From Pelosinus sp. UFO1 (lineage in GTDB: Bacteria > Bacillota > Negativicutes > DSM-13327), in the NCBI RefSeq assembly GCF_000725345.1, contig NZ_CP008852.1, positions 124,001 to 188,000 of the forward strand: DNA of 64,000 nt, read 5' to 3'. Position 1 is the stretch's first letter; each line of letters starts with the position of its first letter. Under the pieces are notes generated by a model, which had not been told where the DNA came from, did not search any database, and saw only the letters and a program-made list of their open reading frames with translations. A program made the translations under genes and the position numbers. Positions 1 to 64,000 of this stretch are shown one piece after another.

Positions 1-2
1 TA

Positions 3-188
3 GCGGATAATAATCGAAGATATCCTGGTCATTGTGGTCTTGACTTTGAAAAGATTATCACAGCTTTTAAGAATACAGGTTTTGATGGCGCTTTTTGTAC
101 CGAAATATTCCAACTGCCAGATCAAGATGTAGCGGCAGCGGGGGCCATCGCACATCTTCGACCCATCTTAGATAGGGTCTATAAATAA
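3..188 (+). CDS. Sugar phosphate isomerase/epimerase, C-terminal part (cut by window edge)
   Basis: Only the last 61 codons are in the window; the frame is open to the left edge and stops with TAA at 186-188. The visible part carries the end of an AP-endonuclease-2/xylose-isomerase-like TIM barrel: a D-N-N-R..PGHCGLDF segment followed by a T-E-I-F-Q strand whose glutamate is in the place of the usual last metal ligand. Such enzymes isomerise or epimerise keto sugars or hydroxy-keto acids using a divalent metal. The next gene starts 39 bases downstream with its own strong ribosome site, so this is probably an early gene of the sugar-acid cluster. Substrate cannot be told. Confidence 0.75.
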   Translation, partial: ADNNRRYPGHCGLDFEKIITAFKNTGFDGAFCTEIFQLPDQDVAAAGAIAHLRPILDRVYK

Positions 189-227
189 CCTTGGATCAGA
201 TGATCTGTATAAAAAAGGAGGTCTATC

Positions 228-884
228 GTGGTAGTGAAAATTGCCTTAATTCACACAGTTCAAAGTGTTTTAGCTACTTTTGGTAACAGAATAAAAGACG
301 CTATCCCTAATGTGAAAGTGGTTAACACCCTTGACGAATTCTTGGCAAGTGATCCGGCTGAAAAGGGAGAGTTTACCGTTAATAATATGCAGAGGTTATT
401 CTCGATTGTAAAATGTGCGGAAATGACTAAACCGGATGCAATTATTGTAACCTGTTCTACACTATCTCCAACAATAGAAAAAATCTCTCCTTTTATTAAA
501 GTACCAATCATTACAATCGATGAAGGGATGATACGCAAAGCAGTCGAAATTGGGTTGAAAATTACTATCCTGGCAACTGCAGACAGTACAGTTGAGCCGA
601 CAAAAAATAAGCTCATTAGTGAAGCTCAAAAAATTAGTAAGGATATCGATATATCCGTGATAGTCTGCCCTAAAGCATATGTGGCGATGAAAGCAGGAGA
701 TCAGCAGTATCATGATGAGATAGTAAAAGGAAGCGCACTTGAAATAAAACAGCAGGACGTGGTGATATTAGCCCAGGCATCTATGGCCCATTTAGAGGAA
801 GATATACAAACGATCTGCGGATGCACGGTACTTTCTAGTCCTAGTATGTGTATCAAGCAGTTAAAAGAAACCTTAAAAAAGTAA
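228..884 (+). CDS. Asp/Glu/hydantoin racemase-superfamily protein
   Basis: A 218-residue protein starting at GTG 228 behind AGGAGG (217-222). The VTCSTLSP segment (about residues 76-83) holds the first catalytic cysteine of the Asp/Glu racemase fold. The second half-site, where the family usually has a Cys-Thr-His motif, reads ILAQASMA, so the second cysteine is missing. Two-cysteine members racemise or isomerise amino acids and carboxylic acids; a one-cysteine member may have another activity, such as decarboxylation, or only bind ligand. It sits between a TIM-barrel isomerase and an organic-anion importer, which favours a role on a hydroxy or keto acid over one in cell-wall synthesis. Confidence 0.7.
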   Translation: MVVKIALIHTVQSVLATFGNRIKDAIPNVKVVNTLDEFLASDPAEKGEFTVNNMQRLFSIVKCAEMTKPDAIIVTCSTLSPTIEKISPFIKVPIITIDEGMIRKAVEIGLKITILATADSTVEPTKNKLISEAQKISKDIDISVIVCPKAYVAMKAGDQQYHDEIVKGSALEIKQQDVVILAQASMAHLEEDIQTICGCTVLSSPSMCIKQLKETLKK

Positions 885-958
885 CGCATCATAAGGGCAA
901 CTAAATCCCAATTAATCAGGCATTTCATTTAAGTGAATAGAGGAGAGGGGATTACAAA

Positions 959-2272
959 ATGTCAGAAAAGCCAACGAAAGTAAGGTATCTTGTTCTTTTT
1001 GTGGTGTGCTTAGTTTACTTAATTACATATCTTGACCGCGTGGCCATCTCAGTCGCTGCCCCATTAATGATGAAAGACTTCGGAATCAACAAACTGGAGT
1101 GGGGCCTCGTATTATCGGTGTTTTCCTGGACTTATGCTTCGTTTCAAATTCCAGTCGGATTGCTAGGTGATAAATTAGGTGCTCGTAAGGTTCTTGCCGG
1201 TATCGTCTGTCTTTGGTCGCTAATGACAGTTGCTACAGCTATGGCATGGAATTTCATGTCCCTGGTGGTAATAAGACTTTTGTTTGGTATTGGTGAAGCA
1301 GGGGCGTTTCCTACCGCAACTAGGGCATTTGCCCATTGGATGCCTTCCACAGAACGTGGTTTTGCTCAGGGTTTTACTCACGGAGCAGCAAGATTTGGTG
1401 GGGCGATTACACCTTTGATAGTCGCGGTTATTATGAATGCGTGGGGTTGGCATTCAGTATTTTATATTTTTGCGGCTATTGGTTTAGCGTGGGCTGGGTT
1501 TTGGTATTTTTGGTATCGTGATAAACCGAGTGAGTATAAGGAAAGATGGGGCGGTATTAACCAAGCTGAAATGGATCTTATTGATGGCGGGAAATCAAGT
1601 AAAAAGGCTGCCCCAAAACTGCCGTTTAAGGCTCTCTTAAAAAGTAAGAACATGTGGTTTCTCAGCTTGAGTTTTCCAACGTATTGCTATACTGTCTGGA
1701 TATTTATGACTTGGTTGCCTGCTTTTCTTGTTGAAGCGAAAGGCTTCAGTGTCATTAAGATGGGTATTTTCGCTAGCATACCCTTGTTTGCCGGAGTAGT
1801 TGGTGACACCCTAGGAGGTTGGTTATCTGATAGAATCTGGAAAAAGACTGGGAATGGTAAGTTTGCTCGTCGGGTGGTGCCGATGGCAGGCATGTTAGTA
1901 GCAGCGGCTTTTTTGATTCCTGGTGCATTGACTGATAATGCATACATGGCAGTGTTTTATCTGGCTTGTTCACTATTTGGCCTAGAAATGGCGGTCGGTG
2001 TTTACTGGGCTGTGTGCCTGGATGTAGGGCATGAGTATGCTGGGACAGTATCTGGAATGATGAATACCATTGGCAATATCGGTTCTGCATTATCTCCATT
2101 GGTATTTGGTGCCATCCTTCAATTTACAGGATCATGGGTATATCCCTTCCTTGTTGCCAGTACAATTTTGGTTATTGGCGCTCTGCTTTGGTTAAAAGTT
2201 GATCCAACGCTTTCTATTGCAGAGGAATTGAATTTGGAAAAACTTGAAAATGAACAAAAGGTTGTAATGTAA
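959..2272 (+). CDS. MFS transporter, anion:cation symporter (hexuronate/aldonate-type) family
   Basis: 437 residues with about 12 hydrophobic segments. The TM1 region reads YLDRVAISVAAPLM, the signature of the ACS branch of the major facilitator superfamily (ExuT, GudP, DgoT relatives), which import sugar acids and other organic anions with protons. The glycine-rich FGIGEAGAFPTATRAFAHW segment near TM4 also fits this branch. ATG 959 follows a GAGGAGAGGGG purine run. It lies within the catabolic cluster and is the likely importer of its substrate, so a hexuronate, hexarate or aldonate is the best guess, but sequence alone does not fix it. Confidence 0.85.
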   Translation: MSEKPTKVRYLVLFVVCLVYLITYLDRVAISVAAPLMMKDFGINKLEWGLVLSVFSWTYASFQIPVGLLGDKLGARKVLAGIVCLWSLMTVATAMAWNFMSLVVIRLLFGIGEAGAFPTATRAFAHWMPSTERGFAQGFTHGAARFGGAITPLIVAVIMNAWGWHSVFYIFAAIGLAWAGFWYFWYRDKPSEYKERWGGINQAEMDLIDGGKSSKKAAPKLPFKALLKSKNMWFLSLSFPTYCYTVWIFMTWLPAFLVEAKGFSVIKMGIFASIPLFAGVVGDTLGGWLSDRIWKKTGNGKFARRVVPMAGMLVAAAFLIPGALTDNAYMAVFYLACSLFGLEMAVGVYWAVCLDVGHEYAGTVSGMMNTIGNIGSALSPLVFGAILQFTGSWVYPFLVASTILVIGALLWLKVDPTLSIAEELNLEKLENEQKVVM

Positions 2273-2303
2273 AAAGCTAACTAAAAAATGAGAGGAATAC
2301 ATT

Positions 2304-2432
2304 ATGTGTCAAAGGCACAGATACAATCTGTGCCTCAATTATAAAGTAATAGAGATGCTCATCAAAGAGTATGAACGGATTTATCAATCCCTTGATGGAA
2401 ATATGGCGCAAAGCATGAAAGTATTGCTATAG
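2304..2432 (+). CDS. Possible small protein (42 aa) between transporter and transketolase genes
   Basis: A short frame starts at ATG 2304 behind GAGAGG (2291-2296) and ends with TAG at 2430-2432, giving 42 residues with a central lysine/glutamate-rich amphipathic stretch. Its first codons overlap a perfect 10-bp hairpin (2313-2322 with 2326-2335). I do not recognise the product. The frame may be accidental, with the hairpin being the real functional element. Confidence 0.25.
   Translation: MCQRHRYNLCLNYKVIEMLIKEYERIYQSLDGNMAQSMKVLL
2313..2335 (+). other. Perfect hairpin in the transporter-transketolase intergenic region
   Basis: AGGCACAGAT and ATCTGTGCCT pair over 10 bp around a 3-base loop. 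No T-run follows, so it is not a normal intrinsic terminator. A stem here could stabilise the transporter mRNA end or tune expression of the downstream transketolase genes. Confidence 0.55.
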
Positions 2433-2481
2433 GTTGGCATTTAATTTGAAAAATATTATTGAAAACAAGGAGGCTATTTGC

Positions 2482-3318
2482 ATGGCATTATCTGAGGAAA
2501 AAGTCAGTCAATTAAAAGAAATTACTAAAAAAATGCGTATTGATATTATTAAGACATTATACAAGGTGCAAACTGGTCATCCAGGGGGATCTTTATCAGC
2601 TGTAGAAATTATGACAACACTTTATTTTGGTCATATGCGGGTGGATTGTACCACACCGGGTTGTCCAGATCGAGATCGGTTCATCGCTTCGAAGGGACAT
2701 TGCGCACCAGTAGTCTATACTACACTGGCCTGTAAAGGTTACTTTCCTGCAGAAGAACTTGCTAATTTAAGGCAGCTAGACTGTATGCTTCAAGGTCATC
2801 CTGACATGAAACGTATTCCAGGGGTGGATTTGTCGACGGGTTCTTTGGGCCTCGGTCTGTCTGTTGGTGTTGGCTTAGCTTCAGCAGCTAAGCTGGATAA
2901 AAAAGACTATAACACCTATGTGCTCTTAGGAGATGGCGAGCTGCAGGAAGGACAAAATTGGGAAGCCTTCATGGCTGGCTCTAAATACAAATTAAACAAC
3001 CTAATTGCCATTGTTGACTATAACGGTGTTCAATTAGACGGCACAGTAGATGACGTAATGCCTCTTGGGAATTTACGCAAGAAATTTGAAGCCTTTGATT
3101 GGCATGTTATTGAATGCGATGGTCATGACCTAGTAGCTTTAGATAAAGCTTTTGAGATGGCTAAACAAGAAACAGGCATGCCATCAGTAATCATTGCAAA
3201 AACCGTAAAAGGTAAAGGCGTTTCCTTCATGGAAGGCAAAAACACCTGGCATGGCAAAGCCATTGGCAAGCAAGAATATGAAACAGCGATAGCAGAACTG
3301 GGAGGTTGCGTACAATGA
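2482..3318 (+). CDS. Transketolase, N-terminal (thiamine diphosphate-binding) subunit
   Basis: 278 residues from ATG 2482, which has AAGGAGG (2467-2473) just upstream; starts further upstream lack such a site. It matches the N-terminal half of transketolase: GHPGGSLSAVE near the start, SKGHCAP, a TGSLGLGLSVGVGLA segment and the ThDP/Mg signature GDGELQEG with the following D-Y-N-G. The partner half is the next gene, overlapping by ATGA. Split transketolases move a C2 unit between sugar phosphates. Besides pentose-phosphate metabolism, they occur in dedicated sugar pathways, for example apulose-4-phosphate transketolase in D-apiose breakdown. The context here points to a dedicated catabolic role. 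Confidence 0.93.
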   Translation: MALSEEKVSQLKEITKKMRIDIIKTLYKVQTGHPGGSLSAVEIMTTLYFGHMRVDCTTPGCPDRDRFIASKGHCAPVVYTTLACKGYFPAEELANLRQLDCMLQGHPDMKRIPGVDLSTGSLGLGLSVGVGLASAAKLDKKDYNTYVLLGDGELQEGQNWEAFMAGSKYKLNNLIAIVDYNGVQLDGTVDDVMPLGNLRKKFEAFDWHVIECDGHDLVALDKAFEMAKQETGMPSVIIAKTVKGKGVSFMEGKNTWHGKAIGKQEYETAIAELGGCVQ

Positions 3319-4247
3319 AAGCAATGAGAGAAGCTTACGGTGAAGCACTTGTAGAATTGGGAAAAAAGAATACCCAGGTTGTAGCGCTTGATGCGGATGT
3401 ATCTGGTTCTACCCGTTCTGCATTATTTGGTAAGGCCTTTCCAGACAGGTTTTTCAATGTAGGGATTGCCGAAGGGAACATGGCAGCTATGGCTGCAGGA
3501 TTTGCTTTGGCAGAAAAGATTCCTTTTATTAATACCTTTGCTTTTTTAATGGCGGTGAGAGCAACGGACCCCATTCGTAGCCTCATTGCTTATAATAAAC
3601 TGAATGTTAAAGTGGTAGGTGCGTATGGCGGTTTTTCCGACTCTTATGATGGGGGCAGTCACCAAGCCATTGAAGATGTAGCCATCATGCGCTCCCTTCC
3701 CAATCTTAAGGTTGTTGTGCCAGCAGATGAGTATTCAGCCAGAGCTTCAGTTACAGCTGTTGCTGAATATATTGGCCCCGTGTATTTAAGACTGAGCAGA
3801 GCGGAAGTTCCTCCAGTGTATAGTGAGGAAAATTGTCCATTTGTTATTGGTAAAGGCAATGTCTTGGCAGAGGGTAAAAATGTGACTATTATTGCCAACG
3901 GTTATATGGTTCACCGGGCAATGGAAGCTAGAAGAATCCTGCTGGCTGAAGGTATTGAAGCGGAAGTCATTGATATGCATACCGTTAAGCCTATTGATAG
4001 CGAGTTAGTGATTAAATCGGCTACTAAAACTGGCGCGGTAGTCACTGCGGAAGAAGCGAGTGTCATTGGTGGCCTTGGTTCAGCAGTAGCTGAAGTGTTG
4101 ATAGCGAATAAACCTGTACCTATGGAATTTATAGGAGTTAAGGATGTTTTTGGTGAGTCTGGTGATTATAACGAGCTACTGGCTAAGCACGGACTTGATA
4201 CTCTGTCCATAGTAAAAGCTGCACGAAAGGTTATTGCCAAGAAATAA
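3315..4247 (+). CDS. Transketolase, C-terminal (pyrimidine-binding) subunit
   Basis: 310 residues from ATG 3315, overlapping the TGA of the N-terminal subunit in an ATGA junction, which suggests translational coupling of a 1:1 complex. GGGAGG lies at 3299-3304. Visible family features are ALDADVSGSTR near the start, FFNVGIAEGNMAAMAAG with the catalytic glutamate of the cofactor proton relay, the YDGGSHQAIEDVAIMRSLP segment, and a C-terminal domain beginning near residue 185. With its partner it makes a complete transketolase of 588 residues. It probably processes the phosphorylated product of the isomerases and dehydrogenase encoded around it. Confidence 0.93.
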   Translation: MKAMREAYGEALVELGKKNTQVVALDADVSGSTRSALFGKAFPDRFFNVGIAEGNMAAMAAGFALAEKIPFINTFAFLMAVRATDPIRSLIAYNKLNVKVVGAYGGFSDSYDGGSHQAIEDVAIMRSLPNLKVVVPADEYSARASVTAVAEYIGPVYLRLSRAEVPPVYSEENCPFVIGKGNVLAEGKNVTIIANGYMVHRAMEARRILLAEGIEAEVIDMHTVKPIDSELVIKSATKTGAVVTAEEASVIGGLGSAVAEVLIANKPVPMEFIGVKDVFGESGDYNELLAKHGLDTLSIVKAARKVIAKK

Positions 4248-4275
4248 AATATAAGCATTTTGGAGGCGATTATTC

Positions 4276-5187
4276 ATGAATGAATCCATTCGCAAATATA
4301 TGAGAGTAGGCTTAATCCACTTTATGGCTTATCCTGCTGTGATAAAAGGGGAAGGCCCTATTGAAGAAACCTTTAAAAAGGTTGCCGTTGACGACTATTT
4401 TGAAGTTGCTGAAATCACTTGGATGAAAGATAAAGAAGTAAGAAAAAGTGTCAAACAAATGATTGATACCTCTCATATGACAGTGACCTATGGTGGTCAA
4501 CCCCGCCTCTTAACAACTGGGTTTAACATCAATAATATTGATGAAGCTGGCCGCTTAACAGCTCTAGCGTCTCTGAAAGAAGGTATTGATGAAGCTTATG
4601 AAATGGGAGCAAAAGGTTTTGCTTTCTTGAGTGGCAATTATACAGAAGAGCAAAAAGAAGAAGCTTACCAAGCGCTCATTACATCTACGAAGGAATTATG
4701 CCGCTATGCTAAAGAAAAAGGCAATATGCCAGTAGTCCTAGAAGTTTTTGATTATGATGTGGACAAAAAATCACTTATTGGACCAGTAGACTTGGCCAAA
4801 CGATTTGCACAAGAGATGAGAGCCGAATACGATAACTTTGGCTTGATGGTAGATTTAAGCCATTTACCACTCCTCCATGAAACAGCGAAAGAGTCGCTGA
4901 TTCCGATTAAAGATTATATTATGCATGCTCATATGGGGAACTGTGTAGTGAAAGATCCATCCTGGCCTGCATATGGTGACGCTCATCCTCGATTTGGTTT
5001 CCCAGGTGGAGAAAGTGATGTTGATGAATTGGTAGAATATTTACGAGTGCTAATGGAGATTGGTTTTATCAGTAAAGAAAAACGCCCGATTGTTAGCTTT
5101 GAAGTAAAACCCTTCGGAAATGAAGATCCGGACCTTGTAGTTGCCAATGCTAAGAGAGTTTTGAATTTAGCGTGGGAAAAAGTCTAA
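4276..5187 (+). CDS. Sugar phosphate isomerase/epimerase-type TIM-barrel protein
   Basis: 303 residues from ATG 4276, with GGAGG at 4261-4265. It looks like a xylose-isomerase-like (AP endonuclease 2 fold) barrel with candidate metal ligands in VVLEVFD (glutamate), MVDLSHLPLL (aspartate and histidine), MHAHMGNC (histidine) and the late VSFEVKP strand (glutamate). Relatives act on keto sugars, sugar acids and hydroxypyruvate. It is the second such barrel in the cluster and is immediately upstream of a hydroxyacid dehydrogenase, suggesting consecutive steps. An isomerisation of a C4-C6 keto or hydroxy acid is plausible but unproven. Confidence 0.75.
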   Translation: MNESIRKYMRVGLIHFMAYPAVIKGEGPIEETFKKVAVDDYFEVAEITWMKDKEVRKSVKQMIDTSHMTVTYGGQPRLLTTGFNINNIDEAGRLTALASLKEGIDEAYEMGAKGFAFLSGNYTEEQKEEAYQALITSTKELCRYAKEKGNMPVVLEVFDYDVDKKSLIGPVDLAKRFAQEMRAEYDNFGLMVDLSHLPLLHETAKESLIPIKDYIMHAHMGNCVVKDPSWPAYGDAHPRFGFPGGESDVDELVEYLRVLMEIGFISKEKRPIVSFEVKPFGNEDPDLVVANAKRVLNLAWEKV

Positions 5188-5246
5188 TTACATTGATAGG
5201 ACTGAGAGAAGTATTAAAAATAAAAAAGAATTGAGAGTTGATAGTT

Positions 5247-6221
5247 ATGAAAGCAGTCGTACTTGACGGCTATACTTTAAACCCTGGAGATTTAAGCTGG
5301 AAAGCTTTAGAAGCAATGTGTGAAACCACTGCATATGACCGTACAGCCTATGATATATCCGGGCTGGACTTAATAATAGAAAGAGTGGGGGATGCTGAAG
5401 TTGTCTTCACCAACAAAACACCACTTACTGCAGAAGCGCTGAAAGCTATGCCTAACCTTAAATTTATTGGGGTACTTGCGACTGGTTACAATGTGGTTGA
5501 TGTAGATGCGGCGAAAGCACAAGGAATAGTTGTAACTAACATCCCTACCTATGGCACAGATGCTGTAGCCCAAATGGCCATTGCTCTTTTAATGGAAATG
5601 TGCCATCATGCGGGTGCACATAGCGATGCTGTTAAAAAAGGGGATTGGACAAATAACGTTGACTGGTGCTTCTGGAACTATCCACTCATCGAACTTGCCG
5701 GTAAAACCATGGGTATCATCGGCTTTGGTCGCATTGGGCAGGCAACAGCTAGAATTGCTCAAGCCCTTGGTATGAAGGTCTTAGCTTTTGATAGCTATCA
5801 GATAAAGGAACTAGAAAGTGTAACCCTAAAATATGTGGAACTCGATGAACTCCTCGCACAGTCTGATGTAATCAGTCTTCATTGTCCTTTATTTGAAAGC
5901 ACTAAAGGCATAATTAATAAGGAATCCTTGGCCAAGATGAAGCCAGGAGCAATGCTTATCAATACGTCAAGAGGCCCTCTTGTTGTGGAAGCAGATCTTG
6001 CGGAGGCCCTCAATAGCGGTAAGATTGCTGGAGCGGCTTTAGACGTAGTATCTTCAGAACCGATTAAGGCAGATAATCCCTTACTGATAGCCAAGAACTG
6101 CATTATTACACCTCATATTTCATGGGCTCCTAAGGAATCTCGTCAACGTCTGATGGATATTGCGATGGATAATCTAAGTCACTTTATTAACGGCAAACCG
6201 ATCAATGTGGTAAATAAATAA
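5247..6221 (+). CDS. D-isomer-specific 2-hydroxyacid dehydrogenase (glycerate dehydrogenase-like)
   Basis: 324 residues from ATG 5247; the ribosome site is modest (GAGAG, 5233-5237). The NAD-binding motif MGIIGFGRIGQATARIA fits GxGxxG, and the catalytic triad is visible as R in NTSRGPLV, E in SSEPI and H in HISWAP. Family members reduce 2-keto acids such as hydroxypyruvate or oxidise D-2-hydroxyacids with NAD. Here it could reduce hydroxypyruvate released by the pathway or oxidise the imported acid. It belongs to the same run of plus-strand genes as the transketolase and isomerases. Confidence 0.88.
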   Translation: MKAVVLDGYTLNPGDLSWKALEAMCETTAYDRTAYDISGLDLIIERVGDAEVVFTNKTPLTAEALKAMPNLKFIGVLATGYNVVDVDAAKAQGIVVTNIPTYGTDAVAQMAIALLMEMCHHAGAHSDAVKKGDWTNNVDWCFWNYPLIELAGKTMGIIGFGRIGQATARIAQALGMKVLAFDSYQIKELESVTLKYVELDELLAQSDVISLHCPLFESTKGIINKESLAKMKPGAMLINTSRGPLVVEADLAEALNSGKIAGAALDVVSSEPIKADNPLLIAKNCIITPHISWAPKESRQRLMDIAMDNLSHFINGKPINVVNK

Positions 6222-6258
6222 TTCAGTCATAAAGAACTTTCATAAGGCAATATCATAA

Positions 6259-6318
6259 TGGCGCAAAATATACGGCAGATTTGATACTATAAATAGCTGC
6301 TTGCTGTATTTTGCGCCA
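6259..6318. repeat. 12-bp perfect inverted repeat upstream of the chemoreceptor gene
   Basis: TGGCGCAAAATA (6259-6270) and TATTTTGCGCCA (6307-6318) are exact reverse complements separated by 36 bases; inner bases pair further imperfectly. There is no T-run after it, so it resembles an operator pair or a structured leader. It lies just before the gene for the soluble chemoreceptor and could set the expression of that gene, pfk and the TSUP permease apart from the upstream genes. Confidence 0.6.
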
Positions 6319-6394
6319 AATTAATGAGTTCTCATTCTCATTTGTGGCGCGGAGTAAAGCAGATAAGTTATGCAAAACTGGAGGATTTGTCGAT

Positions 6395-7477
6395 ATGGAA
6401 CCGATTCTATTCATAGCACCTTCACAAATTGTTGCTGAAATTGTGAAAAGAATTACTGTCGAAATGAGTGTGAGTTTTCCGATTGAAATCGGCAGTAATC
6501 AGCAAGCACTAGAATTAGCTAACGCCTATCCAGAGATTAATATAATCATAGCTCGAGGAGGGACCGCTGAAATCATAAAACAACAATCTGGAAAAACCGT
6601 AATTGAGATCGCCGCCTCAGTGACGGATCTTTTGCTTGCAGTTTTCCAGATGATCAATACTGGCCAAAGAAAGATTGGGGTTGTCGCTAGAAAAAATATA
6701 ATTGACGATGTTGTGCAGGATTTCCAGTATGAAAATCTACAGATTTTCTTTCGTCCATGTAAGAGTGATGAAGAAGTAAGGCAAGCAATACAGGATCTCA
6801 CTCAATTGGGAGTGGAAGGAATTGTTGGCGATGGCGCAGGATATAAGATCGGAAAAAACAGGGGCTTACTAGCTGAACAAATTGCTTCAGGCCCTACGTC
6901 CGTAAAAAGAGCGATACATGAAGCATTAAGGATTGCCAGGGCTCAGGAATTAGAACGTTCGCGGGATAATAAAAGGGCGGGGCAGATTCAGCGGCATGTA
7001 AGTGACATTTATATTGATCTTGAACAAGCAGTGGCAGCTATAGAAGAGTTAACGGCAAGTTCCCAAGAAATCGCGGCAACAAGTCAAGAAACAGCCGCTA
7101 TTGCCAAAATTGCGCATCAAAAAGTAAGGAATACTACAGCAATATTAGATATCATCCGGCGAGTAGCTGAGCAAAGCAATTTATTAGGACTGAATGCTGC
7201 CATTGAAGCGGCACGTGCTGGAGAATATGGGCGAGGATTTTCCGTCGTTGCTGAAGAGATTCGTAAACTAGCCGATGAAAGTCATCGTTCGGCCAACCAT
7301 ATCAATGCAACCCTAAATGAATTCCGCGATTCCGTTGAAGGAGTATTAAAAAATGTAGAACAGAGCAATACAATTACCCAAGAACAAGCTACAGCTACAC
7401 AAGAAATAGCTAGGATGCTGGACAATTTAAAAGAAATAGGCCAAAAACTCGTAGATATGGCAGAAAAACCGCTCTAG
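6395..7477 (+). CDS. Soluble methyl-accepting chemotaxis protein with PrpR_N sensor domain
   Basis: 360 residues from ATG 6395, with GGAGG at 6380-6384. No transmembrane segment or signal peptide is visible. Residues about 1-185 resemble the PrpR_N ligand domain of propionate-type sigma-54 activators, including the [12 protein letters not shown] strand. A short helix leads into a methyl-accepting signalling hairpin (about 205-355) with a clear tip, [19 protein letters not shown] followed by [16 protein letters not shown], the region that docks CheA/CheW. It should report an internal metabolite to the chemotaxis machinery. Its place between the hydroxyacid dehydrogenase and pfk suggests it senses an intermediate of this pathway. 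A paralogous sensor domain sits in the sigma-54 activator near the right end. Confidence 0.85.
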
Positions 7478-7524
7478 TTTTCTTTGAATTGCGAGATAAT
7501 ACGATTCACAATAGGAGGGAAAAG

Positions 7525-8490
7525 ATGAGTAATAAGCGAATCGCGATTCTGACTAGTGGTGGAGATGCTCCAGGAATGAATGCTGCTATTCGGGCAATTA
7601 CGCGAAAAGGACTTTATCATGGTTTTGAAGTATTTGGGGTTGAAAAAGGTTTTCAAGGATTAATAAACGGAACCTTTTTACCCATGAGCTTAGAATCGGT
7701 AGCTGGTATTCTTGATCAAGGAGGGACTATACTCAAAACAGCACGGAGTGAAGAATTTAGGACTGAGGCTGGGCAGGCGGTAGCTTTAAGGAATTTGGAA
7801 AACCAGTTGATTGACGTAGTGGTCGTAATTGGCGGTGATGGGTCTATGCAAGGTGCTATGAGATTGTCTGAACTAGGCGTCAATACGATCGTGATTCCGG
7901 CGAGTATCGATAATGATATGCCTGGTACAGAATATTCTATTGGATTTGATACAGCGTTGAATACAATATTAGAAGCCGCTAATAAAATTAGAGATACGAG
8001 TATCTCCCATGATAAGGTTGCCATTGTAGAAGTCATGGGCAGAAACTGCGGAAATTTAGCATTAATGTCAGGCCTTGCATGTGGTGCAGAAACAATCCTG
8101 ATACCGGAGATTACCAATGACATAGGGGAAGTCTGTGAAGAGTTGCTGGAAAGTTATAAACGAGGCAAGTTGTACCGTGTTGTTATGTTAGCTGAGGGCG
8201 TTGGTAGGGGGCATGATATTGCAACACAAATAGCAGCGCGAACAAATCTTCCTATTTCGGTCACAGTGCTCGGTTATATTCAACGTGGTGGTAATCCAAC
8301 AGCTATGGATAATATTATGGCCAGCCGCATGGGGGCAGCAGCCATTGATGAGATCATTGCAAATAAGAGTGATTTTTTGGTAGCGATGAGACATGGAAAG
8401 TTAGTTTCAGTGTCTTATGGTAAAGAAAATGAGTTTCAACCCGGTGTCGATCTCGGAGAATATGAGCTTTCCCGAGTTTTGGGAATGTAG
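7525..8490 (+). CDS. pfkA: ATP-dependent 6-phosphofructokinase
   Basis: 321 residues from ATG 7525, with AGGAGGG at 7513-7519. Family motifs are ILTSGGDAPGMNAA at the N-terminus, GGDGS (the glycine typical of ATP rather than pyrophosphate use), a catalytic loop reading PASIDNDMPGT where most enzymes have P-x-T-I-D-N-D, then VEVMGRNCG and YIQRGG. It phosphorylates fructose 6-phosphate, or possibly a related ketose or sugar-acid phosphate. Lying in a catabolic cluster rather than next to pyk, it may be a second, pathway-linked copy. The Thr-to-Ser change in the loop is conservative. Confidence 0.9.
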   Translation: MSNKRIAILTSGGDAPGMNAAIRAITRKGLYHGFEVFGVEKGFQGLINGTFLPMSLESVAGILDQGGTILKTARSEEFRTEAGQAVALRNLENQLIDVVVVIGGDGSMQGAMRLSELGVNTIVIPASIDNDMPGTEYSIGFDTALNTILEAANKIRDTSISHDKVAIVEVMGRNCGNLALMSGLACGAETILIPEITNDIGEVCEELLESYKRGKLYRVVMLAEGVGRGHDIATQIAARTNLPISVTVLGYIQRGGNPTAMDNIMASRMGAAAIDEIIANKSDFLVAMRHGKLVSVSYGKENEFQPGVDLGEYELSRVLGM

Positions 8491-8602
8491 AGATGCTTTG
8501 GATTCTATAGTTTGCCGAAAAGCGTTGCAAAGCGGACTCAACATTATATAATATTGTTGTTGGGGTTTCACTCTCTTGGTCATGAAGAAGGGGCGTAGAA
8601 TT

Positions 8603-9361
8603 ATGCTGATTGCTCTTGTAATGTTTGTTTTAGGATTATTACTTGGTTTTGTTGGTGCCGGGGGAGCGGGCGTTGTTATTGCGGTTTTAACCGTATTATT
8701 CGGTATTCCAATACACACTGCTTTGGGAACATCGCTTAGCGCGATGATATTTACCACTCTGTCTGGCGCATACAGTCATTTTCGCGAAGGTAATGTGGAG
8801 GTGAAAAATGGAATAGCTGTTGGTGTTTTTGGGGCAATAGGTGCTTTTATTGGATCGCAAATTGCATCTGGCCTGGCTGCCAAAGATCTCAAATGGTTGA
8901 CGGCTTGTATGTTGTTTTTATCAGCTATTTTGCTTTGGCTTAAAATCTTTTTTGCTTCTAAGGGAATCTTCTCAAGAATTGAAAGTAAATCTGCTCCAGT
9001 AGGGTGGAAGTTTTGGGTAACTGCCTGCGGCTTGGGAATTTTTACAGGAATTTTATCAGGAACCTTTGGAATTGGTGCCACTCCATTTATCCAAATCGGT
9101 TTATTAGTATTCTTTAATATGTCGATTCATCAGTCTGCGGGTACAACCATGCTTATCATTATGCCGATTGCTTTATTGGGTGGTTTAGGTTATTTGTCAG
9201 CTGGTTATTTGGACATATCGTTGCTTCTCAAGGTAACAATAGGGCTGATGGTTGGGGCCTACGTTGGGGCAAAATTCACAAAACGCCTAGACCCTTCTAT
9301 TTTAAAGGTTTCTATGGTGTCGGTACCGATATTTGGTGGAATTTTATTACTATTTGGCTAG
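8603..9361 (+). CDS. TSUP (TauE/SafE) family permease
   Basis: 252 residues if ATG 8603 is used (GAAGAAGGGG upstream at 8585-8593); ATG 8582 would add seven residues. It is hydrophobic throughout, about 7-8 membrane segments, with the family's two internal halves marked by GFVGAGGAGVV near the start and GILSGTFGIGATPF in the middle. TSUP proteins move sulfite, sulfonates or organic acids, often as exporters. It is the last gene of the cluster before a strong terminator, so it may export a small anion product, but co-transcription is inferred only from spacing. Confidence 0.8.
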   Translation: MLIALVMFVLGLLLGFVGAGGAGVVIAVLTVLFGIPIHTALGTSLSAMIFTTLSGAYSHFREGNVEVKNGIAVGVFGAIGAFIGSQIASGLAAKDLKWLTACMLFLSAILLWLKIFFASKGIFSRIESKSAPVGWKFWVTACGLGIFTGILSGTFGIGATPFIQIGLLVFFNMSIHQSAGTTMLIIMPIALLGGLGYLSAGYLDISLLLKVTIGLMVGAYVGAKFTKRLDPSILKVSMVSVPIFGGILLLFG

Positions 9362-9385
9362 GAAAAGGACTCTGCTGTGAATGCG

Positions 9386-9427
9386 AAAAGCGTACCAAGT
9401 TTTAAAGGAGAAACTTGGTACGCTTTT
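9386..9427 (+). terminator. Intrinsic terminator ending the first catabolic cluster
   Basis: AAAAGCGTACCAAGTTT (9386-9402) pairs perfectly over 17 bp with 9411-9427, with an 8-base loop. The A- and T-rich stem ends make it active in both directions. It separates the TSUP gene from the sensor phosphatase gene. Confidence 0.9.
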
Positions 9428-9658
9428 GATTTATACCTTAAAGGGAAACGTCAATGGTTGTCGAAATTTATGCTAATTAATAGATCGAATTTTGAGAATT
9501 CGGATATCATAGATTATTTTCGAATTAAAGAAAATATGATTCAGTGAATAGAAGAATCCAAAATTCTAGCTGAACAATTAGAATAAAGACCTATTATGAT
9601 AACTATAGACTTTGCTTTTTTCTATAGCAAAGAGATATATGATGAGGTGCAACTTTTA

Positions 9659-11881
9659 GTGAATAAGTGGATTAAATGGTTTAAGCGTAGGATTTCTTTG
9701 AACTTAACAAATAGACTAATGTTATATTATATTTTAGTCATTTTTTTAATTGTCGGTGCTACTATGGGGCCAACTTTATATCTATTTTCGGATACCATGC
9801 AAAAGATGAATGAGGATCGAGCGTTGCAAGGACTAGAAGGCCTTGCTAGTATTATTGAAATGAATAAACAAGATGCCTTGGAGCATGGCTCTATATTGGC
9901 AGGCAATCCGATATTGGCTAGTGCCATTGAGTCAAAGGATACAGTGCAAATTCTAGGAATTCTTCAACCAAGAGTGGAAAAGGCCAAACTAGACTTTGCT
10001 ACGGTAACAGATGATAAGGGAATCGTCATTGCTCGTGTACATGCTCCTGTTAAAAAAGGTGATGATTTGACAAATCAGTCAAATATCCGCAGGGCGCTTT
10101 TAGGAGAGGAAGCTACAGGGATAGAGTCAAATAGTGAAATGAAATTTGCTATCATAGTAAGTATTCCTGTGAAAAATAAGCAAGGTGAAATAGTTGGAGC
10201 CATATCAACAGGATATGACCTGGAAAATAATAAGGCGGTTGATCAGGTTAAGAAGATGTTTAATACAGACGCAACTATCTTTTTAGGGAATGTTCGCTTA
10301 TCAACGACGATTATAAAAGATGGCCAGCGTATAGCAGGTACTACACTGAATGAAATGATTGATCAAAGGGTATTAAGGCAAGGGGAAAAATATATTGGTC
10401 AAACAGAAATTGTAGGAGAAAAGTACGTTACAGCCTATATGCCGTTAATCGGTGTGGATGAAAGGCCTATAGGTGCAATTTTCGCTGGTCAGAAGGTAGC
10501 AAATTCCCTAGCAGCCAGAAATAAATTAATTTGTACTGTGACAGGCGTAGTTTTAGTAGCTATTATATTTGTTATTTTTCTTGCAGTATTTATGGCTAAA
10601 GGTATTGTTACGCCAATAAGAACAATTGCAAGGATTGCAGGGCTAGTGGCTATAGGGGACTTGACGCAGCATGTCGAGATAACATCTAGAGATGAAGTTG
10701 GTAGGATGGGGAATGCTTTTAACCATATGGTTAATCAATTGAAGAAGTTGATTGCTGCGTTAAATTGTGAGATACAAGAACGCAAACAGATTGAGGTAAT
10801 GGTTCGTCAGAGTGAAAAGCGATATCGGTTGTTAGCTGAAAATGTTACTGACGTAATCTGGACAATGGATTTATCGGGAAAGCTTACGTATATAAGTCCT
10901 TCAGTTCAGCGACTAAGGGGATATACGGTGGAAGAGGCTCTGGAATTAACCACTGAGCAATGGCTAACTTCTTCCTCGGCTGCTATAGCTGTACGCAATA
11001 TTCAATGGTTAAATGAGATGATAAAATCAGGTCAAAAGATAGAAAGTCGGCGTTTAGAACTAGAAATACGATGCAAAGATGGTACGTTGGTATGGGTTGA
11101 ATCAACCTGTAGTGGAATATACAACGCCGACGGAGAGATTTACGGCATTCAGGGAGTTGACCGTGATATTACAGATGAACGACAGTTGGAGCGGAAAATT
11201 CGCCAGGACGTTCAGCTTGCGGGTAAATTACAAAAAGCCCTTCTGCCGGGAGATGCGAACAATGAATTATTTATTGTTCGTGCAGCCTATGCACCTTTAA
11301 GGGAAGTAAGCGGTGATTTTTATAATTACCTTTTTCATTCAGATGGTATTTTGCGGGGATATATCTCAGATATCTCTGGTCACGGCATAGCTACAGCGCT
11401 TAATTCCGCAGCGGTAAGATTTAGTCTAGATGAAGCCCTTGGTAAGAAATTGACTTTGGAGCTAGTGCAGAGCGTTAATACTAAACTTGTAGAATATCTT
11501 TCGGATGAAACATTTGTTGCCCTGATTATGTTTGAGTTTGACTTCTATGCAAAAACAGTAACGCTGGTTACAGGTGGGATTAACCACTTTTTAGCTTCTA
11601 CGCAGCAATTTAACGGCTTAGTGACAATGCCTGGAGGTCTTATTGGTTTGTTTGAGGTAGCGGATTTGAATATTGTAAAAGTGCCAATACAGCCTGGTGA
11701 TGCTTTCTATTTTGTTACAGATGGACTGATGGATTTGATTAAAGATAATATGCCTGATCAAGTTCACGATTTTGAAAAGAGTATTGACTTTTTGGAAGAG
11801 CAAATTCAGAAAACGTCGAAATTGGATGATTGTTCAATGCTTTGTGTAAAGATTCAAAACTTATATAACCAGTATTTTTAA
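9659..11881 (+). CDS. Membrane sensor phosphatase: Cache-HAMP-PAS-SpoIIE (PP2C-type)
   Basis: 740 residues from GTG 9659, which has GAGG at 9644-9647; an upstream ATG at 9596 in the same frame has no ribosome site. Order of parts: TM1 about 20-43, an extracytoplasmic Cache-like domain to about 285, TM2 about 290-318, HAMP 320-370, PAS about 387-503, and a SpoIIE/RsbU-type PP2C phosphatase domain from about 520. The phosphatase shows metal-site aspartates in SGDFYNY, ISDISGHG and VTDGLMD. Such proteins dephosphorylate an anti-anti-sigma factor to release a stress sigma factor, or another phosphoprotein. No anti-sigma gene is adjacent, so its partner is elsewhere. The 5' region (9428-9658) carries only a small CGAATT/AATTCG dyad. 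Confidence 0.85.
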   Translation: MNKWIKWFKRRISLNLTNRLMLYYILVIFLIVGATMGPTLYLFSDTMQKMNEDRALQGLEGLASIIEMNKQDALEHGSILAGNPILASAIESKDTVQILGILQPRVEKAKLDFATVTDDKGIVIARVHAPVKKGDDLTNQSNIRRALLGEEATGIESNSEMKFAIIVSIPVKNKQGEIVGAISTGYDLENNKAVDQVKKMFNTDATIFLGNVRLSTTIIKDGQRIAGTTLNEMIDQRVLRQGEKYIGQTEIVGEKYVTAYMPLIGVDERPIGAIFAGQKVANSLAARNKLICTVTGVVLVAIIFVIFLAVFMAKGIVTPIRTIARIAGLVAIGDLTQHVEITSRDEVGRMGNAFNHMVNQLKKLIAALNCEIQERKQIEVMVRQSEKRYRLLAENVTDVIWTMDLSGKLTYISPSVQRLRGYTVEEALELTTEQWLTSSSAAIAVRNIQWLNEMIKSGQKIESRRLELEIRCKDGTLVWVESTCSGIYNADGEIYGIQGVDRDITDERQLERKIRQDVQLAGKLQKALLPGDANNELFIVRAAYAPLREVSGDFYNYLFHSDGILRGYISDISGHGIATALNSAAVRFSLDEALGKKLTLELVQSVNTKLVEYLSDETFVALIMFEFDFYAKTVTLVTGGINHFLASTQQFNGLVTMPGGLIGLFEVADLNIVKVPIQPGDAFYFVTDGLMDLIKDNMPDQVHDFEKSIDFLEEQIQKTSKLDDCSMLCVKIQNLYNQYF

Positions 11882-11898
11882 AATTAGGAATGGTAATC

Positions 11899-11916
11899 TT
11901 TAAGCTTAAGCTTAAA
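11899..11916. repeat. 18-bp perfect palindrome upstream of hsp20
   Basis: TTTAAGCTTAAGCTTAAA is self-complementary. It is 118 bases before the Hsp20 start and just after the phosphatase gene. It may be an operator for the heat-shock gene; it does not match the CIRCE element. Confidence 0.45.
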
Positions 11917-12033
11917 TTGCTATAACGTTACCTTTTAAGCAAATAGCTTGAATTAGATAACCATCTTGAATAAAAAGAGATTGAGTAAGCATACTAAAAA
12001 ATGATGCAAGCAGAAAGAAAGGAGAGAATAAGT

Positions 12034-12483
12034 ATGTTTGACTTAATACCTTATAAGCAAAATCATGGACATCAAAGAAATGCGTTGAGTAAGTTTGCGC
12101 GAAATTTTTTGGGGGATGATTTTGAAGCGCTTTTTGATCATGTTGATAACTTCCCCAGTTCTTTTCAAGTCGATCTGCGGGAGACTGACAATGAATATGT
12201 AATAGAAGCGGATCTACCTGGCATTAATAAAGAGGATATTAGTCTGCGTTATGAAAATCATTATTTAACAATTAGCGCCAAAAGAAATGAGACACAAGAA
12301 GTAAAAAGTGAAAAAAATTATGTTCGCCGAGAGAGACGATTTGGTCAGTTCCAACGGAATTTTTATATAGATAATATTCAAGATGATAAAATTAGCGCCA
12401 AATTTGATCACGGTGTTCTTACCGTTATCTTACTAAAAGCAGATAAATCTCAGTTACCACAGGGCAATATCCCGATTCAATAG
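12034..12483 (+). CDS. Small heat shock protein, Hsp20 family
   Basis: 149 residues from ATG 12034, with AAAGGAGAG at 12018-12026; an in-frame ATG at 12001 lacks a ribosome site. The alpha-crystallin domain spans about residues 40-140, starting with VDLRETDNEYVIEADLPGI and ending with the beta-strand motif GVLTVILLK (family A-x-x-x-n-G-v-L). The C-terminal I-P-I (family I-x-I/V anchoring motif) is present. Members hold unfolding proteins in oligomers until Hsp70 can refold them. It is probably monocistronic, with a hairpin terminator about 160 bases downstream. Confidence 0.92.
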   Translation: MFDLIPYKQNHGHQRNALSKFARNFLGDDFEALFDHVDNFPSSFQVDLRETDNEYVIEADLPGINKEDISLRYENHYLTISAKRNETQEVKSEKNYVRRERRFGQFQRNFYIDNIQDDKISAKFDHGVLTVILLKADKSQLPQGNIPIQ

Positions 12484-12646
12484 AATTAACTATATGGTAA
12501 TTAAACGGAGTTCAATACAAGGGGGCAGTTATCTTGTCTTCAATAGAATAAAACCTCTGGAGATGAGGCATATCCATGAAGTTCAATTAGTGGATGAGCA
12601 TCATTTATTTAAGGCTATTAAGGCAGGTGCCGGATATTTCAAATAG

Positions 12647-12697
12647 AAAAAGTACACAATTTTGTGCAGTTTTATTTTGCAATAATTGTGTACTTTT
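12647..12697 (+). terminator. Terminator-like hairpin downstream of hsp20
   Basis: AGTACACAATT (12651-12661) pairs with AATTGTGTACT (12684-12694), extended by A/T pairs on both sides and followed by TTTT. The 22-base loop is longer than usual. Confidence 0.65.
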
Positions 12698-12832
12698 ATA
12701 TTAACACTTTACAGTGTCCATTCTGAGGTTGAATTTTTAAACAAGATTATGGGTATTGTAGCTTAATATTCTGCTGAATGATAAAAGATATCTTTGCCCT
12801 TGCAAAAATCTCGTACCAGAACCAAAAAGAAA

Positions 12833-12860
12833 GTCAGCTTCTGTCATTAGAGAAGCTGAC
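12833..12860 (-). terminator. Bidirectional terminator after the RpiR gene
   Basis: GTCAGCTTCT (12833-12842) and AGAAGCTGAC (12851-12860) pair perfectly with an 8-base loop. T-runs lie on both sides (CTTCTTTTTT on the plus strand, TTTCTTTTTGG on the minus strand), so it can stop the leftward RpiR transcript and any rightward read-through. Confidence 0.8.
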
Positions 12861-12914
12861 CTTCTTTTTTACGGAATCAGAAAATACAACACTTTCTTGA
12901 TTTCAAGTCTTTTC

Positions 12915-13808
12915 TTAATTATCAGGTATTGGCTTTTTCGCAACAGAAATAGCTTTGCGCGAGCGATAAATAGAATTTTTGCCTATATCACCAAGCCGTA
13001 AACTTACCGAGACAAGGATCATATCCAGAATGACCAGCTGAAGAATGCGGGAAACCATGGCATCTGTATAATATTTGAGCTGATTGGTAGAACTAAATAG
13101 TGCAATATCAGAAAGTTTGGCTAGACTTGAGTTAATATAACTCGTGATGCCAATAATTTTAGTGCCTTGCTTTTTGGCGTTTTCTGCAATTTCTAAGACT
13201 TCACGGCTTTCTCCTGTGTGGGAAATAAGCACAGCAATATCTGTTTGGGAAAGATGTGCGGCTTGAATCATCATCAAGTGGGAATTTGAATGGGTTGTTA
13301 CATTTAAACCTAAACGTAAGAATTTGTGGTAAGCGTCAAGGGCTATGACGTCTGAACCGCCAGAGCCATAAAAGAGTATTTTATCTGCCGTTGTAAAGAG
13401 TGTGACGATAGCTTCGATGGATGCTGAATCAATTAAGGATTTAAGGTCATTTATGGCAATTGAGGCTGATTGTATGATTTTTTGGTTAATGGTAGCTACG
13501 TCATCATCAGTACTGATGTCTTGGTAGCCATCTTCAATTTTAAATTTATGCGAAGAATTCTGGTTATAGGATATTTCAGTAAATTCGTGTGCCATGTCAA
13601 TGCGAAAGATCTGAAAAGATGTATAGCCTAATTTTTTTATAAAGCGCATAACGGTAGTTTCACTTACATTACAGTTTTTAGCTAGTTCACTTATCGTGGC
13701 CATAACGGCATGTTTTTGGTCATTTAATATATGATTGGCTATTAATTTTTGACTTGTCGATAACGTATTGTATTTATGACGTATTTCAGTAAACGGTCTA
13801 TTGGTCAT
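12915..13808 (-). CDS. MurR/RpiR family transcriptional regulator
   Basis: 297 residues from ATG at 13808, with GAGGTG eight bases upstream on the minus strand (a GTG nine bases earlier is possible). Residues about 1-77 are the RpiR helix-turn-helix (ISELAKNCNVSETTVMRFI), and about 125-265 form a SIS sugar-isomerase-like ligand domain (FYGSGGSDVIALD and ISHTGESREVLEIA). SIS domains bind phosphosugars. It is divergent from the garR-kinase-aldolase-gntP operon and is the obvious candidate regulator, probably sensing a phosphorylated acid sugar. Confidence 0.9.
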   Translation of the reverse strand: MTNRPFTEIRHKYNTLSTSQKLIANHILNDQKHAVMATISELAKNCNVSETTVMRFIKKLGYTSFQIFRIDMAHEFTEISYNQNSSHKFKIEDGYQDISTDDDVATINQKIIQSASIAINDLKSLIDSASIEAIVTLFTTADKILFYGSGGSDVIALDAYHKFLRLGLNVTTHSNSHLMMIQAAHLSQTDIAVLISHTGESREVLEIAENAKKQGTKIIGITSYINSSLAKLSDIALFSSTNQLKYYTDAMVSRILQLVILDMILVSVSLRLGDIGKNSIYRSRKAISVAKKPIPDN

Positions 13809-13920
13809 ATCTTTCACCTCGGAAAATTATTTATGAAAAAATAAAACGTATCGACTTTTAGCATAGAGTAAATTTATAACGATTGCAATACTAGTTGCGA
13901 AAAAATATTACGATTACACA

Positions 13921-13949
13921 TTGACAGCTAAATTTAATTTTGCTAATAT
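13921..13949 (+). promoter_or_regulatory. Sigma-A type promoter of the garR operon
   Basis: TTGACA (13921-13926) and TAATAT (13944-13949) are 17 bp apart. Transcription would start near 13957, giving a leader of about 170 bases before the ATG at 14125, long enough for extra control. The region 13818-14124 otherwise holds only A/T-rich dyads. Confidence 0.75.
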
Positions 13950-14024
13950 TAAATCAATTCACATAGTTAAAAAATAACTGTGTTAGCAAGTGTATAGTTA
14001 AAAACAAACTAAAAATGGAAACTG

Positions 14025-14097
14025 AGCATACAATATTATTATTGCGGAATATGCCTAGTGAAAAAGTAGATATTAATAGCTGCTTAGATTGTATGCT
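14025..14097 (+). repeat. 10-bp inverted repeat in the garR operon leader
   Basis: AGCATACAAT (14025-14034) and ATTGTATGCT (14088-14097) are perfect reverse complements 53 bases apart. They lie downstream of the predicted promoter, so they could form a leader RNA stem or two half-operators for the RpiR protein. TTTTAT follows, which makes a weak attenuator conceivable. Confidence 0.45.
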
Positions 14098-14124
14098 GTT
14101 TTATAAAAAAAGGGAGGCTAAAAA

Positions 14125-15018
14125 ATGAAAAAAGTTGGTTTTGTTGGATTGGGGATTATGGGGAAACCTATGGTGTTGAACTTACTAAAAGCTGGTATTG
14201 ATACTACTGTTTATGATATCAATCCCAAAGCAGTTGAAGCATTAGTAGAAGCTGGAGCGAAAGCGGCTACTTCTCCTAAAGAACTGGCAGCTGGTAGTGA
14301 TGTTGTTATTACAATTGTACCAAATGCAGCAATTGTAAAGTCGCTTTTAGAAGGGGAAGATGGTATCTTAGCTGGCGTAAAACCTGGTACAGTTATTGTT
14401 GATATGAGCTCGGTATCTCCTGTCGATTCTCAGAAATTTGCTGAAGCTGCAGCAAAGTATGAGTGTCCATTCCTTGATTCACCGGTAAGCGGCGGGGAAC
14501 CTGGCGCTATCAATGCAACACTCGCATACATGATTGGCGGTGACGAAGCTGTTGTTGAAAAAATTAAAGATGTTTTCTTGGCAATGGGTAAATCAGTTAC
14601 TGTTATAGGTCCTAACGGCAGCGGTTCTGTAGCAAAATTGGCAAACCAAATTATCGTTAACTTAAATATTGCTGCAGTATCTGAAGCACTTGTGCTTGCA
14701 CAAAAAGCTGGCGCTGATCCGGAAAAAGTTTACCAAGCAATCCGCGGTGGTCTTGCAGGTAGCACTGTGCTTGATGCAAAAGCTCCTATGATGTACAATC
14801 GCAACTTTAAACCAGGTGGAACACTTGCCATTAACTTAAAAGATATAACAAATGTTATGGATACGGCTCAAAGCCTTGATGTTCCTTTACTTCTTACTAG
14901 CCAATTAAAACAAATTATGCACAGCTTAAAAGCTGACGGTCACATTATGGACGACCATGGTGGAATTGTGCAATTCTATGAAAAATTAGCTGGCGTTGAA
15001 GTAAAAAAAGGCAGCTAA
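14125..15018 (+). CDS. garR: 2-hydroxy-3-oxopropionate reductase / 3-hydroxyacid dehydrogenase (GarR/LtnD family)
   Basis: 297 residues from ATG 14125 with GGGAGG at 14111-14116. It is a beta-hydroxyacid dehydrogenase: NAD(P) motif GFVGLGIMGKPM at the N-terminus, substrate loop DSPVSGGEPGA near residue 120, and the catalytic lysine in GSVAKLANQ near 170. The GLAGSTVLDAKAPMM segment is close to E. coli GarR. GarR reduces tartronate semialdehyde to glycerate; the LtnD relatives in DUF1537 operons oxidise L-threonate or D-erythronate to the 3-oxo acid. With a DUF1537 kinase next door, the LtnD-type role fits the context, while the sequence looks GarR-like. Confidence 0.85.
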   Translation: MKKVGFVGLGIMGKPMVLNLLKAGIDTTVYDINPKAVEALVEAGAKAATSPKELAAGSDVVITIVPNAAIVKSLLEGEDGILAGVKPGTVIVDMSSVSPVDSQKFAEAAAKYECPFLDSPVSGGEPGAINATLAYMIGGDEAVVEKIKDVFLAMGKSVTVIGPNGSGSVAKLANQIIVNLNIAAVSEALVLAQKAGADPEKVYQAIRGGLAGSTVLDAKAPMMYNRNFKPGGTLAINLKDITNVMDTAQSLDVPLLLTSQLKQIMHSLKADGHIMDDHGGIVQFYEKLAGVEVKKGS

Positions 15019-15093
15019 TTTCGGTTAAAAGTTAATTAAATCGGAATAGGTGGCAGCCCATCTATTCCGTAATATGTAATAGGAGTGTGTGGA

Positions 15094-16527
15094 ATGGAAA
15101 AAGTATTAAAATCTGAAATCTTTGCAACAATTCCAGAGATTGATGAAGCTAAGGTTAATACGGAAATAGCTAAAGCTCTACAAAACTTTGGCAAAAAAAT
15201 TATTGTACTTGATGATGATCCGACAGGAATTCAAACTGTTCATGGAGTGTCAGTATATACTGACTGGTCAAAGGAAAACATTGAGGCTGGTTTCAAAGAA
15301 GAGAATTCCATATTCTTTATTTTAACTAACTCCCGGAGCTTTACCGAAGAAGAGACAACCAAGGCACATCAGGAAATAGCAACCAACATATTAGAAGTAT
15401 CTAAAAAAGCTGGCAAAGGGTTCATGGTTATTAGCAGAGGAGATTCTACACTCCGCGGTCATTATCCGCTTGAAACTAAAGTGCTTAAAGATACCCTTGA
15501 AAAAGACGGTACTACAAAAATTGACGGTGAAGTGCTTATGCCTATTTTCAAAGAAGGCGGACGCTTTACGATCGGAAATGTGCATTATGTACAGGAAGGC
15601 GACTATTTGACGCCAGCTGGGCAAACCGAGTTTGCCAAAGACAAAACCTTTGGTTATGTAAGTTCTAATTTGGGGGATTATATCGAAGAAAAAACCAAGG
15701 GCGCATATAAAGCTAAAGATGTTACCTATATTTCTTTAGAAAGTATTAGAAGCTTTGATATTGATGGAATTGCTGCGCAATTGGCAAAGGTTTCTAATTT
15801 CGGTAAAGTAGTTGTCAACGCTGTTGACTACGTAGATGTAAAAGTATTCTCGATTGCTCTTATTAAAGCTATGGCTGCAGGGAAGAATTTCATGTTCCGC
15901 ACAGCAGCTGCGTTTACTAAAGTAATTGGCGGGGTAAGCGATAAACCGCTACTTCTTAAAAAGGATTTGGTTGCCGAAGGCAGCACTGCAGGCGGCCTCG
16001 TAATTATCGGTTCGCATGTTAAAAAGACAACAGAACAGTTCGAAGAACTAAAAACATTAGATTTTGTGAATTTTATCGAATTTAATCATCTCTTGGTGTT
16101 AGAACCGACCGCAGTATTAGAAGCGGAAATCAGCCGTATTGTAAAAACAGCCGAAGGACACATCCAAAACGGAGAAACAGTAGCCGTTTACACTGGACGT
16201 AAACGTTTTGAGCTTGGGGCCGATAATAAGGAAGAAGAACTCAAAGTTGCTGTAAAAATATCGGATTCTGTAACAAGCATAGTAGAGCGTATTCAAGCTA
16301 AGCCAAGTTTCCTCATTGCTAAAGGCGGTATTACATCAAGTGACGTAGGAACAAAAGGTTTGGCTGTGAAAAAAGCAACTGTTGCTGGACAAGTTAAACC
16401 AGGCGTACCTGTATGGCTTACTGGCAGTGAAAGTAAATTCCCCGGACTTCCCTACATTATTTTTCCAGGAAATGTCGGTACAAAAACAACGTTAAAAGAA
16501 GTTGTTGAGATGCTTGGCAGAAAATAA
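15094..16527 (+). CDS. Four-carbon acid sugar kinase (DUF1537, OtnK/DtnK-like)
   Basis: 477 residues from ATG 15094, with AGGAG at 15081-15085 (an in-frame GTG nine bases earlier is less likely). The N-terminal domain has the acid-sugar site LDDDPTGIQTVHG and SRGDSTLRGHYPLE. The C-terminal nucleotide domain has IAKGGITSSDVG and ends with FPGLPYIIFPGNVG. DUF1537 enzymes phosphorylate 3-oxo-tetronates, D-threonate or related acids at the 4-OH with ATP. It follows garR by 75 bases and precedes the aldolase by 21, so it is in one operon. It probably phosphorylates the keto acid made by the dehydrogenase. Confidence 0.9.
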   Translation: MEKVLKSEIFATIPEIDEAKVNTEIAKALQNFGKKIIVLDDDPTGIQTVHGVSVYTDWSKENIEAGFKEENSIFFILTNSRSFTEEETTKAHQEIATNILEVSKKAGKGFMVISRGDSTLRGHYPLETKVLKDTLEKDGTTKIDGEVLMPIFKEGGRFTIGNVHYVQEGDYLTPAGQTEFAKDKTFGYVSSNLGDYIEEKTKGAYKAKDVTYISLESIRSFDIDGIAAQLAKVSNFGKVVVNAVDYVDVKVFSIALIKAMAAGKNFMFRTAAAFTKVIGGVSDKPLLLKKDLVAEGSTAGGLVIIGSHVKKTTEQFEELKTLDFVNFIEFNHLLVLEPTAVLEAEISRIVKTAEGHIQNGETVAVYTGRKRFELGADNKEEELKVAVKISDSVTSIVERIQAKPSFLIAKGGITSSDVGTKGLAVKKATVAGQVKPGVPVWLTGSESKFPGLPYIIFPGNVGTKTTLKEVVEMLGRK

Positions 16528-16548
16528 CAGATGTAAGGAGTAACAACT

Positions 16549-17391
16549 ATGCTGACAACATTAAGTATTTTGCTGAACGCGGCAAAGCAGGAAAAGAAGG
16601 CGGTTGGTGCTTTTAATGTATATAATTTGGAGACGATTCTGGCAGTAGTTGAGGCGGCCAACCGTCTAAAATCACCTGTAATTCTTTCCTTCGGGGAAGG
16701 CTATTTTACTCATGCGCCAGTGGAAATTATTGCTTCAATTGTTAAGGAAATTTGCACCCCGCTTGATATTCAGGTAGCTCTGCACCTTGATCATGCTAAA
16801 GAACTAAAATCAATTGCTCGCGCCATTCGGGCCGGTTTCACTTCAGTAATGTATGATGGCTCAGCTTTGCCACTCTCTGAGAATATTCAAAAGACAAAAT
16901 ATATTGTAGAGTATGCCCATGCAGTGGGCGTAAGCGTAGAGGGCGAACTTGGCTATATGAATAATGAAGATGGTACCTGCGAGGAAGGCCTAGATTTAGA
17001 AAAAGGTTATACCAGAGTGCAAGATGCCGCTGCGTATGTAAATGGTACGGGAATTGATGCGTTGGCAGTGGCTGTCGGCAATGCCCATGGTATTTATAAA
17101 GGAACGCCAACGCTTGATTTTGCAAGGCTTGATGAAATTGCGCGGGCCGCTACTGTCCCGATTGTTTTACATGGCTGCTCTGGCATACCTGATGACTACA
17201 TTAAAAAGGCAGTATCATTAGGTGTGGCTAAAATAAATGTGAATACAGAAATTTCAACAGGGGCAGTAATGGCAGCGAGAGAGTTTTTGGCTAAGAATAC
17301 CGAGAAAGGATTACGTTTTGAAACCTTGCTAATGGATGCACGTCATACTATGAGCGCAACAGTTGAACGGTTTATAAAACTCTTAAGCTGA
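16549..17391 (+). CDS. Class II fructose-bisphosphate aldolase-family protein (KbaY/GatY-like)
   Basis: 280 residues from ATG 16549, with AAGGAG at 16535-16540. Class II zinc-aldolase features: N-terminal GAFNVYNLE, the catalytic/metal segment LHLDHAKE, YDGSALP, GELGYMN, the zinc-histidine segment VGNAHGIYKG, the third zinc ligand in VLHGCSGIP, and the phosphate loop INVNTE. These enzymes cleave or form ketose bisphosphates through a DHAP enediolate. In standard DUF1537 operons this position is held by OtnC (class II aldolase/adducin fold) and OtnI; neither is present here. It therefore probably acts on the phosphorylated acid sugar, either by retro-aldol cleavage of a longer acid or by decarboxylation to DHAP. 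Confidence 0.88.
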   Translation: MLTTLSILLNAAKQEKKAVGAFNVYNLETILAVVEAANRLKSPVILSFGEGYFTHAPVEIIASIVKEICTPLDIQVALHLDHAKELKSIARAIRAGFTSVMYDGSALPLSENIQKTKYIVEYAHAVGVSVEGELGYMNNEDGTCEEGLDLEKGYTRVQDAAAYVNGTGIDALAVAVGNAHGIYKGTPTLDFARLDEIARAATVPIVLHGCSGIPDDYIKKAVSLGVAKINVNTEISTGAVMAAREFLAKNTEKGLRFETLLMDARHTMSATVERFIKLLS

Positions 17392-17437
17392 TGCGTTATG
17401 TAAATAATTTTTTAAAATATAGTTGGAGGGTTTAATC

Positions 17438-18775
17438 ATGAGTGATGTAACGTATTTAGTGATTTGTCTCCTTGTTGCAATTGCTTTAATTGTATTTCTT
17501 ATTATGAGAGTAAAGTTGAGCGCATTTGTTGCATTAACTATTTCTGGTCTCACGCTTGGTATTTTATCAGGTATGCCTCTTGAGAAAATTGCAGGTTCCT
17601 TTCAAGCAGGTATGGGAAATACGCTAGGATTTCTTGCAACTGTTCTTGGCCTTGGAACAATTCTTGGAAGGATGCTTGAGGTTTCAGGCGGGGCGCAGCG
17701 TTTGGCAAAAACGTTAATTAAAGCGTTTGGTGAAAGAAACGCTCATTGGGCCATGATGTTTGTAGCCTTTATTTGTGGTATTCCTGTATTCTTTCAGGTC
17801 GGTTTTGTTTTATTAATTCCAGTTATGTTTAGTATTGCCATTCAAACTAAGATGTCACTAATAAAAATCGGAATTCCTGTTGTAGCTGGTTTGATAGTAG
17901 TACATGGTTTGGTACCTCCACATCCAGCTGCCTTAGCAATTGTTGGTACGCTTAAGGCAGATGTTGGAACAACTATTATCTACTCTTTGCTTATTGGATT
18001 ACCTGCGGCGATTATAGCTGGACCAATTTTTGGTAGTATAGTATCGAAGTATGTTAAGGCTAATCCGCCGGAACAGCTTTTTAAAAGCGAACTTATACCA
18101 GATGAAAAGCTGCCGGGATTTGCAACGACACTCTTTACAATACTTCTGCCAATGATAATTATGGTAATAAAAACTATTGCTGAATTATTATTACCGAAAG
18201 ACGCGGCGTTTTTACCGCTTATATCATTTTTAGGAAATCCAATCACAGCACTTTTGATTTCAGTAGTCTATTCCTATTTTACCCTCGGCTTTTCAAGAGG
18301 TTTGAAGAAAGAAGAAATATTAAAAATAACTGACGGCTGCTTCGGACCAGTAGCAGGCATACTGCTCGTTATCGGTGCAGGCGGAGCATTTAATCAGGTA
18401 CTGCAGGACAGTGGAATAGGCAAAGCATTAGGCGGAGTTCTTACAAACCTTCATATGAATCCGATACTCTTAGCATGGATTATTGCTCTTATAATGAGAT
18501 TTGCAGTAGGTTCCACTACTGTTGCCATGGTTACCGCCGCTGGTATAATTCTTCCAATTGTACCTAGTTTCCCAAATCTTAATCCATCACTTTTATGTGT
18601 AGCTATTGGGGCGGGAGGAGTTGGACTCTCACACGTAAATGACTCAGGATTCTGGATAGTTAAAGAATACTTTGGAATGTCGGTACAGGATACTTTTAAA
18701 ACATGGACACTTTCTACAACGATTGCTTCTGTCGTTGCTTTTGCGGGCGCAATGATATGTAGTGTGTTTTTATAA
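17438..18775 (+). CDS. GntP family gluconate/acid-sugar:H+ symporter
   Basis: 445 residues from ATG 17438, with TTGGAGGG at 17424-17431. Hydrophobic throughout with about 12 segments. GntP-family features include the early GMGNTLGFLATVLGLGTILGRMLE-type region and VHGLVPPHPAALAIVG, and a late GVGLSHVNDSGFW segment. Members import gluconate, other aldonates, D-serine or 3-oxo-acid sugars. As last gene of the garR operon it is the likely uptake system for the acid sugar used by the upstream enzymes; E. coli places YgbN, of the same family, in the same position. Confidence 0.92.
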   Translation: MSDVTYLVICLLVAIALIVFLIMRVKLSAFVALTISGLTLGILSGMPLEKIAGSFQAGMGNTLGFLATVLGLGTILGRMLEVSGGAQRLAKTLIKAFGERNAHWAMMFVAFICGIPVFFQVGFVLLIPVMFSIAIQTKMSLIKIGIPVVAGLIVVHGLVPPHPAALAIVGTLKADVGTTIIYSLLIGLPAAIIAGPIFGSIVSKYVKANPPEQLFKSELIPDEKLPGFATTLFTILLPMIIMVIKTIAELLLPKDAAFLPLISFLGNPITALLISVVYSYFTLGFSRGLKKEEILKITDGCFGPVAGILLVIGAGGAFNQVLQDSGIGKALGGVLTNLHMNPILLAWIIALIMRFAVGSTTVAMVTAAGIILPIVPSFPNLNPSLLCVAIGAGGVGLSHVNDSGFWIVKEYFGMSVQDTFKTWTLSTTIASVVAFAGAMICSVFL

Positions 18776-18822
18776 TTGGCTATTTTTTCATATTGAAAAT
18801 TGTTAGAAGAATATAGTATCAA

Positions 18823-18863
18823 TTTTGGTGAAAAGAACGGTTTTACGGCTCTTTTCACCAAAA
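18823..18863 (+). terminator. Hairpin terminator after gntP
   Basis: TTTTGGTGAAAAGA (18823-18836) pairs with TCTTTTCACCAAAA (18850-18863) over 14 bp around a 13-base loop. The T-run is inside the stem ends, so termination strength is uncertain. Confidence 0.65.
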
Positions 18864-18923
18864 GTAATTTTAAGGGCGTAGTGCGTTTGTCAAATATAAG
18901 TAGTACATTAGGAGTGTGGGAAA

Positions 18924-19550
18924 ATGAGTACTCTAGCACAAGTATTAAAGGCAAACAGTGAATTTATGAACTCTAAAACGATACAAAGAATTCATGAAAA
19001 CAGCCATTCAGTTAGCAAATTTCCGAATCGGCACTTAGCTATATTTACTTGCATGGACACAAGGTTAGTTGAATTTCTTGAGCCAGCTATGGGAATAAAA
19101 CGTGGTGAGGTAAAGGTAATAAAAAATGCTGGTAATTCAATTACAGGACCGTTTGCGTCTACCATCCGTAGCCTTGTAGTATCAATTTTTGAGCTAGGGG
19201 TTAAGGAAATCATGATAATCGGTCATATGGATTGTGGTATTTCTCACTCCACATCAAGAGAGTTAATCCAAAAGATGCTCTCACGGGGAATTTCCCTGGA
19301 TGCAATTAAAATGGTAGAGGCGGAACTAGAATTATGGTTAGATCAATTTCACAATCCGATCGACAATGTAAAAAGCGTTGTGTACAAAATTCGGTGTAAT
19401 CCACTGATTCCTAAAGATATTCCAGTACATGGGCTTATATTTAACCCAAATACTGGGGCAATTAATGTTGTAATTGATGGATATAAGAGTAAAATAGAAG
19501 AACACGGCACTTATTATGCAGCTGATGTAGAAAGATTGGAAAAGATATAG
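18924..19550 (+). CDS. Beta-class carbonic anhydrase-like protein
   Basis: 208 residues from ATG 18924, with TAGGAGTG at 18909-18916. The zinc ligands of beta-carbonic anhydrase are present: C43-x-D45-x-R47 in FTCMDTRL and H101-x-x-C104 in GHMDCG. The fold-typical VIKNAGN strand follows the first ligand pair. It interconverts CO2 and bicarbonate in the cytoplasm. The AEC-family permease starts only 11 bases after its stop, so the two are probably co-transcribed; bicarbonate supply to a carboxylase, or CO2 removal after an organic acid is taken up and decarboxylated, are possible links. Confidence 0.88.
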   Translation: MSTLAQVLKANSEFMNSKTIQRIHENSHSVSKFPNRHLAIFTCMDTRLVEFLEPAMGIKRGEVKVIKNAGNSITGPFASTIRSLVVSIFELGVKEIMIIGHMDCGISHSTSRELIQKMLSRGISLDAIKMVEAELELWLDQFHNPIDNVKSVVYKIRCNPLIPKDIPVHGLIFNPNTGAINVVIDGYKSKIEEHGTYYAADVERLEKI

Positions 19551-19561
19551 GGAGAGTATAC

Positions 19562-20485
19562 ATGAACAATGGGAATGATCAGTTTTTATTATCAATGGTA
19601 ATTATCATATTAGGATATCTGTTGAGAAAAATAAACTTAATCAAAGAACAGGATGGTGAAACCCTATCACGGATAATATTCAACATCAGTCTCCCAGCTT
19701 TGATTATTACTACTTTTAATACAATTACCATTGATTTTTCTCTTATATTGATAACTATAATTGGTATTGTATATGGTATATTTATGGCTTTATTGGGCGT
19801 AATTGTATTTAAAAATGAGGATAGAGCCACTCGGGGAATGCTTTCAATGCTAGTTCCCTCATTTAATATTGGATTATTTGCATACCCTATTGTGGAAGCT
19901 ATTTGGGGACAAGAGGGGATTAAATATTTTGGAATGTTTGATGTAGGCAATTCTTTGGTCATATTTGGTGTTTCCTACATCATTGCTGGTTATTTTTCTT
20001 CTGATAGTTCAGATTTAAATTTTACCAGTGTCTTTAGTAAACTCTTAAAATCTGTCCCTTTGCTATCCTATACAATTGCTTTCGGTCTCGCTGCCCTAGG
20101 GGTACACTTTCCTAGGATCGTTGTTGATTGTACACAAGTTTTAGCGCGCGCTAACATGCCACTTTCCTTGCTACTTTTGGGGGTCTATTTAAATTTTTCC
20201 ATAGAATCGAAGTATTTGAAAAATATGGCCAAAGTGTTGGCGTTACGATATTTGGTTGGATTAACAGTAGGCACAATATTTTTTTCCCTAATGCCCTTTG
20301 ATCGGATGTTTAAATACACCATGTTGATTGGATTTTTGCTTCCTATGCCTACGGCGGTCATACAATATGCAATAGAGTTTGATTATGACCAAAAGTTTGT
20401 AGGTACTGTAACGAATATAACAATACTACTGAGCTTCTTTTTAATATGGATCATTATCAGTATGCCAAATATGCTTAGGCCTTAA
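19562..20485 (+). CDS. AEC family permease (auxin efflux carrier-type)
   Basis: 307 residues from ATG 19562, with GGGAGAG at 19550-19556. Ten hydrophobic segments in two halves, as usual for bacterial AEC carriers. Typical parts are FNISLPALIITTFNTI in the first half, MLVPSFNIGLFAYPIVEAIWG in the middle and MPLSLLLLGVYL in the second half. Bacterial members such as MleP/MdcF carry malate, malonate or other carboxylates. It is directly coupled to the carbonic anhydrase gene, so a dicarboxylate whose metabolism releases or uses CO2 is a reasonable guess. Confidence 0.85.
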   Translation: MNNGNDQFLLSMVIIILGYLLRKINLIKEQDGETLSRIIFNISLPALIITTFNTITIDFSLILITIIGIVYGIFMALLGVIVFKNEDRATRGMLSMLVPSFNIGLFAYPIVEAIWGQEGIKYFGMFDVGNSLVIFGVSYIIAGYFSSDSSDLNFTSVFSKLLKSVPLLSYTIAFGLAALGVHFPRIVVDCTQVLARANMPLSLLLLGVYLNFSIESKYLKNMAKVLALRYLVGLTVGTIFFSLMPFDRMFKYTMLIGFLLPMPTAVIQYAIEFDYDQKFVGTVTNITILLSFFLIWIIISMPNMLRP

Positions 20486-20582
20486 GCTCCTAAAAATCAT
20501 AAAGAAATAATCAGGGATATTGTAAAAAATACATATGTTTCTTAAAGAGCGGATCTTCTGGAAACAGTTTGCTCTATTCGAT

Positions 20583-20611
20583 TGACAGATCGGTCATAAA
20601 GACTTATTATT
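20583..20611 (+). promoter_or_regulatory. Promoter of the marR-MFS operon
   Basis: TTGACA (20583-20588) and TATTAT (20606-20611) with a 17-bp spacer. The -10 box lies inside the left edge of the large palindrome at 20604-20650, which suggests repression by its own MarR product. Confidence 0.75.
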
Positions 20612-20650
20612 GAATAATAGTTAACTAGTTAACTATTATTCAATAATAAG
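20604..20650. promoter_or_regulatory. 47-bp near-perfect palindrome, likely MarR operator
   Basis: The two arms, from CTTATTATTG outward and from AGTTAACT at the centre, are reverse complements except for one extra A in the left arm (about 20614). The centre is AGTTAACTAGTTAACT. It covers the -10 box and ends 12 bases before the MarR ATG, overlapping the ribosome-site area. Its size would suit two or more MarR dimers. Confidence 0.8.
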
Positions 20651-20662
20651 AAGGTGAAAAGT

Positions 20663-21094
20663 ATGGAATGCTCGGAATTGCTATTACATCAACTTTTTCA
20701 AACGGTCCGAATTATTTCCAAAGGTTTAAATAAAAACTTAGAGTCTCATGGAATCTATAGCTCTGAGTGGTCAATCATAACGACATTAAAGGAAAAAAAA
20801 TCAATGACTCAGGGAGCGTTAGCAAGCTATTTAAATATTGAGCCACCTGCAGTATCTAAAAGTTTAGTCAAATTGGAACAAAAGGGGCTAATCATGAGGA
20901 TTCCAGGTGATGACAAAAGAGAAAAGAAAGTAATTTTAACCGAAAAAGCGGAGGAGCAATACCTCACTTGGAGCCAAATAGTGGGGCATCATAGAAAGGC
21001 AATTTTAGCTAATTTGTCGGAAGAAAAACAAAAGGAAGTAACAACATTGCTAAAAACAATTTTCCAAAGTGCCCAGCAATATGAGGGACTTTAG
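20663..21094 (+). CDS. MarR family transcriptional regulator
   Basis: 143 residues from ATG 20663, behind AAGAAGGTG (20649-20657); GTG 20654 is an alternative start. The winged helix spans about residues 25-115, with recognition helix region LNIEPPAVSKSLVKLEQKG and the wing PGDDKREKKVILT. MarR dimers usually repress neighbouring efflux or oxidoreductase genes and release DNA on binding phenolic or other small ligands. The palindrome just upstream and the following pump gene 54 bases downstream fit autoregulation of a marR-pump unit. Confidence 0.9.
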   Translation: MECSELLLHQLFQTVRIISKGLNKNLESHGIYSSEWSIITTLKEKKSMTQGALASYLNIEPPAVSKSLVKLEQKGLIMRIPGDDKREKKVILTEKAEEQYLTWSQIVGHHRKAILANLSEEKQKEVTTLLKTIFQSAQQYEGL

Positions 21095-21151
21095 ATAGCA
21101 ACGCATAAGTTCTAGTAAAGAGCAGGCGGTAACTTAAATGGAGGATCTATG

Positions 21152-22378
21152 ATGGAATGTAAAAAAGACGAAAGTAGCAGTGCTACAACATTGTGGTCAA
21201 AAAACTTTTTATTACTTGTATTTGGAAATTTTTTTGTATATCAAGGAATTTTGATGTTGATTCCAACCTTTCCACTATATATAAAACAAATTGGCGGGAA
21301 TGATTTAGAGGCCAGTCTTCCCTTTGCGGTTGTTTCGATTTCTGCTCTTATTGTTCGCTCCATTAGCGGCAATGCAGCAGACAAATATGGGCGAAGGCCG
21401 CTACTGATAATCGGCATGAGTCTCCTTATTATTTTTAACTGTTCTTATTTTCTCGTTTCAGGAATTGGCATTATTCTAGTATTGCGATTTTGTCAGGGAA
21501 TCGGTTGGGGAATGACATCGACAGTGCTAGCAACGATTATGTCTGACATAGTATCTACTAAAAGGCGGGGGGAGGGGACAGGATATTTCGCATTATCCAT
21601 TATTCTTGGAACCTCTTTTGCAACGGTCTTAGGAATTGAAGCTATGAAGCGTTATAACTTTGATGTCATTCTAACTATTTCTACAGTTCTAGTTGGTCTT
21701 GGGATGGTATTAACGCAAGGCATATCAATTGCGCCGATAGAAAAAGTACATAAACCGAAACCTATTACACAAGGGTTTAGTTGGAATGATTTGTTTGAGA
21801 AAAGTGCATTATTGCCTGCTTTTTTATGTTTCTTACATTCAATTACCTTTGGTGGGATTATGAGTTTTATCATATTATTTGGTCAAGAAACCGGTATTGA
21901 AAATGTAGGGATATATTTCATCGGTCATGTTTCAATGATTTTAATTAGCCGTCCTTTTGCTGGAAAACTATTTGACCGAAAGGGACATTCTTTTGTAATC
22001 ATACCAGGCGTACTGCTTATGATAATTGGTCTCTTTATATTATCCTATGCAACCTCCATGTACTCTTTAGTCGCAGCCTCATTATGTTATGGATTAGGAT
22101 ATGGAGCGGCTCATCCTTCTCTGCAAGCATGGGCAATTCAACGATCTCCCGAGGAACGTAAGGGAGCAGCCAATGGAACATTCTTATCTTCTTTGGATTT
22201 AGGATATGCAATTGGTGCCGTATTGTTGGGCTTAATTGCCACCCACACAAACTATGCTACTATGTATCGAATCTCTGTTTTGTTTTTAGTAGTGTTTGCC
22301 GTAATCTATGGATATCACCTGATAAAGGCGAAACAAGATAGTGCTAATGAAAATGAATATGATGAAGAATCAGCATGA
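21152..22378 (+). CDS. MFS transporter, drug-efflux type (DHA1-like)
   Basis: 408 residues from ATG 21152, with GGAGG at 21140-21144 (the adjacent ATG 21149 is only four bases from it). Twelve hydrophobic segments; the loop 2-3 signature is NAADKYGRRPLLIIGM and the TM5 region has a GTSFATVLG stretch, as in DHA1 exporters. It likely expels a toxic compound. It is part of the MarR-regulated group, and a flavin reductase that handles alpha,beta-unsaturated acids follows 84 bases later, so the inducer could be such a compound. Confidence 0.85.
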   Translation: MECKKDESSSATTLWSKNFLLLVFGNFFVYQGILMLIPTFPLYIKQIGGNDLEASLPFAVVSISALIVRSISGNAADKYGRRPLLIIGMSLLIIFNCSYFLVSGIGIILVLRFCQGIGWGMTSTVLATIMSDIVSTKRRGEGTGYFALSIILGTSFATVLGIEAMKRYNFDVILTISTVLVGLGMVLTQGISIAPIEKVHKPKPITQGFSWNDLFEKSALLPAFLCFLHSITFGGIMSFIILFGQETGIENVGIYFIGHVSMILISRPFAGKLFDRKGHSFVIIPGVLLMIIGLFILSYATSMYSLVAASLCYGLGYGAAHPSLQAWAIQRSPEERKGAANGTFLSSLDLGYAIGAVLLGLIATHTNYATMYRISVLFLVVFAVIYGYHLIKAKQDSANENEYDEESA

Positions 22379-22462
22379 TCAATATTGGGTTAATGCAGTC
22401 CGCATGTAATGGTGAGAAAGCTCAGCGGAGGCTACATAGATAAATTTGAGGAGGTATTTATA

Positions 22463-24460
22463 ATGTCTTTAAAGTACAAAAAATTATTTGAGCCAGTTAA
22501 AATAGGCTCCTTAGAGGTGAAAAACCGTTTTGCCATGGCTCCTATGGGGCCTTTAGGACTTGCAGATGCTGAAGGAGGCTTTAATCAGCGTGGGGTGGAA
22601 TACTATACCGCTCGTGCCCGGGGTGGTACTGGTCTTATTATTACGGGGGTAACTTTTGTAGATAACGTTGTTGAAGAACATGGAATGCCGAGTGTTCCTT
22701 GTTCTACTCACAATCCTTTGCATTTTATTCGTACAGCCCGTGAAATGACAGAACGTATTCATGCCTATGATGCAAAGGTTTTTCTGCAGTTAAGCGGTGG
22801 TTTTGGCAGAGTAACGATACCGACTAATTTAGGCGAGTTTCCTCCGGTTGCCCCTTCACCCATTCAGCATCGCTGGCTTGACAAAACTTGTAGAGAAATG
22901 ACAATCGAAGAGATTAAATCTATTGTTAAAAAATTTGGCGACGGTGCGGCAAGTGCTAAACGGGCGGGTTTTGACGGCGTGCAGATTCATGCGGTTCATG
23001 AAGGTTACCTGATTGACCAGTTTGCCATCTCTTTTTTCAATAACAGAACCGATGAATACGGTGGTCCTTTGGAAAATCGTCTGCGCTTTGCCCGCGAGAT
23101 TGTGGAAGAAATCAAGAAAAGATGTGGCAAGGATTTCCCTGTTACCTTGCGGTATAGTCCTAAAAGCTTCATAAAGGACTGGCGCGAAGGCGCTTTGCCT
23201 GGTGAAGAATTCGAAGAGAAGGGCAGAGATATTCCGGAAGGTATCGAAGCGGCAAAACTGCTTGTGGCTTACGGTTATGACGCCCTGGATATAGATGTGG
23301 GCTCTTACGATTCCTGGTGGTGGAGTCATCCTCCAATGTATCAGGATAAAGGACTCTATATTCCTTATGCTAAAATCATCAAAGACGTAGTAGATGTACC
23401 TATCATTTGTGCAGGACGTATGGACAATCCTGATTTAGCCCTAAGTGCAATAAATGACGGTGCTTGTGATATGATAAGTCTTGGTCGTCCGCTATTGGCA
23501 GATGAAAGTTATGTCAATAAGCTTCGAGCGGGAAAAACAGCGGATATTCGGCCTTGTTTATCTTGTCAGGAAGGCTGCATGGGACGTATTCAGGAGTATT
23601 CCGTGCTCAACTGCGCCGTAAATCCTGCTGCTTGCAGAGAAAAAGACGCAGCGCTTTTTCCGACACTCAAGAGCAAAAAGGTAGTGGTTGTCGGCGGCGG
23701 AGTTGCTGGATGTGAGGCGGCAAGAGTATTAGCATTAAGAGGACATAATCCTGTAATTTATGAAAAATCTAGCCGGTTGGGCGGTAATCTAATTCCCGGC
23801 GGGGCGCCTGATTTTAAAGAAGATGACCACGCTTTAGTTGCTTGGTATGAACATACGCTCAAGGAACTTGGGGTAGAGGTTAATCTAAACACCGAAGTCA
23901 ATGCAAATTTGCTCAGCGGAATCTCTGCAGATGCTACCATCATTGCGACAGGATCAAAACCCAAAATGTTCAGTTTTGGCGATGACAGTAAAGTATATGC
24001 TGCCGCAGATGTATTGTTAAAGAAGGTTGATTCTGGCAAAAATGTAGTAATTGTAGGTGGTGGACTTGTAGGCTGCGAACTTGCCATTTGGTTGGCACGG
24101 AGCAAAAAGAACGTTACTCTGGTCGAGATTCAAGATAAGCTGTTAGCTGTAAACGGCCCACTTTGCCATGCCAATTCAGAAATGCTAGAAAGACTGGTAC
24201 CATTTAGCGGTGTCGAAGTATTAACCTCCTCAAAGGTTGTGAAAACCACGGAAAAAGGTGTTATAGTAAACAGCGACGGTAATGACCGGGAACTTCCTGC
24301 GGATAGCGTTGTCCTTGCCGTAGGCTACAGCGCTGAAAACTCCCTCTATAACGAGATTAAATATGAATGTGCTGATGTTCATTTAATCGGTGATGCTCGT
24401 AAAGTGGCAAATATCATGTATGCGATTTGGGATGCTTATGAGGTTGCTTCAAATTTATAA
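22463..24460 (+). CDS. 2-enoate reductase-like NADH:flavin oxidoreductase (FMN, 4Fe-4S, FAD)
   Basis: 665 residues from ATG 22463, with GAGGAGG at 22448-22454; its length is typical of clostridial enoate/2,4-dienoyl-CoA reductases. Residues about 1-340 are an old-yellow-enzyme TIM barrel (FAMAPMGPLG; HAVHEGYLIDQFAISFFNNR with an active-site tyrosine). An iron-sulfur site follows as C365-x2-C368-x3-C372-x11-C384. The C-terminal half is a two-dinucleotide-domain FAD/NAD(P) module (VVVVGGGVAGCEAARVLA about residue 410; VVIVGGGLVGCELAIWLA about 530). It would pass electrons from NADH via FAD and Fe-S to FMN and reduce an activated C=C bond of an enoate. It probably belongs to the preceding marR-MFS unit. 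Confidence 0.88.
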   Translation: MSLKYKKLFEPVKIGSLEVKNRFAMAPMGPLGLADAEGGFNQRGVEYYTARARGGTGLIITGVTFVDNVVEEHGMPSVPCSTHNPLHFIRTAREMTERIHAYDAKVFLQLSGGFGRVTIPTNLGEFPPVAPSPIQHRWLDKTCREMTIEEIKSIVKKFGDGAASAKRAGFDGVQIHAVHEGYLIDQFAISFFNNRTDEYGGPLENRLRFAREIVEEIKKRCGKDFPVTLRYSPKSFIKDWREGALPGEEFEEKGRDIPEGIEAAKLLVAYGYDALDIDVGSYDSWWWSHPPMYQDKGLYIPYAKIIKDVVDVPIICAGRMDNPDLALSAINDGACDMISLGRPLLADESYVNKLRAGKTADIRPCLSCQEGCMGRIQEYSVLNCAVNPAACREKDAALFPTLKSKKVVVVGGGVAGCEAARVLALRGHNPVIYEKSSRLGGNLIPGGAPDFKEDDHALVAWYEHTLKELGVEVNLNTEVNANLLSGISADATIIATGSKPKMFSFGDDSKVYAAADVLLKKVDSGKNVVIVGGGLVGCELAIWLARSKKNVTLVEIQDKLLAVNGPLCHANSEMLERLVPFSGVEVLTSSKVVKTTEKGVIVNSDGNDRELPADSVVLAVGYSAENSLYNEIKYECADVHLIGDARKVANIMYAIWDAYEVASNL

Positions 24461-24538
24461 CATATAAAAAAGACCATAATGAACCGTGAACTTGATTAAT
24501 GACGGCTTTATCGAGTTTGCTGATGATGTGATTTTACG

Positions 24539-24571
24539 GCTGCCACACGAATGCTTTCGTTATGTGGCAGC
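24539..24571 (+). terminator. Terminator between the enoate reductase and LysR genes
   Basis: GCTGCCACA (24539-24547) pairs with TGTGGCAGC (24563-24571), with a further CGAA/TTCG step inside. TTCTTTTTAT follows on the plus strand. The genes on either side converge here. Confidence 0.85.
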
Positions 24572-24580
24572 TTCTTTTTA

Positions 24581-25516
24581 TTATGTTTTGGGCAAGGCCC
24601 GGCCTAGGACCGATTGAACGGTTTCCTTTGTAATGCGGATAAAGGCCTGCTCGTATTTGGTTAAATACTTGCCTTTTCGATAGACCACGGCCAGGGTGCG
24701 CGTAAAGGAGGGCTCGGCGGTAAAGAGACGCACCGGCCTGTTGACATTGCTGTTTAGCTGGCTTATCGACAGGGTGGAGAAAGTAAAACCCGTGCCGATG
24801 GAAGCAAGATTATGTGCCGTTTGGGAGCTTCTCGTTTCCAAAACGATGCGCGGCTGATAACCAGCCTGTAAAAATAGGCTGTCTGCAATACGGCGCAAAG
24901 CTTGCCCTTGCTGAAGCAAAACAAAAGGTTCGTGCTCCAGATCGGACAAATTTAAAGAAACTGGTGCATCATTGTCTCCTAACCCATTCGTCAGCGGGTG
25001 GGTGGGCGGCGCGACGATTAACAATTTTTCTTCCATTAAAATTTCATAGGAGAAACCTTCGCTCCTAATTGGCAACGAAAGAATGGTGAGGTCTGTTACG
25101 CCTTGGTTCATCCACTCCTCTAGGTTGGCCGAGGTGCCTTCATGCAAGGACAAGTCGACTTGAGGGAAAAGTGCGCGGAATGCAGGAAGTATAATCGGGA
25201 GGATATAGGCGCTGCGCACGGGTGAGATTCCGAGGGCGAGGCGCCCACTGTTTTCTTCGGAGAAGTCTTTCATTTGCTGCAGCAGGTTACTGTCCAGTTG
25301 CAACATTTGCCGTGCTACTTGTGCGAACTGTTCACCAGCGTAAGTGAGTGTGATCGGTGTTGATTTACGGTCAAATAGCTGGATGCCAATCTGATTTTCA
25401 AGTTTTTGAATATACTGGCTTAAATGAGGTTGAGCAATATAGAGCTTTTCTGCCGCACGGGAAAAGCTTTTTTCTTCTGCGACCATCAACATATAGCGCA
25501 ATTGACGTAATTCCAT
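24581..25516 (-). CDS. LysR family transcriptional regulator of the citDEF operon
   Basis: 311 residues from ATG at 25516, preceded on the minus strand by AAGGAGG; a longer start adds seven residues without a better site. N-terminal winged helix (MELRQLRYMLMVAEEKSFS; AAEKLYIAQPHLSQYIQKLE) is followed by a LysR substrate-binding domain from about residue 88. It is divergent from citD with 137 bases between the starts, the standard arrangement for a LysR activator of the neighbouring operon. A citrate-like or other carboxylate inducer is inferred from that operon. Confidence 0.9.
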   Translation of the reverse strand: MELRQLRYMLMVAEEKSFSRAAEKLYIAQPHLSQYIQKLENQIGIQLFDRKSTPITLTYAGEQFAQVARQMLQLDSNLLQQMKDFSEENSGRLALGISPVRSAYILPIILPAFRALFPQVDLSLHEGTSANLEEWMNQGVTDLTILSLPIRSEGFSYEILMEEKLLIVAPPTHPLTNGLGDNDAPVSLNLSDLEHEPFVLLQQGQALRRIADSLFLQAGYQPRIVLETRSSQTAHNLASIGTGFTFSTLSISQLNSNVNRPVRLFTAEPSFTRTLAVVYRKGKYLTKYEQAFIRITKETVQSVLGRALPKT

Positions 25517-25569
25517 GGCAAAGCCTCCTTTATACATAAAAACGTATAGCTATTATACTTATTATAATA

Positions 25570-25599
25570 TTAGACTTATGATTTTGCCTATATTATAAT
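25570..25599 (+). promoter_or_regulatory. Possible citDEF promoter
   Basis: TTAGAC (25570-25575) and TATAAT (25594-25599), 18 bp apart. The -10 box is perfect and the -35 box weak, as expected for an activator-dependent promoter. A/T-rich dyads (ATAGCTAT near 25546) lie between it and the LysR gene. Confidence 0.45.
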
Positions 25600-25653
25600 T
25601 TGCTTGTTGGTGAAATAGAGCGAATATACGTAAAATTGTTAGGAGGAATTCTT

Positions 25654-25929
25654 TTGAAAACCATTCAAAAAGAAGCGACTGTCGGTTTTGAAGAAACAAA
25701 CGATGCATTGGTTACTGTCAGCCCTTTGACAGCAGGACAAGGAATTACAGTGGAACTTGTTTCTTCCGTGAAACGCCAGTATGGTCAACACCTAGAAGAT
25801 TTGATTGTGGCGACAGTCAATGAAGTGGGTTATACCGACGTCCATGTAAAAGTAATAGATAAAGGGGCTTGGGATTATGCGTTGAAGGCGCGTATCGTAG
25901 CCGCCTTACATAGGGGGGACGCTGCATGA
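25654..25929 (+). CDS. citD: Citrate lyase acyl carrier protein (gamma subunit)
   Basis: 91 residues from TTG 25654, behind AGGAGG (25641-25646). The family pattern is clear in the middle and end (ITVELVSSVKRQYG; VKVIDKGAWDYALKARIVAAL). CitD carries the phosphoribosyl-dephospho-CoA arm on a serine near residue 14, in a sequence like E-S-(S/G)-D. Here the equivalent stretch reads E-E-T-N-D, so threonine 15 replaces that serine. Either threonine is modified, or this is a divergent lyase carrier. The stop overlaps citE in an ATGA junction. Confidence 0.85.
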   Translation: MKTIQKEATVGFEETNDALVTVSPLTAGQGITVELVSSVKRQYGQHLEDLIVATVNEVGYTDVHVKVIDKGAWDYALKARIVAALHRGDAA

Positions 25930-26840
25930 ATCAGGATGTAAAATCAAGACTCAGACGTACGATGATGTTTGTGCCTGGCAATAGCCCAAAAATGATTAAC
26001 AATGCGGACCTTTATGGTGCCGATACAATTATGTTTGACGTGGAGGATTCCATAGCTGTATCGCAAAAAGACGCAGCCAGGCTTATGGTCAAATATGCCC
26101 TTGAGGCAATACCATTTAGCTGCGAAACGGCGGTGCGCGTCAACCATGTGACACAGACTCCCTTTGGTATTGATGATTTGAAGGCGATTTTGCCCTCTAA
26201 GCCCGACTTGATTCGTTTGCCAAAAACCGAATCTGTCGATGAAGTGCGCTTGGTAACCAAGATGATCAAGGAAGTGGAACAGCGCGAAGGCTTTCCGGAA
26301 GGTTCGATCAATATCATTTGCGCCATTGAGAGCGTCAGAGGTCTCTATGAAGTGCGCGCCATTGCCAAGGAGCCACGTGTCATAGCGATTGCCTTGGGTG
26401 GAGAGGACTTCATTGCCGACCTGAGGACGCAGCGGACCCAACGAGGAATTGAATTTTACCATGCCCGTTCCGAAATCCTTATGGCAGCCCGTGATGCTGG
26501 TATCCAGGCAATGGATACTGTGTATGCTGATGTGGCGAATTTAGAAGGATTCCGGCAGGAAGTGACGGACATCAAGGATATGGGATTCGATGGTAAATCC
26601 GTGGTTCATCCTACCCAAATCGGCATTGTTCATGAAATCTATACGCCGACGGAAAAACAAATTGCTCATGCCGTGAAGGTACTAGCCTGCTATAAAGATG
26701 CTGTAGAGAACAACAAAGGAGTGATAACAGTTGACGGAAAAATGATTGATGGACCAATTGTTGTTCGGGCGGAACGTATTGTAGCGCAAGCAAAAGCGGC
26801 GGGTATTCTTACTGAGGAGGGATGTAAAGATGAAAAATAA
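25926..26840 (+). CDS. citE: Citrate lyase beta subunit (citryl-ACP lyase)
   Basis: 304 residues from ATG 25926, overlapping the citD stop by four bases. TIM-barrel motifs of the CitE/HpcH family: RRTMMFVPGNSPKMI near the start, TIMFDVEDSIA with an acidic magnesium site, an arginine in AVRVNH, CAIESVRGLYE, IALGGEDFIADL, and GKSVVHPTQI near the end. CitE splits citryl-ACP into oxaloacetate and acetyl-ACP. Close relatives act on citramalyl- or malyl-thioesters, so the true substrate could be citramalate. Confidence 0.92.
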   Translation: MNQDVKSRLRRTMMFVPGNSPKMINNADLYGADTIMFDVEDSIAVSQKDAARLMVKYALEAIPFSCETAVRVNHVTQTPFGIDDLKAILPSKPDLIRLPKTESVDEVRLVTKMIKEVEQREGFPEGSINIICAIESVRGLYEVRAIAKEPRVIAIALGGEDFIADLRTQRTQRGIEFYHARSEILMAARDAGIQAMDTVYADVANLEGFRQEVTDIKDMGFDGKSVVHPTQIGIVHEIYTPTEKQIAHAVKVLACYKDAVENNKGVITVDGKMIDGPIVVRAERIVAQAKAAGILTEEGCKDEK

Positions 26841-28386
26841 AGCGGGACGTGAGCTACCAGATCACATTTATGGACTGAAAGCGTATCGGCCATACGAAGG
26901 GCTGTTTGTCAATTCGCCGGAGCCGGTGCATATGGCAGGCAGAACGCTGCGCGTTGGACGGCCTAGCAACAATAAAGTATTGTCCTCGTTGGTAGAAGCG
27001 GTGGAAGCCACCGGCCTAAGAGACGGCATGACCATATCCTTTCATCACCATTTTCGCAATGGCGACTACGTTAACAAATTAGTGATGACGGCCATTGCCG
27101 CCAAAGGTATTAAAGACATTACGATTGCGACCAGCTCGCTTAATGATTGTCACGATTTTCTCATTGATTACATTGAAGATGGCACGGTTACGGCTTTGGA
27201 GACGAGCGGTCTGCGGGGTAAACTCGGTGCTTATCTGACTAAAAACCCCGGCAAACTGAAGCGACCGATTATCGTTCGTTCTCACGGTGGACGGGCAAGA
27301 GCCATTGAGGCGGGTGAAGTGAAAATCGATGTGGCCTTTATGGGCGTACCGACATGTGACCGCTTTGGCAATGCTACGGGCCGTCTAGGCAAATCGGCTT
27401 GCGGTTCCCTCGGTTATGCCATGCTCGATTCCCGCTTTGCTGAACAGGTTGTATTGGTGACGGATAACCTAATCGGCGGCTATGTCTTCCCCTATAGCAT
27501 TCCTCAGACCGATGTTAACTACATTGTTGCGGTGGAAGCAATCGGTGATCCGGAAGGTATTGCCTCCGGCATCCTGAAAATTACCAAAAACCCTATTCAA
27601 TTGCTATTGGCCGAAGCGGCAGCCAAAGTCATCGAACACTCAGGTTACTTTAAAAATGGCTACTCAATCCAAATGGGTGGTGGTGGCTCTGCCTTAGCGG
27701 TGGGCCGCTTTATTCGCGAGAAAATGCTCAAACAGCAGATCAAAGGCAGCTTTGGCGTCGGCGGCGTAACGGGCCTATTTGCTCAAATGCTGGAAGAAGG
27801 ATTGTTTGAAATTTGCTACGACACGCAGACATTTGATACAACGGCGATTCAGTCCTTACGGGAGAATCCCCGCCATGTGGAAATCTCATCTTCTTTCTAT
27901 GCTAACCCTTGGAGCCCTGGCCCGATTATTAATGATCTGGACATTGTTATTTTGGGCGCAACAGAAGTCGATCTCGATTTCAATGTGAATGTGATTACTA
28001 ACTCTAATGGCCTGTTGATGGGCGCCTCTGGCGGTCACTCCGATATTGCTGCTGCTTCCAAGTTGGCGATTATTGTCATGCCACTTATCCGGGGCCGGTT
28101 ACCTATGGTGCGTGACCGAGTGCAAAACATCGTCACGCCGGGGGAAAGCATCGACGTGGTGGTGACGGACCGTGGTATTGCCGTCAATCCGCGCCGACAA
28201 GATCTCATCGATAATCTACGCAAGAGTGGGCTCAAGATCATGACGATCGAAGAACTACAAGGAGTGGCACATAAACTTGTTGGAAAACCACAGGAAATTG
28301 TCTTGAGCGAAGCAGACAAGGACATTGTCGCGATTGTTGAGTACCGCGATGGAACGCTTCTCGACGTAATTCGCAAGCCATTATAA
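26830..28386 (+). CDS. citF: Citrate lyase alpha subunit (citrate:acetyl-ACP transferase)
   Basis: 518 residues from ATG 26830, overlapping citE by 11 bases, with GAGGAGGG inside the citE end (26815-26822). It matches CitF over its full length: GRPSNNKVLSSLVEAVEATG, IIVRSHGGRARAIEAGE, a glycine-rich MGGGGSALAVGRF segment and the C-terminal PGESIDVVVTDRGIAVNPRR. It swaps citrate for acetate on the ACP arm. The operon ends here. No citC ligase, citX or citG gene for making and attaching the prosthetic group is in the window. Confidence 0.93.
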   Translation: MKNKAGRELPDHIYGLKAYRPYEGLFVNSPEPVHMAGRTLRVGRPSNNKVLSSLVEAVEATGLRDGMTISFHHHFRNGDYVNKLVMTAIAAKGIKDITIATSSLNDCHDFLIDYIEDGTVTALETSGLRGKLGAYLTKNPGKLKRPIIVRSHGGRARAIEAGEVKIDVAFMGVPTCDRFGNATGRLGKSACGSLGYAMLDSRFAEQVVLVTDNLIGGYVFPYSIPQTDVNYIVAVEAIGDPEGIASGILKITKNPIQLLLAEAAAKVIEHSGYFKNGYSIQMGGGGSALAVGRFIREKMLKQQIKGSFGVGGVTGLFAQMLEEGLFEICYDTQTFDTTAIQSLRENPRHVEISSSFYANPWSPGPIINDLDIVILGATEVDLDFNVNVITNSNGLLMGASGGHSDIAAASKLAIIVMPLIRGRLPMVRDRVQNIVTPGESIDVVVTDRGIAVNPRRQDLIDNLRKSGLKIMTIEELQGVAHKLVGKPQEIVLSEADKDIVAIVEYRDGTLLDVIRKPL

Positions 28387-28433
28387 AAGTAGGTAGTTTT
28401 TTAGGTAATGATTACCCTTGTTTTCAAAAACAA

Positions 28434-28762
28434 GGAACTCTTTTGAATTTCAGCCATGTGTCATTGGCTTTTGAGAATGGAGTAAAGATATGATACCTAC
28501 GATTGGTAGATTAGCGAGCAAGTTTAACCTGTCACGAAGTACGCTGCGTTATTATGATTCGATCGGCGTGTTATCTCCGATAAAGAGAGGCAAGGGGAAT
28601 TACCGTATATACTCGGAAGAAGATTGTAAACGTTTGGAACAGATTGCTAACTATCGTCAAATAGGGCTTTCTCTTCAAGAAATAAAAGAGATTTTAGATA
28701 ACAAAATATGCATTGCTGCATTAAGTTTGAAAACTAATTAGAAGAAATAAATGAAGAAATTT
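28434..28762 (+). pseudogene. Truncated MerR regulator, broken copy of the gene at 32949
   Basis: The frame starts at ATG 28490 and stops after 83 codons at 28741. DNA from 28434 to 28762 closely matches 32893-33222, including about 56 bases of upstream sequence. Loss of one base near 28735 shifts the frame into a TAG just after the winged helix (residues 1-70: NLSRSTLRYYDSIG, GNYRIYSEEDCKRLEQ). The rest of the intact protein is missing and a hairpin repeat begins five bases later. A DNA-binding fragment could still be made, so competition with the intact paralogue is possible. Confidence 0.8.
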
Positions 28763-28766
28763 TACT

Positions 28767-28821
28767 AAAGAGAAGCTACCCGTAATCATCCTTATTGGTA
28801 TATTATGGGTAGCTTCTCTTT
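28767..28821. repeat. Hairpin repeat family, copy A
   Basis: AAAGAGAAGCTACCC (28767-28781) and GGGTAGCTTCTCTTT (28807-28821) pair perfectly, extended inward by TAAT/ATTA. The flank CATAGCGAT follows as in other copies. First of six full copies in the window. Confidence 0.85.
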
Positions 28822-28946
28822 TGATTGGACATAGCGATAAGATATGAGCAATTTACAGTTAATGTCCCGTTTCCCCATATAAATGGTAACATGGACCGCT
28901 GGAGTGCATAAAATAATATGACATAATAAAGGAAAGGAGATTTAAT

Positions 28947-30488
28947 GTGATAAGCTCCAGATTTATCTTCAAGAGGTTTAAGCAACTGGCGCTAAAAACC
29001 AGTACTCCAGGGTTGTCTATAGCCAATCTGCCAATGCTGTTCTCACTTGACGATTGGCTTTTTATAATGAGACGGATAGAAAATGGTAAATGGTCAAATA
29101 TGTCCAATGCTGAGAAAAGGGCTAAATTGCGTAATAAGCATACTAATATCATTACCTTCAAAGATGTGGAAGGTAATGATGAAGCCAAGCAGGAATTGAA
29201 AGAAATTTTAGAGTTTATCAAGCATCCCAAAAAATTTAGTAATTTGGGTGCTCGCATTCCTAAAGGAGTTCTGTTGTACGGGCCTCCCGGCACAGGTAAA
29301 ACATTACTGGCAAAGGCGCTGGCAGGTGAGGCAGGAGTACCTTTCTTAAGTATCAGCGGTTCCCAATTCGTAGAGATGTACGTTGGTGTTGGTGCTTCCA
29401 GGGTGCGTGATCTATTTAAGGAAGGCCGGAAGAAGGCGCCATGTATCATCTTCATTGACGAGATTGATGCAGTTGGGCGGCAGCGTGGAGCTGGTGTAGG
29501 TGGCGGAAATGATGAACGAGAGCAAACCCTTAATCAGTTGCTAGTAGAAATGGATGGATTCGAGGCTAATAAAGGTGTCTTTGTTGTGGCAGCCACCAAT
29601 CGAACGGATATTCTCGATTCGGCACTTTTACGACCAGGACGGTTTGACCGCCGTATTGTAGTCGATCGACCAGATCTTATGGGGCGTCTTAACATATTAA
29701 AAGTGCATACTAGAAGTAAGCCCTTAGCAGATAAGATGGATCTTGAAGTCCTCGCCCGCCGTACACCTGGTTTTACAGGAGCTGACCTCAGTAATGTAGT
29801 GAACGAAGCTGCCATTCTTGCCGCGCGCCAAGGTAAAACATGTATAGAGATGCATGATATGGAGGAAGCGGTGGAACGTGTAGTGGCAGGACCGGAGCGT
29901 AAAAGCCGTTTTATCAACGAAAAAGATAAGAAACTTACTGCGTACCATGAAGCTGGTCACGTTTTAGTCGCAATGCTTCTAAGGCACGCTGACCCGATTC
30001 ATAGGGTGTCTATTATTCCACGGGGCCAGGCTGGTGGATATACTCTTACTTTGGGGAAGGAAGATCGTTATTGTCTTACTAGGTCAGAAATTTTCGATCA
30101 GATTAAGATTCTGCTGGCTGGTCGAGCATCTGAAAACTTGATATTTAATGAAACGAGCACCGGAGTCCATAATGACCTAATACAGGCCACCGAGCTTGCA
30201 CGTAAAATGGTCTGTGAATACGGTATGAGCGAGACCTTGGGACCAGTCGCTTTATCACGATCTAAGGAACAAGTTTTTTTGGGCCGTGATATTACTCTCG
30301 GCCCCAATAATAGCCAGGAAATGGAATATAGTATAGATAAAGAAATACGTCAGATACTAGAGAACGCTTATGGAAAAGCCGAAGAAATAATCAAATCCAA
30401 TCTTGATAAGCTACAGCTGGTTGCAACTACCCTATTAGAACGAGAAAAGTTGGATGGTGAAGAACTTCGTCAGTTGCTAGGAAGATAA
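28947..30488 (+). CDS. FtsH-like AAA+ zinc metalloprotease lacking the membrane anchor
   Basis: 513 residues from GTG 28947, with AAAGGAGA at 28932-28939 (the ATG two bases earlier is followed at once by a stop). The AAA+ domain has Walker A GPPGTGKT (about 112), Walker B IIFIDEID (about 170) and the second-region [19 protein letters not shown]. The M41 protease has HEAGH (first histidine about 334) and a candidate aspartate ligand in [10 protein letters not shown] (about 410). The usual two N-terminal transmembrane helices and extracytoplasmic domain are absent: only about 75 residues precede the AAA+ domain. It should be a cytosolic, ATP-driven protease. Copies of the hairpin repeat lie on both sides. 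Confidence 0.9.
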
Positions 30489-30619
30489 AGATTACTAAAC
30501 TAAGTTTCTTTGTTACGATAAAGGCAACTGCCAGGTTGAAAGAAGAAACCTGAAACAGAACTTTCTCTTGGTAAAATAATGCTTATAATGTGAAAATATA
30601 GCAGGATTTAGTATTTATG

Positions 30620-30674
30620 AAAGAGAAGCTATCCATAATCTACCTTTTTAGTAGATTGTGGATAGCTTTTCTTT
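30620..30674. repeat. Hairpin repeat family, copy B
   Basis: AAAGAGAAGCTATCC (30620-30634) pairs with the segment ending 30674 (GGATAGCTTTTCTTT), extended by ATAATCTAC/GTAGATTGT. GATTTGACATAACAATGAAA follows, shared with copies C and E. Confidence 0.85.
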
Positions 30675-30726
30675 AGATTTGACATAACAATGAAATATGG
30701 ACAGTTTAAAGTTATCATTCCTAATA

Positions 30727-30753
30727 GGGACAACTAACTTCTCACCGTGTCCC
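30727..30753. repeat. REP-like GGGACA...TGTCCC module, copy B
   Basis: GGGACA (30727-30732) and TGTCCC (30748-30753) flank 15 bases. The same module follows hairpin copies D and E at a similar distance. Confidence 0.65.
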
Positions 30754-30805
30754 TTGAGAAAATTTGATTCTGAATTTCAACTATTCATATTAAAAGAGGT
30801 GAACC

Positions 30806-31102
30806 ATGGATATTAAACCACAAACAGTTATAAAAATGACAGTCATTAGAAAGAATGGCTACTGCCCAATTTTTCAAGAGGGTGATCAAATTACTATAAG
30901 AAAGCATTGTTTAGACACAGATGTAAATGAGCTGAATAAATATTGCTATGCTACATTAGCCGATATATATCCGAAATGTAATGATTTGAGAAAACAACCA
31001 ATTAGAACAAAAGACTACTTTGCCTGTCGAGATAATGGTATCATAGAAATCGAGTTAGAACGATTGGAAGATGAGTTATATGATTTTGAAAGGAAAAGTT
31101 GA
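30806..31102 (+). CDS. Small TIGR04076-like protein
   Basis: 98 residues from ATG 30806, behind AGAGGTGA (30794-30801). The pattern V-x-R..G.C...F.E-G-D-x-I-x-I near the start, then CYATLADIYP and a C-terminal RLE, resembles the small TIGR04076 family of unknown function in anaerobes. Three cysteines besides the C-P motif could bind a metal, but this is not shown. It is followed by a strong terminator. The assignment is by pattern memory only and is moderate. Confidence 0.5.
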   Translation: MDIKPQTVIKMTVIRKNGYCPIFQEGDQITIRKHCLDTDVNELNKYCYATLADIYPKCNDLRKQPIRTKDYFACRDNGIIEIELERLEDELYDFERKS

Positions 31103-31174
31103 TGATTTTTGTATAGCGATATTAGGCAATGAAGATAAAATTGAATCAATGGAACCGCCCCTGATTCCATATAG

Positions 31175-31207
31175 AAAGATAGCGTGCCAATCGGCACGCT
31201 ATCTTTT
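31175..31207 (+). terminator. Intrinsic terminator after the small TIGR04076-like gene
   Basis: AAAGATAGCGTGCC (31175-31188) and GGCACGCTATCTTT (31193-31206) pair perfectly over 14 bp with a four-base loop, followed by a short T-run. Confidence 0.85.
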
Positions 31208-31431
31208 GCATCTTCTGTTTATGTCTATAGCGCATTTTCCAAAATTTTTCGGCTTACATCCAGCGAAAGATCTTGGGTTTCTGAGAGTGCTGCCATGCCA
31301 TGCGTCTTTAACTGTTCAATGATAACCGGTATTTGATCTTTGCCGATGTTATAGCCGGACAGCCTTGCCAGTGAAACCAGGCTGTTTATTTCCGCTACGG
31401 GGCAAGTGGCTGTATTTACTACTTTCGGCAC
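31197..31431 (-). pseudogene. Iron alcohol dehydrogenase C-terminal fragment, copy 1
   Basis: A minus-strand frame (31431 to 31225) ends in the same 44 or so residues as the broken alcohol dehydrogenase at 47.3-47.8 kb (YNIGKDQIPVIIEQL; LSETQDLSLDVSRKILENAL). DNA identity runs from about 31197 to 31364 against 47304-47472. Upstream of that the frame continues into unrelated sequence, so this is a recombined scrap. A short AAACTAGAAGAAATAAATTA stretch at 31451-31470 recalls the MerR gene. Confidence 0.7.
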
Positions 31432-31645
31432 CCTTTTAGGAACAGTAGCTAAACTAGAAGAAATAAATTAAGAAATTTCTACGACCACTAGGACGAACAA
31501 AAAATCCATATCAAAGATAATCCGAGGTTCTATCTAGGACTTAGGATTATCTTTTTTATTGCTATTGACCTGACTATAACTTCATAGTTTATTCTTTTAA
31601 ATATAAGAAGCTAGAGGAGCAAATCGATCTAGGGAGGCTAGGTGT

Positions 31646-32872
31646 ATGTTCTTAATCAATCGGAACTTTCTTTTACTTTGGAGCGGTCAATTAGTTTCTC
31701 AATTAGGCGATAAAGCCTATAACATTGTGCTGATGTGGTGGTTGCTTGAGAAAACTAATTCGCCAATTTTTGTTAGCTCTTTTCTTGTTGTCTCAATGTT
31801 ACCCGAGCTGCTTTTTGGCCCAGTGGCTGGTGTGTATATTGACCGATGGGGCAAAAAGAAAGTATTAGTGGTGTCTGATTTTATTCGGGGAATTATTATA
31901 TTAATGCTTGCTGCTCTATATCAGTCGCAGCTTTTGGAAATATGGCATATTTATGTGGCAGCACTTTGTATTTCACTCTGTTCGGCATTCTTTAACCCAG
32001 CTATAATGTCTGTCATACCGGTTATTGTTGAAAAAGATAAGCTTCAGCAGGCAAATGCTTTGAGCCAAATGGTAGTAGGGGCTGTGTCGATAATTGGGCC
32101 ATTGCTAGGGGCCTCGAGTATCGTCTTGGTGGGTTATATCGGTGGGCTTATATTTAACGGAATTTCCTATATCGCATCGGGAATTGCTGAGCTTTTTTTG
32201 TGCATAACCACAATCAAAGTTCAAACCAAGGAATCCGTCATTTATAGTTTAGCGCAAGGATTTCGTTTCATTCGGGCAGATGTGCGTGTGTCCGTAATTG
32301 TGATTGTGATTGCTATTGTTCATGTCTTTGTTGGAAGTGTTGTCGTAATCATACCGTTTCTTGCTCAATTATTAGATGGCAATGGGATTAATAACTTGGG
32401 ATTGTTACAAGCTGCTATTGGTGGGGGGATGATCGTTGGGGCAGGGTATAGTTCGAGGTATTTGCGCAAAAACGTTAGCGAGCTGTACCTATTCTACGCT
32501 ATCATGTGCATGGGATTAGGGATTCTAGCACTTGGAGCACTGCAGTTACTACACGCCGGATTAGTAGAAATCTATGTATTCGTTTGCATCATAATAGGTA
32601 GTTGTATAGCGATTGCAAGCGTGCTTTGGCGTACAATCGCACAGATTTGCATCCCAGTGGAAATATCCGGACGCGTTTTTAGCGTATTTTCTACAACCGG
32701 GAATATTTCTTTACCTATTTCAATTGGAATATTTGGTGTGCTTTTGAATTACGTGGCACCTGGATTATTATTTTCTTTTGCAGGTGGTTGCCTAATGGTT
32801 TTCGGAGTAGTATTGTTGTATAGTAACCGAAAAAACTTCGGAGGAACTTGTAAAAGAAAAGACCTCATCTAG
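31646..32872 (+). CDS. MFS transporter, macrolide-efflux (DHA3) type
   Basis: 408 residues from ATG 31646, with GGGAGG at 31632-31637. Twelve hydrophobic segments; DHA3 hallmarks are the N-terminal NRNFLLLWSGQLVSQLGD and the loop PVAGVYIDRWGKKKVLV. Such proteins pump out macrolides and other lipophilic compounds. A MerR regulator gene follows 76 bases later on the same strand, a frequent regulator-pump pairing. It lies in the decayed, repeat-rich stretch but is itself intact. Confidence 0.87.
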   Translation: MFLINRNFLLLWSGQLVSQLGDKAYNIVLMWWLLEKTNSPIFVSSFLVVSMLPELLFGPVAGVYIDRWGKKKVLVVSDFIRGIIILMLAALYQSQLLEIWHIYVAALCISLCSAFFNPAIMSVIPVIVEKDKLQQANALSQMVVGAVSIIGPLLGASSIVLVGYIGGLIFNGISYIASGIAELFLCITTIKVQTKESVIYSLAQGFRFIRADVRVSVIVIVIAIVHVFVGSVVVIIPFLAQLLDGNGINNLGLLQAAIGGGMIVGAGYSSRYLRKNVSELYLFYAIMCMGLGILALGALQLLHAGLVEIYVFVCIIIGSCIAIASVLWRTIAQICIPVEISGRVFSVFSTTGNISLPISIGIFGVLLNYVAPGLLFSFAGGCLMVFGVVLLYSNRKNFGGTCKRKDLI

Positions 32873-32948
32873 AATAAGATGGTTTTGCGAGAGGAACTCT
32901 TTTGAATTTTAGCCATGTGCTATTGGCCTTTGAGAATGGAGTAAAGAT

Positions 32949-33530
32949 ATGACATCTACGATTGGTAAATTAGCGAGGAAGTTTAACCTATCACGAAGTA
33001 CGCTGCTTTATTATGATTCAATCGGCTTGTTATCTCCCCTAAAGAGAGGCAATGGGAATTACCGTATATACTCGGAAGAAGATTGTAAGCGATTGGAACA
33101 GATTGCTAACTATCGTCAAACAGGGCTTTCTCTAGAGCAAATAAAAGAGATATTAGATAGCAAGAAATGCATTGCTGCAGTAAGTTTGGAAACGAAATTA
33201 GAAGAAATTAATGAAGAAATTTCCAAGTTGAGGCAACAGCAGCATTTTATTATTAAGCTTCTACAAGATAATCGGTTGCTAGAACGGGTGGGGATCATTC
33301 AAAAGGAATCACTAACTGGGTTAATGCATTCAGCAGGTATTGATGAGAAGGCGCAGTGGAGGCTACATAATCAGTTCGAAAAAAAATTTCCGGACAAACA
33401 TCAAGAATTTTTGCAAATCCTTGGATTATCTTCCGAACAAATAAGCAAGATTAGGGAGTGGTCCTACAAGGAACAAGATAATGCTAGGCTATATGACCAC
33501 CAGGTAGATTGCGATAATCCTTTAAAATAG
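32949..33530 (+). CDS. MerR family transcriptional regulator
   Basis: 193 residues from ATG 32949. The N-terminal winged helix (residues 1-70: FNLSRSTLLYYDSIGLLSP, GNYRIYSEEDCKRLEQIANY) is followed by the dimerisation helix (KLEEINEEISKLRQQ) and a C-terminal domain of about 90 residues (SLTGLMHSAGIDEKAQWRLH; KFPDKHQEFLQILGLS) seen in many clostridial MerR proteins. The 5' part and upstream DNA are duplicated at 28434-28762, where the copy is broken. It probably regulates the adjacent DHA3 pump and/or the YciI gene. Confidence 0.88.
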   Translation: MTSTIGKLARKFNLSRSTLLYYDSIGLLSPLKRGNGNYRIYSEEDCKRLEQIANYRQTGLSLEQIKEILDSKKCIAAVSLETKLEEINEEISKLRQQQHFIIKLLQDNRLLERVGIIQKESLTGLMHSAGIDEKAQWRLHNQFEKKFPDKHQEFLQILGLSSEQISKIREWSYKEQDNARLYDHQVDCDNPLK

Positions 33531-33560
33531 AATCGACAAAATAGTAAGGGGGAAATATTG

Positions 33561-33848
33561 ATGTTTCTTATAATTTTGAACTACATTAAACCATTGGAGT
33601 ATCTTGATGAATTAATACCAGCGCATATTGAGTTTCTGGATCGGTTCTATAATCAAGAGAAGTTCCTTGTCTCAGGGCGTAGAAATCCACGAGTTGGTGG
33701 AGTTATTATTGCTAAAGCGAGCAGAGAAGAAGAAGTATGGGATATAATCAAACAAGATCCTTTTCATAGTAATGGAGCAGCAGAATATGAAGTGATTGAG
33801 TTTATCCCATCCAAATATGATCCACGCTTAGAAGGTCTTTTGAGTTAA
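33561..33848 (+). CDS. YciI family protein
   Basis: 95 residues from ATG 33561, with AAGGGGGA at 33546-33553. The ferredoxin-like YciI pattern is visible: F-L-I-I-L-N-Y at the N-terminus, R-x-H/IEFLDRFY, FLVSGRRNPRVGGVIIAKA, and a late DPFHSNGAAEYEVIEF. The His-Asp pair expected for the putative active site is represented by the histidine near residue 21 and the D-P-F motif. Function unknown; some members are dehalogenase-like or act in small-molecule degradation. The gene runs directly into a serine hydrolase remnant. Confidence 0.8.
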   Translation: MFLIILNYIKPLEYLDELIPAHIEFLDRFYNQEKFLVSGRRNPRVGGVIIAKASREEEVWDIIKQDPFHSNGAAEYEVIEFIPSKYDPRLEGLLS

Positions 33849-34128
33849 ATAATAACGCTGCAACTTATATGCATTCAAAGCTTATTAGCATTACAACTGG
33901 GTATAGTCTGAAAGAATATTTAATGCCTCATATTTTTCAACTCTTGGGAATATCTGAGCCACAATGGGATTCTGGTGTAAATGGTATATCATTTGGATGC
34001 TCAGGGTTATATTTAACGGCACGAGACTTATCCAAATTTGGTCAAGTGCTACTTAATCATGGTGTATGGAACAAAAAAGGCTTATATCTGAAGATTATAT
34101 TGCACAGGCTACGAAATCCCTAAATTGA
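33849..34128 (+). pseudogene. Serine hydrolase (class C beta-lactamase family) remnant
   Basis: Begins without a start codon right after the yciI stop. The frame gives the middle of a beta-lactamase-like hydrolase: NNNAATYMHSKLIS (with the Y/S-x-N element), YLMPHIFQLLGI, SGLYLTARDLSKFGQVLL and GVWNKKGL. A single-base shift near 34080 puts the next conserved stretch (LISEDYIAQATKSLN) in another frame, ending with TGA at 34126-34128. The nucleophile region and the C-terminal half are missing, so no active enzyme can be made. Confidence 0.75.
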
Positions 34129-34180
34129 CACTGTGACTTCAGTGAATATTTTTCAGCTGTCGATCATAAACAAGCATGCT

Positions 34181-34235
34181 AAAGAGAAGCTACCCGTAAT
34201 CTACCTTATTAGTAGATTGTGAGTAGCTTCTCTTT
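34181..34235. repeat. Hairpin repeat family, copy C
   Basis: AAAGAGAAGCTACCCGTAAT begins at 34181; its partner arm ends at 34235 (AGTAGCTTCTCTTT). One internal mismatch. Flank TAGATTTATCATGGCGATGA matches the family's downstream sequence. Confidence 0.85.
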
Positions 34236-34344
34236 TAGATTTATCATGGCGATGAATATAGACAAGAGTTGCGAATTTCTACTCTAATGGTGTACTTCAA
34301 GAGGTACTTGATTTTTATCCTTTAAAATCCGTATTCATCGTACC

Positions 34345-34536
34345 ATGTCCAAAGCCGCTACAATCTTAGGGGTAACGGTTATTGGAGGATTAGTAGCCTC
34401 TTACATTCACATCGAAGTTTTATCAGAAATTGCAATCAATGCCGAGCATAGTGTATCCATACAAAAAGATTTTTTAAAAAAGATATTCCCGAATATATTA
34501 CCAATGAGTTACGCACTGTTTATGTTTATCTCTTGA
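34345..34536 (+). pseudogene. PTS mannose-family IID component, C-terminal fragment
   Basis: 63 codons resembling the C-terminal membrane part of mannose/fructose/sorbose-family IID subunits: SKAATILGVTVIGGLVASY, then FLKKIFPNILPMSYALFMF. The intact protein has about 270 residues; no N-terminal part, no IIA/IIB/IIC genes and no ribosome site are nearby. The frame ends in TGA just where the last helix should continue. A leftover of a lost PTS operon. Confidence 0.7.
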
Positions 34537-34730
34537 AAAAGAAGATAGAATTTAAGAGTAGAGTTTTTGCCAATCCATATGCTGAAATGGAAGTTGTTTT
34601 CAAGTAACTTCTTATTGAACCTTATATCTCATATACCAATTAACCTCATGATTTAAACACCAAGCACAAGGGTGAACAACCTGTCCCTGTGTTCCATTAG
34701 CATAGAGAGCAAAATATAGAAGAATGTAAC

Positions 34731-34787
34731 GAAGAGAAGCTGCCCATAATAACGTAGTTAGCAGTAAATTATAGGCAGCTTCTCTTT
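34731..34787. repeat. Hairpin repeat family, copy D
   Basis: GAAGAGAAGCTGCCCATAAT begins at 34731; the partner arm AGGCAGCTTCTCTTT ends at 34787. The loop sequence differs from the other copies. It lies about 290 bases upstream of the glucan synthase start. Confidence 0.8.
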
Positions 34788-34837
34788 TATTTGTTATGCC
34801 GATAAAATAAGACAATTTAGAACTATCATCTTTAATT

Positions 34838-34864
34838 GGGACAAGGAACCTGCCCTCCTGTCCC
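34838..34864. repeat. REP-like GGGACA...TGTCCC module, copy D
   Basis: Begins GGGACAAGGAACCTGCCC and ends CTGTCCC, nearly identical to the copy at 43577-43603 on the other side of the glucan synthase gene. Confidence 0.75.
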
Positions 34865-35077
34865 TTGGTGCTGACTTTTTCAGTGGTTTCGAACGTTACC
34901 AAGTGTCACATACGCCACACTGTACTATGAAATGGACTTAAAGATAGAAATTACCGAAATTTACAATTAATAATTAATGCTCCATAGGGGGATATTTTTA
35001 ATGAATCCAATTTACCAGCAATATCGTATGGAATAAAAAAAATTACTTTTCAATCTTTGATTGTTTTTGGGAGGACT

Positions 35078-38000
35078 ATGTTATTAAATACAGAACAACT
35101 CCGACAAAAAGCTCATGAGCTTGCATTGACCCATGACCCTTATGTGAGACGCTGGTCATCAAAGCGCCTGTGGCGGGAGTTTTATAACGACATCGAAGAA
35201 TTACGCACGTTTATTCGTTCTCTGCAGGAAGGTGATGCAAGTTGTTTGCAGCCCGCAGAAGAATGGTTTTTGGATCATGCTGAATTCATCGATGAACAGG
35301 TGCTGGTCATCCGCCATCAGCTTTCTGGTGCCTTTGTGCGAAATTTGCCCGATTTACGCAAGACCGGCAAAACAAGGATACTGTCTATTTGTGCTAATTA
35401 TCTTGAACATGTGGACGGGAACCTGGATGAGGATTCGCTCATCTCATATATCAATTCTTACCAGGAAGTATCGGTTTTGACTATAGCAGAGGCGTGGGCC
35501 ATTCCGCTTATTATGCGAATCGCCTTAATCCAGCGCCTGGCCGCAGTCATGGAACTGGTTCGCGAACGGCGAGAGGTGTGTACCTTAGTCGATCGGCTGC
35601 TGGCACGCCTGCAGCCGGTGAGGTTAAATCCGGAAGTGCTAAAGTCTGCCCTTGAAGAAGCAGGCCAGGATACGCTGCTCTCCGGCTGCCAGATCGCCTA
35701 CTTGGTCAGGCGTCTGCGAGAGTGGGCGGACGATTCGACAACCGTGCGGGAATGGCTAATGTGCAAATTAGAAAATGGCTCCGACAGCCTTGATCGAATC
35801 GTCTCTTATGAGTATCAGCTTCAGGCAGCCTATCAGGTAACCACAGGCAACCTTATGGGAAGTCTGCGTAAAATATCACGCTTAGACTGGCAAGAGCGGT
35901 TTGAACAGATTTGTATGGTCGAGCATACGCTACATGCAGAAAGCACAGGTACATATCGGCTTCTTGATTTTTCAAGCCGCGATGTGTTACGTAAGCGGGT
36001 TGAGAATTTGGCCTGCCGTCTGCATGTGCCGGAAAATCTAGTTGCGCAGCAGGCCGTCGGGCTTGCGGCAAAGGAATATGGGCAGGCGTATACAGAACAG
36101 GAAAAAAACGATGAGATAACACGTGGGCCGGTTATGCTGGAAGAGCTGCCACGCCAGGTATTTGCCGCATACTATTTGCTCGAAGCGGATGGTATCAAGG
36201 AACTGCGGCATGCACTAAAGATCTGCGGCACTCCTTCGTATTTACCGGAATTGGAAATGTTACGCCGCTCCACTGGTACCTATTTTACTGCCCTGACAGG
36301 ATTATTCATGGTTTTCCTTCTTGGATTTGCCTGGTGGGTATCCAGGGGCACAAGCGTTACCGTTGGCCAGTGGGTGATCGTTATACTGGCACTGTTCTTA
36401 CCCGTGAGCGAGTGGGCCATCACGGCGGCACACTGGCTTATAGAATGTGTGAGGCAGCCACAGCCGCTGCTCCGATACGATTTCTCGCGCGATGTTCCAC
36501 CGGAAGCAACCACAATGGTGGTCATCCCCGTTATTTGGTCCACAGTCAAAGAGGTGCAGGAATTGGCGGATCGGCTGGAACTGCATTATCTGGCAAACCG
36601 CTATTCGAATATTCATTTTGCTCTCTTGGGCGATTTTACCGACGCAGGTGAGGAGACGCTGCCGGAAGATGCCGCTATTCATGCTACCGCCCGCGTAAGC
36701 ATTGAGGAGTTAAACCGCACATACTCCGGCCCTGAAGGGAGCACCTTTTACCTCTTTCAGCGCCGCAGGATGTGGAACCCGTCCGAGGGAGTATGGATGG
36801 GTTGGGAACGCAAGCGGGGTAAATTGGTGGAATTTGTTGAACTGCTTAAAGGAAAGAATGATACGACCTATGATTTTGTAGTTGGGGACACAGACGTCTT
36901 GCCGCGAATCCGTTACATAATCACCCTTGACGCGGATACAGAACTGCCGCTGGGAAGCGCGCAGCGGATAATCGGCACTATGCATCTGCCCTATAATCGG
37001 CCACGGTTAAACCATACTCGGACAAGGGTCGTCGAGGGATACGGCGTACTGCAGCCGCGTATCGGTATTAGCCACAACGCGGCTTTGCGCTCGCGCTTCG
37101 CTTATCTGTGGTCGGTGGATCCGGGAATCGATCCATATGTTTTTGCTGCCTCCGATCCGTACCAGGATGGGCTGGGGCAGGGCATTTTTACAGGAAAGGG
37201 TATATTCGATATTGATGCATTTGCACAGGTTTTATGCGAGCGCATCCCGGAAAACCGGGTGCTTAGTCACGATTTATTAGAAGGTGGATTTTTACGTGCC
37301 GGCTTGCTGTCGGATATCGAATTAATTGATGAGCATCCGGCGGTGTTCAGTACCTATCAAAAGAGAATGCACCGCTGGGTGCGCGGGGACTGGCAACTCA
37401 TTCCATGGCTGTTACACAGTGTTCCCGACCGCCGGGGAATATTTCAGCCAGTTGATTTATCCTCTCTCACCCGTTGGCAGATCATTGACAATTTACGGCG
37501 CAGTATACTGCCACCTGTACAGCTTGCAGTATTGCTGCTTGGGATGAACGTACTGCCAGGTTCTTCCGTCCGCTGGGTTGTCTTTATAGTAGCTACCTTG
37601 TTGTTGCCGTTGCTTCGCCAGCTGGTGGCGGTGAGGTGGGTTATTGGCCATCCGCGGAGTTTGCTGGGTACAGCCGCTCAAGTTTTGGTAAACATAATGA
37701 TAATGCCGTTTCAGAGTGTGCTTTTGCTAGACGCAGTCTCCAGAACTCTGTACCGTTTAGTTGTGACAAAACGTCATTTACTTGAATGGGTGAGTGCGGC
37801 GGAGGTCGAACGCAGGCAGCGGGGCTGGCACTACCCCGTGTTGCTGGGAATGTACGGAGGGTATGCGGTAGCGTTTCTTTTTGTGCTGACAGCAGTGGCC
37901 AGTACCGTTCCGGTTCTGCGGTGGACAGGCCTGATATTTTGCGTTTTATGGGCCATTGCTCCTTTGGTGGTCCGCTGGCTGAACCAGCCTGTGCAGCAGC

Positions 38001-41000
38001 CTGAGTGCCCGCTTGCGGAGACTGAGCAGGAAGAACTGCAGAAACTGTCAAAACAGATTTGGACGTTCTTCGAGGATTACGTTACGGAAAAAGAGAATTG
38101 GCTGCCGCCTGATAATGTTCAATTGGAGCCGCCTAACGGAATCGCTCACCGCACTTCGCCGACCAACATCGGACTTTACCTTACCTGCACACTGACTGCA
38201 CGGGATTTTGGGTTTATCGATACACCCGGTTTAATTGAACGATTGGAGCGTACGATTGGCACAGTGGAGCACCTGGATAAATGGAAAGGTCATCTTTATA
38301 ACTGGTACGATACTGTCACATTGGAGCCGCTGCCACCGCTGTACGTGTCAACGGTAGATTCCGGAAATCTCGTTGTCTGTTTGGTAGCCGTCAAAGAAGG
38401 GGTAGCGGAATGGCTCAAGTCGGACCTGGAAGGGGATGGGTGGCCAGGTGCCAATAAAGTCCACGGTAAGACGGTAGAAACATTAAATGTTGCTTTCGCT
38501 GAGGAGTTAACGCCTGTACGGAAGGAGAAAGCGATAGACCAATACGGAACATCACCCCAAAGCGTCCGGGAGGAATGGCTTTATCGCGGGGAAAAACTGC
38601 TTGCCCGCCTGGAAGCGCTGATCAACGGGACAGACTTTCGTCCGCTTTATGACCATAAAGCGAAATTGTTCCACCTGGGCTACAACGCAGGGCTGAATAA
38701 ATCCGATCCAATCCTATATGACCTGATGGCGTCGGAGGCTAGGCTGTCAAGCTTTATTGCCATCGCTCTCGGCCAGGTCTCCGTGTCGCACTGGCATGCC
38801 CTCGGACGGACAATGACGCGGGTGGGAAGACGAGTTACGCTGCTCTCTTGGTCTGGGACAATGTTTGAATATTTAATGCCGTGGTTGTTTATGCGTACCT
38901 ATCCGAAAACCGTCTGGGACAGCACCTACCGTGGAGTGGTTCAGCGGCAAATTGAGTATGCCCACCAGCGGGGAGTTCCCTTTGGCGTCTCTGAATCCGG
39001 TTACTATGCCTTTGATTATCAGATGAACTATCAATACAGAGCGTTCGGTGTCCCCGGTTTAGGGTTCAAGCGTGGTCTCGAGCAGGATTTAGTTGTGGCA
39101 CCCTACGCAACAATCCTTGCCTTACCCTTTGCAAAGCAACAAGGGCTGCTGGATTTACGCAAGTTGGATGAGCTTGGCGCCCGGGGAAAATACGGCTATT
39201 TTGAAGCCATCGATTTTACGTCTGAACGACTGCCGAAGAAGCAGGCCAGTATAGTCATCCGCAGTTTTATGGCCCATCACCAGGGAATGAGCCTGCTCGC
39301 ACTTGCTAACTTGCTGGCACCGAGAAAAATAACCGAGCGCTTTCACCGTGACAAGCGCGTACGAGCAGCGGAACTTCTTCTGCAAGAGCGCATTCCAGCA
39401 CGGCCTAAAATTATTAAACATCCCGCCATGACACGTAAATACGTGTCTTATAAGAAGTCGACAGAGATCGTCACTCTGCGCGAATACCGCAGTGCAGACA
39501 CGCCTGCACCCGAAGTGTGCGTTCTGTCAAACGGGGCATTTATGACCATTGTGACCAACAGCGGCAGCGGTTTCAGCCGTTACGAAGGTCTGGCCGTTTC
39601 ACGCTGGCGGGAGGATCCGGTATTGGACAACTGGGGAAGCTATATATATATTCGCGACGTTACTCGGGATGAGGTATGGTCGCCGGCATTTCAGCCCTGC
39701 CGTGTCCAGTCTGACGAACAACGTGTGCAGTTTGCTCTTGATCGAGCCACTTTCATGCGCGTGGACGGAGACGTACAGACAAGCATGGAAATTTGTGTAT
39801 CGCCGGAATGGAATGCTGAAGTCAGGCGGCTGACGCTTACGAATACCGGAAATGAAGAGCGGATCATGGAAATAACAACCTTTCTTGAACTGGCCCTGGC
39901 ATCTCCCATGGCCGACGATGCGCACCCGGCTTTCAGTAAATTGTTCATCAAAACGGCATATGTTGAGGATGCCCAGTGCTTGCTGGCCCGGCGCAGGCCC
40001 CGTCGGGATGACGAAAAAACGTTATGGGCGGCGCATTCTCTGCTGACCCCAGGCCAAACCCTCGGGCCGGTGGAATATGAGACCGATCGGTCCAGCTTCA
40101 TAGGCCGGGGGCATACGCTCGCCTTGCCGCTGGGAGTCCGTTCCCGCTTGCGCGGAACGGTAGGTTCTGTGGCCGATCCTGCATTTATCATGCGGAGGCG
40201 GATGAGCATCAAGCCTGGCGAACAGGCGCAACTGTTCGCTGTTACTGCTGTGGCAGGCACGAAAGAAGAGGCATTGGAGATTGTCAGCCGTTTCTCTGGA
40301 GACCTAGTAGTGGAACGAACATTTCAACTGGCATGGAATCGCAGTCAAATCGAATTTCAGCACCTGCATTTGACTGCTGCCCAGGCTATGGCTTTTCAAG
40401 CTTTCGCTGGTCGGATTGTGCATACTCCGATGCTGCGCCAGGAGCGCGCGCAAAGTATCTTGTCTAATGTAAAAGGCCAGTCCGGCCTCTGGTCATACGG
40501 AGTTTCCGGCGACGTGCCAATGATCCTGGTACGGATCGAGGACCGGGCCAATTTGCAGTTTGTGGTCAATTTGCTTGCCGGACACGAGTATTTGCGCCGG
40601 CTGGGGTTACTTTTCGATCTGGTTATTTTGAACGAATCGGCGGGAGGCTACCAGCAGGATTTGCAGGAGGCACTGCGGCGGGCGGTTGAACAAGTCATTG
40701 GCTGGCACAGCCCGGGGCCGGGCGGGATTTTTATCATAAGTTCCAGCCAACTGCCTGAAGAAGACAGGACGCTGCTCCTAGCCACCGCCCGTATTGTGCT
40801 CAGGGCAGATGGTCCCAGCTTCCAGGCGCAATCCAATCTGCTCCGAAGGGCTATGGCTTTTCCAGCGCCTCTCAAACCGACGGCGTCAGTAAACAGGTTC
40901 GCTGGACCTGCGCTAGACAATGGGGACGATTTATTATTTTTCAATAGTTGGGGAGGATTTTCGCCCGATGGCCGGGAGTATCGGATTTCACTTAAAAACG

Positions 41001-43441
41001 GCAATTATCTGCCGGCACCATGGATCAATGTGCTTGCCAATCCCCGTTTTGGCTGCCTTGTGTCCGAACTCGGTACGGGCTACACTTGGTGGCGCAATAG
41101 CCGTGAGTGCAAGCTGACCCCATGGTCTAACGATCCTGTGCTTGATCCGCCAGGGGAAATGTGTTACCTGCGGGACGAAGAGAGTGGCGAACTGTGGTCT
41201 GGTGCACCTAGACGAGGGGACGCCGAACAGGCGGACGGGTCTTCTGTCTTGGGCTACACCGTTAACCATGGCAGGGGGTACACTTGTTTTCGTCACGAGG
41301 GACACGGTATCAGGTCTGAAATGACTGTTTTTGTTCCCCTTGATGATCCTGTCAAGGTTATTCAGTTGCGGCTACAGAATAAAAGTTCCGAGCAGCGGCA
41401 TCTTTCCATCACCTATTATGCGGAATGGGTACTGGGTGTACAGCGCCCGGCGAATGCTTCTTTCATCATCACGGAGTGGGACGATTCTGCTCGGCTGCTA
41501 CTGGCACGTAATGCGTATCAAGAGAATTTTCACGAGGCATGCGCCTTTTTAGGCGTATATTCGCAAACGGAAACTTCTGTTAGGTCACCCGTTGCGGCAG
41601 AATTTGAAGCGCAGCAGAACGTCGGTTCTGACGATCTATCCTGGACGGCAGACCGTAGTGAATTTTTCGGCCGCAATGGCACCTGGGAAAATCCGGCTGC
41701 TATGGCCCGGGAGCACCTTTCAGGTCAAACAGGATCGCTATATGATACGTGCGGTGCGGTACAGACCAAGCTCATACTGGAGCCTGGGGCCGAACAGACT
41801 ATCTACATCCTGCTTGGCGCGGAACATTCCCGGGACGCCGCCGTGAAATTGGCTAAAAAGTACCACCAATCCCAAGTTTGCGATCAAGCCTTGGAGCATG
41901 TACGTAATTTCTGGGATGGTGTTTTAGAACAAATCACGGTTTCCACGCCCTGTCCGGAGATGGATTTACTAGTAAACGGTTGGCTCTTGTACCAGGCTCT
42001 TGGCTGCAGAATGTGGGCACGTTCCGCCTTTTACCAAGCGGGAGGCGCGTACGGCTTTCGCGATCAATTGCAGGATTCTCTGGCACTTCTGCACACCCGT
42101 CCCGATTTAACACGGGCGCAAATTTTACTGCATGCCGCGCATCAGTATGAGGAGGGCGACGTGCAGCACTGGTGGCATGAAGAGACGCAGCGCGGCATCC
42201 GCACACGTTTCTCCGATGATTTAATGTGGTTGCCGTATGCCGTCGGACGGTATGTTGAGCATACGGGGGACGAAGGTATACTGGAAGAGGTGGTACCGTT
42301 TCTTTATAGTGATCCTTTACAGGAGGGTGAACATGAACGGTATGAGCCAACCCAAATTTCTGCCCAAAACGGCACCATTTTTGAACATTGCTTACGTGCC
42401 ATTGACAGAGCTGTGCAACGCTTTGGCGAGCACGGGCTGCCGTTGATCGGGATTGGCGACTGGAACGACGGTATGAGTCATGTCGGCGCTGAAGGCCGGG
42501 GTGAGAGCGTATGGCTTGGTTGGTTTCTCTGTGACGTGCTAAAAAGGTTTGCGGATTTTTGCCGGCAGCGCGGCGCTATTGAGCGGGCGGAGCATTACCT
42601 GGACATATGTAGACAACTGGCAGCTTCTCTTGATAAGCATGCCTGGGACGGGCAGTGGTACCGGCGGGCTTTCACCGACGCCGGACAATGGCTGGGTTCT
42701 ATCTATAATGAGGAGTGCCGTATCGACGCCATCGCCCAATCCTGGTCAGTAATTTCAGGGGCGGCGCCACAAGAAAAGGCACTGCAAGCGATGCAGTCAT
42801 TCGACCGTGAACTGGTGGACCGGGATCTTTCTGTTGCGCGTCTTTTAACACCGGCTTTTGACCGCACGAATCCGAGCCCCGGCTATATTCAGGGGTACCC
42901 GCCGGGTATCCGGGAGAACGGAGCCCAGTATACCCATGGCGTTATCTGGAGCATTATCGCCTGGTGCGGGCTTGGCAACGGAGATAAGGCTTTGGAATTG
43001 TTCCAACTGTTAAATCCTCTCAATCATACACGCACGCCTAATGAAGTACGGCAGTATGCGGGCGAACCCTACGTCATTGCGGCGGACGTTTATACGGCTC
43101 AGCCGCACCAGGGGCGCGCCGGCTGGACGTGGTACACTGGTGCTGCCGGATGGATGTATCAGGCGGGAGTTGAGTCGATTCTCGGTCTTCGTCGCCGTGG
43201 TGACCGGCTGTACATTTGCCCGTGTATTCCTTGCGAATGGCCAGGGTTTTCTGTCAGCTACCGTTTTGGCAACAGTTCCTACCATATTACCGTTAAAAAC
43301 CCGTCCCATAAGTCGGTTGGAGCGGTTGCTTTACAAATTGATGGACGGGAAGTTGCACTTACGGAGCGAGACGTGAAGGATGGTCCTTACGTTAAAATGT
43401 GCGATGACGGGCAGCCTCATCAAGTTGTTCTGACGTTGTAA
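35078..43441 (+). CDS. ndvB: Cyclic beta-1,2-glucan synthase (NdvB/ChvB-like; GT84-GH94)
   Basis: 2787 residues from ATG 35078 (GGGAGG at 35069-35074), typical of NdvB/ChvB. After an N-terminal cytoplasmic part come membrane segments at about 404-455, a GT84 glycosyltransferase with TLDADTELPLG (about 616) and HRWVRGDWQLIPWLL (about 765), and further membrane segments at about 807-970. The C-terminal half holds a glucoamylase-like domain and a GH94 phosphorylase-type module with the acidic site GIGDWNDGMSHVG (about 2461). NdvB primes, elongates and cyclises beta-1,2-glucan from UDP-glucose at the inner membrane; products act in the periplasm in osmoadaptation or host contact. The exporter gene ndvA is not adjacent. 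The gene is more GC-rich than its neighbours and is bracketed by repeats D and E. Confidence 0.93.
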   Translation: MLLNTEQLRQKAHELALTHDPYVRRWSSKRLWREFYNDIEELRTFIRSLQEGDASCLQPAEEWFLDHAEFIDEQVLVIRHQLSGAFVRNLPDLRKTGKTRILSICANYLEHVDGNLDEDSLISYINSYQEVSVLTIAEAWAIPLIMRIALIQRLAAVMELVRERREVCTLVDRLLARLQPVRLNPEVLKSALEEAGQDTLLSGCQIAYLVRRLREWADDSTTVREWLMCKLENGSDSLDRIVSYEYQLQAAYQVTTGNLMGSLRKISRLDWQERFEQICMVEHTLHAESTGTYRLLDFSSRDVLRKRVENLACRLHVPENLVAQQAVGLAAKEYGQAYTEQEKNDEITRGPVMLEELPRQVFAAYYLLEADGIKELRHALKICGTPSYLPELEMLRRSTGTYFTALTGLFMVFLLGFAWWVSRGTSVTVGQWVIVILALFLPVSEWAITAAHWLIECVRQPQPLLRYDFSRDVPPEATTMVVIPVIWSTVKEVQELADRLELHYLANRYSNIHFALLGDFTDAGEETLPEDAAIHATARVSIEELNRTYSGPEGSTFYLFQRRRMWNPSEGVWMGWERKRGKLVEFVELLKGKNDTTYDFVVGDTDVLPRIRYIITLDADTELPLGSAQRIIGTMHLPYNRPRLNHTRTRVVEGYGVLQPRIGISHNAALRSRFAYLWSVDPGIDPYVFAASDPYQDGLGQGIFTGKGIFDIDAFAQVLCERIPENRVLSHDLLEGGFLRAGLLSDIELIDEHPAVFSTYQKRMHRWVRGDWQLIPWLLHSVPDRRGIFQPVDLSSLTRWQIIDNLRRSILPPVQLAVLLLGMNVLPGSSVRWVVFIVATLLLPLLRQLVAVRWVIGHPRSLLGTAAQVLVNIMIMPFQSVLLLDAVSRTLYRLVVTKRHLLEWVSAAEVERRQRGWHYPVLLGMYGGYAVAFLFVLTAVASTVPVLRWTGLIFCVLWAIAPLVVRWLNQPVQQPECPLAETEQEELQKLSKQIWTFFEDYVTEKENWLPPDNVQLEPPNGIAHRTSPTNIGLYLTCTLTARDFGFIDTPGLIERLERTIGTVEHLDKWKGHLYNWYDTVTLEPLPPLYVSTVDSGNLVVCLVAVKEGVAEWLKSDLEGDGWPGANKVHGKTVETLNVAFAEELTPVRKEKAIDQYGTSPQSVREEWLYRGEKLLARLEALINGTDFRPLYDHKAKLFHLGYNAGLNKSDPILYDLMASEARLSSFIAIALGQVSVSHWHALGRTMTRVGRRVTLLSWSGTMFEYLMPWLFMRTYPKTVWDSTYRGVVQRQIEYAHQRGVPFGVSESGYYAFDYQMNYQYRAFGVPGLGFKRGLEQDLVVAPYATILALPFAKQQGLLDLRKLDELGARGKYGYFEAIDFTSERLPKKQASIVIRSFMAHHQGMSLLALANLLAPRKITERFHRDKRVRAAELLLQERIPARPKIIKHPAMTRKYVSYKKSTEIVTLREYRSADTPAPEVCVLSNGAFMTIVTNSGSGFSRYEGLAVSRWREDPVLDNWGSYIYIRDVTRDEVWSPAFQPCRVQSDEQRVQFALDRATFMRVDGDVQTSMEICVSPEWNAEVRRLTLTNTGNEERIMEITTFLELALASPMADDAHPAFSKLFIKTAYVEDAQCLLARRRPRRDDEKTLWAAHSLLTPGQTLGPVEYETDRSSFIGRGHTLALPLGVRSRLRGTVGSVADPAFIMRRRMSIKPGEQAQLFAVTAVAGTKEEALEIVSRFSGDLVVERTFQLAWNRSQIEFQHLHLTAAQAMAFQAFAGRIVHTPMLRQERAQSILSNVKGQSGLWSYGVSGDVPMILVRIEDRANLQFVVNLLAGHEYLRRLGLLFDLVILNESAGGYQQDLQEALRRAVEQVIGWHSPGPGGIFIISSSQLPEEDRTLLLATARIVLRADGPSFQAQSNLLRRAMAFPAPLKPTASVNRFAGPALDNGDDLLFFNSWGGFSPDGREYRISLKNGNYLPAPWINVLANPRFGCLVSELGTGYTWWRNSRECKLTPWSNDPVLDPPGEMCYLRDEESGELWSGAPRRGDAEQADGSSVLGYTVNHGRGYTCFRHEGHGIRSEMTVFVPLDDPVKVIQLRLQNKSSEQRHLSITYYAEWVLGVQRPANASFIITEWDDSARLLLARNAYQENFHEACAFLGVYSQTETSVRSPVAAEFEAQQNVGSDDLSWTADRSEFFGRNGTWENPAAMAREHLSGQTGSLYDTCGAVQTKLILEPGAEQTIYILLGAEHSRDAAVKLAKKYHQSQVCDQALEHVRNFWDGVLEQITVSTPCPEMDLLVNGWLLYQALGCRMWARSAFYQAGGAYGFRDQLQDSLALLHTRPDLTRAQILLHAAHQYEEGDVQHWWHEETQRGIRTRFSDDLMWLPYAVGRYVEHTGDEGILEEVVPFLYSDPLQEGEHERYEPTQISAQNGTIFEHCLRAIDRAVQRFGEHGLPLIGIGDWNDGMSHVGAEGRGESVWLGWFLCDVLKRFADFCRQRGAIERAEHYLDICRQLAASLDKHAWDGQWYRRAFTDAGQWLGSIYNEECRIDAIAQSWSVISGAAPQEKALQAMQSFDRELVDRDLSVARLLTPAFDRTNPSPGYIQGYPPGIRENGAQYTHGVIWSIIAWCGLGNGDKALELFQLLNPLNHTRTPNEVRQYAGEPYVIAADVYTAQPHQGRAGWTWYTGAAGWMYQAGVESILGLRRRGDRLYICPCIPCEWPGFSVSYRFGNSSYHITVKNPSHKSVGAVALQIDGREVALTERDVKDGPYVKMCDDGQPHQVVLTL

Positions 43442-43499
43442 AAAACTTACGCCCCATGCTGTTCCGATACATCGTATATGTTTCATGCAAAACTCTATA

Positions 43500-43552
43500 A
43501 AAGAGAAACTACTCAGAGTCTACCTAGTTGGTAGATCGGAGTAGTTTCTCTT
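43500..43552. repeat. Hairpin repeat family, copy E
   Basis: AAAGAGAAACTACTC pairs with GAGTAGTTTCTCTT, extended by GTCTACC/GGTAGAT. It lies just after the glucan synthase stop and could act as its terminator. The flank TTTGACATAACGAT follows. Confidence 0.8.
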
Positions 43553-43576
43553 AACTTTGACATAACGATATTATTT

Positions 43577-43603
43577 GGGACAAGGAACCTGCCCCTGTGT
43601 CCC
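43577..43603. repeat. REP-like GGGACA...TGTCCC module, copy E
   Basis: Begins GGGACAAGGAACCTGCCCC and ends TGTGTCCC; 25 bases after hairpin E. Confidence 0.75.
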
Positions 43604-43631
43604 TTTAATAGTAAGGTTGATAAAGTGAATT

Positions 43632-44414
43632 TCATACATTAATGTCATCTAATCTTTTAAATAATTTACTGTATTCATCTAATTTCGCTTTATCTTGAAC
43701 CTTGAATCCTGAATTATAGAAGATAATATTACCATTACCTTCATTTAAGGAGTTCATTTCTTCCAAAGTTCGTTTTAGATTGTTTACAGTACCAATGTTT
43801 CCATCAATTATATTGATATGTGATGGAAGTAACTTTCTAAACATATCCGTATAGAAAGAAAAATGAGTGCAGCCTAAAACAATGGTCTCATAATTACTTA
43901 TATCATATTTAGATAACTGTTCTTGAAGATAAGGTAATACTATTTGTTCATTAAACTCAAATCTTTCCGAGAATTGAACCAATCCTGGAAGTGGTAATAA
44001 GTCAACAATGTGTTCATTATCTAATTTAGTAATAAGATTTTGTAGTTTTTCTTCTTTTAGAGTCAAAGCAGTAGCCGTTACCAGAACTCGTTTATTAACA
44101 TTCTTATTTTTTTCAACGGCTGGTTTTACAGCAGGTTCCATGCCTATGATTGGAATCTTATATTTAGACCTTAAATCTTCGATTGATACGCTTGTAGCAG
44201 TATTACAGGCAATCACGATTGCTTTAACTTGCTGTTGGATAATAAATTCTACTGCATTGAAAATATATTTTTTCACTTCGTCTTTCGGTTTTGGCCCATA
44301 TGGAACATTTAATGTATCTGCGTAATATATATAATCTTCATTAGGCAACATTTTTAATGCGGCATGTAATACTGTGATACCTCCGACACCAGAATCAAAA
44401 AAACCGATTTGCAT
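43632..44414 (-). CDS. murI: Glutamate racemase
   Basis: 260 residues from ATG at 44414 with GGAGGAA upstream on the minus strand. All family landmarks are present: FFDSGVGGITVL at the start with D7 and S8, C70 in IACNTATS and C182 in LGCTHFS, the two acid-base cysteines, plus the YADTLNVPYG segment. It converts L- to D-glutamate for peptidoglycan. The downstream gene on this strand would be past the repeat, so it is probably monocistronic. Unlike the racemase-like protein at 228-884, both cysteines are intact. Confidence 0.95.
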   Translation of the reverse strand: MQIGFFDSGVGGITVLHAALKMLPNEDYIYYADTLNVPYGPKPKDEVKKYIFNAVEFIIQQQVKAIVIACNTATSVSIEDLRSKYKIPIIGMEPAVKPAVEKNKNVNKRVLVTATALTLKEEKLQNLITKLDNEHIVDLLPLPGLVQFSERFEFNEQIVLPYLQEQLSKYDISNYETIVLGCTHFSFYTDMFRKLLPSHINIIDGNIGTVNNLKRTLEEMNSLNEGNGNIIFYNSGFKVQDKAKLDEYSKLFKRLDDINV

Positions 44415-44929
44415 TTTCTATTCCTCCAATAAATAAAATCTATATGAAATTTAACATACATGTAGATTAATTATACTATAATAATAGCTTATTGCTTCAC
44501 CTAGTCTTATATTCTTCATCTTAATTTTGGTAGGATGCAGTAATTATTGAAAGAGAAGGTACCCACATGAATCATAAACTCTAGTAAAAAAAGGGAAAGC
44601 AGTTAATTACTACAAAAAAAATGTTGACTGATTTTTCTCACTAATGTACTATGATTATGGACTATATAGTAAAAAGTATTTCTGGAAGAGAGTAAATATC
44701 AAATAAACCTTATTTGGAGGTAGAGAAATGGAGTAAAAAGGATTGTCTCATACCGCGTACGGCAGTATACCAGGTGAGCAGTATAAGCCATATATATCTG
44801 CAAGCACCAATGTTCCTAAAATGGCTTTTTTGGCGAATGTTAGCTGGATTGGTACAGTGGCAATTGAAATAGTACATAATTTATTGCAGTGTGACTTAAA
44901 ATATAACAAATAAGAAAGAGGTAAATTTT
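44415..44929. other. Divergent region between murI and the OPT gene, with an OPT N-terminal remnant
   Basis: Holds a half copy of the hairpin repeat (AAAGAGAAGGTACCCA, 44550-44565), the predicted OPT promoter (44624-44652), and an open stretch at about 44738-44913. That stretch reads AYGSIPGEQYKPYISAS, like the start of an OPT transporter, then degenerates and stops. It has no usable start codon and looks like the scrap of a second OPT gene. Confidence 0.6.
44624..44652 (+). promoter_or_regulatory. Sigma-A type promoter of the OPT-PqqD-like operon
   Basis: TTGACT (44624-44629) and TACTAT (44647-44652), 17 bp apart. The transcript would include the OPT remnant as a leader of about 270 bases. 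Confidence 0.7.
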
Positions 44930-46846
44930 ATGAATAATAAATTATCTAAAGATGCATATGGTGGCGTAGCTGGTAAAGACTACGTTCCTTATGTTTCCAG
45001 TGGTTCTAAATCTGGTGGAAATGTTGCTGTATTAATAATTGGTATTATTTTAGCTGTTTTATTCGCAGCATCTACTGCCTATTCAGGCATGAAATCAGGT
45101 CTTACAGTTGCCGCAGGTATCCCTGGATCGATAATAGGTTCAGCATTTATAGCTGCATTTGCTAAGCAAAAAGGTATCCTTGGCAAAAACTTACTTCAAG
45201 GTATGTCAAGTGGTGGCGAATCGGTTGCCAGTGGTGTTATATTCGTTTTACCAGCAATCCTTTTAATAGGTTCTCAAGTTAGTTTCTTAGAAGGTTTTGT
45301 TGTTGGTGTAGGTGGAGTTTTATTTGGTGTAGGAGCCGCTTCACTGGTTTATAATTATTTAATTGTTGAAGAACATGGTAAACTAATGTACCCAGAGTCA
45401 ATGGCTATATCTGAAACACTTGTTGCTTCAGAAGGTGCTGGAGAATCCATGAAGTACATGGGAATCGGTTTCGGAATTGGTGGTCTCCTAACAGTTGTAA
45501 CGGAGTCATTTTTGAATGTAGCAAACAACGTTATAAGCTTTGTAAATGAAAGCTTCTACAAGTGGAAATTTCAAGTTGAAGTGAGCCCGATGTTATTAGG
45601 TATTGGATTTATAGTTGGTTTGGAAGTCTCCTTGACTATGTTTGCGGGCTCAATATTATCAAACTTTTGTATTATGCCTTTAATAGGCTATTTTGCTGAA
45701 CTTGGAAAAGACGGCGCAACTGTATGGAATAACCCTAGTGTTGCTATAAGCTCTATGCAGGTTAAGCATATTGGTGGCAGTTATGTAAAATATATCGGTG
45801 CAGGCATGATGCTTTCTGGTGGTTTGATAGGTGCTATAAAACTTATACCTACTATCGTATCATCGATAAAGGAAACTCTGAATGCTAAAGCTGGAAATGG
45901 AGCTGATAGTTCATCTGTTGGAAACATGATATTGCTTAGTGGTATAATTCTAGCTTTTATCGGGGGCTTTGTAGTATCCGGCGGTAATCTAGTAATGGCA
46001 ATATCAGCTGCTATTTTATCATTATTCTTATCATTATTATTTGTTATAGTTTCAGGCCGTTTAACAGGTACTATAGGAACTTCAAACCTTCCTGTATCTG
46101 GTATGACTATAGCTTCTATCGTTCTTGTAACTTTATTATTCGTTATCATGGGATGGATAAATCCTGAAAGCAACAAATCTTTACTTTTATTTGGTACATT
46201 TATAGTTACTGCCATATCAATGGCTGGTGGTTACTCACAATCACAAAAAGTTACCTATATAATCGGTGGTAACAAAAATGAAATGCAGAAATACTTTACT
46301 GTTGCTAGTATATTTGGTGTTGCAGTAGTAGTTGGTACTATATTATTACTTTCCAACCAGCTTTCAATGACTGGTGATAATGTTCCGTTTGCACTGCCAC
46401 AGGCTAATTTAATGTCAACATTAACTGCTGGCATCATGTCAGGTAAATTACCTTGGGTTATGGTTATTGTGGGTGCTGTTATGGGAGTCGTTTTATTCTT
46501 ATTAGACCTTCCTATCATGACAGTGGCGATAGGATTCTACCTGCCAATCTCTACAACTTCTATCATATTAGTAGGTGCATTAGTTAAATTATTAGTAGAG
46601 AAAACTTGTAAATCTGAAAAAGAAAAAGAAACTAAAGTTTCAAATGGTATTAGTTTATCTTCTGGACTTGTTGCCGGTGGTTCTATAATAGGACTTATCG
46701 GTATAATACTTCAAGTAACAGGTGTTATAAAGGAAGCGAGTCCAAGTGGATTTGCTGCTTCTAATGGAATGGCATTTATAATGTTAATAGCTTTGGTTGT
46801 GTTAACTATAATACCTATCATTAAGGGTAAGGTAAGAAATGGATAG
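44930..46846 (+). CDS. OPT family oligopeptide transporter
   Basis: 638 residues from ATG 44930 behind AAGAGG (44915-44920). About 15-16 hydrophobic segments. OPT landmarks: DAYGGVAGKDYVPYVSS at the start, STAYSGMKSGLTVAAGIPGS, MYPESMAISETLVASEG, and late LDLPIMTVAIGFYLPIS. OPT carriers import peptides or metal chelates with protons. The coding end overlaps the next gene by eight bases, implying translational coupling. Bacterial OPTs of this type may move short peptides or modified peptide products. Confidence 0.92.
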   Translation: MNNKLSKDAYGGVAGKDYVPYVSSGSKSGGNVAVLIIGIILAVLFAASTAYSGMKSGLTVAAGIPGSIIGSAFIAAFAKQKGILGKNLLQGMSSGGESVASGVIFVLPAILLIGSQVSFLEGFVVGVGGVLFGVGAASLVYNYLIVEEHGKLMYPESMAISETLVASEGAGESMKYMGIGFGIGGLLTVVTESFLNVANNVISFVNESFYKWKFQVEVSPMLLGIGFIVGLEVSLTMFAGSILSNFCIMPLIGYFAELGKDGATVWNNPSVAISSMQVKHIGGSYVKYIGAGMMLSGGLIGAIKLIPTIVSSIKETLNAKAGNGADSSSVGNMILLSGIILAFIGGFVVSGGNLVMAISAAILSLFLSLLFVIVSGRLTGTIGTSNLPVSGMTIASIVLVTLLFVIMGWINPESNKSLLLFGTFIVTAISMAGGYSQSQKVTYIIGGNKNEMQKYFTVASIFGVAVVVGTILLLSNQLSMTGDNVPFALPQANLMSTLTAGIMSGKLPWVMVIVGAVMGVVLFLLDLPIMTVAIGFYLPISTTSIILVGALVKLLVEKTCKSEKEKETKVSNGISLSSGLVAGGSIIGLIGIILQVTGVIKEASPSGFAASNGMAFIMLIALVVLTIIPIIKGKVRNG

Positions 46847-47189
46847 GAATAACCAAGAGATTTTAAGTATAATATTTAAAATCTCTGATGGCTTAGAATA
46901 CGAAGTAAGTACAGACAATATTGTTACTATATTTGAAAAACAAGATCATAAGATCCAAAACTTCTTTAGAAAACTTAAATTTAGAATTCCAGAATATAAA
47001 AAAATATCTCTGGATGAATATGGAAGCTATATATTTTTACTAATAGATGGCATGAAAACTGTAAAAGAGATTGGCGAAAATCTAGAAACAAAGTATGGTG
47101 ATAAAGCTCACCCACTTTATGAAAGATTATTGTTATTCTTAAACCATATCGATGTTAATTGTCACTATATAGAAAAAACAAATTTCTAA
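46839..47189 (+). CDS. PqqD-like (RiPP recognition element fold) small protein
   Basis: 116 residues from ATG 46839, which lies inside the end of the OPT gene (eight-base overlap). The C-terminal two thirds resembles PqqD: YGSYIFLLIDGMKTVKEIGE, then L-x-x-K-Y-G and YERLLLFL. PqqD-like domains bind leader peptides of ribosomally made, modified peptides. No radical SAM enzyme or precursor gene is adjacent, so here it may serve the OPT carrier, for example in peptide recognition. A terminator follows directly. Confidence 0.7.
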   Translation: MDRNNQEILSIIFKISDGLEYEVSTDNIVTIFEKQDHKIQNFFRKLKFRIPEYKKISLDEYGSYIFLLIDGMKTVKEIGENLETKYGDKAHPLYERLLLFLNHIDVNCHYIEKTNF

Positions 47190-47190
47190 T

Positions 47191-47230
47191 AAATAAAGAT
47201 GGCACTACACTGTAGTTGCCATCTTTATTT
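47191..47230 (+). terminator. Terminator after the OPT-PqqD-like operon
   Basis: AAATAAAGATGGCACTAC (47191-47208) pairs with the arm 47212-47230 with a single bulged base, ending in TTTATTT. Confidence 0.85.
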
Positions 47231-47303
47231 ATTATCAGACTCTCTAGGTTAATTAGTGGATCGGATACATTTAACTGGACCGAAAAATATCATTCAAAAA
47301 TCT

Positions 47304-47828
47304 ACGCTATCTTTTGCATCTTTTATTTATTTCTATAGCGCATTCTCCAAAATTTTTCGGCTTACATCCAGCGAAAGATCTTGGGTTTCTGAGAGTGCTG
47401 TCATGCCATGCGCCTTTAACTGTTCAATAATAACCGGTATTTGATCTTTGCCAATGTTATAGTCGGACAGCCGTGTTTTTACGCCTAGGCTTTCAAAGAA
47501 TTCACGCGTTTTTTGGATAGCTGAACGTATCCGGGCATCTTCGCTTCCTTCTGTTATATTCCAAACACGTTCCGCATATTGCAGAAGTTTAGCATGTTTT
47601 TTCATGCCCGATCATATGAGCCGCCCAGTCCTGCGGAACGCCTGCACAGATTAATCCGTTGAGTGCCAGTGTTGCGCTCCAGACCAGGTTCGCGCGCGCA
47701 TCGTAATTTTCCGGTTCGGCGATTGTGGTTTCACCTATTTCGATCAATGTTTGCAGGATGCCTTCCGATATACAGTCCTGAATTCTGCCGTCCACAGGAT
47801 ATGTGATATACTGCTTCGTCGTATGCAC
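47304..47828 (-). pseudogene. Broken iron-containing (butanol-type) alcohol dehydrogenase
   Basis: Two overlapping minus-strand frames give pieces of one protein: 47828-47589 (PENYDARANLVWSATLALNG, then WAAHMIGHE) and 47605-47333 (KLLQYAERVWNI ... LSLDVSRKILENAL). Between them the frame shifts and about 25-30 residues around the metal-binding His region (normally H-G-x-G-L after M-I-x-H-E) are missing. The N-terminal NAD domain is absent; sequence breaks off at a GGGACACAGGGACAGG motif (47833-47848). The 3' end (47304-47472) is duplicated at 31197-31364. Confidence 0.8.
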
Positions 47829-47993
47829 AAATGGGACACAGGGACAGGTTGTTTATCCTGAGAATAAAATGGAGGAGCTTCTGCCCCCTAACCAAAAGGG
47901 GCAAGAGGAAATCACCGTACCCATTAAAAGCATGATTACCGGGCAATGGATGGATAAAGGTGATGCGCTGCGTGATTGGAGTAGTTTGTTCTT

Positions 47994-48206
47994 ATGCGCC
48001 AAGACAAAGCAGATGAGAAGTTGCAATTTGGTAACCTCTCTAGTGAATATACAACGTTAATGGAGCAAGTAGATGCACTATTAGAAGGACAGGTGGGAGA
48101 AGTGAATGAGGCTGTTACTTTATTGATAGTGATAGCTACCTACATGCACTATAACAAGGGATTTTTTGATGGTATAAAGAGTGGGATGGTTATGGGTAAT
48201 TTATGA
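47994..48206 (+). CDS. Small hypothetical protein or gene fragment
   Basis: 70 codons from ATG 47994 (GGAG at 47978-47981). The sequence has a helical YTTLMEQVDALLEG stretch and a C-terminal FFDGIKSGMVMGNL, resembling the tail of small phage/clostridial helical proteins. The preceding 150 bases contain another open stretch without clear origin. I do not recognise it; it may be the end of a decayed gene. Confidence 0.35.
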   Translation: MRQDKADEKLQFGNLSSEYTTLMEQVDALLEGQVGEVNEAVTLLIVIATYMHYNKGFFDGIKSGMVMGNL

Positions 48207-48225
48207 GTAGTTATATAGAAATAAT

Positions 48226-48265
48226 AATTTCCTGCAAGAACTCTCAAGAGAGCTTGCAGGAAATT
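48226..48265 (+). terminator. Bidirectional hairpin terminator
   Basis: AATTTCCTGCAAG (48226-48238) pairs with CTTGCAGGAAATT (48253-48265), with an inner CTCT/GAGA step. It lies between convergent units: the small gene and the leftward merR gene. Confidence 0.8.
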
Positions 48266-48362
48266 TGTGTTTTTATAGAAAGAGGACATATTCGCCTAGA
48301 CCTCGGTTTAGGTTTTTTTTGTATCGTTGGATAAGGAAAATTACTGTTGTGTAAAAGCTGAT

Positions 48363-49193
48363 TTATTTCAATAGAATTGAAATTTTAGATTCGCAATAGT
48401 AGGGATCTTCAACGGCTGCTGTAGTATCATCCAGGATGCTTTCTAGATAGGCGTGTCCAATGAATGTAAGCCCGTGATGATTTGCATAGTCCGCAAGTAG
48501 TTGAAGGGTTGGGTCCATCTCCGTCCAAGGCCCTCTGTAATAGCTCACAAGGTAACGGCCGGCAGGCTTATAAGTCCATTTCATGGCTTCGCTGTTTTTC
48601 TCATCAATACGGTAAAAGCAATTGGTCAATTGGCTGAAATCTCCTTGTTGTACTTTGGCAGCATCCATCATATAGCCAAGGGGGTATCCATTGTAGGTCC
48701 GGGTATGATAGCAGTCACGCATAAATTTCAGCGTAACTTTCATTGTTTGTTCCATGGATGCTTCGGAAGTCGGTTCGCTGACTACGATTGCTTCCGCTTT
48801 TGATTCAATAATTTCGATTTTAGAACAATCCATTTCTAGGTTTGCTTCCATGCTCTTGATCTTATTCTGTACAACTCTTTGCAGCCACATAAGCTCGGCA
48901 ATTTCTTGCTCCAGCATTTGACTTTGATTATACAGCACAGTTCGTGTCTTTTGCGGAGTGCAGTGTACCAAATGTTTTTTGATATCTTCCAATGGGACAC
49001 GGAGTTTGCGCAGCAGTTGAATCGCGTCAAAAAGACAGCTTTGTCCATATGTATAATAGCGGTACCCGTTTCCTTTCACGATAGCTGGCTTAAATAAATC
49101 AATGCTGTCATAATACATCAGGGTTCGTTTGTTAATGCCGTACAGAGCGGCAAATTGCCCGGTAGTAAATTTTTTTTGTAAAAAATCATGCAT
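48363..49193 (-). CDS. MerR family multidrug-sensing regulator (BmrR/BltR-like)
   Basis: 276 residues from ATG at 49193 behind GGGGAGGA on the minus strand. The winged helix (residues 8-75) has FTTGQFAALYGINKRTLMYYD and GNGYRYYTYGQ. A dimerisation helix follows, then a GyrI-like effector domain from about 120 (KAEAIVVSEPTSE ... PAGRYLVSYYRGPW) that in BmrR relatives binds lipophilic cations. Its start is 18 bases from a 19-bp-spacer MerR operator that faces the RND pump operon, so it very probably activates that operon on drug binding. Confidence 0.92.
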   Translation of the reverse strand: MHDFLQKKFTTGQFAALYGINKRTLMYYDSIDLFKPAIVKGNGYRYYTYGQSCLFDAIQLLRKLRVPLEDIKKHLVHCTPQKTRTVLYNQSQMLEQEIAELMWLQRVVQNKIKSMEANLEMDCSKIEIIESKAEAIVVSEPTSEASMEQTMKVTLKFMRDCYHTRTYNGYPLGYMMDAAKVQQGDFSQLTNCFYRIDEKNSEAMKWTYKPAGRYLVSYYRGPWTEMDPTLQLLADYANHHGLTFIGHAYLESILDDTTAAVEDPYYCESKISILLK

Positions 49194-49210
49194 GATGCAA
49201 AATCCTCCCC

Positions 49211-49241
49211 TTGACTATACAGTTACTGTATAGTTTATCAT
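49211..49241 (+). promoter_or_regulatory. MerR-type promoter/operator of the RND operon
   Basis: TTGACT (49211-49216) and TATCAT (49236-49241) are separated by 19 bp, the over-long spacer that MerR proteins untwist. The dyad ACTATACAG-TTA-CTGTATAGT (49214-49234) fills the spacer exactly. Confidence 0.9.
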
Positions 49242-49360
49242 AACGCATAGCTCCAAATTGGTCAATTTTAGGAGTACATAAGGCTGTTGGGCCGATATAA
49301 CTTGGTGGCGCAGCAAAGATATGCTGCAATATCGTTAACAAATAGGGAGGTTGGAAAATT

Positions 49361-50521
49361 GTGTTTTCAGCAAAATTCAGGAAGAGTTGCTGTGTAGAAT
49401 TGGGTGCCATAATGATTGGTTTGATCATTACAGGATGTGGCGGCACGGAGACGATGGTGCAGGAAAAAGCAGTGCCGGTTAAAGCAATAAAGGTTATCCA
49501 GCAGGATGTAACGAGAGCCAATGAATATGCAGGACAGGTACAAGGAAAAAATGACGTAAAAATTCAGGCGCGTGTGTCTGGTAATATTGTTGAAAAAATG
49601 GTTTCCGGCGGTGATATCGTCAAAAAGGGGCAACCATTGTTTCGTATCGACAGCATACAATATGAAAGCACATTGCTTTCAGCTCAAGCCCAACTGGTAC
49701 AAGCTGAGGCTAATTGGGAAAACTCGCGTATTGATATGCAGCGATATCAAAACCTGTTAAACGCAGCAGCCATTTCGGAACAGCAGTTAACTACCCAGAA
49801 AGCGACCGAACGCCAGAATAGGGCTTTAGTGGCTTCGTATCATGCACTAGTAAAAAAAGCTCAGGATGATGTAAACAGTACCTTAGTTGTTTCGCCAGTA
49901 GACGGACGCATTGATGTAAATGATGTTAGCATGGGAACCTATGTGCAGGCAGGAAGTACCACATTAGTTACAGTGGGTGCACTGGATACAGTGTTTATCC
50001 AGTTTAGCATGAGTGAGAATGAATACCTTAGCTTGCGTCAGGCTTCGCAAAATAATATTGCCAACAGCGGTTGGGGAGAAGATGTCATGATTACATTAAG
50101 CAATGGTGAAGTATATCCGTTAAAGGGGAAAGTAACGCAGGCGGACAGAAGCTTGGCCAATAATAGTGGAACCTTGACGCTAAAAGCCTCTTTTGCCAAT
50201 CCGGATGGGATTCTAATCCCGGGCATGTTTGCTAGAGTTAAAATCCCTGGCATACCAGTAAGAAATGCGGTGCTGGTTCCCCAGCGGGCTGTGCAGCAGG
50301 TATTGGATAAATCTCTTGTCACAATTGTCAATGCCGACAACAAAGCGGAGCCCCGAACGGTGATTCTGGGAGAAAAGGTGGGCAGTTATTATCTTGTAAA
50401 AGAAGGTTTGACTGTGAATGACACAGTTGTTGTAGAAGGACTGACAAAGGTTCAGGAAGGAGTGACGCTTGATGTGACTGTCGTCGCTCCGGAAGAGTTG
50501 GAGTTATCTATTAACTCGTAG
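49361..50521 (+). CDS. RND efflux periplasmic adaptor (membrane fusion lipoprotein)
   Basis: 386 residues from GTG 49361 with GGGAGG at 49345-49350. An N-terminal signal with lipobox I-T-G-C (C26) predicts a lipoprotein. The order is AcrA-like: beta-barrel start, lipoyl half-motif (VKIQARVSGNIVEKMVSGGDIVKKGQPLFRID), a coiled-coil hairpin (about 100-165), second lipoyl half (VVSPVDGRIDVNDVSMG), then barrel and membrane-proximal domains. It links the inner-membrane pump to an outer-membrane channel, which supports a diderm envelope. The pump gene follows 15 bases after its stop. Confidence 0.93.
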   Translation: MFSAKFRKSCCVELGAIMIGLIITGCGGTETMVQEKAVPVKAIKVIQQDVTRANEYAGQVQGKNDVKIQARVSGNIVEKMVSGGDIVKKGQPLFRIDSIQYESTLLSAQAQLVQAEANWENSRIDMQRYQNLLNAAAISEQQLTTQKATERQNRALVASYHALVKKAQDDVNSTLVVSPVDGRIDVNDVSMGTYVQAGSTTLVTVGALDTVFIQFSMSENEYLSLRQASQNNIANSGWGEDVMITLSNGEVYPLKGKVTQADRSLANNSGTLTLKASFANPDGILIPGMFARVKIPGIPVRNAVLVPQRAVQQVLDKSLVTIVNADNKAEPRTVILGEKVGSYYLVKEGLTVNDTVVVEGLTKVQEGVTLDVTVVAPEELELSINS

Positions 50522-50536
50522 GAGGTGTGCATAATC

Positions 50537-53500
50537 GTGGCAAGATTTTTTATAGAGCGTCCAATTTTTGCAATTGTTCTTTCCATTATGATTGTGGTAG
50601 CGGGAACGATTACCGGGCTGAATCTTCCCATCGCCCAGTACCCGCAAATCCAGCCGCCAACTGTATCCGTATCGGCAGCGTATACTGGCGCGAACGCTGA
50701 AGTTGTCAATCAGACGGTAGCTCAGGTTTTGGAAGAGCAGATTAACGGTGTACAGGGTATGAACTATATGAGCTCAAATTCCGATGATTCGGGTGCCTAT
50801 AGTCTGGAAGTTGTTTTTGATTTGGGAGTCGATGGGGACATCGCCGCCGTTAAGGTGCAGAACAGTGTCGCCCAGGCCAATGCCAATTTGCCGGCAGAAG
50901 TAACCGCGGCTGGTATTACTACCCAAAAAGCATCTTCGGACATGGCTATGATGCTGAGCATCTATTCGCCCAAGGGAACTTATGACAGTGTATTTTTAAC
51001 TAATTATTTTAATGTCTACTTGAAGGACGCTATTAAGCGGGTTAATGGTGTCGGCAATGTGATGGTCCTGGGGTCGGATTTTTCCCGGCGTATCTGGATT
51101 AATCCAGATCGCATGGCGGAGCTGGGCTTAACGGTAGCCGATGTGCTTGAGGCCGTCAAGGAACAGAATGTTCAGGCACCGGCCGGTACAATCGGTGCCA
51201 TGCCTGTACCCAAAAAGCAGGAGTTTCAATATACTGCTAAAGTGCAGGGGCGTTTAGCAAGTATCGCCGATTTTGAAAATATTATCGTGAAGGCCCAGCC
51301 GAATGGCTCATTCGTTTATCTGAAAGATATTGCGCGAGTCGAGAATGCCGGGAAAGACTTGAATTATTCCACAAAACAAGATGGAGCCAATGCGGTTGCA
51401 GTGGGCATTCAGCTCACCAGCGATGCCAATGCAATGAATACCATTGCGGGAGTGAAAAAAGCTGTAGCAGCAGCAGAAGAAAATTTTCCACCGGATATGA
51501 AATATAGAGCCATCTTTGATAATACGAATTTTATCGCTGAATCCATGCATGAGGTGGTTAAAACCTTTTTTGAAGCGATGGCCCTCGTTATGATCATAGT
51601 ATTTCTTTTTCTGCAAAGCTGGCGGGCAACGCTGATTCCGATGCTGGCCGTTCCCGTATCATTAATTGGTACGTTTGGTGCTTTTGTGCTTCTTGGTTTT
51701 TCGATTAACACCTTGACACTGTTCGCTATGGTATTGGCAATTGGATTGGTTGTCGATGATGCCATTGTCGTTATTGAAGCAGTCGAGCATCATATGCGTT
51801 ATAATAAACTGACACCGGTGGAGGCCACGAAACGAGCAATGGCCGAAGTGTCCGGGCCGGTTATTGCCATTGCTTTTGTATTGGCCGCTGTATTTGTTCC
51901 GGTTGCTTTCATCGGCGGCATGGTGGGCGTTCTCTACCGCCAGTTCGCCTTGACGATAGCGGTGTCGATGGCTTTATCTGCTCTAGTCGCTTTGTCCCTG
52001 ACCCCGGCACTGTGTGCCCTGTTATTAAAGCCCTACAAGGAACAAGCAAAGGACAGTGTTTTGGGCAGATTTTTTGGCCAATTTAATGACTGGTTTGACC
52101 GAACTACCAGTGCATATAGTGAAATGGTGAAATCATTAATCTCCAAAGCGAAATATTCTTGTATATTCTTGTTGATCATTTTAGTTGGGATGGTGTTCCT
52201 ATACAAAATTGTCCCCACGACCTTTGTACCGGATGAAGATCAGGGATATTTTGCGGTAGCTGTCACTCTGCCGGAAGGCGCGAGTATGAATAGGACACAG
52301 GCAGTAACCGACCGATTGGCTGGAGAAGTTAAAGAACTGCCAGGTGTCGGTCAGGTTATCGCAATTGACGGTTTTGATATGTTGTCAAATGGTGCCAAGG
52401 CCAACACGGCAGCTCTATTTGTTTGTCTTGAACCGTGGAGTAACCGAAGAGATCCTGCTACCCAGATCGATTCCATCATCGGTCAGGTTCAGAGCAAATC
52501 TGACCTCTTTCCGGAAGCTTCTATTATGGCCTTTAACATGCCGCCCTTGCCAGGTCTGGGGATGATCAGCGGTTTTACTATGGTATTGCAGGATATGTCC
52601 GGTCACAGCAAAGAAGAACTGGATGGGATGACGAAGAAATTCGTACTTGCTGCCAATCAACTTCCGGAAGTGATGGCGGTATACTCAACATATAAAAGTG
52701 ATTCTCCTGGCTATGAGTTCGAAGTTGACCGGGAAAAGGTGAAAAATCTGGGCATTGCTTTAAACGATGTATTCACGGCGCTGCAAGTCAATTTCGGCGG
52801 TACCCAGGTGAATGACTTTAACCTGTTTAACCGTACTTATAAAGTGGTTATGCAGGCGGATACAATGTATCGTAATGAAGCTGACATGATGCGCTTTATC
52901 TATGTCCGGTCTTCGAATGGCTCTATGATTCCGTTAGATACCTTGTTAAAACCGAAGCTGACCACAGGGACGTCCATTATTTCCCGTTTCAATGCTGCCC
53001 GCAGCATTCAGATCAATGGCTCCGTAGGAGAAGGCTACAGTTCGGGGCAAGCCCTAGCTGCCATGGAGAAACTGGCGAAAGAAACCCTGCCTTCCGGTTT
53101 TAGCGTGGAGTGGTCAGGGCAAAGCCGGGAGGAAAAGAAAGCCGGCAGCACAACCATGCAGATTTTGGCGTTGGCCTTAGTATTTGTCTTTTTATGCCTG
53201 GCGGCGCTTTATGAGAGTTGGAGCGTTCCGTATGCTGTCATGCTTTCCGTGCCAACCGGCATTTTCGGGGCATTATTGTCCCAATATACTATGAATCTGC
53301 AAAACAGTGTCTATATGCAGATTGGGGTGATTATGCTAATCGGGTTAGCCGCCAAAAATGCAATTTTGATCGTTGAATTTGCTAAGGTCAGGGTGGATAA
53401 GGGGATGGACCCGGTTAAAGCTGCTATCGAAGCGGCAACCTTACGGCTTCGACCTATTCTGATGACTTCTTTCGCCTTTATTATTGGATGCCTGCCGCTG

Positions 53501-53680
53501 GCAATGGCTAGCGGTGCTGGTGCTGGCGCAAGGAAGGCGATGGGGACTGCGGTTGTTGGTGGTATGACGATCGCTACGGCTTTTGGCATCTTCCTCATCC
53601 CCGTATTATTTGTGGTTGTGGAATGGGTTGTGGCTAAATTAAGTTGGAAGAAAAAGAAAAAAGAAGTCTATTCAGCATAA
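50537..53680 (+). CDS. RND multidrug efflux pump, HAE1 family
   Basis: 1047 residues from GTG 50537, with AGGAGG at 50520-50525; an upstream GTG would overlap the ribosome site. The start MARFFIERPIFAIVLS is characteristic. Twelve membrane helices flank two large periplasmic loops. Proton-relay residues are visible: two aspartates in LVVDDAIVVIEA (about 403-404) and lysine about 940 in AAKNAILIVEFAK. It expels drugs, dyes or bile-like compounds using proton flow. No outer-membrane TolC-type gene follows; a terminator and an SMR pump do, so the channel must be shared or encoded elsewhere. Confidence 0.95.
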   Translation: MARFFIERPIFAIVLSIMIVVAGTITGLNLPIAQYPQIQPPTVSVSAAYTGANAEVVNQTVAQVLEEQINGVQGMNYMSSNSDDSGAYSLEVVFDLGVDGDIAAVKVQNSVAQANANLPAEVTAAGITTQKASSDMAMMLSIYSPKGTYDSVFLTNYFNVYLKDAIKRVNGVGNVMVLGSDFSRRIWINPDRMAELGLTVADVLEAVKEQNVQAPAGTIGAMPVPKKQEFQYTAKVQGRLASIADFENIIVKAQPNGSFVYLKDIARVENAGKDLNYSTKQDGANAVAVGIQLTSDANAMNTIAGVKKAVAAAEENFPPDMKYRAIFDNTNFIAESMHEVVKTFFEAMALVMIIVFLFLQSWRATLIPMLAVPVSLIGTFGAFVLLGFSINTLTLFAMVLAIGLVVDDAIVVIEAVEHHMRYNKLTPVEATKRAMAEVSGPVIAIAFVLAAVFVPVAFIGGMVGVLYRQFALTIAVSMALSALVALSLTPALCALLLKPYKEQAKDSVLGRFFGQFNDWFDRTTSAYSEMVKSLISKAKYSCIFLLIILVGMVFLYKIVPTTFVPDEDQGYFAVAVTLPEGASMNRTQAVTDRLAGEVKELPGVGQVIAIDGFDMLSNGAKANTAALFVCLEPWSNRRDPATQIDSIIGQVQSKSDLFPEASIMAFNMPPLPGLGMISGFTMVLQDMSGHSKEELDGMTKKFVLAANQLPEVMAVYSTYKSDSPGYEFEVDREKVKNLGIALNDVFTALQVNFGGTQVNDFNLFNRTYKVVMQADTMYRNEADMMRFIYVRSSNGSMIPLDTLLKPKLTTGTSIISRFNAARSIQINGSVGEGYSSGQALAAMEKLAKETLPSGFSVEWSGQSREEKKAGSTTMQILALALVFVFLCLAALYESWSVPYAVMLSVPTGIFGALLSQYTMNLQNSVYMQIGVIMLIGLAAKNAILIVEFAKVRVDKGMDPVKAAIEAATLRLRPILMTSFAFIIGCLPLAMASGAGAGARKAMGTAVVGGMTIATAFGIFLIPVLFVVVEWVVAKLSWKKKKKEVYSA

Positions 53681-53696
53681 AGACTGTTTAAATAAC

Positions 53697-53738
53697 AATG
53701 TCCTTGATTCTTCTTGTTGGAGAGGTATCAAGGACATT
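53697..53738 (+). terminator. Terminator after the RND operon
   Basis: AATGTCCTTGAT (53697-53708) and ATCAAGGACATT (53727-53738) pair perfectly over 12 bp with an 18-base loop; the following sequence is A/T-rich but lacks a clean T-run. Confidence 0.7.
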
Positions 53739-53775
53739 TAAAATATTTAATTTCTTTGACTAAGGAGAATATAAA

Positions 53776-54102
53776 ATGAACGGATATGTTTTTTTAGGCA
53801 TAGCAATTGCCTTAGAAGTATTTTCTACATCTATGCTTAAATATTCAGAAGGCTTTACGAAGCTTTACCCTAGTCTGGCTTTTGTAGTAGGAATGAGTGC
53901 TTCATTTTATGCAGTTGCTCAAGCCATGACTGTTATTCCACTAAACATCACCTATGCGATCTGGTCTGGTGTAGGAACGGTTTTGACAGCATTGGTGTCT
54001 ATTCTGATTTGGAAAGAATCTATCAATATCTATAGTGGTATAGGGATAGGGTTAATCGTCATTGGCGTAGTAATGCTTAACTTAAAGGGACCTGCTCATT
54101 AA
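53776..54102 (+). CDS. Small multidrug resistance (SMR) family transporter
   Basis: 108 residues from ATG 53776, with TAAGGAG at 53760-53766. Four membrane helices. The essential glutamate is E14 in AIALEVFSTSMLKYSEGF, and the family motif YAIWSGVGTVLTALV is in helix 3. SMR dimers exchange protons for quaternary ammonium cations or guanidinium. The full EmrE/QacC-like pattern favours a drug exporter. It is separated from the RND operon by a terminator but may be induced by similar compounds. Confidence 0.92.
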   Translation: MNGYVFLGIAIALEVFSTSMLKYSEGFTKLYPSLAFVVGMSASFYAVAQAMTVIPLNITYAIWSGVGTVLTALVSILIWKESINIYSGIGIGLIVIGVVMLNLKGPAH

Positions 54103-54108
54103 AAAAAT

Positions 54109-54134
54109 ACCTGTAAAGTAGATGCTTTGCAGGT
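54109..54134 (+). terminator. Terminator after the SMR gene
   Basis: ACCTGTAAAG (54109-54118) pairs with CTTTGCAGGT (54125-54134) with one mismatch, followed by GTTTTTCTT. Confidence 0.8.
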
Positions 54135-54293
54135 GTTTTTCTTATTTCTATTTATTTAGTAAAAATAGACAAATGATATAATTATAGTCAGAATCGGGAA
54201 ATATCATAAAAGAGGAATGCACGGTATTACTATGGAAGAAGTTACTCATTGGGGTTCTTAGTTACTGTTTTATCTTAGGTTTTCCGAAAGAAG

Positions 54294-55037
54294 GTGGTAG
54301 AGATTAATTTCTTAGATAAAAATCAATATGTTTCTAAAATTTTGTTGGAAAAACAAAATATACCCTCCTTTAAACACTATCCGTTTTCAATACCTGCTGT
54401 AGCAAAATTAGATAGTCTTGCATTACATCCCAATGTGACTTTTTTGATTGGAGAAAATGGAGCAGGAAAATCAACGTTAATCGAAGCAATCGCAATTGCT
54501 TTTGGGTTTAATCCTGAGGGTGGATCGAAACATTTTACCTTTTCAACGAGAGAATCACATTCTCCGTTGCATGAACATATGGTTTTATGTAAAGGAGTTA
54601 AAAGGCCAAGGGATTCTTTTTTTCTACGGGCGGAGAGTTTCTTTAACGTGGCCACGAATGTGGATGATCTAGGTGTTGGAGAAGCGTATGGTGAGCATTC
54701 TCTTCATGAGCAATCGCATGGGGAGTCGTTCATGTCACTTTTCTTACATCGATTTAAGGGGAAGGGGTTCTATATTCTTGATGAGCCCGAAGCAGCCTTA
54801 TCGCCAATGCGACAGCTTTCTTTTATCAGTCGCCTTCACCAGCTCGTAGTAGACAATTCACAGTTTATCATTGCGACTCATTCGCCAATTATTTTATCCT
54901 ATCCTAACTCCTATATCTATAATATTGATGAAAGCGGCATCAATAAGATCGCATATGAGCAAACGGATCATTTTATGATTAATAAACATTTTTTCAACAA
55001 TCGCAAAGCCATATTGAATGAGTTGATGCAACTATAA
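54294..55037 (+). CDS. AAA family ATPase (ABC-type P-loop, stand-alone)
   Basis: 247 residues from GTG 54294 with AAAGAAGG just upstream. Walker A is GENGAGKST (about residue 52), a signature-like SHGESF near 140, Walker B FYILDEPEAALSP near 160, and an H-loop ATHSP near 197. It has no membrane-transport partner nearby and resembles the small OLD/RecF-like predicted ATPases found singly in many genomes. Molecular role unknown. It could work in DNA repair or defence, but no companion nuclease gene is seen. Confidence 0.8.
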   Translation: MVEINFLDKNQYVSKILLEKQNIPSFKHYPFSIPAVAKLDSLALHPNVTFLIGENGAGKSTLIEAIAIAFGFNPEGGSKHFTFSTRESHSPLHEHMVLCKGVKRPRDSFFLRAESFFNVATNVDDLGVGEAYGEHSLHEQSHGESFMSLFLHRFKGKGFYILDEPEAALSPMRQLSFISRLHQLVVDNSQFIIATHSPIILSYPNSYIYNIDESGINKIAYEQTDHFMINKHFFNNRKAILNELMQL

Positions 55038-55360
55038 ACATGAGGCTTACTGAAATAATAATTGAGTGGAAAGGAGTGTAATATGGAGCAGCTTGAACTC
55101 ATTTCATTACCATTGAATTCCAAGCCTAAGCCGAGAAAGATGAAAGCCAAACAAACCACTCAATCCTCTACGGTTCCCCTGATCCTGATACTGGCGATTG
55201 GTACCTAGTTCTGGTAAAGTATAATAGGAGTGGCATTCGAATAGTAAATTAGTTACCAGGTATTCAGCTCATTTATGCATTGAAGTGCCTCCGGGCATTG
55301 CTTGGCGGCAATGATTGTACATAATGTATACAAATGTTTCGGACAGGGAGGAATAGAAGT
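55038..55360. other. Intergenic region with a broken small reading frame
   Basis: A 41-codon frame (ATG 55083, AAAGGAGTG upstream, TAG 55206) begins MEQLELISLPLNSKPKPRK. From about 55175 a neighbouring frame reads YGSPDPDTGDWYLVLVKYNR, which looks more protein-like than the end of the first frame, so a frameshifted small gene is possible. Product unrecognised. Confidence 0.35.
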
Positions 55361-56773
55361 ATGAAAAGACAGATAAAAGACAATATGCCTGAATTTCTAG
55401 GGCTGAGAGAAGCTATGGAGTTATCTCGGGAACAAAATCGGGAGAATCACCGAAAATTTATAAATCCTGAGTTAGTAAATCTCATGGGACTTTTAAATTT
55501 TGATAAGTGTTTTGTTAAGGCGCAAGGGACGTCGCTATGGGATAAAGACAATGATGAATACTTAGATTTTTTAGGAGGTTATGGGGCATTAAACCTAGGA
55601 CATAACCACACTGAGATCAATGCAGCAGTTGAGGCAGTGAAGGAATTTCCAAATCTGCTGCAAGCGGCTCTAAACCCTTTAGCAGGGGCGTTAGCACGAA
55701 ACCTGGCATTATTCACTCCTGGAGAACTGCAATACTCATTTTTTAGTAACAGTGGAGCGGAAGCTGTGGAAGGGGCATTAAAACTAGCTAGAGCCTCTAC
55801 TGGAAGAACAAAATTTATTTCCTGTGAAGGCTCTTTTCATGGAAAATCCTTCGGAGCTCTGTCGATTACAGGCCGGGAAAAATATAGGAAACCTTTTGCC
55901 CCTCTACTGCCGGGTGTAGACTTTATCCCGTATGGAGATGCCAAAGCCCTTGAACAAGCTTTGAGCCAGAAAGATGTAGCGGCATTTATCGTGGAACCGA
56001 TTCAAGGCGAAGGAGGAATTATTGTTCCACCGGAAGGATACTTGAAAAAAGTTAGAGATATTTGTACAACTTATAATACGCTGCTTATTGTTGACGAAAT
56101 CCAAACAGGGTTTGGACGTACTGGAAAACTTTTTGCCTGTGAAGAGGAAGGTATTGTTCCTGATATTTTATGTCTGTCCAAATCTTTCGGAGGCGGGGTG
56201 ATGTCACTAGCTGCCTATACTACAACAGAAAAGATATGGAAAAAGGCCTATGGCAGTATAGAAAAAGCGACACTGCATACTTCTACCTTTGGCGGAAATT
56301 CGAGGGCGGTAGCAGCAGGAATTGCCACCTTAGAAATTCTCTTTAGAGATGATTTATCCCGTCAGGCTGCTGAAAAGGGAGAATATCTCATGGGGAAATT
56401 ACAGCAGCTCCAGAAAAAATATCCCTTCTTAAAAGAAGTTCGCGGAAGAGGGCTTATGATTGGACTTGAGTTTGCTCAGCCTGAGAAGGGGCTGCTGAAT
56501 AGGCTGACTGGGGGAACGGTAGAAAAGTTAGCTAGTGAATATTTGGGTGCTATGGTAGCAGGAGAACTTTTAAATAAACATCGAATTGTTACGGCATATA
56601 CCTTGAACAATCCGAATGTGATACGCTTAGAACCGCCTCTAATCGTATCTTATGAGCAACTTGATACATTACTTGCAGCATTGGATGAAATCTGCTCAAA
56701 AAATAGAGGATTTGGAGATATGGTTTTAGCTAGTGGTAAAACTATTTTGAGTTCTTTCGTTAAAAAATCTTGA
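55361..56773 (+). CDS. Class III aminotransferase (putrescine aminotransferase-like)
   Basis: 470 residues from ATG 55361, with GGGAGGA at 55346-55352. PLP fold-type I class III features: FLGGYGALNLGHNH, SNSGAEAVEGALKLAR, the pocket aspartate in IVDEIQTGFGRTGK and the Schiff-base lysine in CLSKSFGGG (about K273). The length and N-terminal extension resemble PatA/YgjG, which transfers the amino group of putrescine to 2-oxoglutarate. Ornithine or other omega-amino acids are alternatives. It is alone, followed by a very strong terminator. Confidence 0.85.
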   Translation: MKRQIKDNMPEFLGLREAMELSREQNRENHRKFINPELVNLMGLLNFDKCFVKAQGTSLWDKDNDEYLDFLGGYGALNLGHNHTEINAAVEAVKEFPNLLQAALNPLAGALARNLALFTPGELQYSFFSNSGAEAVEGALKLARASTGRTKFISCEGSFHGKSFGALSITGREKYRKPFAPLLPGVDFIPYGDAKALEQALSQKDVAAFIVEPIQGEGGIIVPPEGYLKKVRDICTTYNTLLIVDEIQTGFGRTGKLFACEEEGIVPDILCLSKSFGGGVMSLAAYTTTEKIWKKAYGSIEKATLHTSTFGGNSRAVAAGIATLEILFRDDLSRQAAEKGEYLMGKLQQLQKKYPFLKEVRGRGLMIGLEFAQPEKGLLNRLTGGTVEKLASEYLGAMVAGELLNKHRIVTAYTLNNPNVIRLEPPLIVSYEQLDTLLAALDEICSKNRGFGDMVLASGKTILSSFVKKS

Positions 56774-56785
56774 GGATTTGTTTAT

Positions 56786-56839
56786 ATAACGCCAAAGCTC
56801 CTGCAAGCTTGATAAGCTTTGCAGGAGCTTTGGCGTTAT
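56786..56839 (+). terminator. Very long terminator hairpin between convergent genes
   Basis: Arms 56786-56810 and 56814-56839 (cores GCCAAAGCTCCTGCAAGCTT and AAGCTTTGCAGGAGCTTTGG) pair over about 25 bp with a single bulge and a three-base loop. It separates the aminotransferase from the leftward MutS-like gene. Confidence 0.85.
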
Positions 56840-56879
56840 ATTGGTAGGTAGATTGCTGCTATGTAGTTAGCCGATTGCG

Positions 56880-58679
56880 CTACTCGTATAATTCAATGCC
56901 CACCATTTTCATCAGATATTTCGCATTGGTAGTTGTGCACTGTCCAATGCGAAGCTTATAGTCAAACTGTATTTCATTATCTACATAGCTCTCCGTGAAA
57001 TGATAGTTAACAATTTTGCCATGGGTGTCTTTCTCCAAATTACATAGTTCAAAGTCATGGGTGGAAATGAGTCCGATAATCCAATCCTTATTTAAATTTT
57101 TCAGCACACTGGCAGCTCCTAGAACTCGATCTCGTGAATTGGTGCCGCGAAATATTTCATCAATTAAGAAAATCATGTCTTCTTGTTGATGTGAAAAATC
57201 AATGATGGTTTTTATGCGCAGCAGTTCCGCGTAGAAGGTTGATATGCCGCTGTTTAAATCATCATTGATTCTCATAGATGTGAAGATATTCATAATAGAA
57301 CACTCTAGTTTACTGGCGGAGACAGGAGCTCCACAATAGGCCAGGACTAGGTTTATACCGATGGTTCGTAATAAGGTAGTCTTTCCTGACATATTTGACC
57401 CCGTAATTACACAAATCGTATTCTTCATATCAATGTTGTTACGCACACTTTTGGTTTCAACGAGTAGCGGATGCCCCATGTCGACTGCCGAAAACAATAG
57501 GCCTTTTTCCGCGAAGGCAGGAAAACTCCATTTGGGATGTAGCTGTAAGATGACACCTATACTTGCCAGTGCTTCAAAGTGACCGATAATACCAAGCCAA
57601 CTTCGTATCAAATTTCCATTTTGCTTCTTCCAAGCCTCTAATGCGAAGACACAATGAAAATCCCACAGCATGAGAAAGTTCATGATACTAAATGAGATGA
57701 TATTATAACGAAGTTCACTAGCCGTTACGATTCTTTCAAGATGCTTTACTCGCAGAGAGGCTGCTTTTGCTTCATGTAATAGGTCGGATTGCAACTGGGA
57801 CAGATACTCATCCTGAAATTTTTCTTTTTCAATTAAGGCAATGAACTGATTGAAAGCGTCCAGATTTTCTTTAAATTTGTGTACCGTATTTAATGCTAGG
57901 GAGTTTTCTTTAAAGCCAATGGCGGTAAGTATCATTTGGACGGAAATCAGACTCAATGGTATAAAAGTAGGAATCGAAATTTCAAAAAGAAGTAGAATCA
58001 ACGAGAGGACCGTTGCTACAGGCAGTATATAAAAGATGTTTTGTAGCCACTTACGTTGAAATAATTGTGAAGGATTTTCTGCATAAGCAATTAGACTACT
58101 AGGGTCATTTTCAATGTCTGCCGCAAGCATACCGAGACACTGTAATTCCTCGACAAAGTTGCCCTTTTCTGTCAGCTCTTTTACACCCTGTTGTCGTCTC
58201 TTGATGATTCGGATATCCTTTTCTGGAGTTGCGAGAAACTTCTTTAATGTCTTTCTTCCATAAAAGGTGTGTGCAACATTGATCCACTGGAATAAAGATT
58301 TTTCTCCGAATATATCTAGATCGCCGGTATAAGAATGACCTGGATCAATAAACTCCTGCCCGTTCTCTTTAAAATTGATCCAACTTCCATCCATTCTACT
58401 GAGGTACTTTTCATTAATCTCAATTTTACAGCGGATCTTATTTAATTCTCTTTTGATCTGTTGATGCTTAAGCACAAAGTGAATAAAGGTAATCAGAGAT
58501 ATGAGCAAAACAAAATACCCATAAATGGAATCTGTTTTGACAAAACAGAAGCTCGTAATCCCTGCGCCTATTAAAAATACTAGCATACGAAGATTGCTAA
58601 TTCGATTGGAGATCTCCTGTTGTTTTACTTCCAGGCTTCTAAAGGTATGCAAGCGATTTGAAAAGGTATTGATCGGCAT
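56880..58679 (-). CDS. Membrane-associated MutS-like ATPase
   Basis: 599 residues from ATG at 58679 with AAGGAGG upstream on the minus strand. The C-terminal MutS domain V has Walker A ITGSNMSGKTTLLRTI (about 425), Walker B MIFLIDEIFRGTNSRDR (about 500) and an ISTHDFEL H-loop. The middle resembles the MutS lever/core. Unlike true MutS there is no mismatch-binding domain, and hydrophobic pairs at about 30-70 and 212-250 suggest membrane insertion. This fits a widespread family of short MutS homologues of unknown function. It is unlikely to do classic mismatch repair. Confidence 0.85.
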   Translation of the reverse strand: MPINTFSNRLHTFRSLEVKQQEISNRISNLRMLVFLIGAGITSFCFVKTDSIYGYFVLLISLITFIHFVLKHQQIKRELNKIRCKIEINEKYLSRMDGSWINFKENGQEFIDPGHSYTGDLDIFGEKSLFQWINVAHTFYGRKTLKKFLATPEKDIRIIKRRQQGVKELTEKGNFVEELQCLGMLAADIENDPSSLIAYAENPSQLFQRKWLQNIFYILPVATVLSLILLLFEISIPTFIPLSLISVQMILTAIGFKENSLALNTVHKFKENLDAFNQFIALIEKEKFQDEYLSQLQSDLLHEAKAASLRVKHLERIVTASELRYNIISFSIMNFLMLWDFHCVFALEAWKKQNGNLIRSWLGIIGHFEALASIGVILQLHPKWSFPAFAEKGLLFSAVDMGHPLLVETKSVRNNIDMKNTICVITGSNMSGKTTLLRTIGINLVLAYCGAPVSASKLECSIMNIFTSMRINDDLNSGISTFYAELLRIKTIIDFSHQQEDMIFLIDEIFRGTNSRDRVLGAASVLKNLNKDWIIGLISTHDFELCNLEKDTHGKIVNYHFTESYVDNEIQFDYKLRIGQCTTTNAKYLMKMVGIELYE

Positions 58680-58830
58680 AAATCCTCCTTAATAACGAAT
58701 ACAAGCGATGAGTCACCTAGATCATCTAGTATTAATACTATTTACCATGAGAATCTAAAAAAACCTTTAATGTGAATTTAAGAATTAAATCCATTGTATG
58801 CAAAATGACTGAAATTAGAATGTTCCTAAC

Positions 58831-58887
58831 GAAAGAGAAGCTCCCCACAATCTACCTTATTAGTAGATTATGGGGAGCTTCTCTTTC
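58831..58887. repeat. Hairpin repeat family, copy F
   Basis: GAAAGAGAAGCTCCCC at 58831 pairs with GGGGAGCTTCTCTTTC ending at 58887, extended by the ACAATCTAC/GTAGATTAT step. It lies between the EamA and MutS-like genes, both transcribed leftward, and may terminate the EamA transcript. Confidence 0.85.
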
Positions 58888-58947
58888 GATTTAGCATAGT
58901 GGAAGTGGGGTTTATTGAAAAGAATTTTTGCTAAAGAAGATTCTATT

Positions 58948-59952
58948 TTATTCGGCAGATATAGTGTTATCAGAGGAGATGGCATTCTTCTTTTGATTGG
59001 TGATATATACACCTAAAATGACGAATAATCCACCTAAAGCAATAGATAGAGTCAATTTATCATCAAAAAACAGTATGCCTGCTACGATAGCCATAATTGG
59101 GTTAAAATAGCTGAAGATTGCTGTTTTAACGGCACCGATCTTTGAGATTCCTAAATACCAAATAAAGTATGAATAAACGGAGCAAAAAACAGCTAAATAT
59201 GCGGTGGCTAAAAGGGTGGCCCTGCTAATTGTGGGAAGTTGCTGCAACAATGATGTTTCCGCAAATACGGTTGGAAAAAATGCAAATGGCAACAATAGAA
59301 TGGTTCCAAAGATGTGAATATAAGCCATTGCGATAAATGGACTATATTTTTCTAACACTGTTTTACCTTTAAGAGTAAACCAGGCCCAAACTAGTGCATT
59401 TAGGATCAGTAAACCGTCTCCTAAAAGAGTTCTTTGGTGGAACATGTTACCTAGTTTTCCTTGGCTGATGACTAGCAGAACACCCATAAAGGCAATACAG
59501 ATTCCTATCCTACTACGAGTAGTCACTTTTTCTTTTTTAGTAATTATGCAGAATAAAGCAGCAAAGACCGGGGTCGTTGCCATAATGAGACCGGCATTTG
59601 TACTGGTTGTATATTGCAAACCTGTATAATGAATATAGAAGAAGGAAGTAATCGCAAAGAAGCCAAGTGTGAAAAACTGAGGTATATCTTTTTTATCAAT
59701 GGAGCTAGTTCCCTTTTTAAGTAATAGAATTAGGGTAAACACTAAAGATGCAATAACAAAACGTAAGATAACTAGGTTCAGAGGAAGAAGTTCTTGCATC
59801 CCTATTTTAGCTGCAACATAGGAGGTTCCGAGAAATATAGGAACAGTCATTAAAAGCAGGTGTATGTTCTGGAATCTCTTCCGAGGGGAAGGTTTAGTAG
59901 ATGCTATGCTCCTGATGTCGAAGTTGTTACAAAGAGTAGTTTGGTCATTCAC
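58948..59952 (-). CDS. EamA/DMT family exporter
   Basis: 334 residues if GTG at 59952 is used (GGGAG upstream); an in-frame TTG 15 bases earlier is less likely. Ten hydrophobic segments after a polar N-terminus of about 30 residues, in two EamA halves (PIFLGTSYVAAKIGMQELLP; TNAGLIMATTPVFAALFC; second half with SYFNPIMAIVAGILFFDD). DMT members export amino acids, metabolites or drugs. It is divergent from a LysR gene with 187 bases between starts, so that LysR protein is its likely regulator. Confidence 0.88.
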   Translation of the reverse strand: MNDQTTLCNNFDIRSIASTKPSPRKRFQNIHLLLMTVPIFLGTSYVAAKIGMQELLPLNLVILRFVIASLVFTLILLLKKGTSSIDKKDIPQFFTLGFFAITSFFYIHYTGLQYTTSTNAGLIMATTPVFAALFCIITKKEKVTTRSRIGICIAFMGVLLVISQGKLGNMFHQRTLLGDGLLILNALVWAWFTLKGKTVLEKYSPFIAMAYIHIFGTILLLPFAFFPTVFAETSLLQQLPTISRATLLATAYLAVFCSVYSYFIWYLGISKIGAVKTAIFSYFNPIMAIVAGILFFDDKLTLSIALGGLFVILGVYITNQKKNAISSDNTISAE

Positions 59953-60105
59953 TACAATCACTCCCAATCCTTAATAATGTGGATTATTACGCTCTCTAAA
60001 AAAACAAACGTTAAGAAAATTGATGTGGCGTTTTACTTTTTCTATTATTTGTTGCAATTATAGCATGACGCAAACTATAATAAAATTACTAATAAAATAT
60101 ACGTT

Positions 60106-60124
60106 CTATATTGAAAAAGTATAG
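60106..60124. promoter_or_regulatory. Possible LysR binding site
   Basis: CTATA (60106-60110) and TATAG (60120-60124) form a dyad that fits the T-N11-A LysR pattern. It lies 15 bases before the LysR start in the divergent region, the position of an autoregulatory site. Confidence 0.4.
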
Positions 60125-60139
60125 TAAGAGGTATGCAAA

Positions 60140-61021
60140 ATGGATATTCGGGATATGAAGAACTTTTATGCTATTGTTGAGGAGGGAAATATTAGTAATG
60201 CAGCGAAGCGACTTAATATAGCGCAGCCGCCCCTTAGTAAGCAGATGAAACAATTAGAAGATGATCTTGGAGTTCAATTGTTTGAACGTGGCAGCCGTAG
60301 AATCAGGTTGACAGAAGCAGGGCAGTTATTACGGGAGCGGGTAGAACAAATATTAGGGTTAGTCGATGGTACAGTTAAAGAAATTACTGAATTGAACTCA
60401 GGTTTAGTCGGTACACTTTCTATAGGAACAGTGACTACATCTGGGGCTACATTGCTGCCAAACTTGCTTCACCAGTTTCATAAGGTATATCCCCATGTTA
60501 CATTCCAACTATGGGAAGGGGATGGCAGTCGAATTTTAGATCTATTGAATAATAGAGTCATTGAGATTGGTATTATACGAGCCCCTTTTGATTCGGAAAT
60601 TTACGAATCAATTACTTTGCCCGATGAGCCATTAGTGATTGCTATGCGAAGGGATGGATATCTTTGTGGCGACGATCCTGTAAAGGTTCGGCTGATTGAA
60701 CTTGCTAACCAGCCGTTGATTGTTCCATTGAGGTGGAAAGCCATGTTCGTAGAATGGTGCGAGAAAGTCGGATTTAAGCCAAACATCGTATGTATCAGTG
60801 ATGGGATTTTACTCAATATAATATGGACAAAATTGGGGATTGGTATGGCCTTAGTTCCGAAGTCTACCGAGGGACTTATTTCTGATTCAGAATTGACTTA
60901 CAAAACAATTGTGGAACCTGCCGTATCAACGCAAACGGTAATTGTCTGGGCGAGAAATCACAAATTGTCTGCTAGCAGTAAGCACTTCTTGGATTTGTTA
61001 AAAGATATGATTCTTAAGTAA
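60140..61021 (+). CDS. LysR family transcriptional regulator
   Basis: 293 residues from ATG 60140 (AAGAGG at 60126-60131). Winged helix at residues 1-60 (MDIRDMKNFYAIVEEGNIS; AAKRLNIAQPPLSKQMKQLE), then the type 2 periplasmic-binding-like effector domain from about 90. The N-terminus resembles CbbR/YwbI-like members. It is divergent from the EamA exporter and upstream of a VOC-family gene; either or both may be targets. Confidence 0.9.
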   Translation: MDIRDMKNFYAIVEEGNISNAAKRLNIAQPPLSKQMKQLEDDLGVQLFERGSRRIRLTEAGQLLRERVEQILGLVDGTVKEITELNSGLVGTLSIGTVTTSGATLLPNLLHQFHKVYPHVTFQLWEGDGSRILDLLNNRVIEIGIIRAPFDSEIYESITLPDEPLVIAMRRDGYLCGDDPVKVRLIELANQPLIVPLRWKAMFVEWCEKVGFKPNIVCISDGILLNIIWTKLGIGMALVPKSTEGLISDSELTYKTIVEPAVSTQTVIVWARNHKLSASSKHFLDLLKDMILK

Positions 61022-61026
61022 AATAG

Positions 61027-61572
<546 letters not shown>

Positions 61573-61623
61573 AAGGCTATAAGTAGAATTTAAAATGCTA
61601 TTAAGTATATGGAAAAATATAAG

Positions 61624-61660
61624 AAAGACGGTATGACATTAAATTTGTCATACCGTCTTT
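61624..61660. terminator. Bidirectional terminator between VOC and sigma-54 activator genes
   Basis: AAAGACGGTATGACA (61624-61638) pairs perfectly with TGTCATACCGTCTTT (61646-61660). The right arm overlaps the stop codon and last codons of the leftward activator gene. Confidence 0.85.
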
Positions 61661-63525
61661 TGTATACCGAAACGCTTGAGCTTGCGCCAAAGAGTAGAGC
61701 GACTTATGCCAAGTATTTTTGCTGCTTCTGCGTATTTTCCTTTTGTCAGGGCGAGAGCTTTTTTGATTTCCTCTAACTCATTAGGCAGGATATCAGCATG
61801 GTTATCGTTATTGTCTTGTTGATCCCCAAGTAATCTATTAATAATGGCTGCATCAATCGTTTCAATTTTATGTACGGCGATGACTCGTTCAATTATATTT
61901 TGCAATTCACGTATGTTGCCAGGCCATGTATATTCAGTAAGCGCTTTTATGGCGGAGGGAGCAAGTTTTAAGTGATGTTTAATAAAACCTTTATGTTCCT
62001 TTAAGAAGAATTGAGCTAGTAATTTAATATCTTCTTTTCGATTCCGCAAGGGAGGAATTCTAAGTTGTAAGACATTGAGGCGATAATATAAATCCGCTCT
62101 AAATTTATTTTCATTTACGAGATTTTTTAGGTTTTTATTCGTGGCAGCAATAACGCGAACGTCAATTGGAATAACACGGTCACTGCCAAGTCTCATCACT
62201 TTTTTCTCTTGTACAATACGTAGTAGCTTACCTTGTGTCACATACTCCATCTCGGCAATTTCATCTAGAAAGATGGTACCGCCATGGGCGACTTCGAATA
62301 ATCCTGGTTTCCCTTTTGGATTAGCACCAGTAAACGCTCCTCCTACATAGCCAAATAGTTCACTCTCTAGTATTTGACTAGGGAGGGCAGCGCAGTTAAT
62401 AGCGACAAAGGGACCTTGGTGGCGTTCACTGTAGTTGTGAATACTTTGGGCAAATACCTCTTTACCCGTACCTGTTTCACCAATAATTAAAATAGAGGAA
62501 TGAGTTAAGGCGAAATCTTTTGCCATTTCAATGGTTGGTATTAGTTCTGTACTTGTACTCTCAATATTTTTGAAAGAATAATTTGTAATATGCCCGAAAT
62601 CATAAATACGGTGTCTTACCCGAGCTTCCATTTGTTGAATTTGAGTTACATCTTGAAACGTGACAACAGCCCCTACCGTAGTATTGTTGACGACAATGGC
62701 GATTTTGTTGCAAAGAACGTCAACCTCATTAATTTTTAGAATGTGTGCTAAATCATCTTTTCCCGTATGCATGACTTGTTTCAGGTTAAGTTCAGGCCAA
62801 ACCTCAGCAATGTTCTTGCCTGTAGCCTTAATGCTGTTAATGCCTGTAATCTGCTCTGCAATGGGGTTGAAAAAAGTGATACGATACTGGCTGTCAACAG
62901 AGATGATCCCTTCATAGGCATAATTAAGGACTGCTCGGAATAGGCTGGTCTTTTCTTTTTCTAAATTACGTGCATGGGCAATTCGTTTTGCTTCTTGTGC
63001 TGCCTGTAGAATTCCTTCCGCACCACTTTCAATTAATTCGAAGGGGTAGTCCCGTTTTTGCGTGACCTGTTTTGTAATAAATCCGCCAATAACGACGTCC
63101 ACGCCATCTTGGAAAGCCTGAGACACTTGGGTATCTGCCTCTTCTTCAGCATCAATCGGATAAAGTCTAATGTCTACTCCTAAGATTGGACTCAAACAAT
63201 CGGCTTCTTGGAGTAAAGAAGAAAAGGTAACAGCTCCGATAGTGCGTCCGTGTAACTTGGCCTTCTCAACGGTACGAATAATATCAAACCCTGTGATGGG
63301 AATTTCGACAACCGTAATTTCCAGTCCCGCATTTCTAATAGCAGTAGCAGTACCGCCGCGGGAGATGATAATTTCCGTACCTTTGGAACAAAGAGCAGTG
63401 GCAATAGCAACGCCCTCGTGGAGTAGACCTTTCACGATATGTATATCGCTGTGATGAGTCTTAAATAATTGACGAGCGCTTTCAAACAAGCTCATGTCTG
63501 GAGCGATAAATGCGATAAGGGACAT
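61648..63525 (-). CDS. Sigma-54-dependent activator with PrpR_N and PAS domains
   Basis: 625 residues from ATG at 63525, with AGGAGGC upstream on the minus strand; the frame is open further but without such a site. Domains: PrpR_N ligand domain (about 1-185, with IIISRGGTATAI), PAS (about 205-310, FNPIAEQITGINS), AAA+ sigma-54 activation domain (about 330-570: Walker A GETGTGKE about 346, GAFTGA loop, Walker B GTIFLDEIAEM) and a C-terminal Fis-like helix-turn-helix (AEAAKILGISRSTLWRKLK). It uses ATP to open sigma-54 promoters when its ligand is present. The adjacent divergent DASS transporter has both a matching promoter and an inverted-repeat site, so it is the predicted target. Confidence 0.93.
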   Translation of the reverse strand: MSLIAFIAPDMSLFESARQLFKTHHSDIHIVKGLLHEGVAIATALCSKGTEIIISRGGTATAIRNAGLEITVVEIPITGFDIIRTVEKAKLHGRTIGAVTFSSLLQEADCLSPILGVDIRLYPIDAEEEADTQVSQAFQDGVDVVIGGFITKQVTQKRDYPFELIESGAEGILQAAQEAKRIAHARNLEKEKTSLFRAVLNYAYEGIISVDSQYRITFFNPIAEQITGINSIKATGKNIAEVWPELNLKQVMHTGKDDLAHILKINEVDVLCNKIAIVVNNTTVGAVVTFQDVTQIQQMEARVRHRIYDFGHITNYSFKNIESTSTELIPTIEMAKDFALTHSSILIIGETGTGKEVFAQSIHNYSERHQGPFVAINCAALPSQILESELFGYVGGAFTGANPKGKPGLFEVAHGGTIFLDEIAEMEYVTQGKLLRIVQEKKVMRLGSDRVIPIDVRVIAATNKNLKNLVNENKFRADLYYRLNVLQLRIPPLRNRKEDIKLLAQFFLKEHKGFIKHHLKLAPSAIKALTEYTWPGNIRELQNIIERVIAVHKIETIDAAIINRLLGDQQDNNDNHADILPNELEEIKKALALTKGKYAEAAKILGISRSTLWRKLKRFGIQKTV

Positions 63526-63720
63526 AATTTGCCTCCTGTGAAACAAAATGCAACGATTTTCTCCTATTATAAAAGGTTGGCGGCTAGCTTGCAACACAAT
63601 TAATTGATCTGAATGTAGCTCTAAGATACTATTAGGTGGATTATAATAGAAAATTAATCTCACAAAGAATACGAGGTGAAACTAAGTGAGACGAACGTTG
63701 CGGTATGAAACGTTTTTCTG

Positions 63721-63757
63721 AGTGTTGTTTTACAGCAGATGTTGCTAAAACAACACT
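63721..63757 (+). promoter_or_regulatory. Inverted-repeat activator binding site (UAS)
   Basis: AGTGTTGTTTTA (63721-63732) and TAAAACAACACT (63746-63757) are perfect 12-bp reverse complements with a 13-base spacer. It lies about 20 bases upstream of the sigma-54 -24 box and about 200 bases from the activator start, so it may serve the PrpR_N activator. Confidence 0.8.
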
Positions 63758-63777
63758 ATTGCTTGAAAAATCCGATG

Positions 63778-63793
63778 TGGCACGGCTTTTGCA
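63778..63793 (+). promoter_or_regulatory. Sigma-54 (-24/-12) promoter of the DASS transporter gene
   Basis: TGGCACG (63778-63784), four bases, TTGCA (63789-63793): a full match to the sigma-54 consensus with correct GG-GC spacing. It lies 47 bases before the transporter start codon. Confidence 0.93.
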
Positions 63794-63839
63794 TTAGTTA
63801 TGGAAGAAGCTTATCAATATAAACAAGGAGGTTGGTTAC

Positions 63840-64000
63840 TTGGACAATTTGAAGCGTGGGCTTACGGTTCTTGCTATCGGTGCTGCTATTTGGTTTTTCC
63901 CCATACCGGCAGGTCTAAAGCCTGAAGCATGGAGGTTATTTGCCATCTTTGTGGCAACCATTGCAGGGTTTATTATGCAGCCGTTACCCATAGGTTCTAT
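63840..64000 (+). CDS. DASS family anion:sodium symporter, N-terminal part (cut by window edge)
   Basis: 54 codons from TTG 63840 behind AAGGAGG (63825-63831); open to the window end. The start has a hydrophobic helix (GLTVLAIGAAIWFF), then LKPEAWRLFAIFVATIAG and FIMQPLPIGS, the characteristic opening of divalent anion:Na+ symporters (CitT, SodiT1/2-oxoglutarate-malate types). It imports a di- or tricarboxylate. Control by sigma-54 and the divergent PrpR_N activator suggests induction by that carboxylate or a product of it, for example a tricarballylate- or methylcitrate-like acid, since PrpR proper senses 2-methylcitrate. Confidence 0.85.
   Translation, partial: MDNLKRGLTVLAIGAAIWFFPIPAGLKPEAWRLFAIFVATIAGFIMQPLPIGS

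Follow-up and report, generated by a model that had tools for sequence, protein, structure and literature searches.

PrpR_N domains usually reside in gene activators of acid catabolism. In Pelosinus sp. UFO1, whose genome is a single contig of 5.1 Mb, one gene had been predicted to join such a domain to a chemoreceptor signalling hairpin and to lie within a catabolic operon, which raises the question of what this kind of sensor is doing on a chemoreceptor. We analysed the 64,000-nucleotide stretch of DNA that contains the gene (the window, to which all coordinates refer unless another locus is named), together with related loci. Our best explanation, which we consider probable, is that the gene encodes a soluble chemoreceptor that senses an intracellular metabolite. 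The architecture, fold, signalling tip, recurrence and genomic context behind this explanation were computed, and from them we infer taxis.

A soluble chemoreceptor with a PrpR_N sensor

The gene and the parts of its product are listed below.

6395..7477, + strand, PrpR_N-MCP soluble chemoreceptor of 360 aa (Pfam PrpR_N and MCPsignal; AlphaFold2 model)
6467..6952, + strand, PrpR_N sensor domain, residues 25-186 (PF06506, 115 bits; PDB 2q5c, 2pju)
7034..7099, + strand, three heptad-spaced methylation-like motifs, residues 214-235 (pattern [ASTG]xx[EQ][EQ]xx[ASTG])
7115..7438, + strand, MCPsignal match in the cytosolic hairpin, residues 241-348 (PF00015, 100 bits)
7181..7240, + strand, hairpin tip, the CheA/CheW-contact region, residues 263-282 (nearly all columns invariant or almost so in 11 fusions)

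The coordinates of the open reading frame are exact: it begins with an ATG at 6395, behind a GGAGG Shine-Dalgarno sequence at 6380-6384, and its stop codon ends at 7477. Both Pfam domains score far above their cut-offs, PrpR_N with an E-value of 3e-33 and 115.1 bits (cut-off 29.1) over profile positions 4-166 of 167, which is the full length, and MCPsignal with an E-value of 2e-28 and 100.1 bits (curated cut-off 34.6). The sigma-54 ATPase and DNA-binding domains are absent from the receptor, which scores 46.6 bits with the NCBIfam PrpR model, against a cut-off of 499.

In an AlphaFold2 model based on 11 relatives (mean pLDDT 78.8), residues 1-165 form a two-part alpha/beta sensor, followed by a single unbroken helix (167-278), a tip (279-280) and a return helix (281-357). 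The return arm has 77 residues, or about 11 heptads, so the hairpin is a short one. Among PDB structures, the sensor matches 2q5c, from an NtrC-family regulator of C. acetobutylicum, with Z 20.5 across 182 residues (sequence E-value 8e-16), and 2pju, from PrpR of E. coli, with Z 18.4 across 181 residues (sequence E-value 2e-9); both share its fold and family. In those two proteins the sensor drives a sigma-54 ATPase and a DNA-binding domain, whereas in Pelosinus it is carried on a chemoreceptor hairpin and forms part of a distinct PrpR_N subfamily. The hairpin itself matches the soluble MCPs Tm14 of Thermotoga maritima (3g67) and YfmS of B. subtilis (9a72), with Z-scores that do not discriminate, being within chance reach of helical bundles. 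Tm14 and YfmS are likewise membrane-free with short hairpins, but they lack PrpR_N, and the match to each is confined to the hairpin (residues 115-284 of 286 in YfmS).

No plausible membrane segment was found in the receptor, either in the AlphaFold2 model, in which a coiled coil is the only element besides the soluble alpha/beta domain, or by hydropathy. The one local hydropathy maximum (1.87, from residue 69) coincides with a strand and a helix inside the soluble alpha/beta core; the maxima of ten relatives are 1.15-1.64. We take the tip to be equivalent to Tsr residues N381, E385 and R388. At least one of the first two methylation-like motifs is present in all 11 aligned relatives, and the motifs lie nearer the tip than the Tsr sites do. 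By domain, tip and membrane-free criteria, applied to the sequence and the model, the protein is a cytosolic chemoreceptor, and control of CheA is predicted. The original prediction of a soluble PrpR_N-MCP fusion thus held, both in the search for the two domains that it had proposed and in the structure prediction, where the N-terminus proved to be PrpR_N-like (Z 18-20 against 2q5c and 2pju).

Distribution and genomic context of the fusion

Class and phylum samples together yielded 17 intact PrpR_N-MCP fusions and a single broken copy. In the class sample, 8 of 380 genomes carry full-length fusions, as 11 genes that are 46-56% identical overall, and genome G309 carries the broken copy; the phylum sample of 398 genomes added six. 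Both samples are even draws rather than complete sets, and the census is one of Bacillota. The fusions are sporadic, with members of the same genus lacking them. A scan of genome contigs with the single receptor gave no match; with the N-terminal alignment, the matches listed were all from members of this class. On plasmids with PrpR_N we saw only activators, or a gene that was unannotated or unlisted, and none was seen to be a receptor. A single origin of all receptors is weakly allowed (support 69/76). At the G309 locus (L090, 4560-8277), a PrpR_N receptor and a PrpR_N activator both look broken, with short or split frames, which could be decay or an error of the draft assembly.

About half of the fusions lie within organic- or sugar-acid catabolic operons. 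In the most regular context, a Na+/sulfate-family transporter and a two-subunit aconitase-type hydratase are followed by the receptor; this arrangement is found at three Anaerospora loci (L083-L085) and at L086, where the transporter and hydratase assignments were confirmed with Pfam at L085 only and come from sequence similarity at L083, L084 and L086. Elsewhere the receptor has a TRAP transporter and two hydroxyacid dehydrogenases on one side and an acyl-CoA synthetase on the other (L088), adjoins enolase-superfamily, DapA-like and GarR-like proteins (L060), is 3' of CitG with a small ORF between them (L119), or has an MFS transporter next to it (L120, L121). Around half of the relatives have orphan-like or transporter-only neighbours (L061, L062, L087, L118, L120-L123). 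Pathway names, for these loci and for the host gene run below, are family matches, many of them below equivalog cut-offs or by similarity only.

A PrpR_N sigma-54 activator is nearby at 6 of 18 loci, where 0.23 would be expected from the density in the host (Poisson P ~2e-7, an estimate that takes related loci as independent). Occurrence at random genomic places had been named as an outcome that would count against a link to catabolism, and the neighbourhood survey indicates that placement is not random: the fusion recurs in acid operons, often with the activator.

The gene run around the receptor

The features that frame the receptor gene in the host are as follows.

L059:5280-5296, sigma-54 promoter-like site of the receptor's gene run (pattern scan, 12/13)
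5238..6221, + strand, D-2-hydroxyacid dehydrogenase, upstream neighbour (PF02826, PF00389)
6259..6318, no strand assigned, inverted repeat TGGCGCAAAATA / TATTTTGCGCCA between the dehydrogenase and receptor genes (repeat search and folding)
7525..8490, + strand, 6-phosphofructokinase, downstream neighbour (PF00365, PFKA_ATP)

As had been claimed, the receptor gene is flanked by dehydrogenase and pfk genes, both recognised with Pfam. The gene run to which they belong starts before the window and spans L059:3125-8189 and window positions 228-8490. At its head, ~3 kb upstream of the window start, is a PrpR_N sigma-54 activator (L059:3125-5029). The sigma-54 site is followed by genes for a PdxA-like dehydrogenase, two TIM-barrel proteins, a racemase-like protein and an MFS transporter, then by the split transketolase, a third TIM barrel, the D-2-hydroxyacid dehydrogenase, the receptor and pfk. 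One of the first two TIM-barrel proteins scores 206 bits with the model for the 5-keto-L-gluconate epimerase IolO, below the cut-off of 300.

The original prediction had also tied the receptor to the split transketolase. A search with the TIM-barrel protein of the operon turned up homologous clusters in a further ten genomes of this class. In two of these clusters the TIM-barrel protein is 91-94% identical to that of the host and the receptor is not adjacent; in the closest one (L169, proteins 91-94% identical), other genes follow the dehydrogenase. No receptor was found within the sequence around the L170-L174 clusters, several of which are on short contigs, and the L171 cluster comes from a genome (G039) whose receptor is on another contig. 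The proposed link to the split transketolase is therefore not upheld, and a receptor that is a conserved part of this operon is ruled out by the receptor-less clusters of relatives. Their existence makes the receptor an accessory addition, not a core component, and on comparison of the sequences it would either have joined this operon in the lineage of the host or have been lost in other lineages.

A gap of 173 nt separates the dehydrogenase gene from the receptor gene. The first two arms of the inverted repeat, TGGCGCAAAATA and TATTTTGCGCCA, align with sequence after the same dehydrogenase in the receptor-less relative L169, and as RNA the repeat folds better than shuffled sequences (z -3.2). 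We considered whether the repeat is a terminator; the terminator scan found no terminator-like site in 5900-8700, and hence none in that stretch before the receptor. A third arm, TGGCGCGGAGTAAAGCA at 6345-6361, pairs with the inverted repeat in the host; across 6259-6361, alternating arms TGGCGCAAAATA, TATTTTGCGCCA and TGGCGCGGAGTAAAGCA could give mutually exclusive hairpins ahead of the receptor. With a gap of this size and a conserved inverted repeat in it, co-transcription of the receptor with the gene run is unsure.

Sensor subfamily and likely ligand

At the other end of the window is another PrpR_N activator, with a divergent operon.

61648..63663, - strand, far PrpR_N sigma-54 activator, of a different PrpR_N subfamily (Pfam; tree)
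63777..63793, + strand, sigma-54 promoter-like site of the operon divergent from the far activator (pattern scan, 12/13)

It had been suggested that this activator carries the same domain as the receptor. This is correct in that PrpR_N is present (Pfam), but the subfamily is different. In a tree of 54 PrpR_N domains (18 receptors and 36 activators), the 18 receptors all group together with five activators, and a branch of length 0.97 with 100/100 support separates this group from the remaining 31 activators, which include both the local and the far activator of the host. The PrpR_N of the far activator is thus of the same family, not the same sensor type, and a sensor subfamily common to it and the receptor is ruled out by this branch. 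Since the subfamilies of the receptor and the local activator also differ, their ligands need not match.

The far activator is 77% identical to the activator beside the receptor-bearing operon at L086. Its divergent operon lies mostly past the window end and encodes a Na+/sulfate-family transporter and aconitase-type hydratase subunits (L098:1341-4607; host C1:187840-191106). Operons of this type carry a PrpR_N receptor in Anaerospora and at L086; the host copy is without one.

Four of the five sister activators adjoin a Zn-dependent dehydrogenase, and three of those four (L092, L093, L155) also adjoin tagaturonate-reductase-like and altronate/galactarate-dehydratase-like genes; one sister activator (L154) adjoins an ABC sugar transporter. 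These dehydrogenase, reductase and dehydratase neighbours suggest a hydroxy- or keto-acid ligand for the receptor, with the hydroxy-/keto-aldonate type as a candidate. Within the domain, Arg54-Gly55 is shared by all, or almost all, of the PrpR_N domains that were compared. Arg120 is invariant in the 17 receptors and present in four of the five sister activators, and it varies in the other domains. From this pattern the sensor looks functional, and the subfamily may have a ligand of its own.

A receptor with a working metabolite sensor could still owe its location in this gene run to chance, having been inserted after the dehydrogenase while reading a ligand of another pathway. Such an incidental location would fit the receptor-less transketolase/TIM-barrel/dehydrogenase clusters of relatives, a PrpR_N subfamily other than that of the local activator, the spread of relatives over several unrelated pathways, and an inverted repeat ahead of the receptor that is older than the insertion. 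We nevertheless think it unlikely, because placement in catabolic operons recurs at independent loci with different neighbours, and every linked pathway handles hydroxy or keto acids.

Proposed mode of action

Under our preferred explanation, a receptor for an intracellular metabolite, the sensor would bind an organic or sugar acid, or a keto or phospho intermediate, that arises during use of the operon substrate. Ligand binding would shift the continuous helix and alter CheA activity via the conserved tip, and cells would thereby remain where the operon substrate undergoes metabolism. The receptor gene would be an accessory at the end of a pre-existing catabolic gene run and, if co-transcribed from the local sigma-54 promoter, its product would be made mostly when the pathway is on.

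The receptor might instead act via CheA but not on flagella, for example in another chemosensory system of the host. There are ten CheW-domain proteins in the host, three of them of CheA size, and soluble receptors are reported to assemble into cytoplasmic arrays of their own (PMC3964821). Against this, no sequence feature links the receptor to a non-flagellar pathway, and we regard such an output as distinctly improbable. Sensing of the general energy or redox state, as by Aer-type or TlpD receptors, in place of a specific metabolite is less probable again: energy sensing is known among other soluble taxis receptors (PMC6978683, PMC4820699), but PrpR_N is a small-molecule-binding type of fold in which no cofactor motif was noted, and a ligand is indicated both by Arg120, which is specific to the subfamily, and by the variety of acid-catabolic neighbours.

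Other soluble chemoreceptors and known systems

Soluble chemoreceptors with other sensors are also encoded by the host, namely Diacid_rec (L003), PocR (L010) and a Rossmann sensor (L007) that is GFO_IDH_MocA-like, slightly under the cut-off; these sensors are mostly input domains of transcription regulators. Many Diacid_rec soluble chemoreceptors occur in relatives, and they are found in the same genomes as PrpR_N receptors. They follow the same design, with a regulator sensor (CdaR-type) on the same kind of short hairpin, but differ in the fold of the sensor, which belongs to the Cache superfamily (PMC4822843). Upadhyay et al. tabulated 30 chemoreceptors among 1274 Diacid_rec proteins (PMC4822843), so the principle of a regulator sensor on a chemoreceptor is known. 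Our search for PrpR_N-chemoreceptor fusions found nothing relevant in the literature covered, which had few subscription papers; in those papers, neither the PrpR_N branch nor its tendency to lie in operons appears to have been described. In Comamonas testosteroni, MCP2201 mediates metabolism-dependent taxis to a substrate by binding its metabolites, and the receptors of that organism are mostly of the membrane class with periplasmic sensors (PMC6600141). MCP2201 and the Pelosinus receptor, as proposed here, would both be metabolite-linked, but in Pelosinus the sensor is a soluble domain from the PrpR_N family.

Several of these loci have features of their own. A CheW gene follows the PocR-domain soluble chemoreceptor by 38 nt (L010; L096:4499-6090), and the L007 protein (L094:6858-7547) combines an oxidoreductase-type Rossmann domain and a chemoreceptor hairpin in 229 aa. 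A sigma-54 activator at L063:5659-7365 has an N-terminus that looks Rossmann-like by eye. At L097:5604-8733, a soluble chemoreceptor with an unassigned N-terminus is followed by a short gene and then a phosphofructokinase-like gene, echoing the receptor-pfk order.

As a tentative generalisation, it is possible that in Bacillota the regulator inputs PrpR_N, Diacid_rec, PocR and Rossmann have repeatedly been put on one type of short soluble hairpin, in the operon whose metabolite each reads. The majority of chemoreceptors studied so far sense the outside of the cell across the membrane; if this generalisation is true, taxis would be wired pathway by pathway, from within the cell. Through a receptor family that takes over sensors from catabolic activators and lies within the same operons, taxis would have immediate access to pathway intermediates inside the cell. 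Metabolism-dependent chemotaxis would then become testable with a defined soluble sensor, for which the operon context points to candidate acids.
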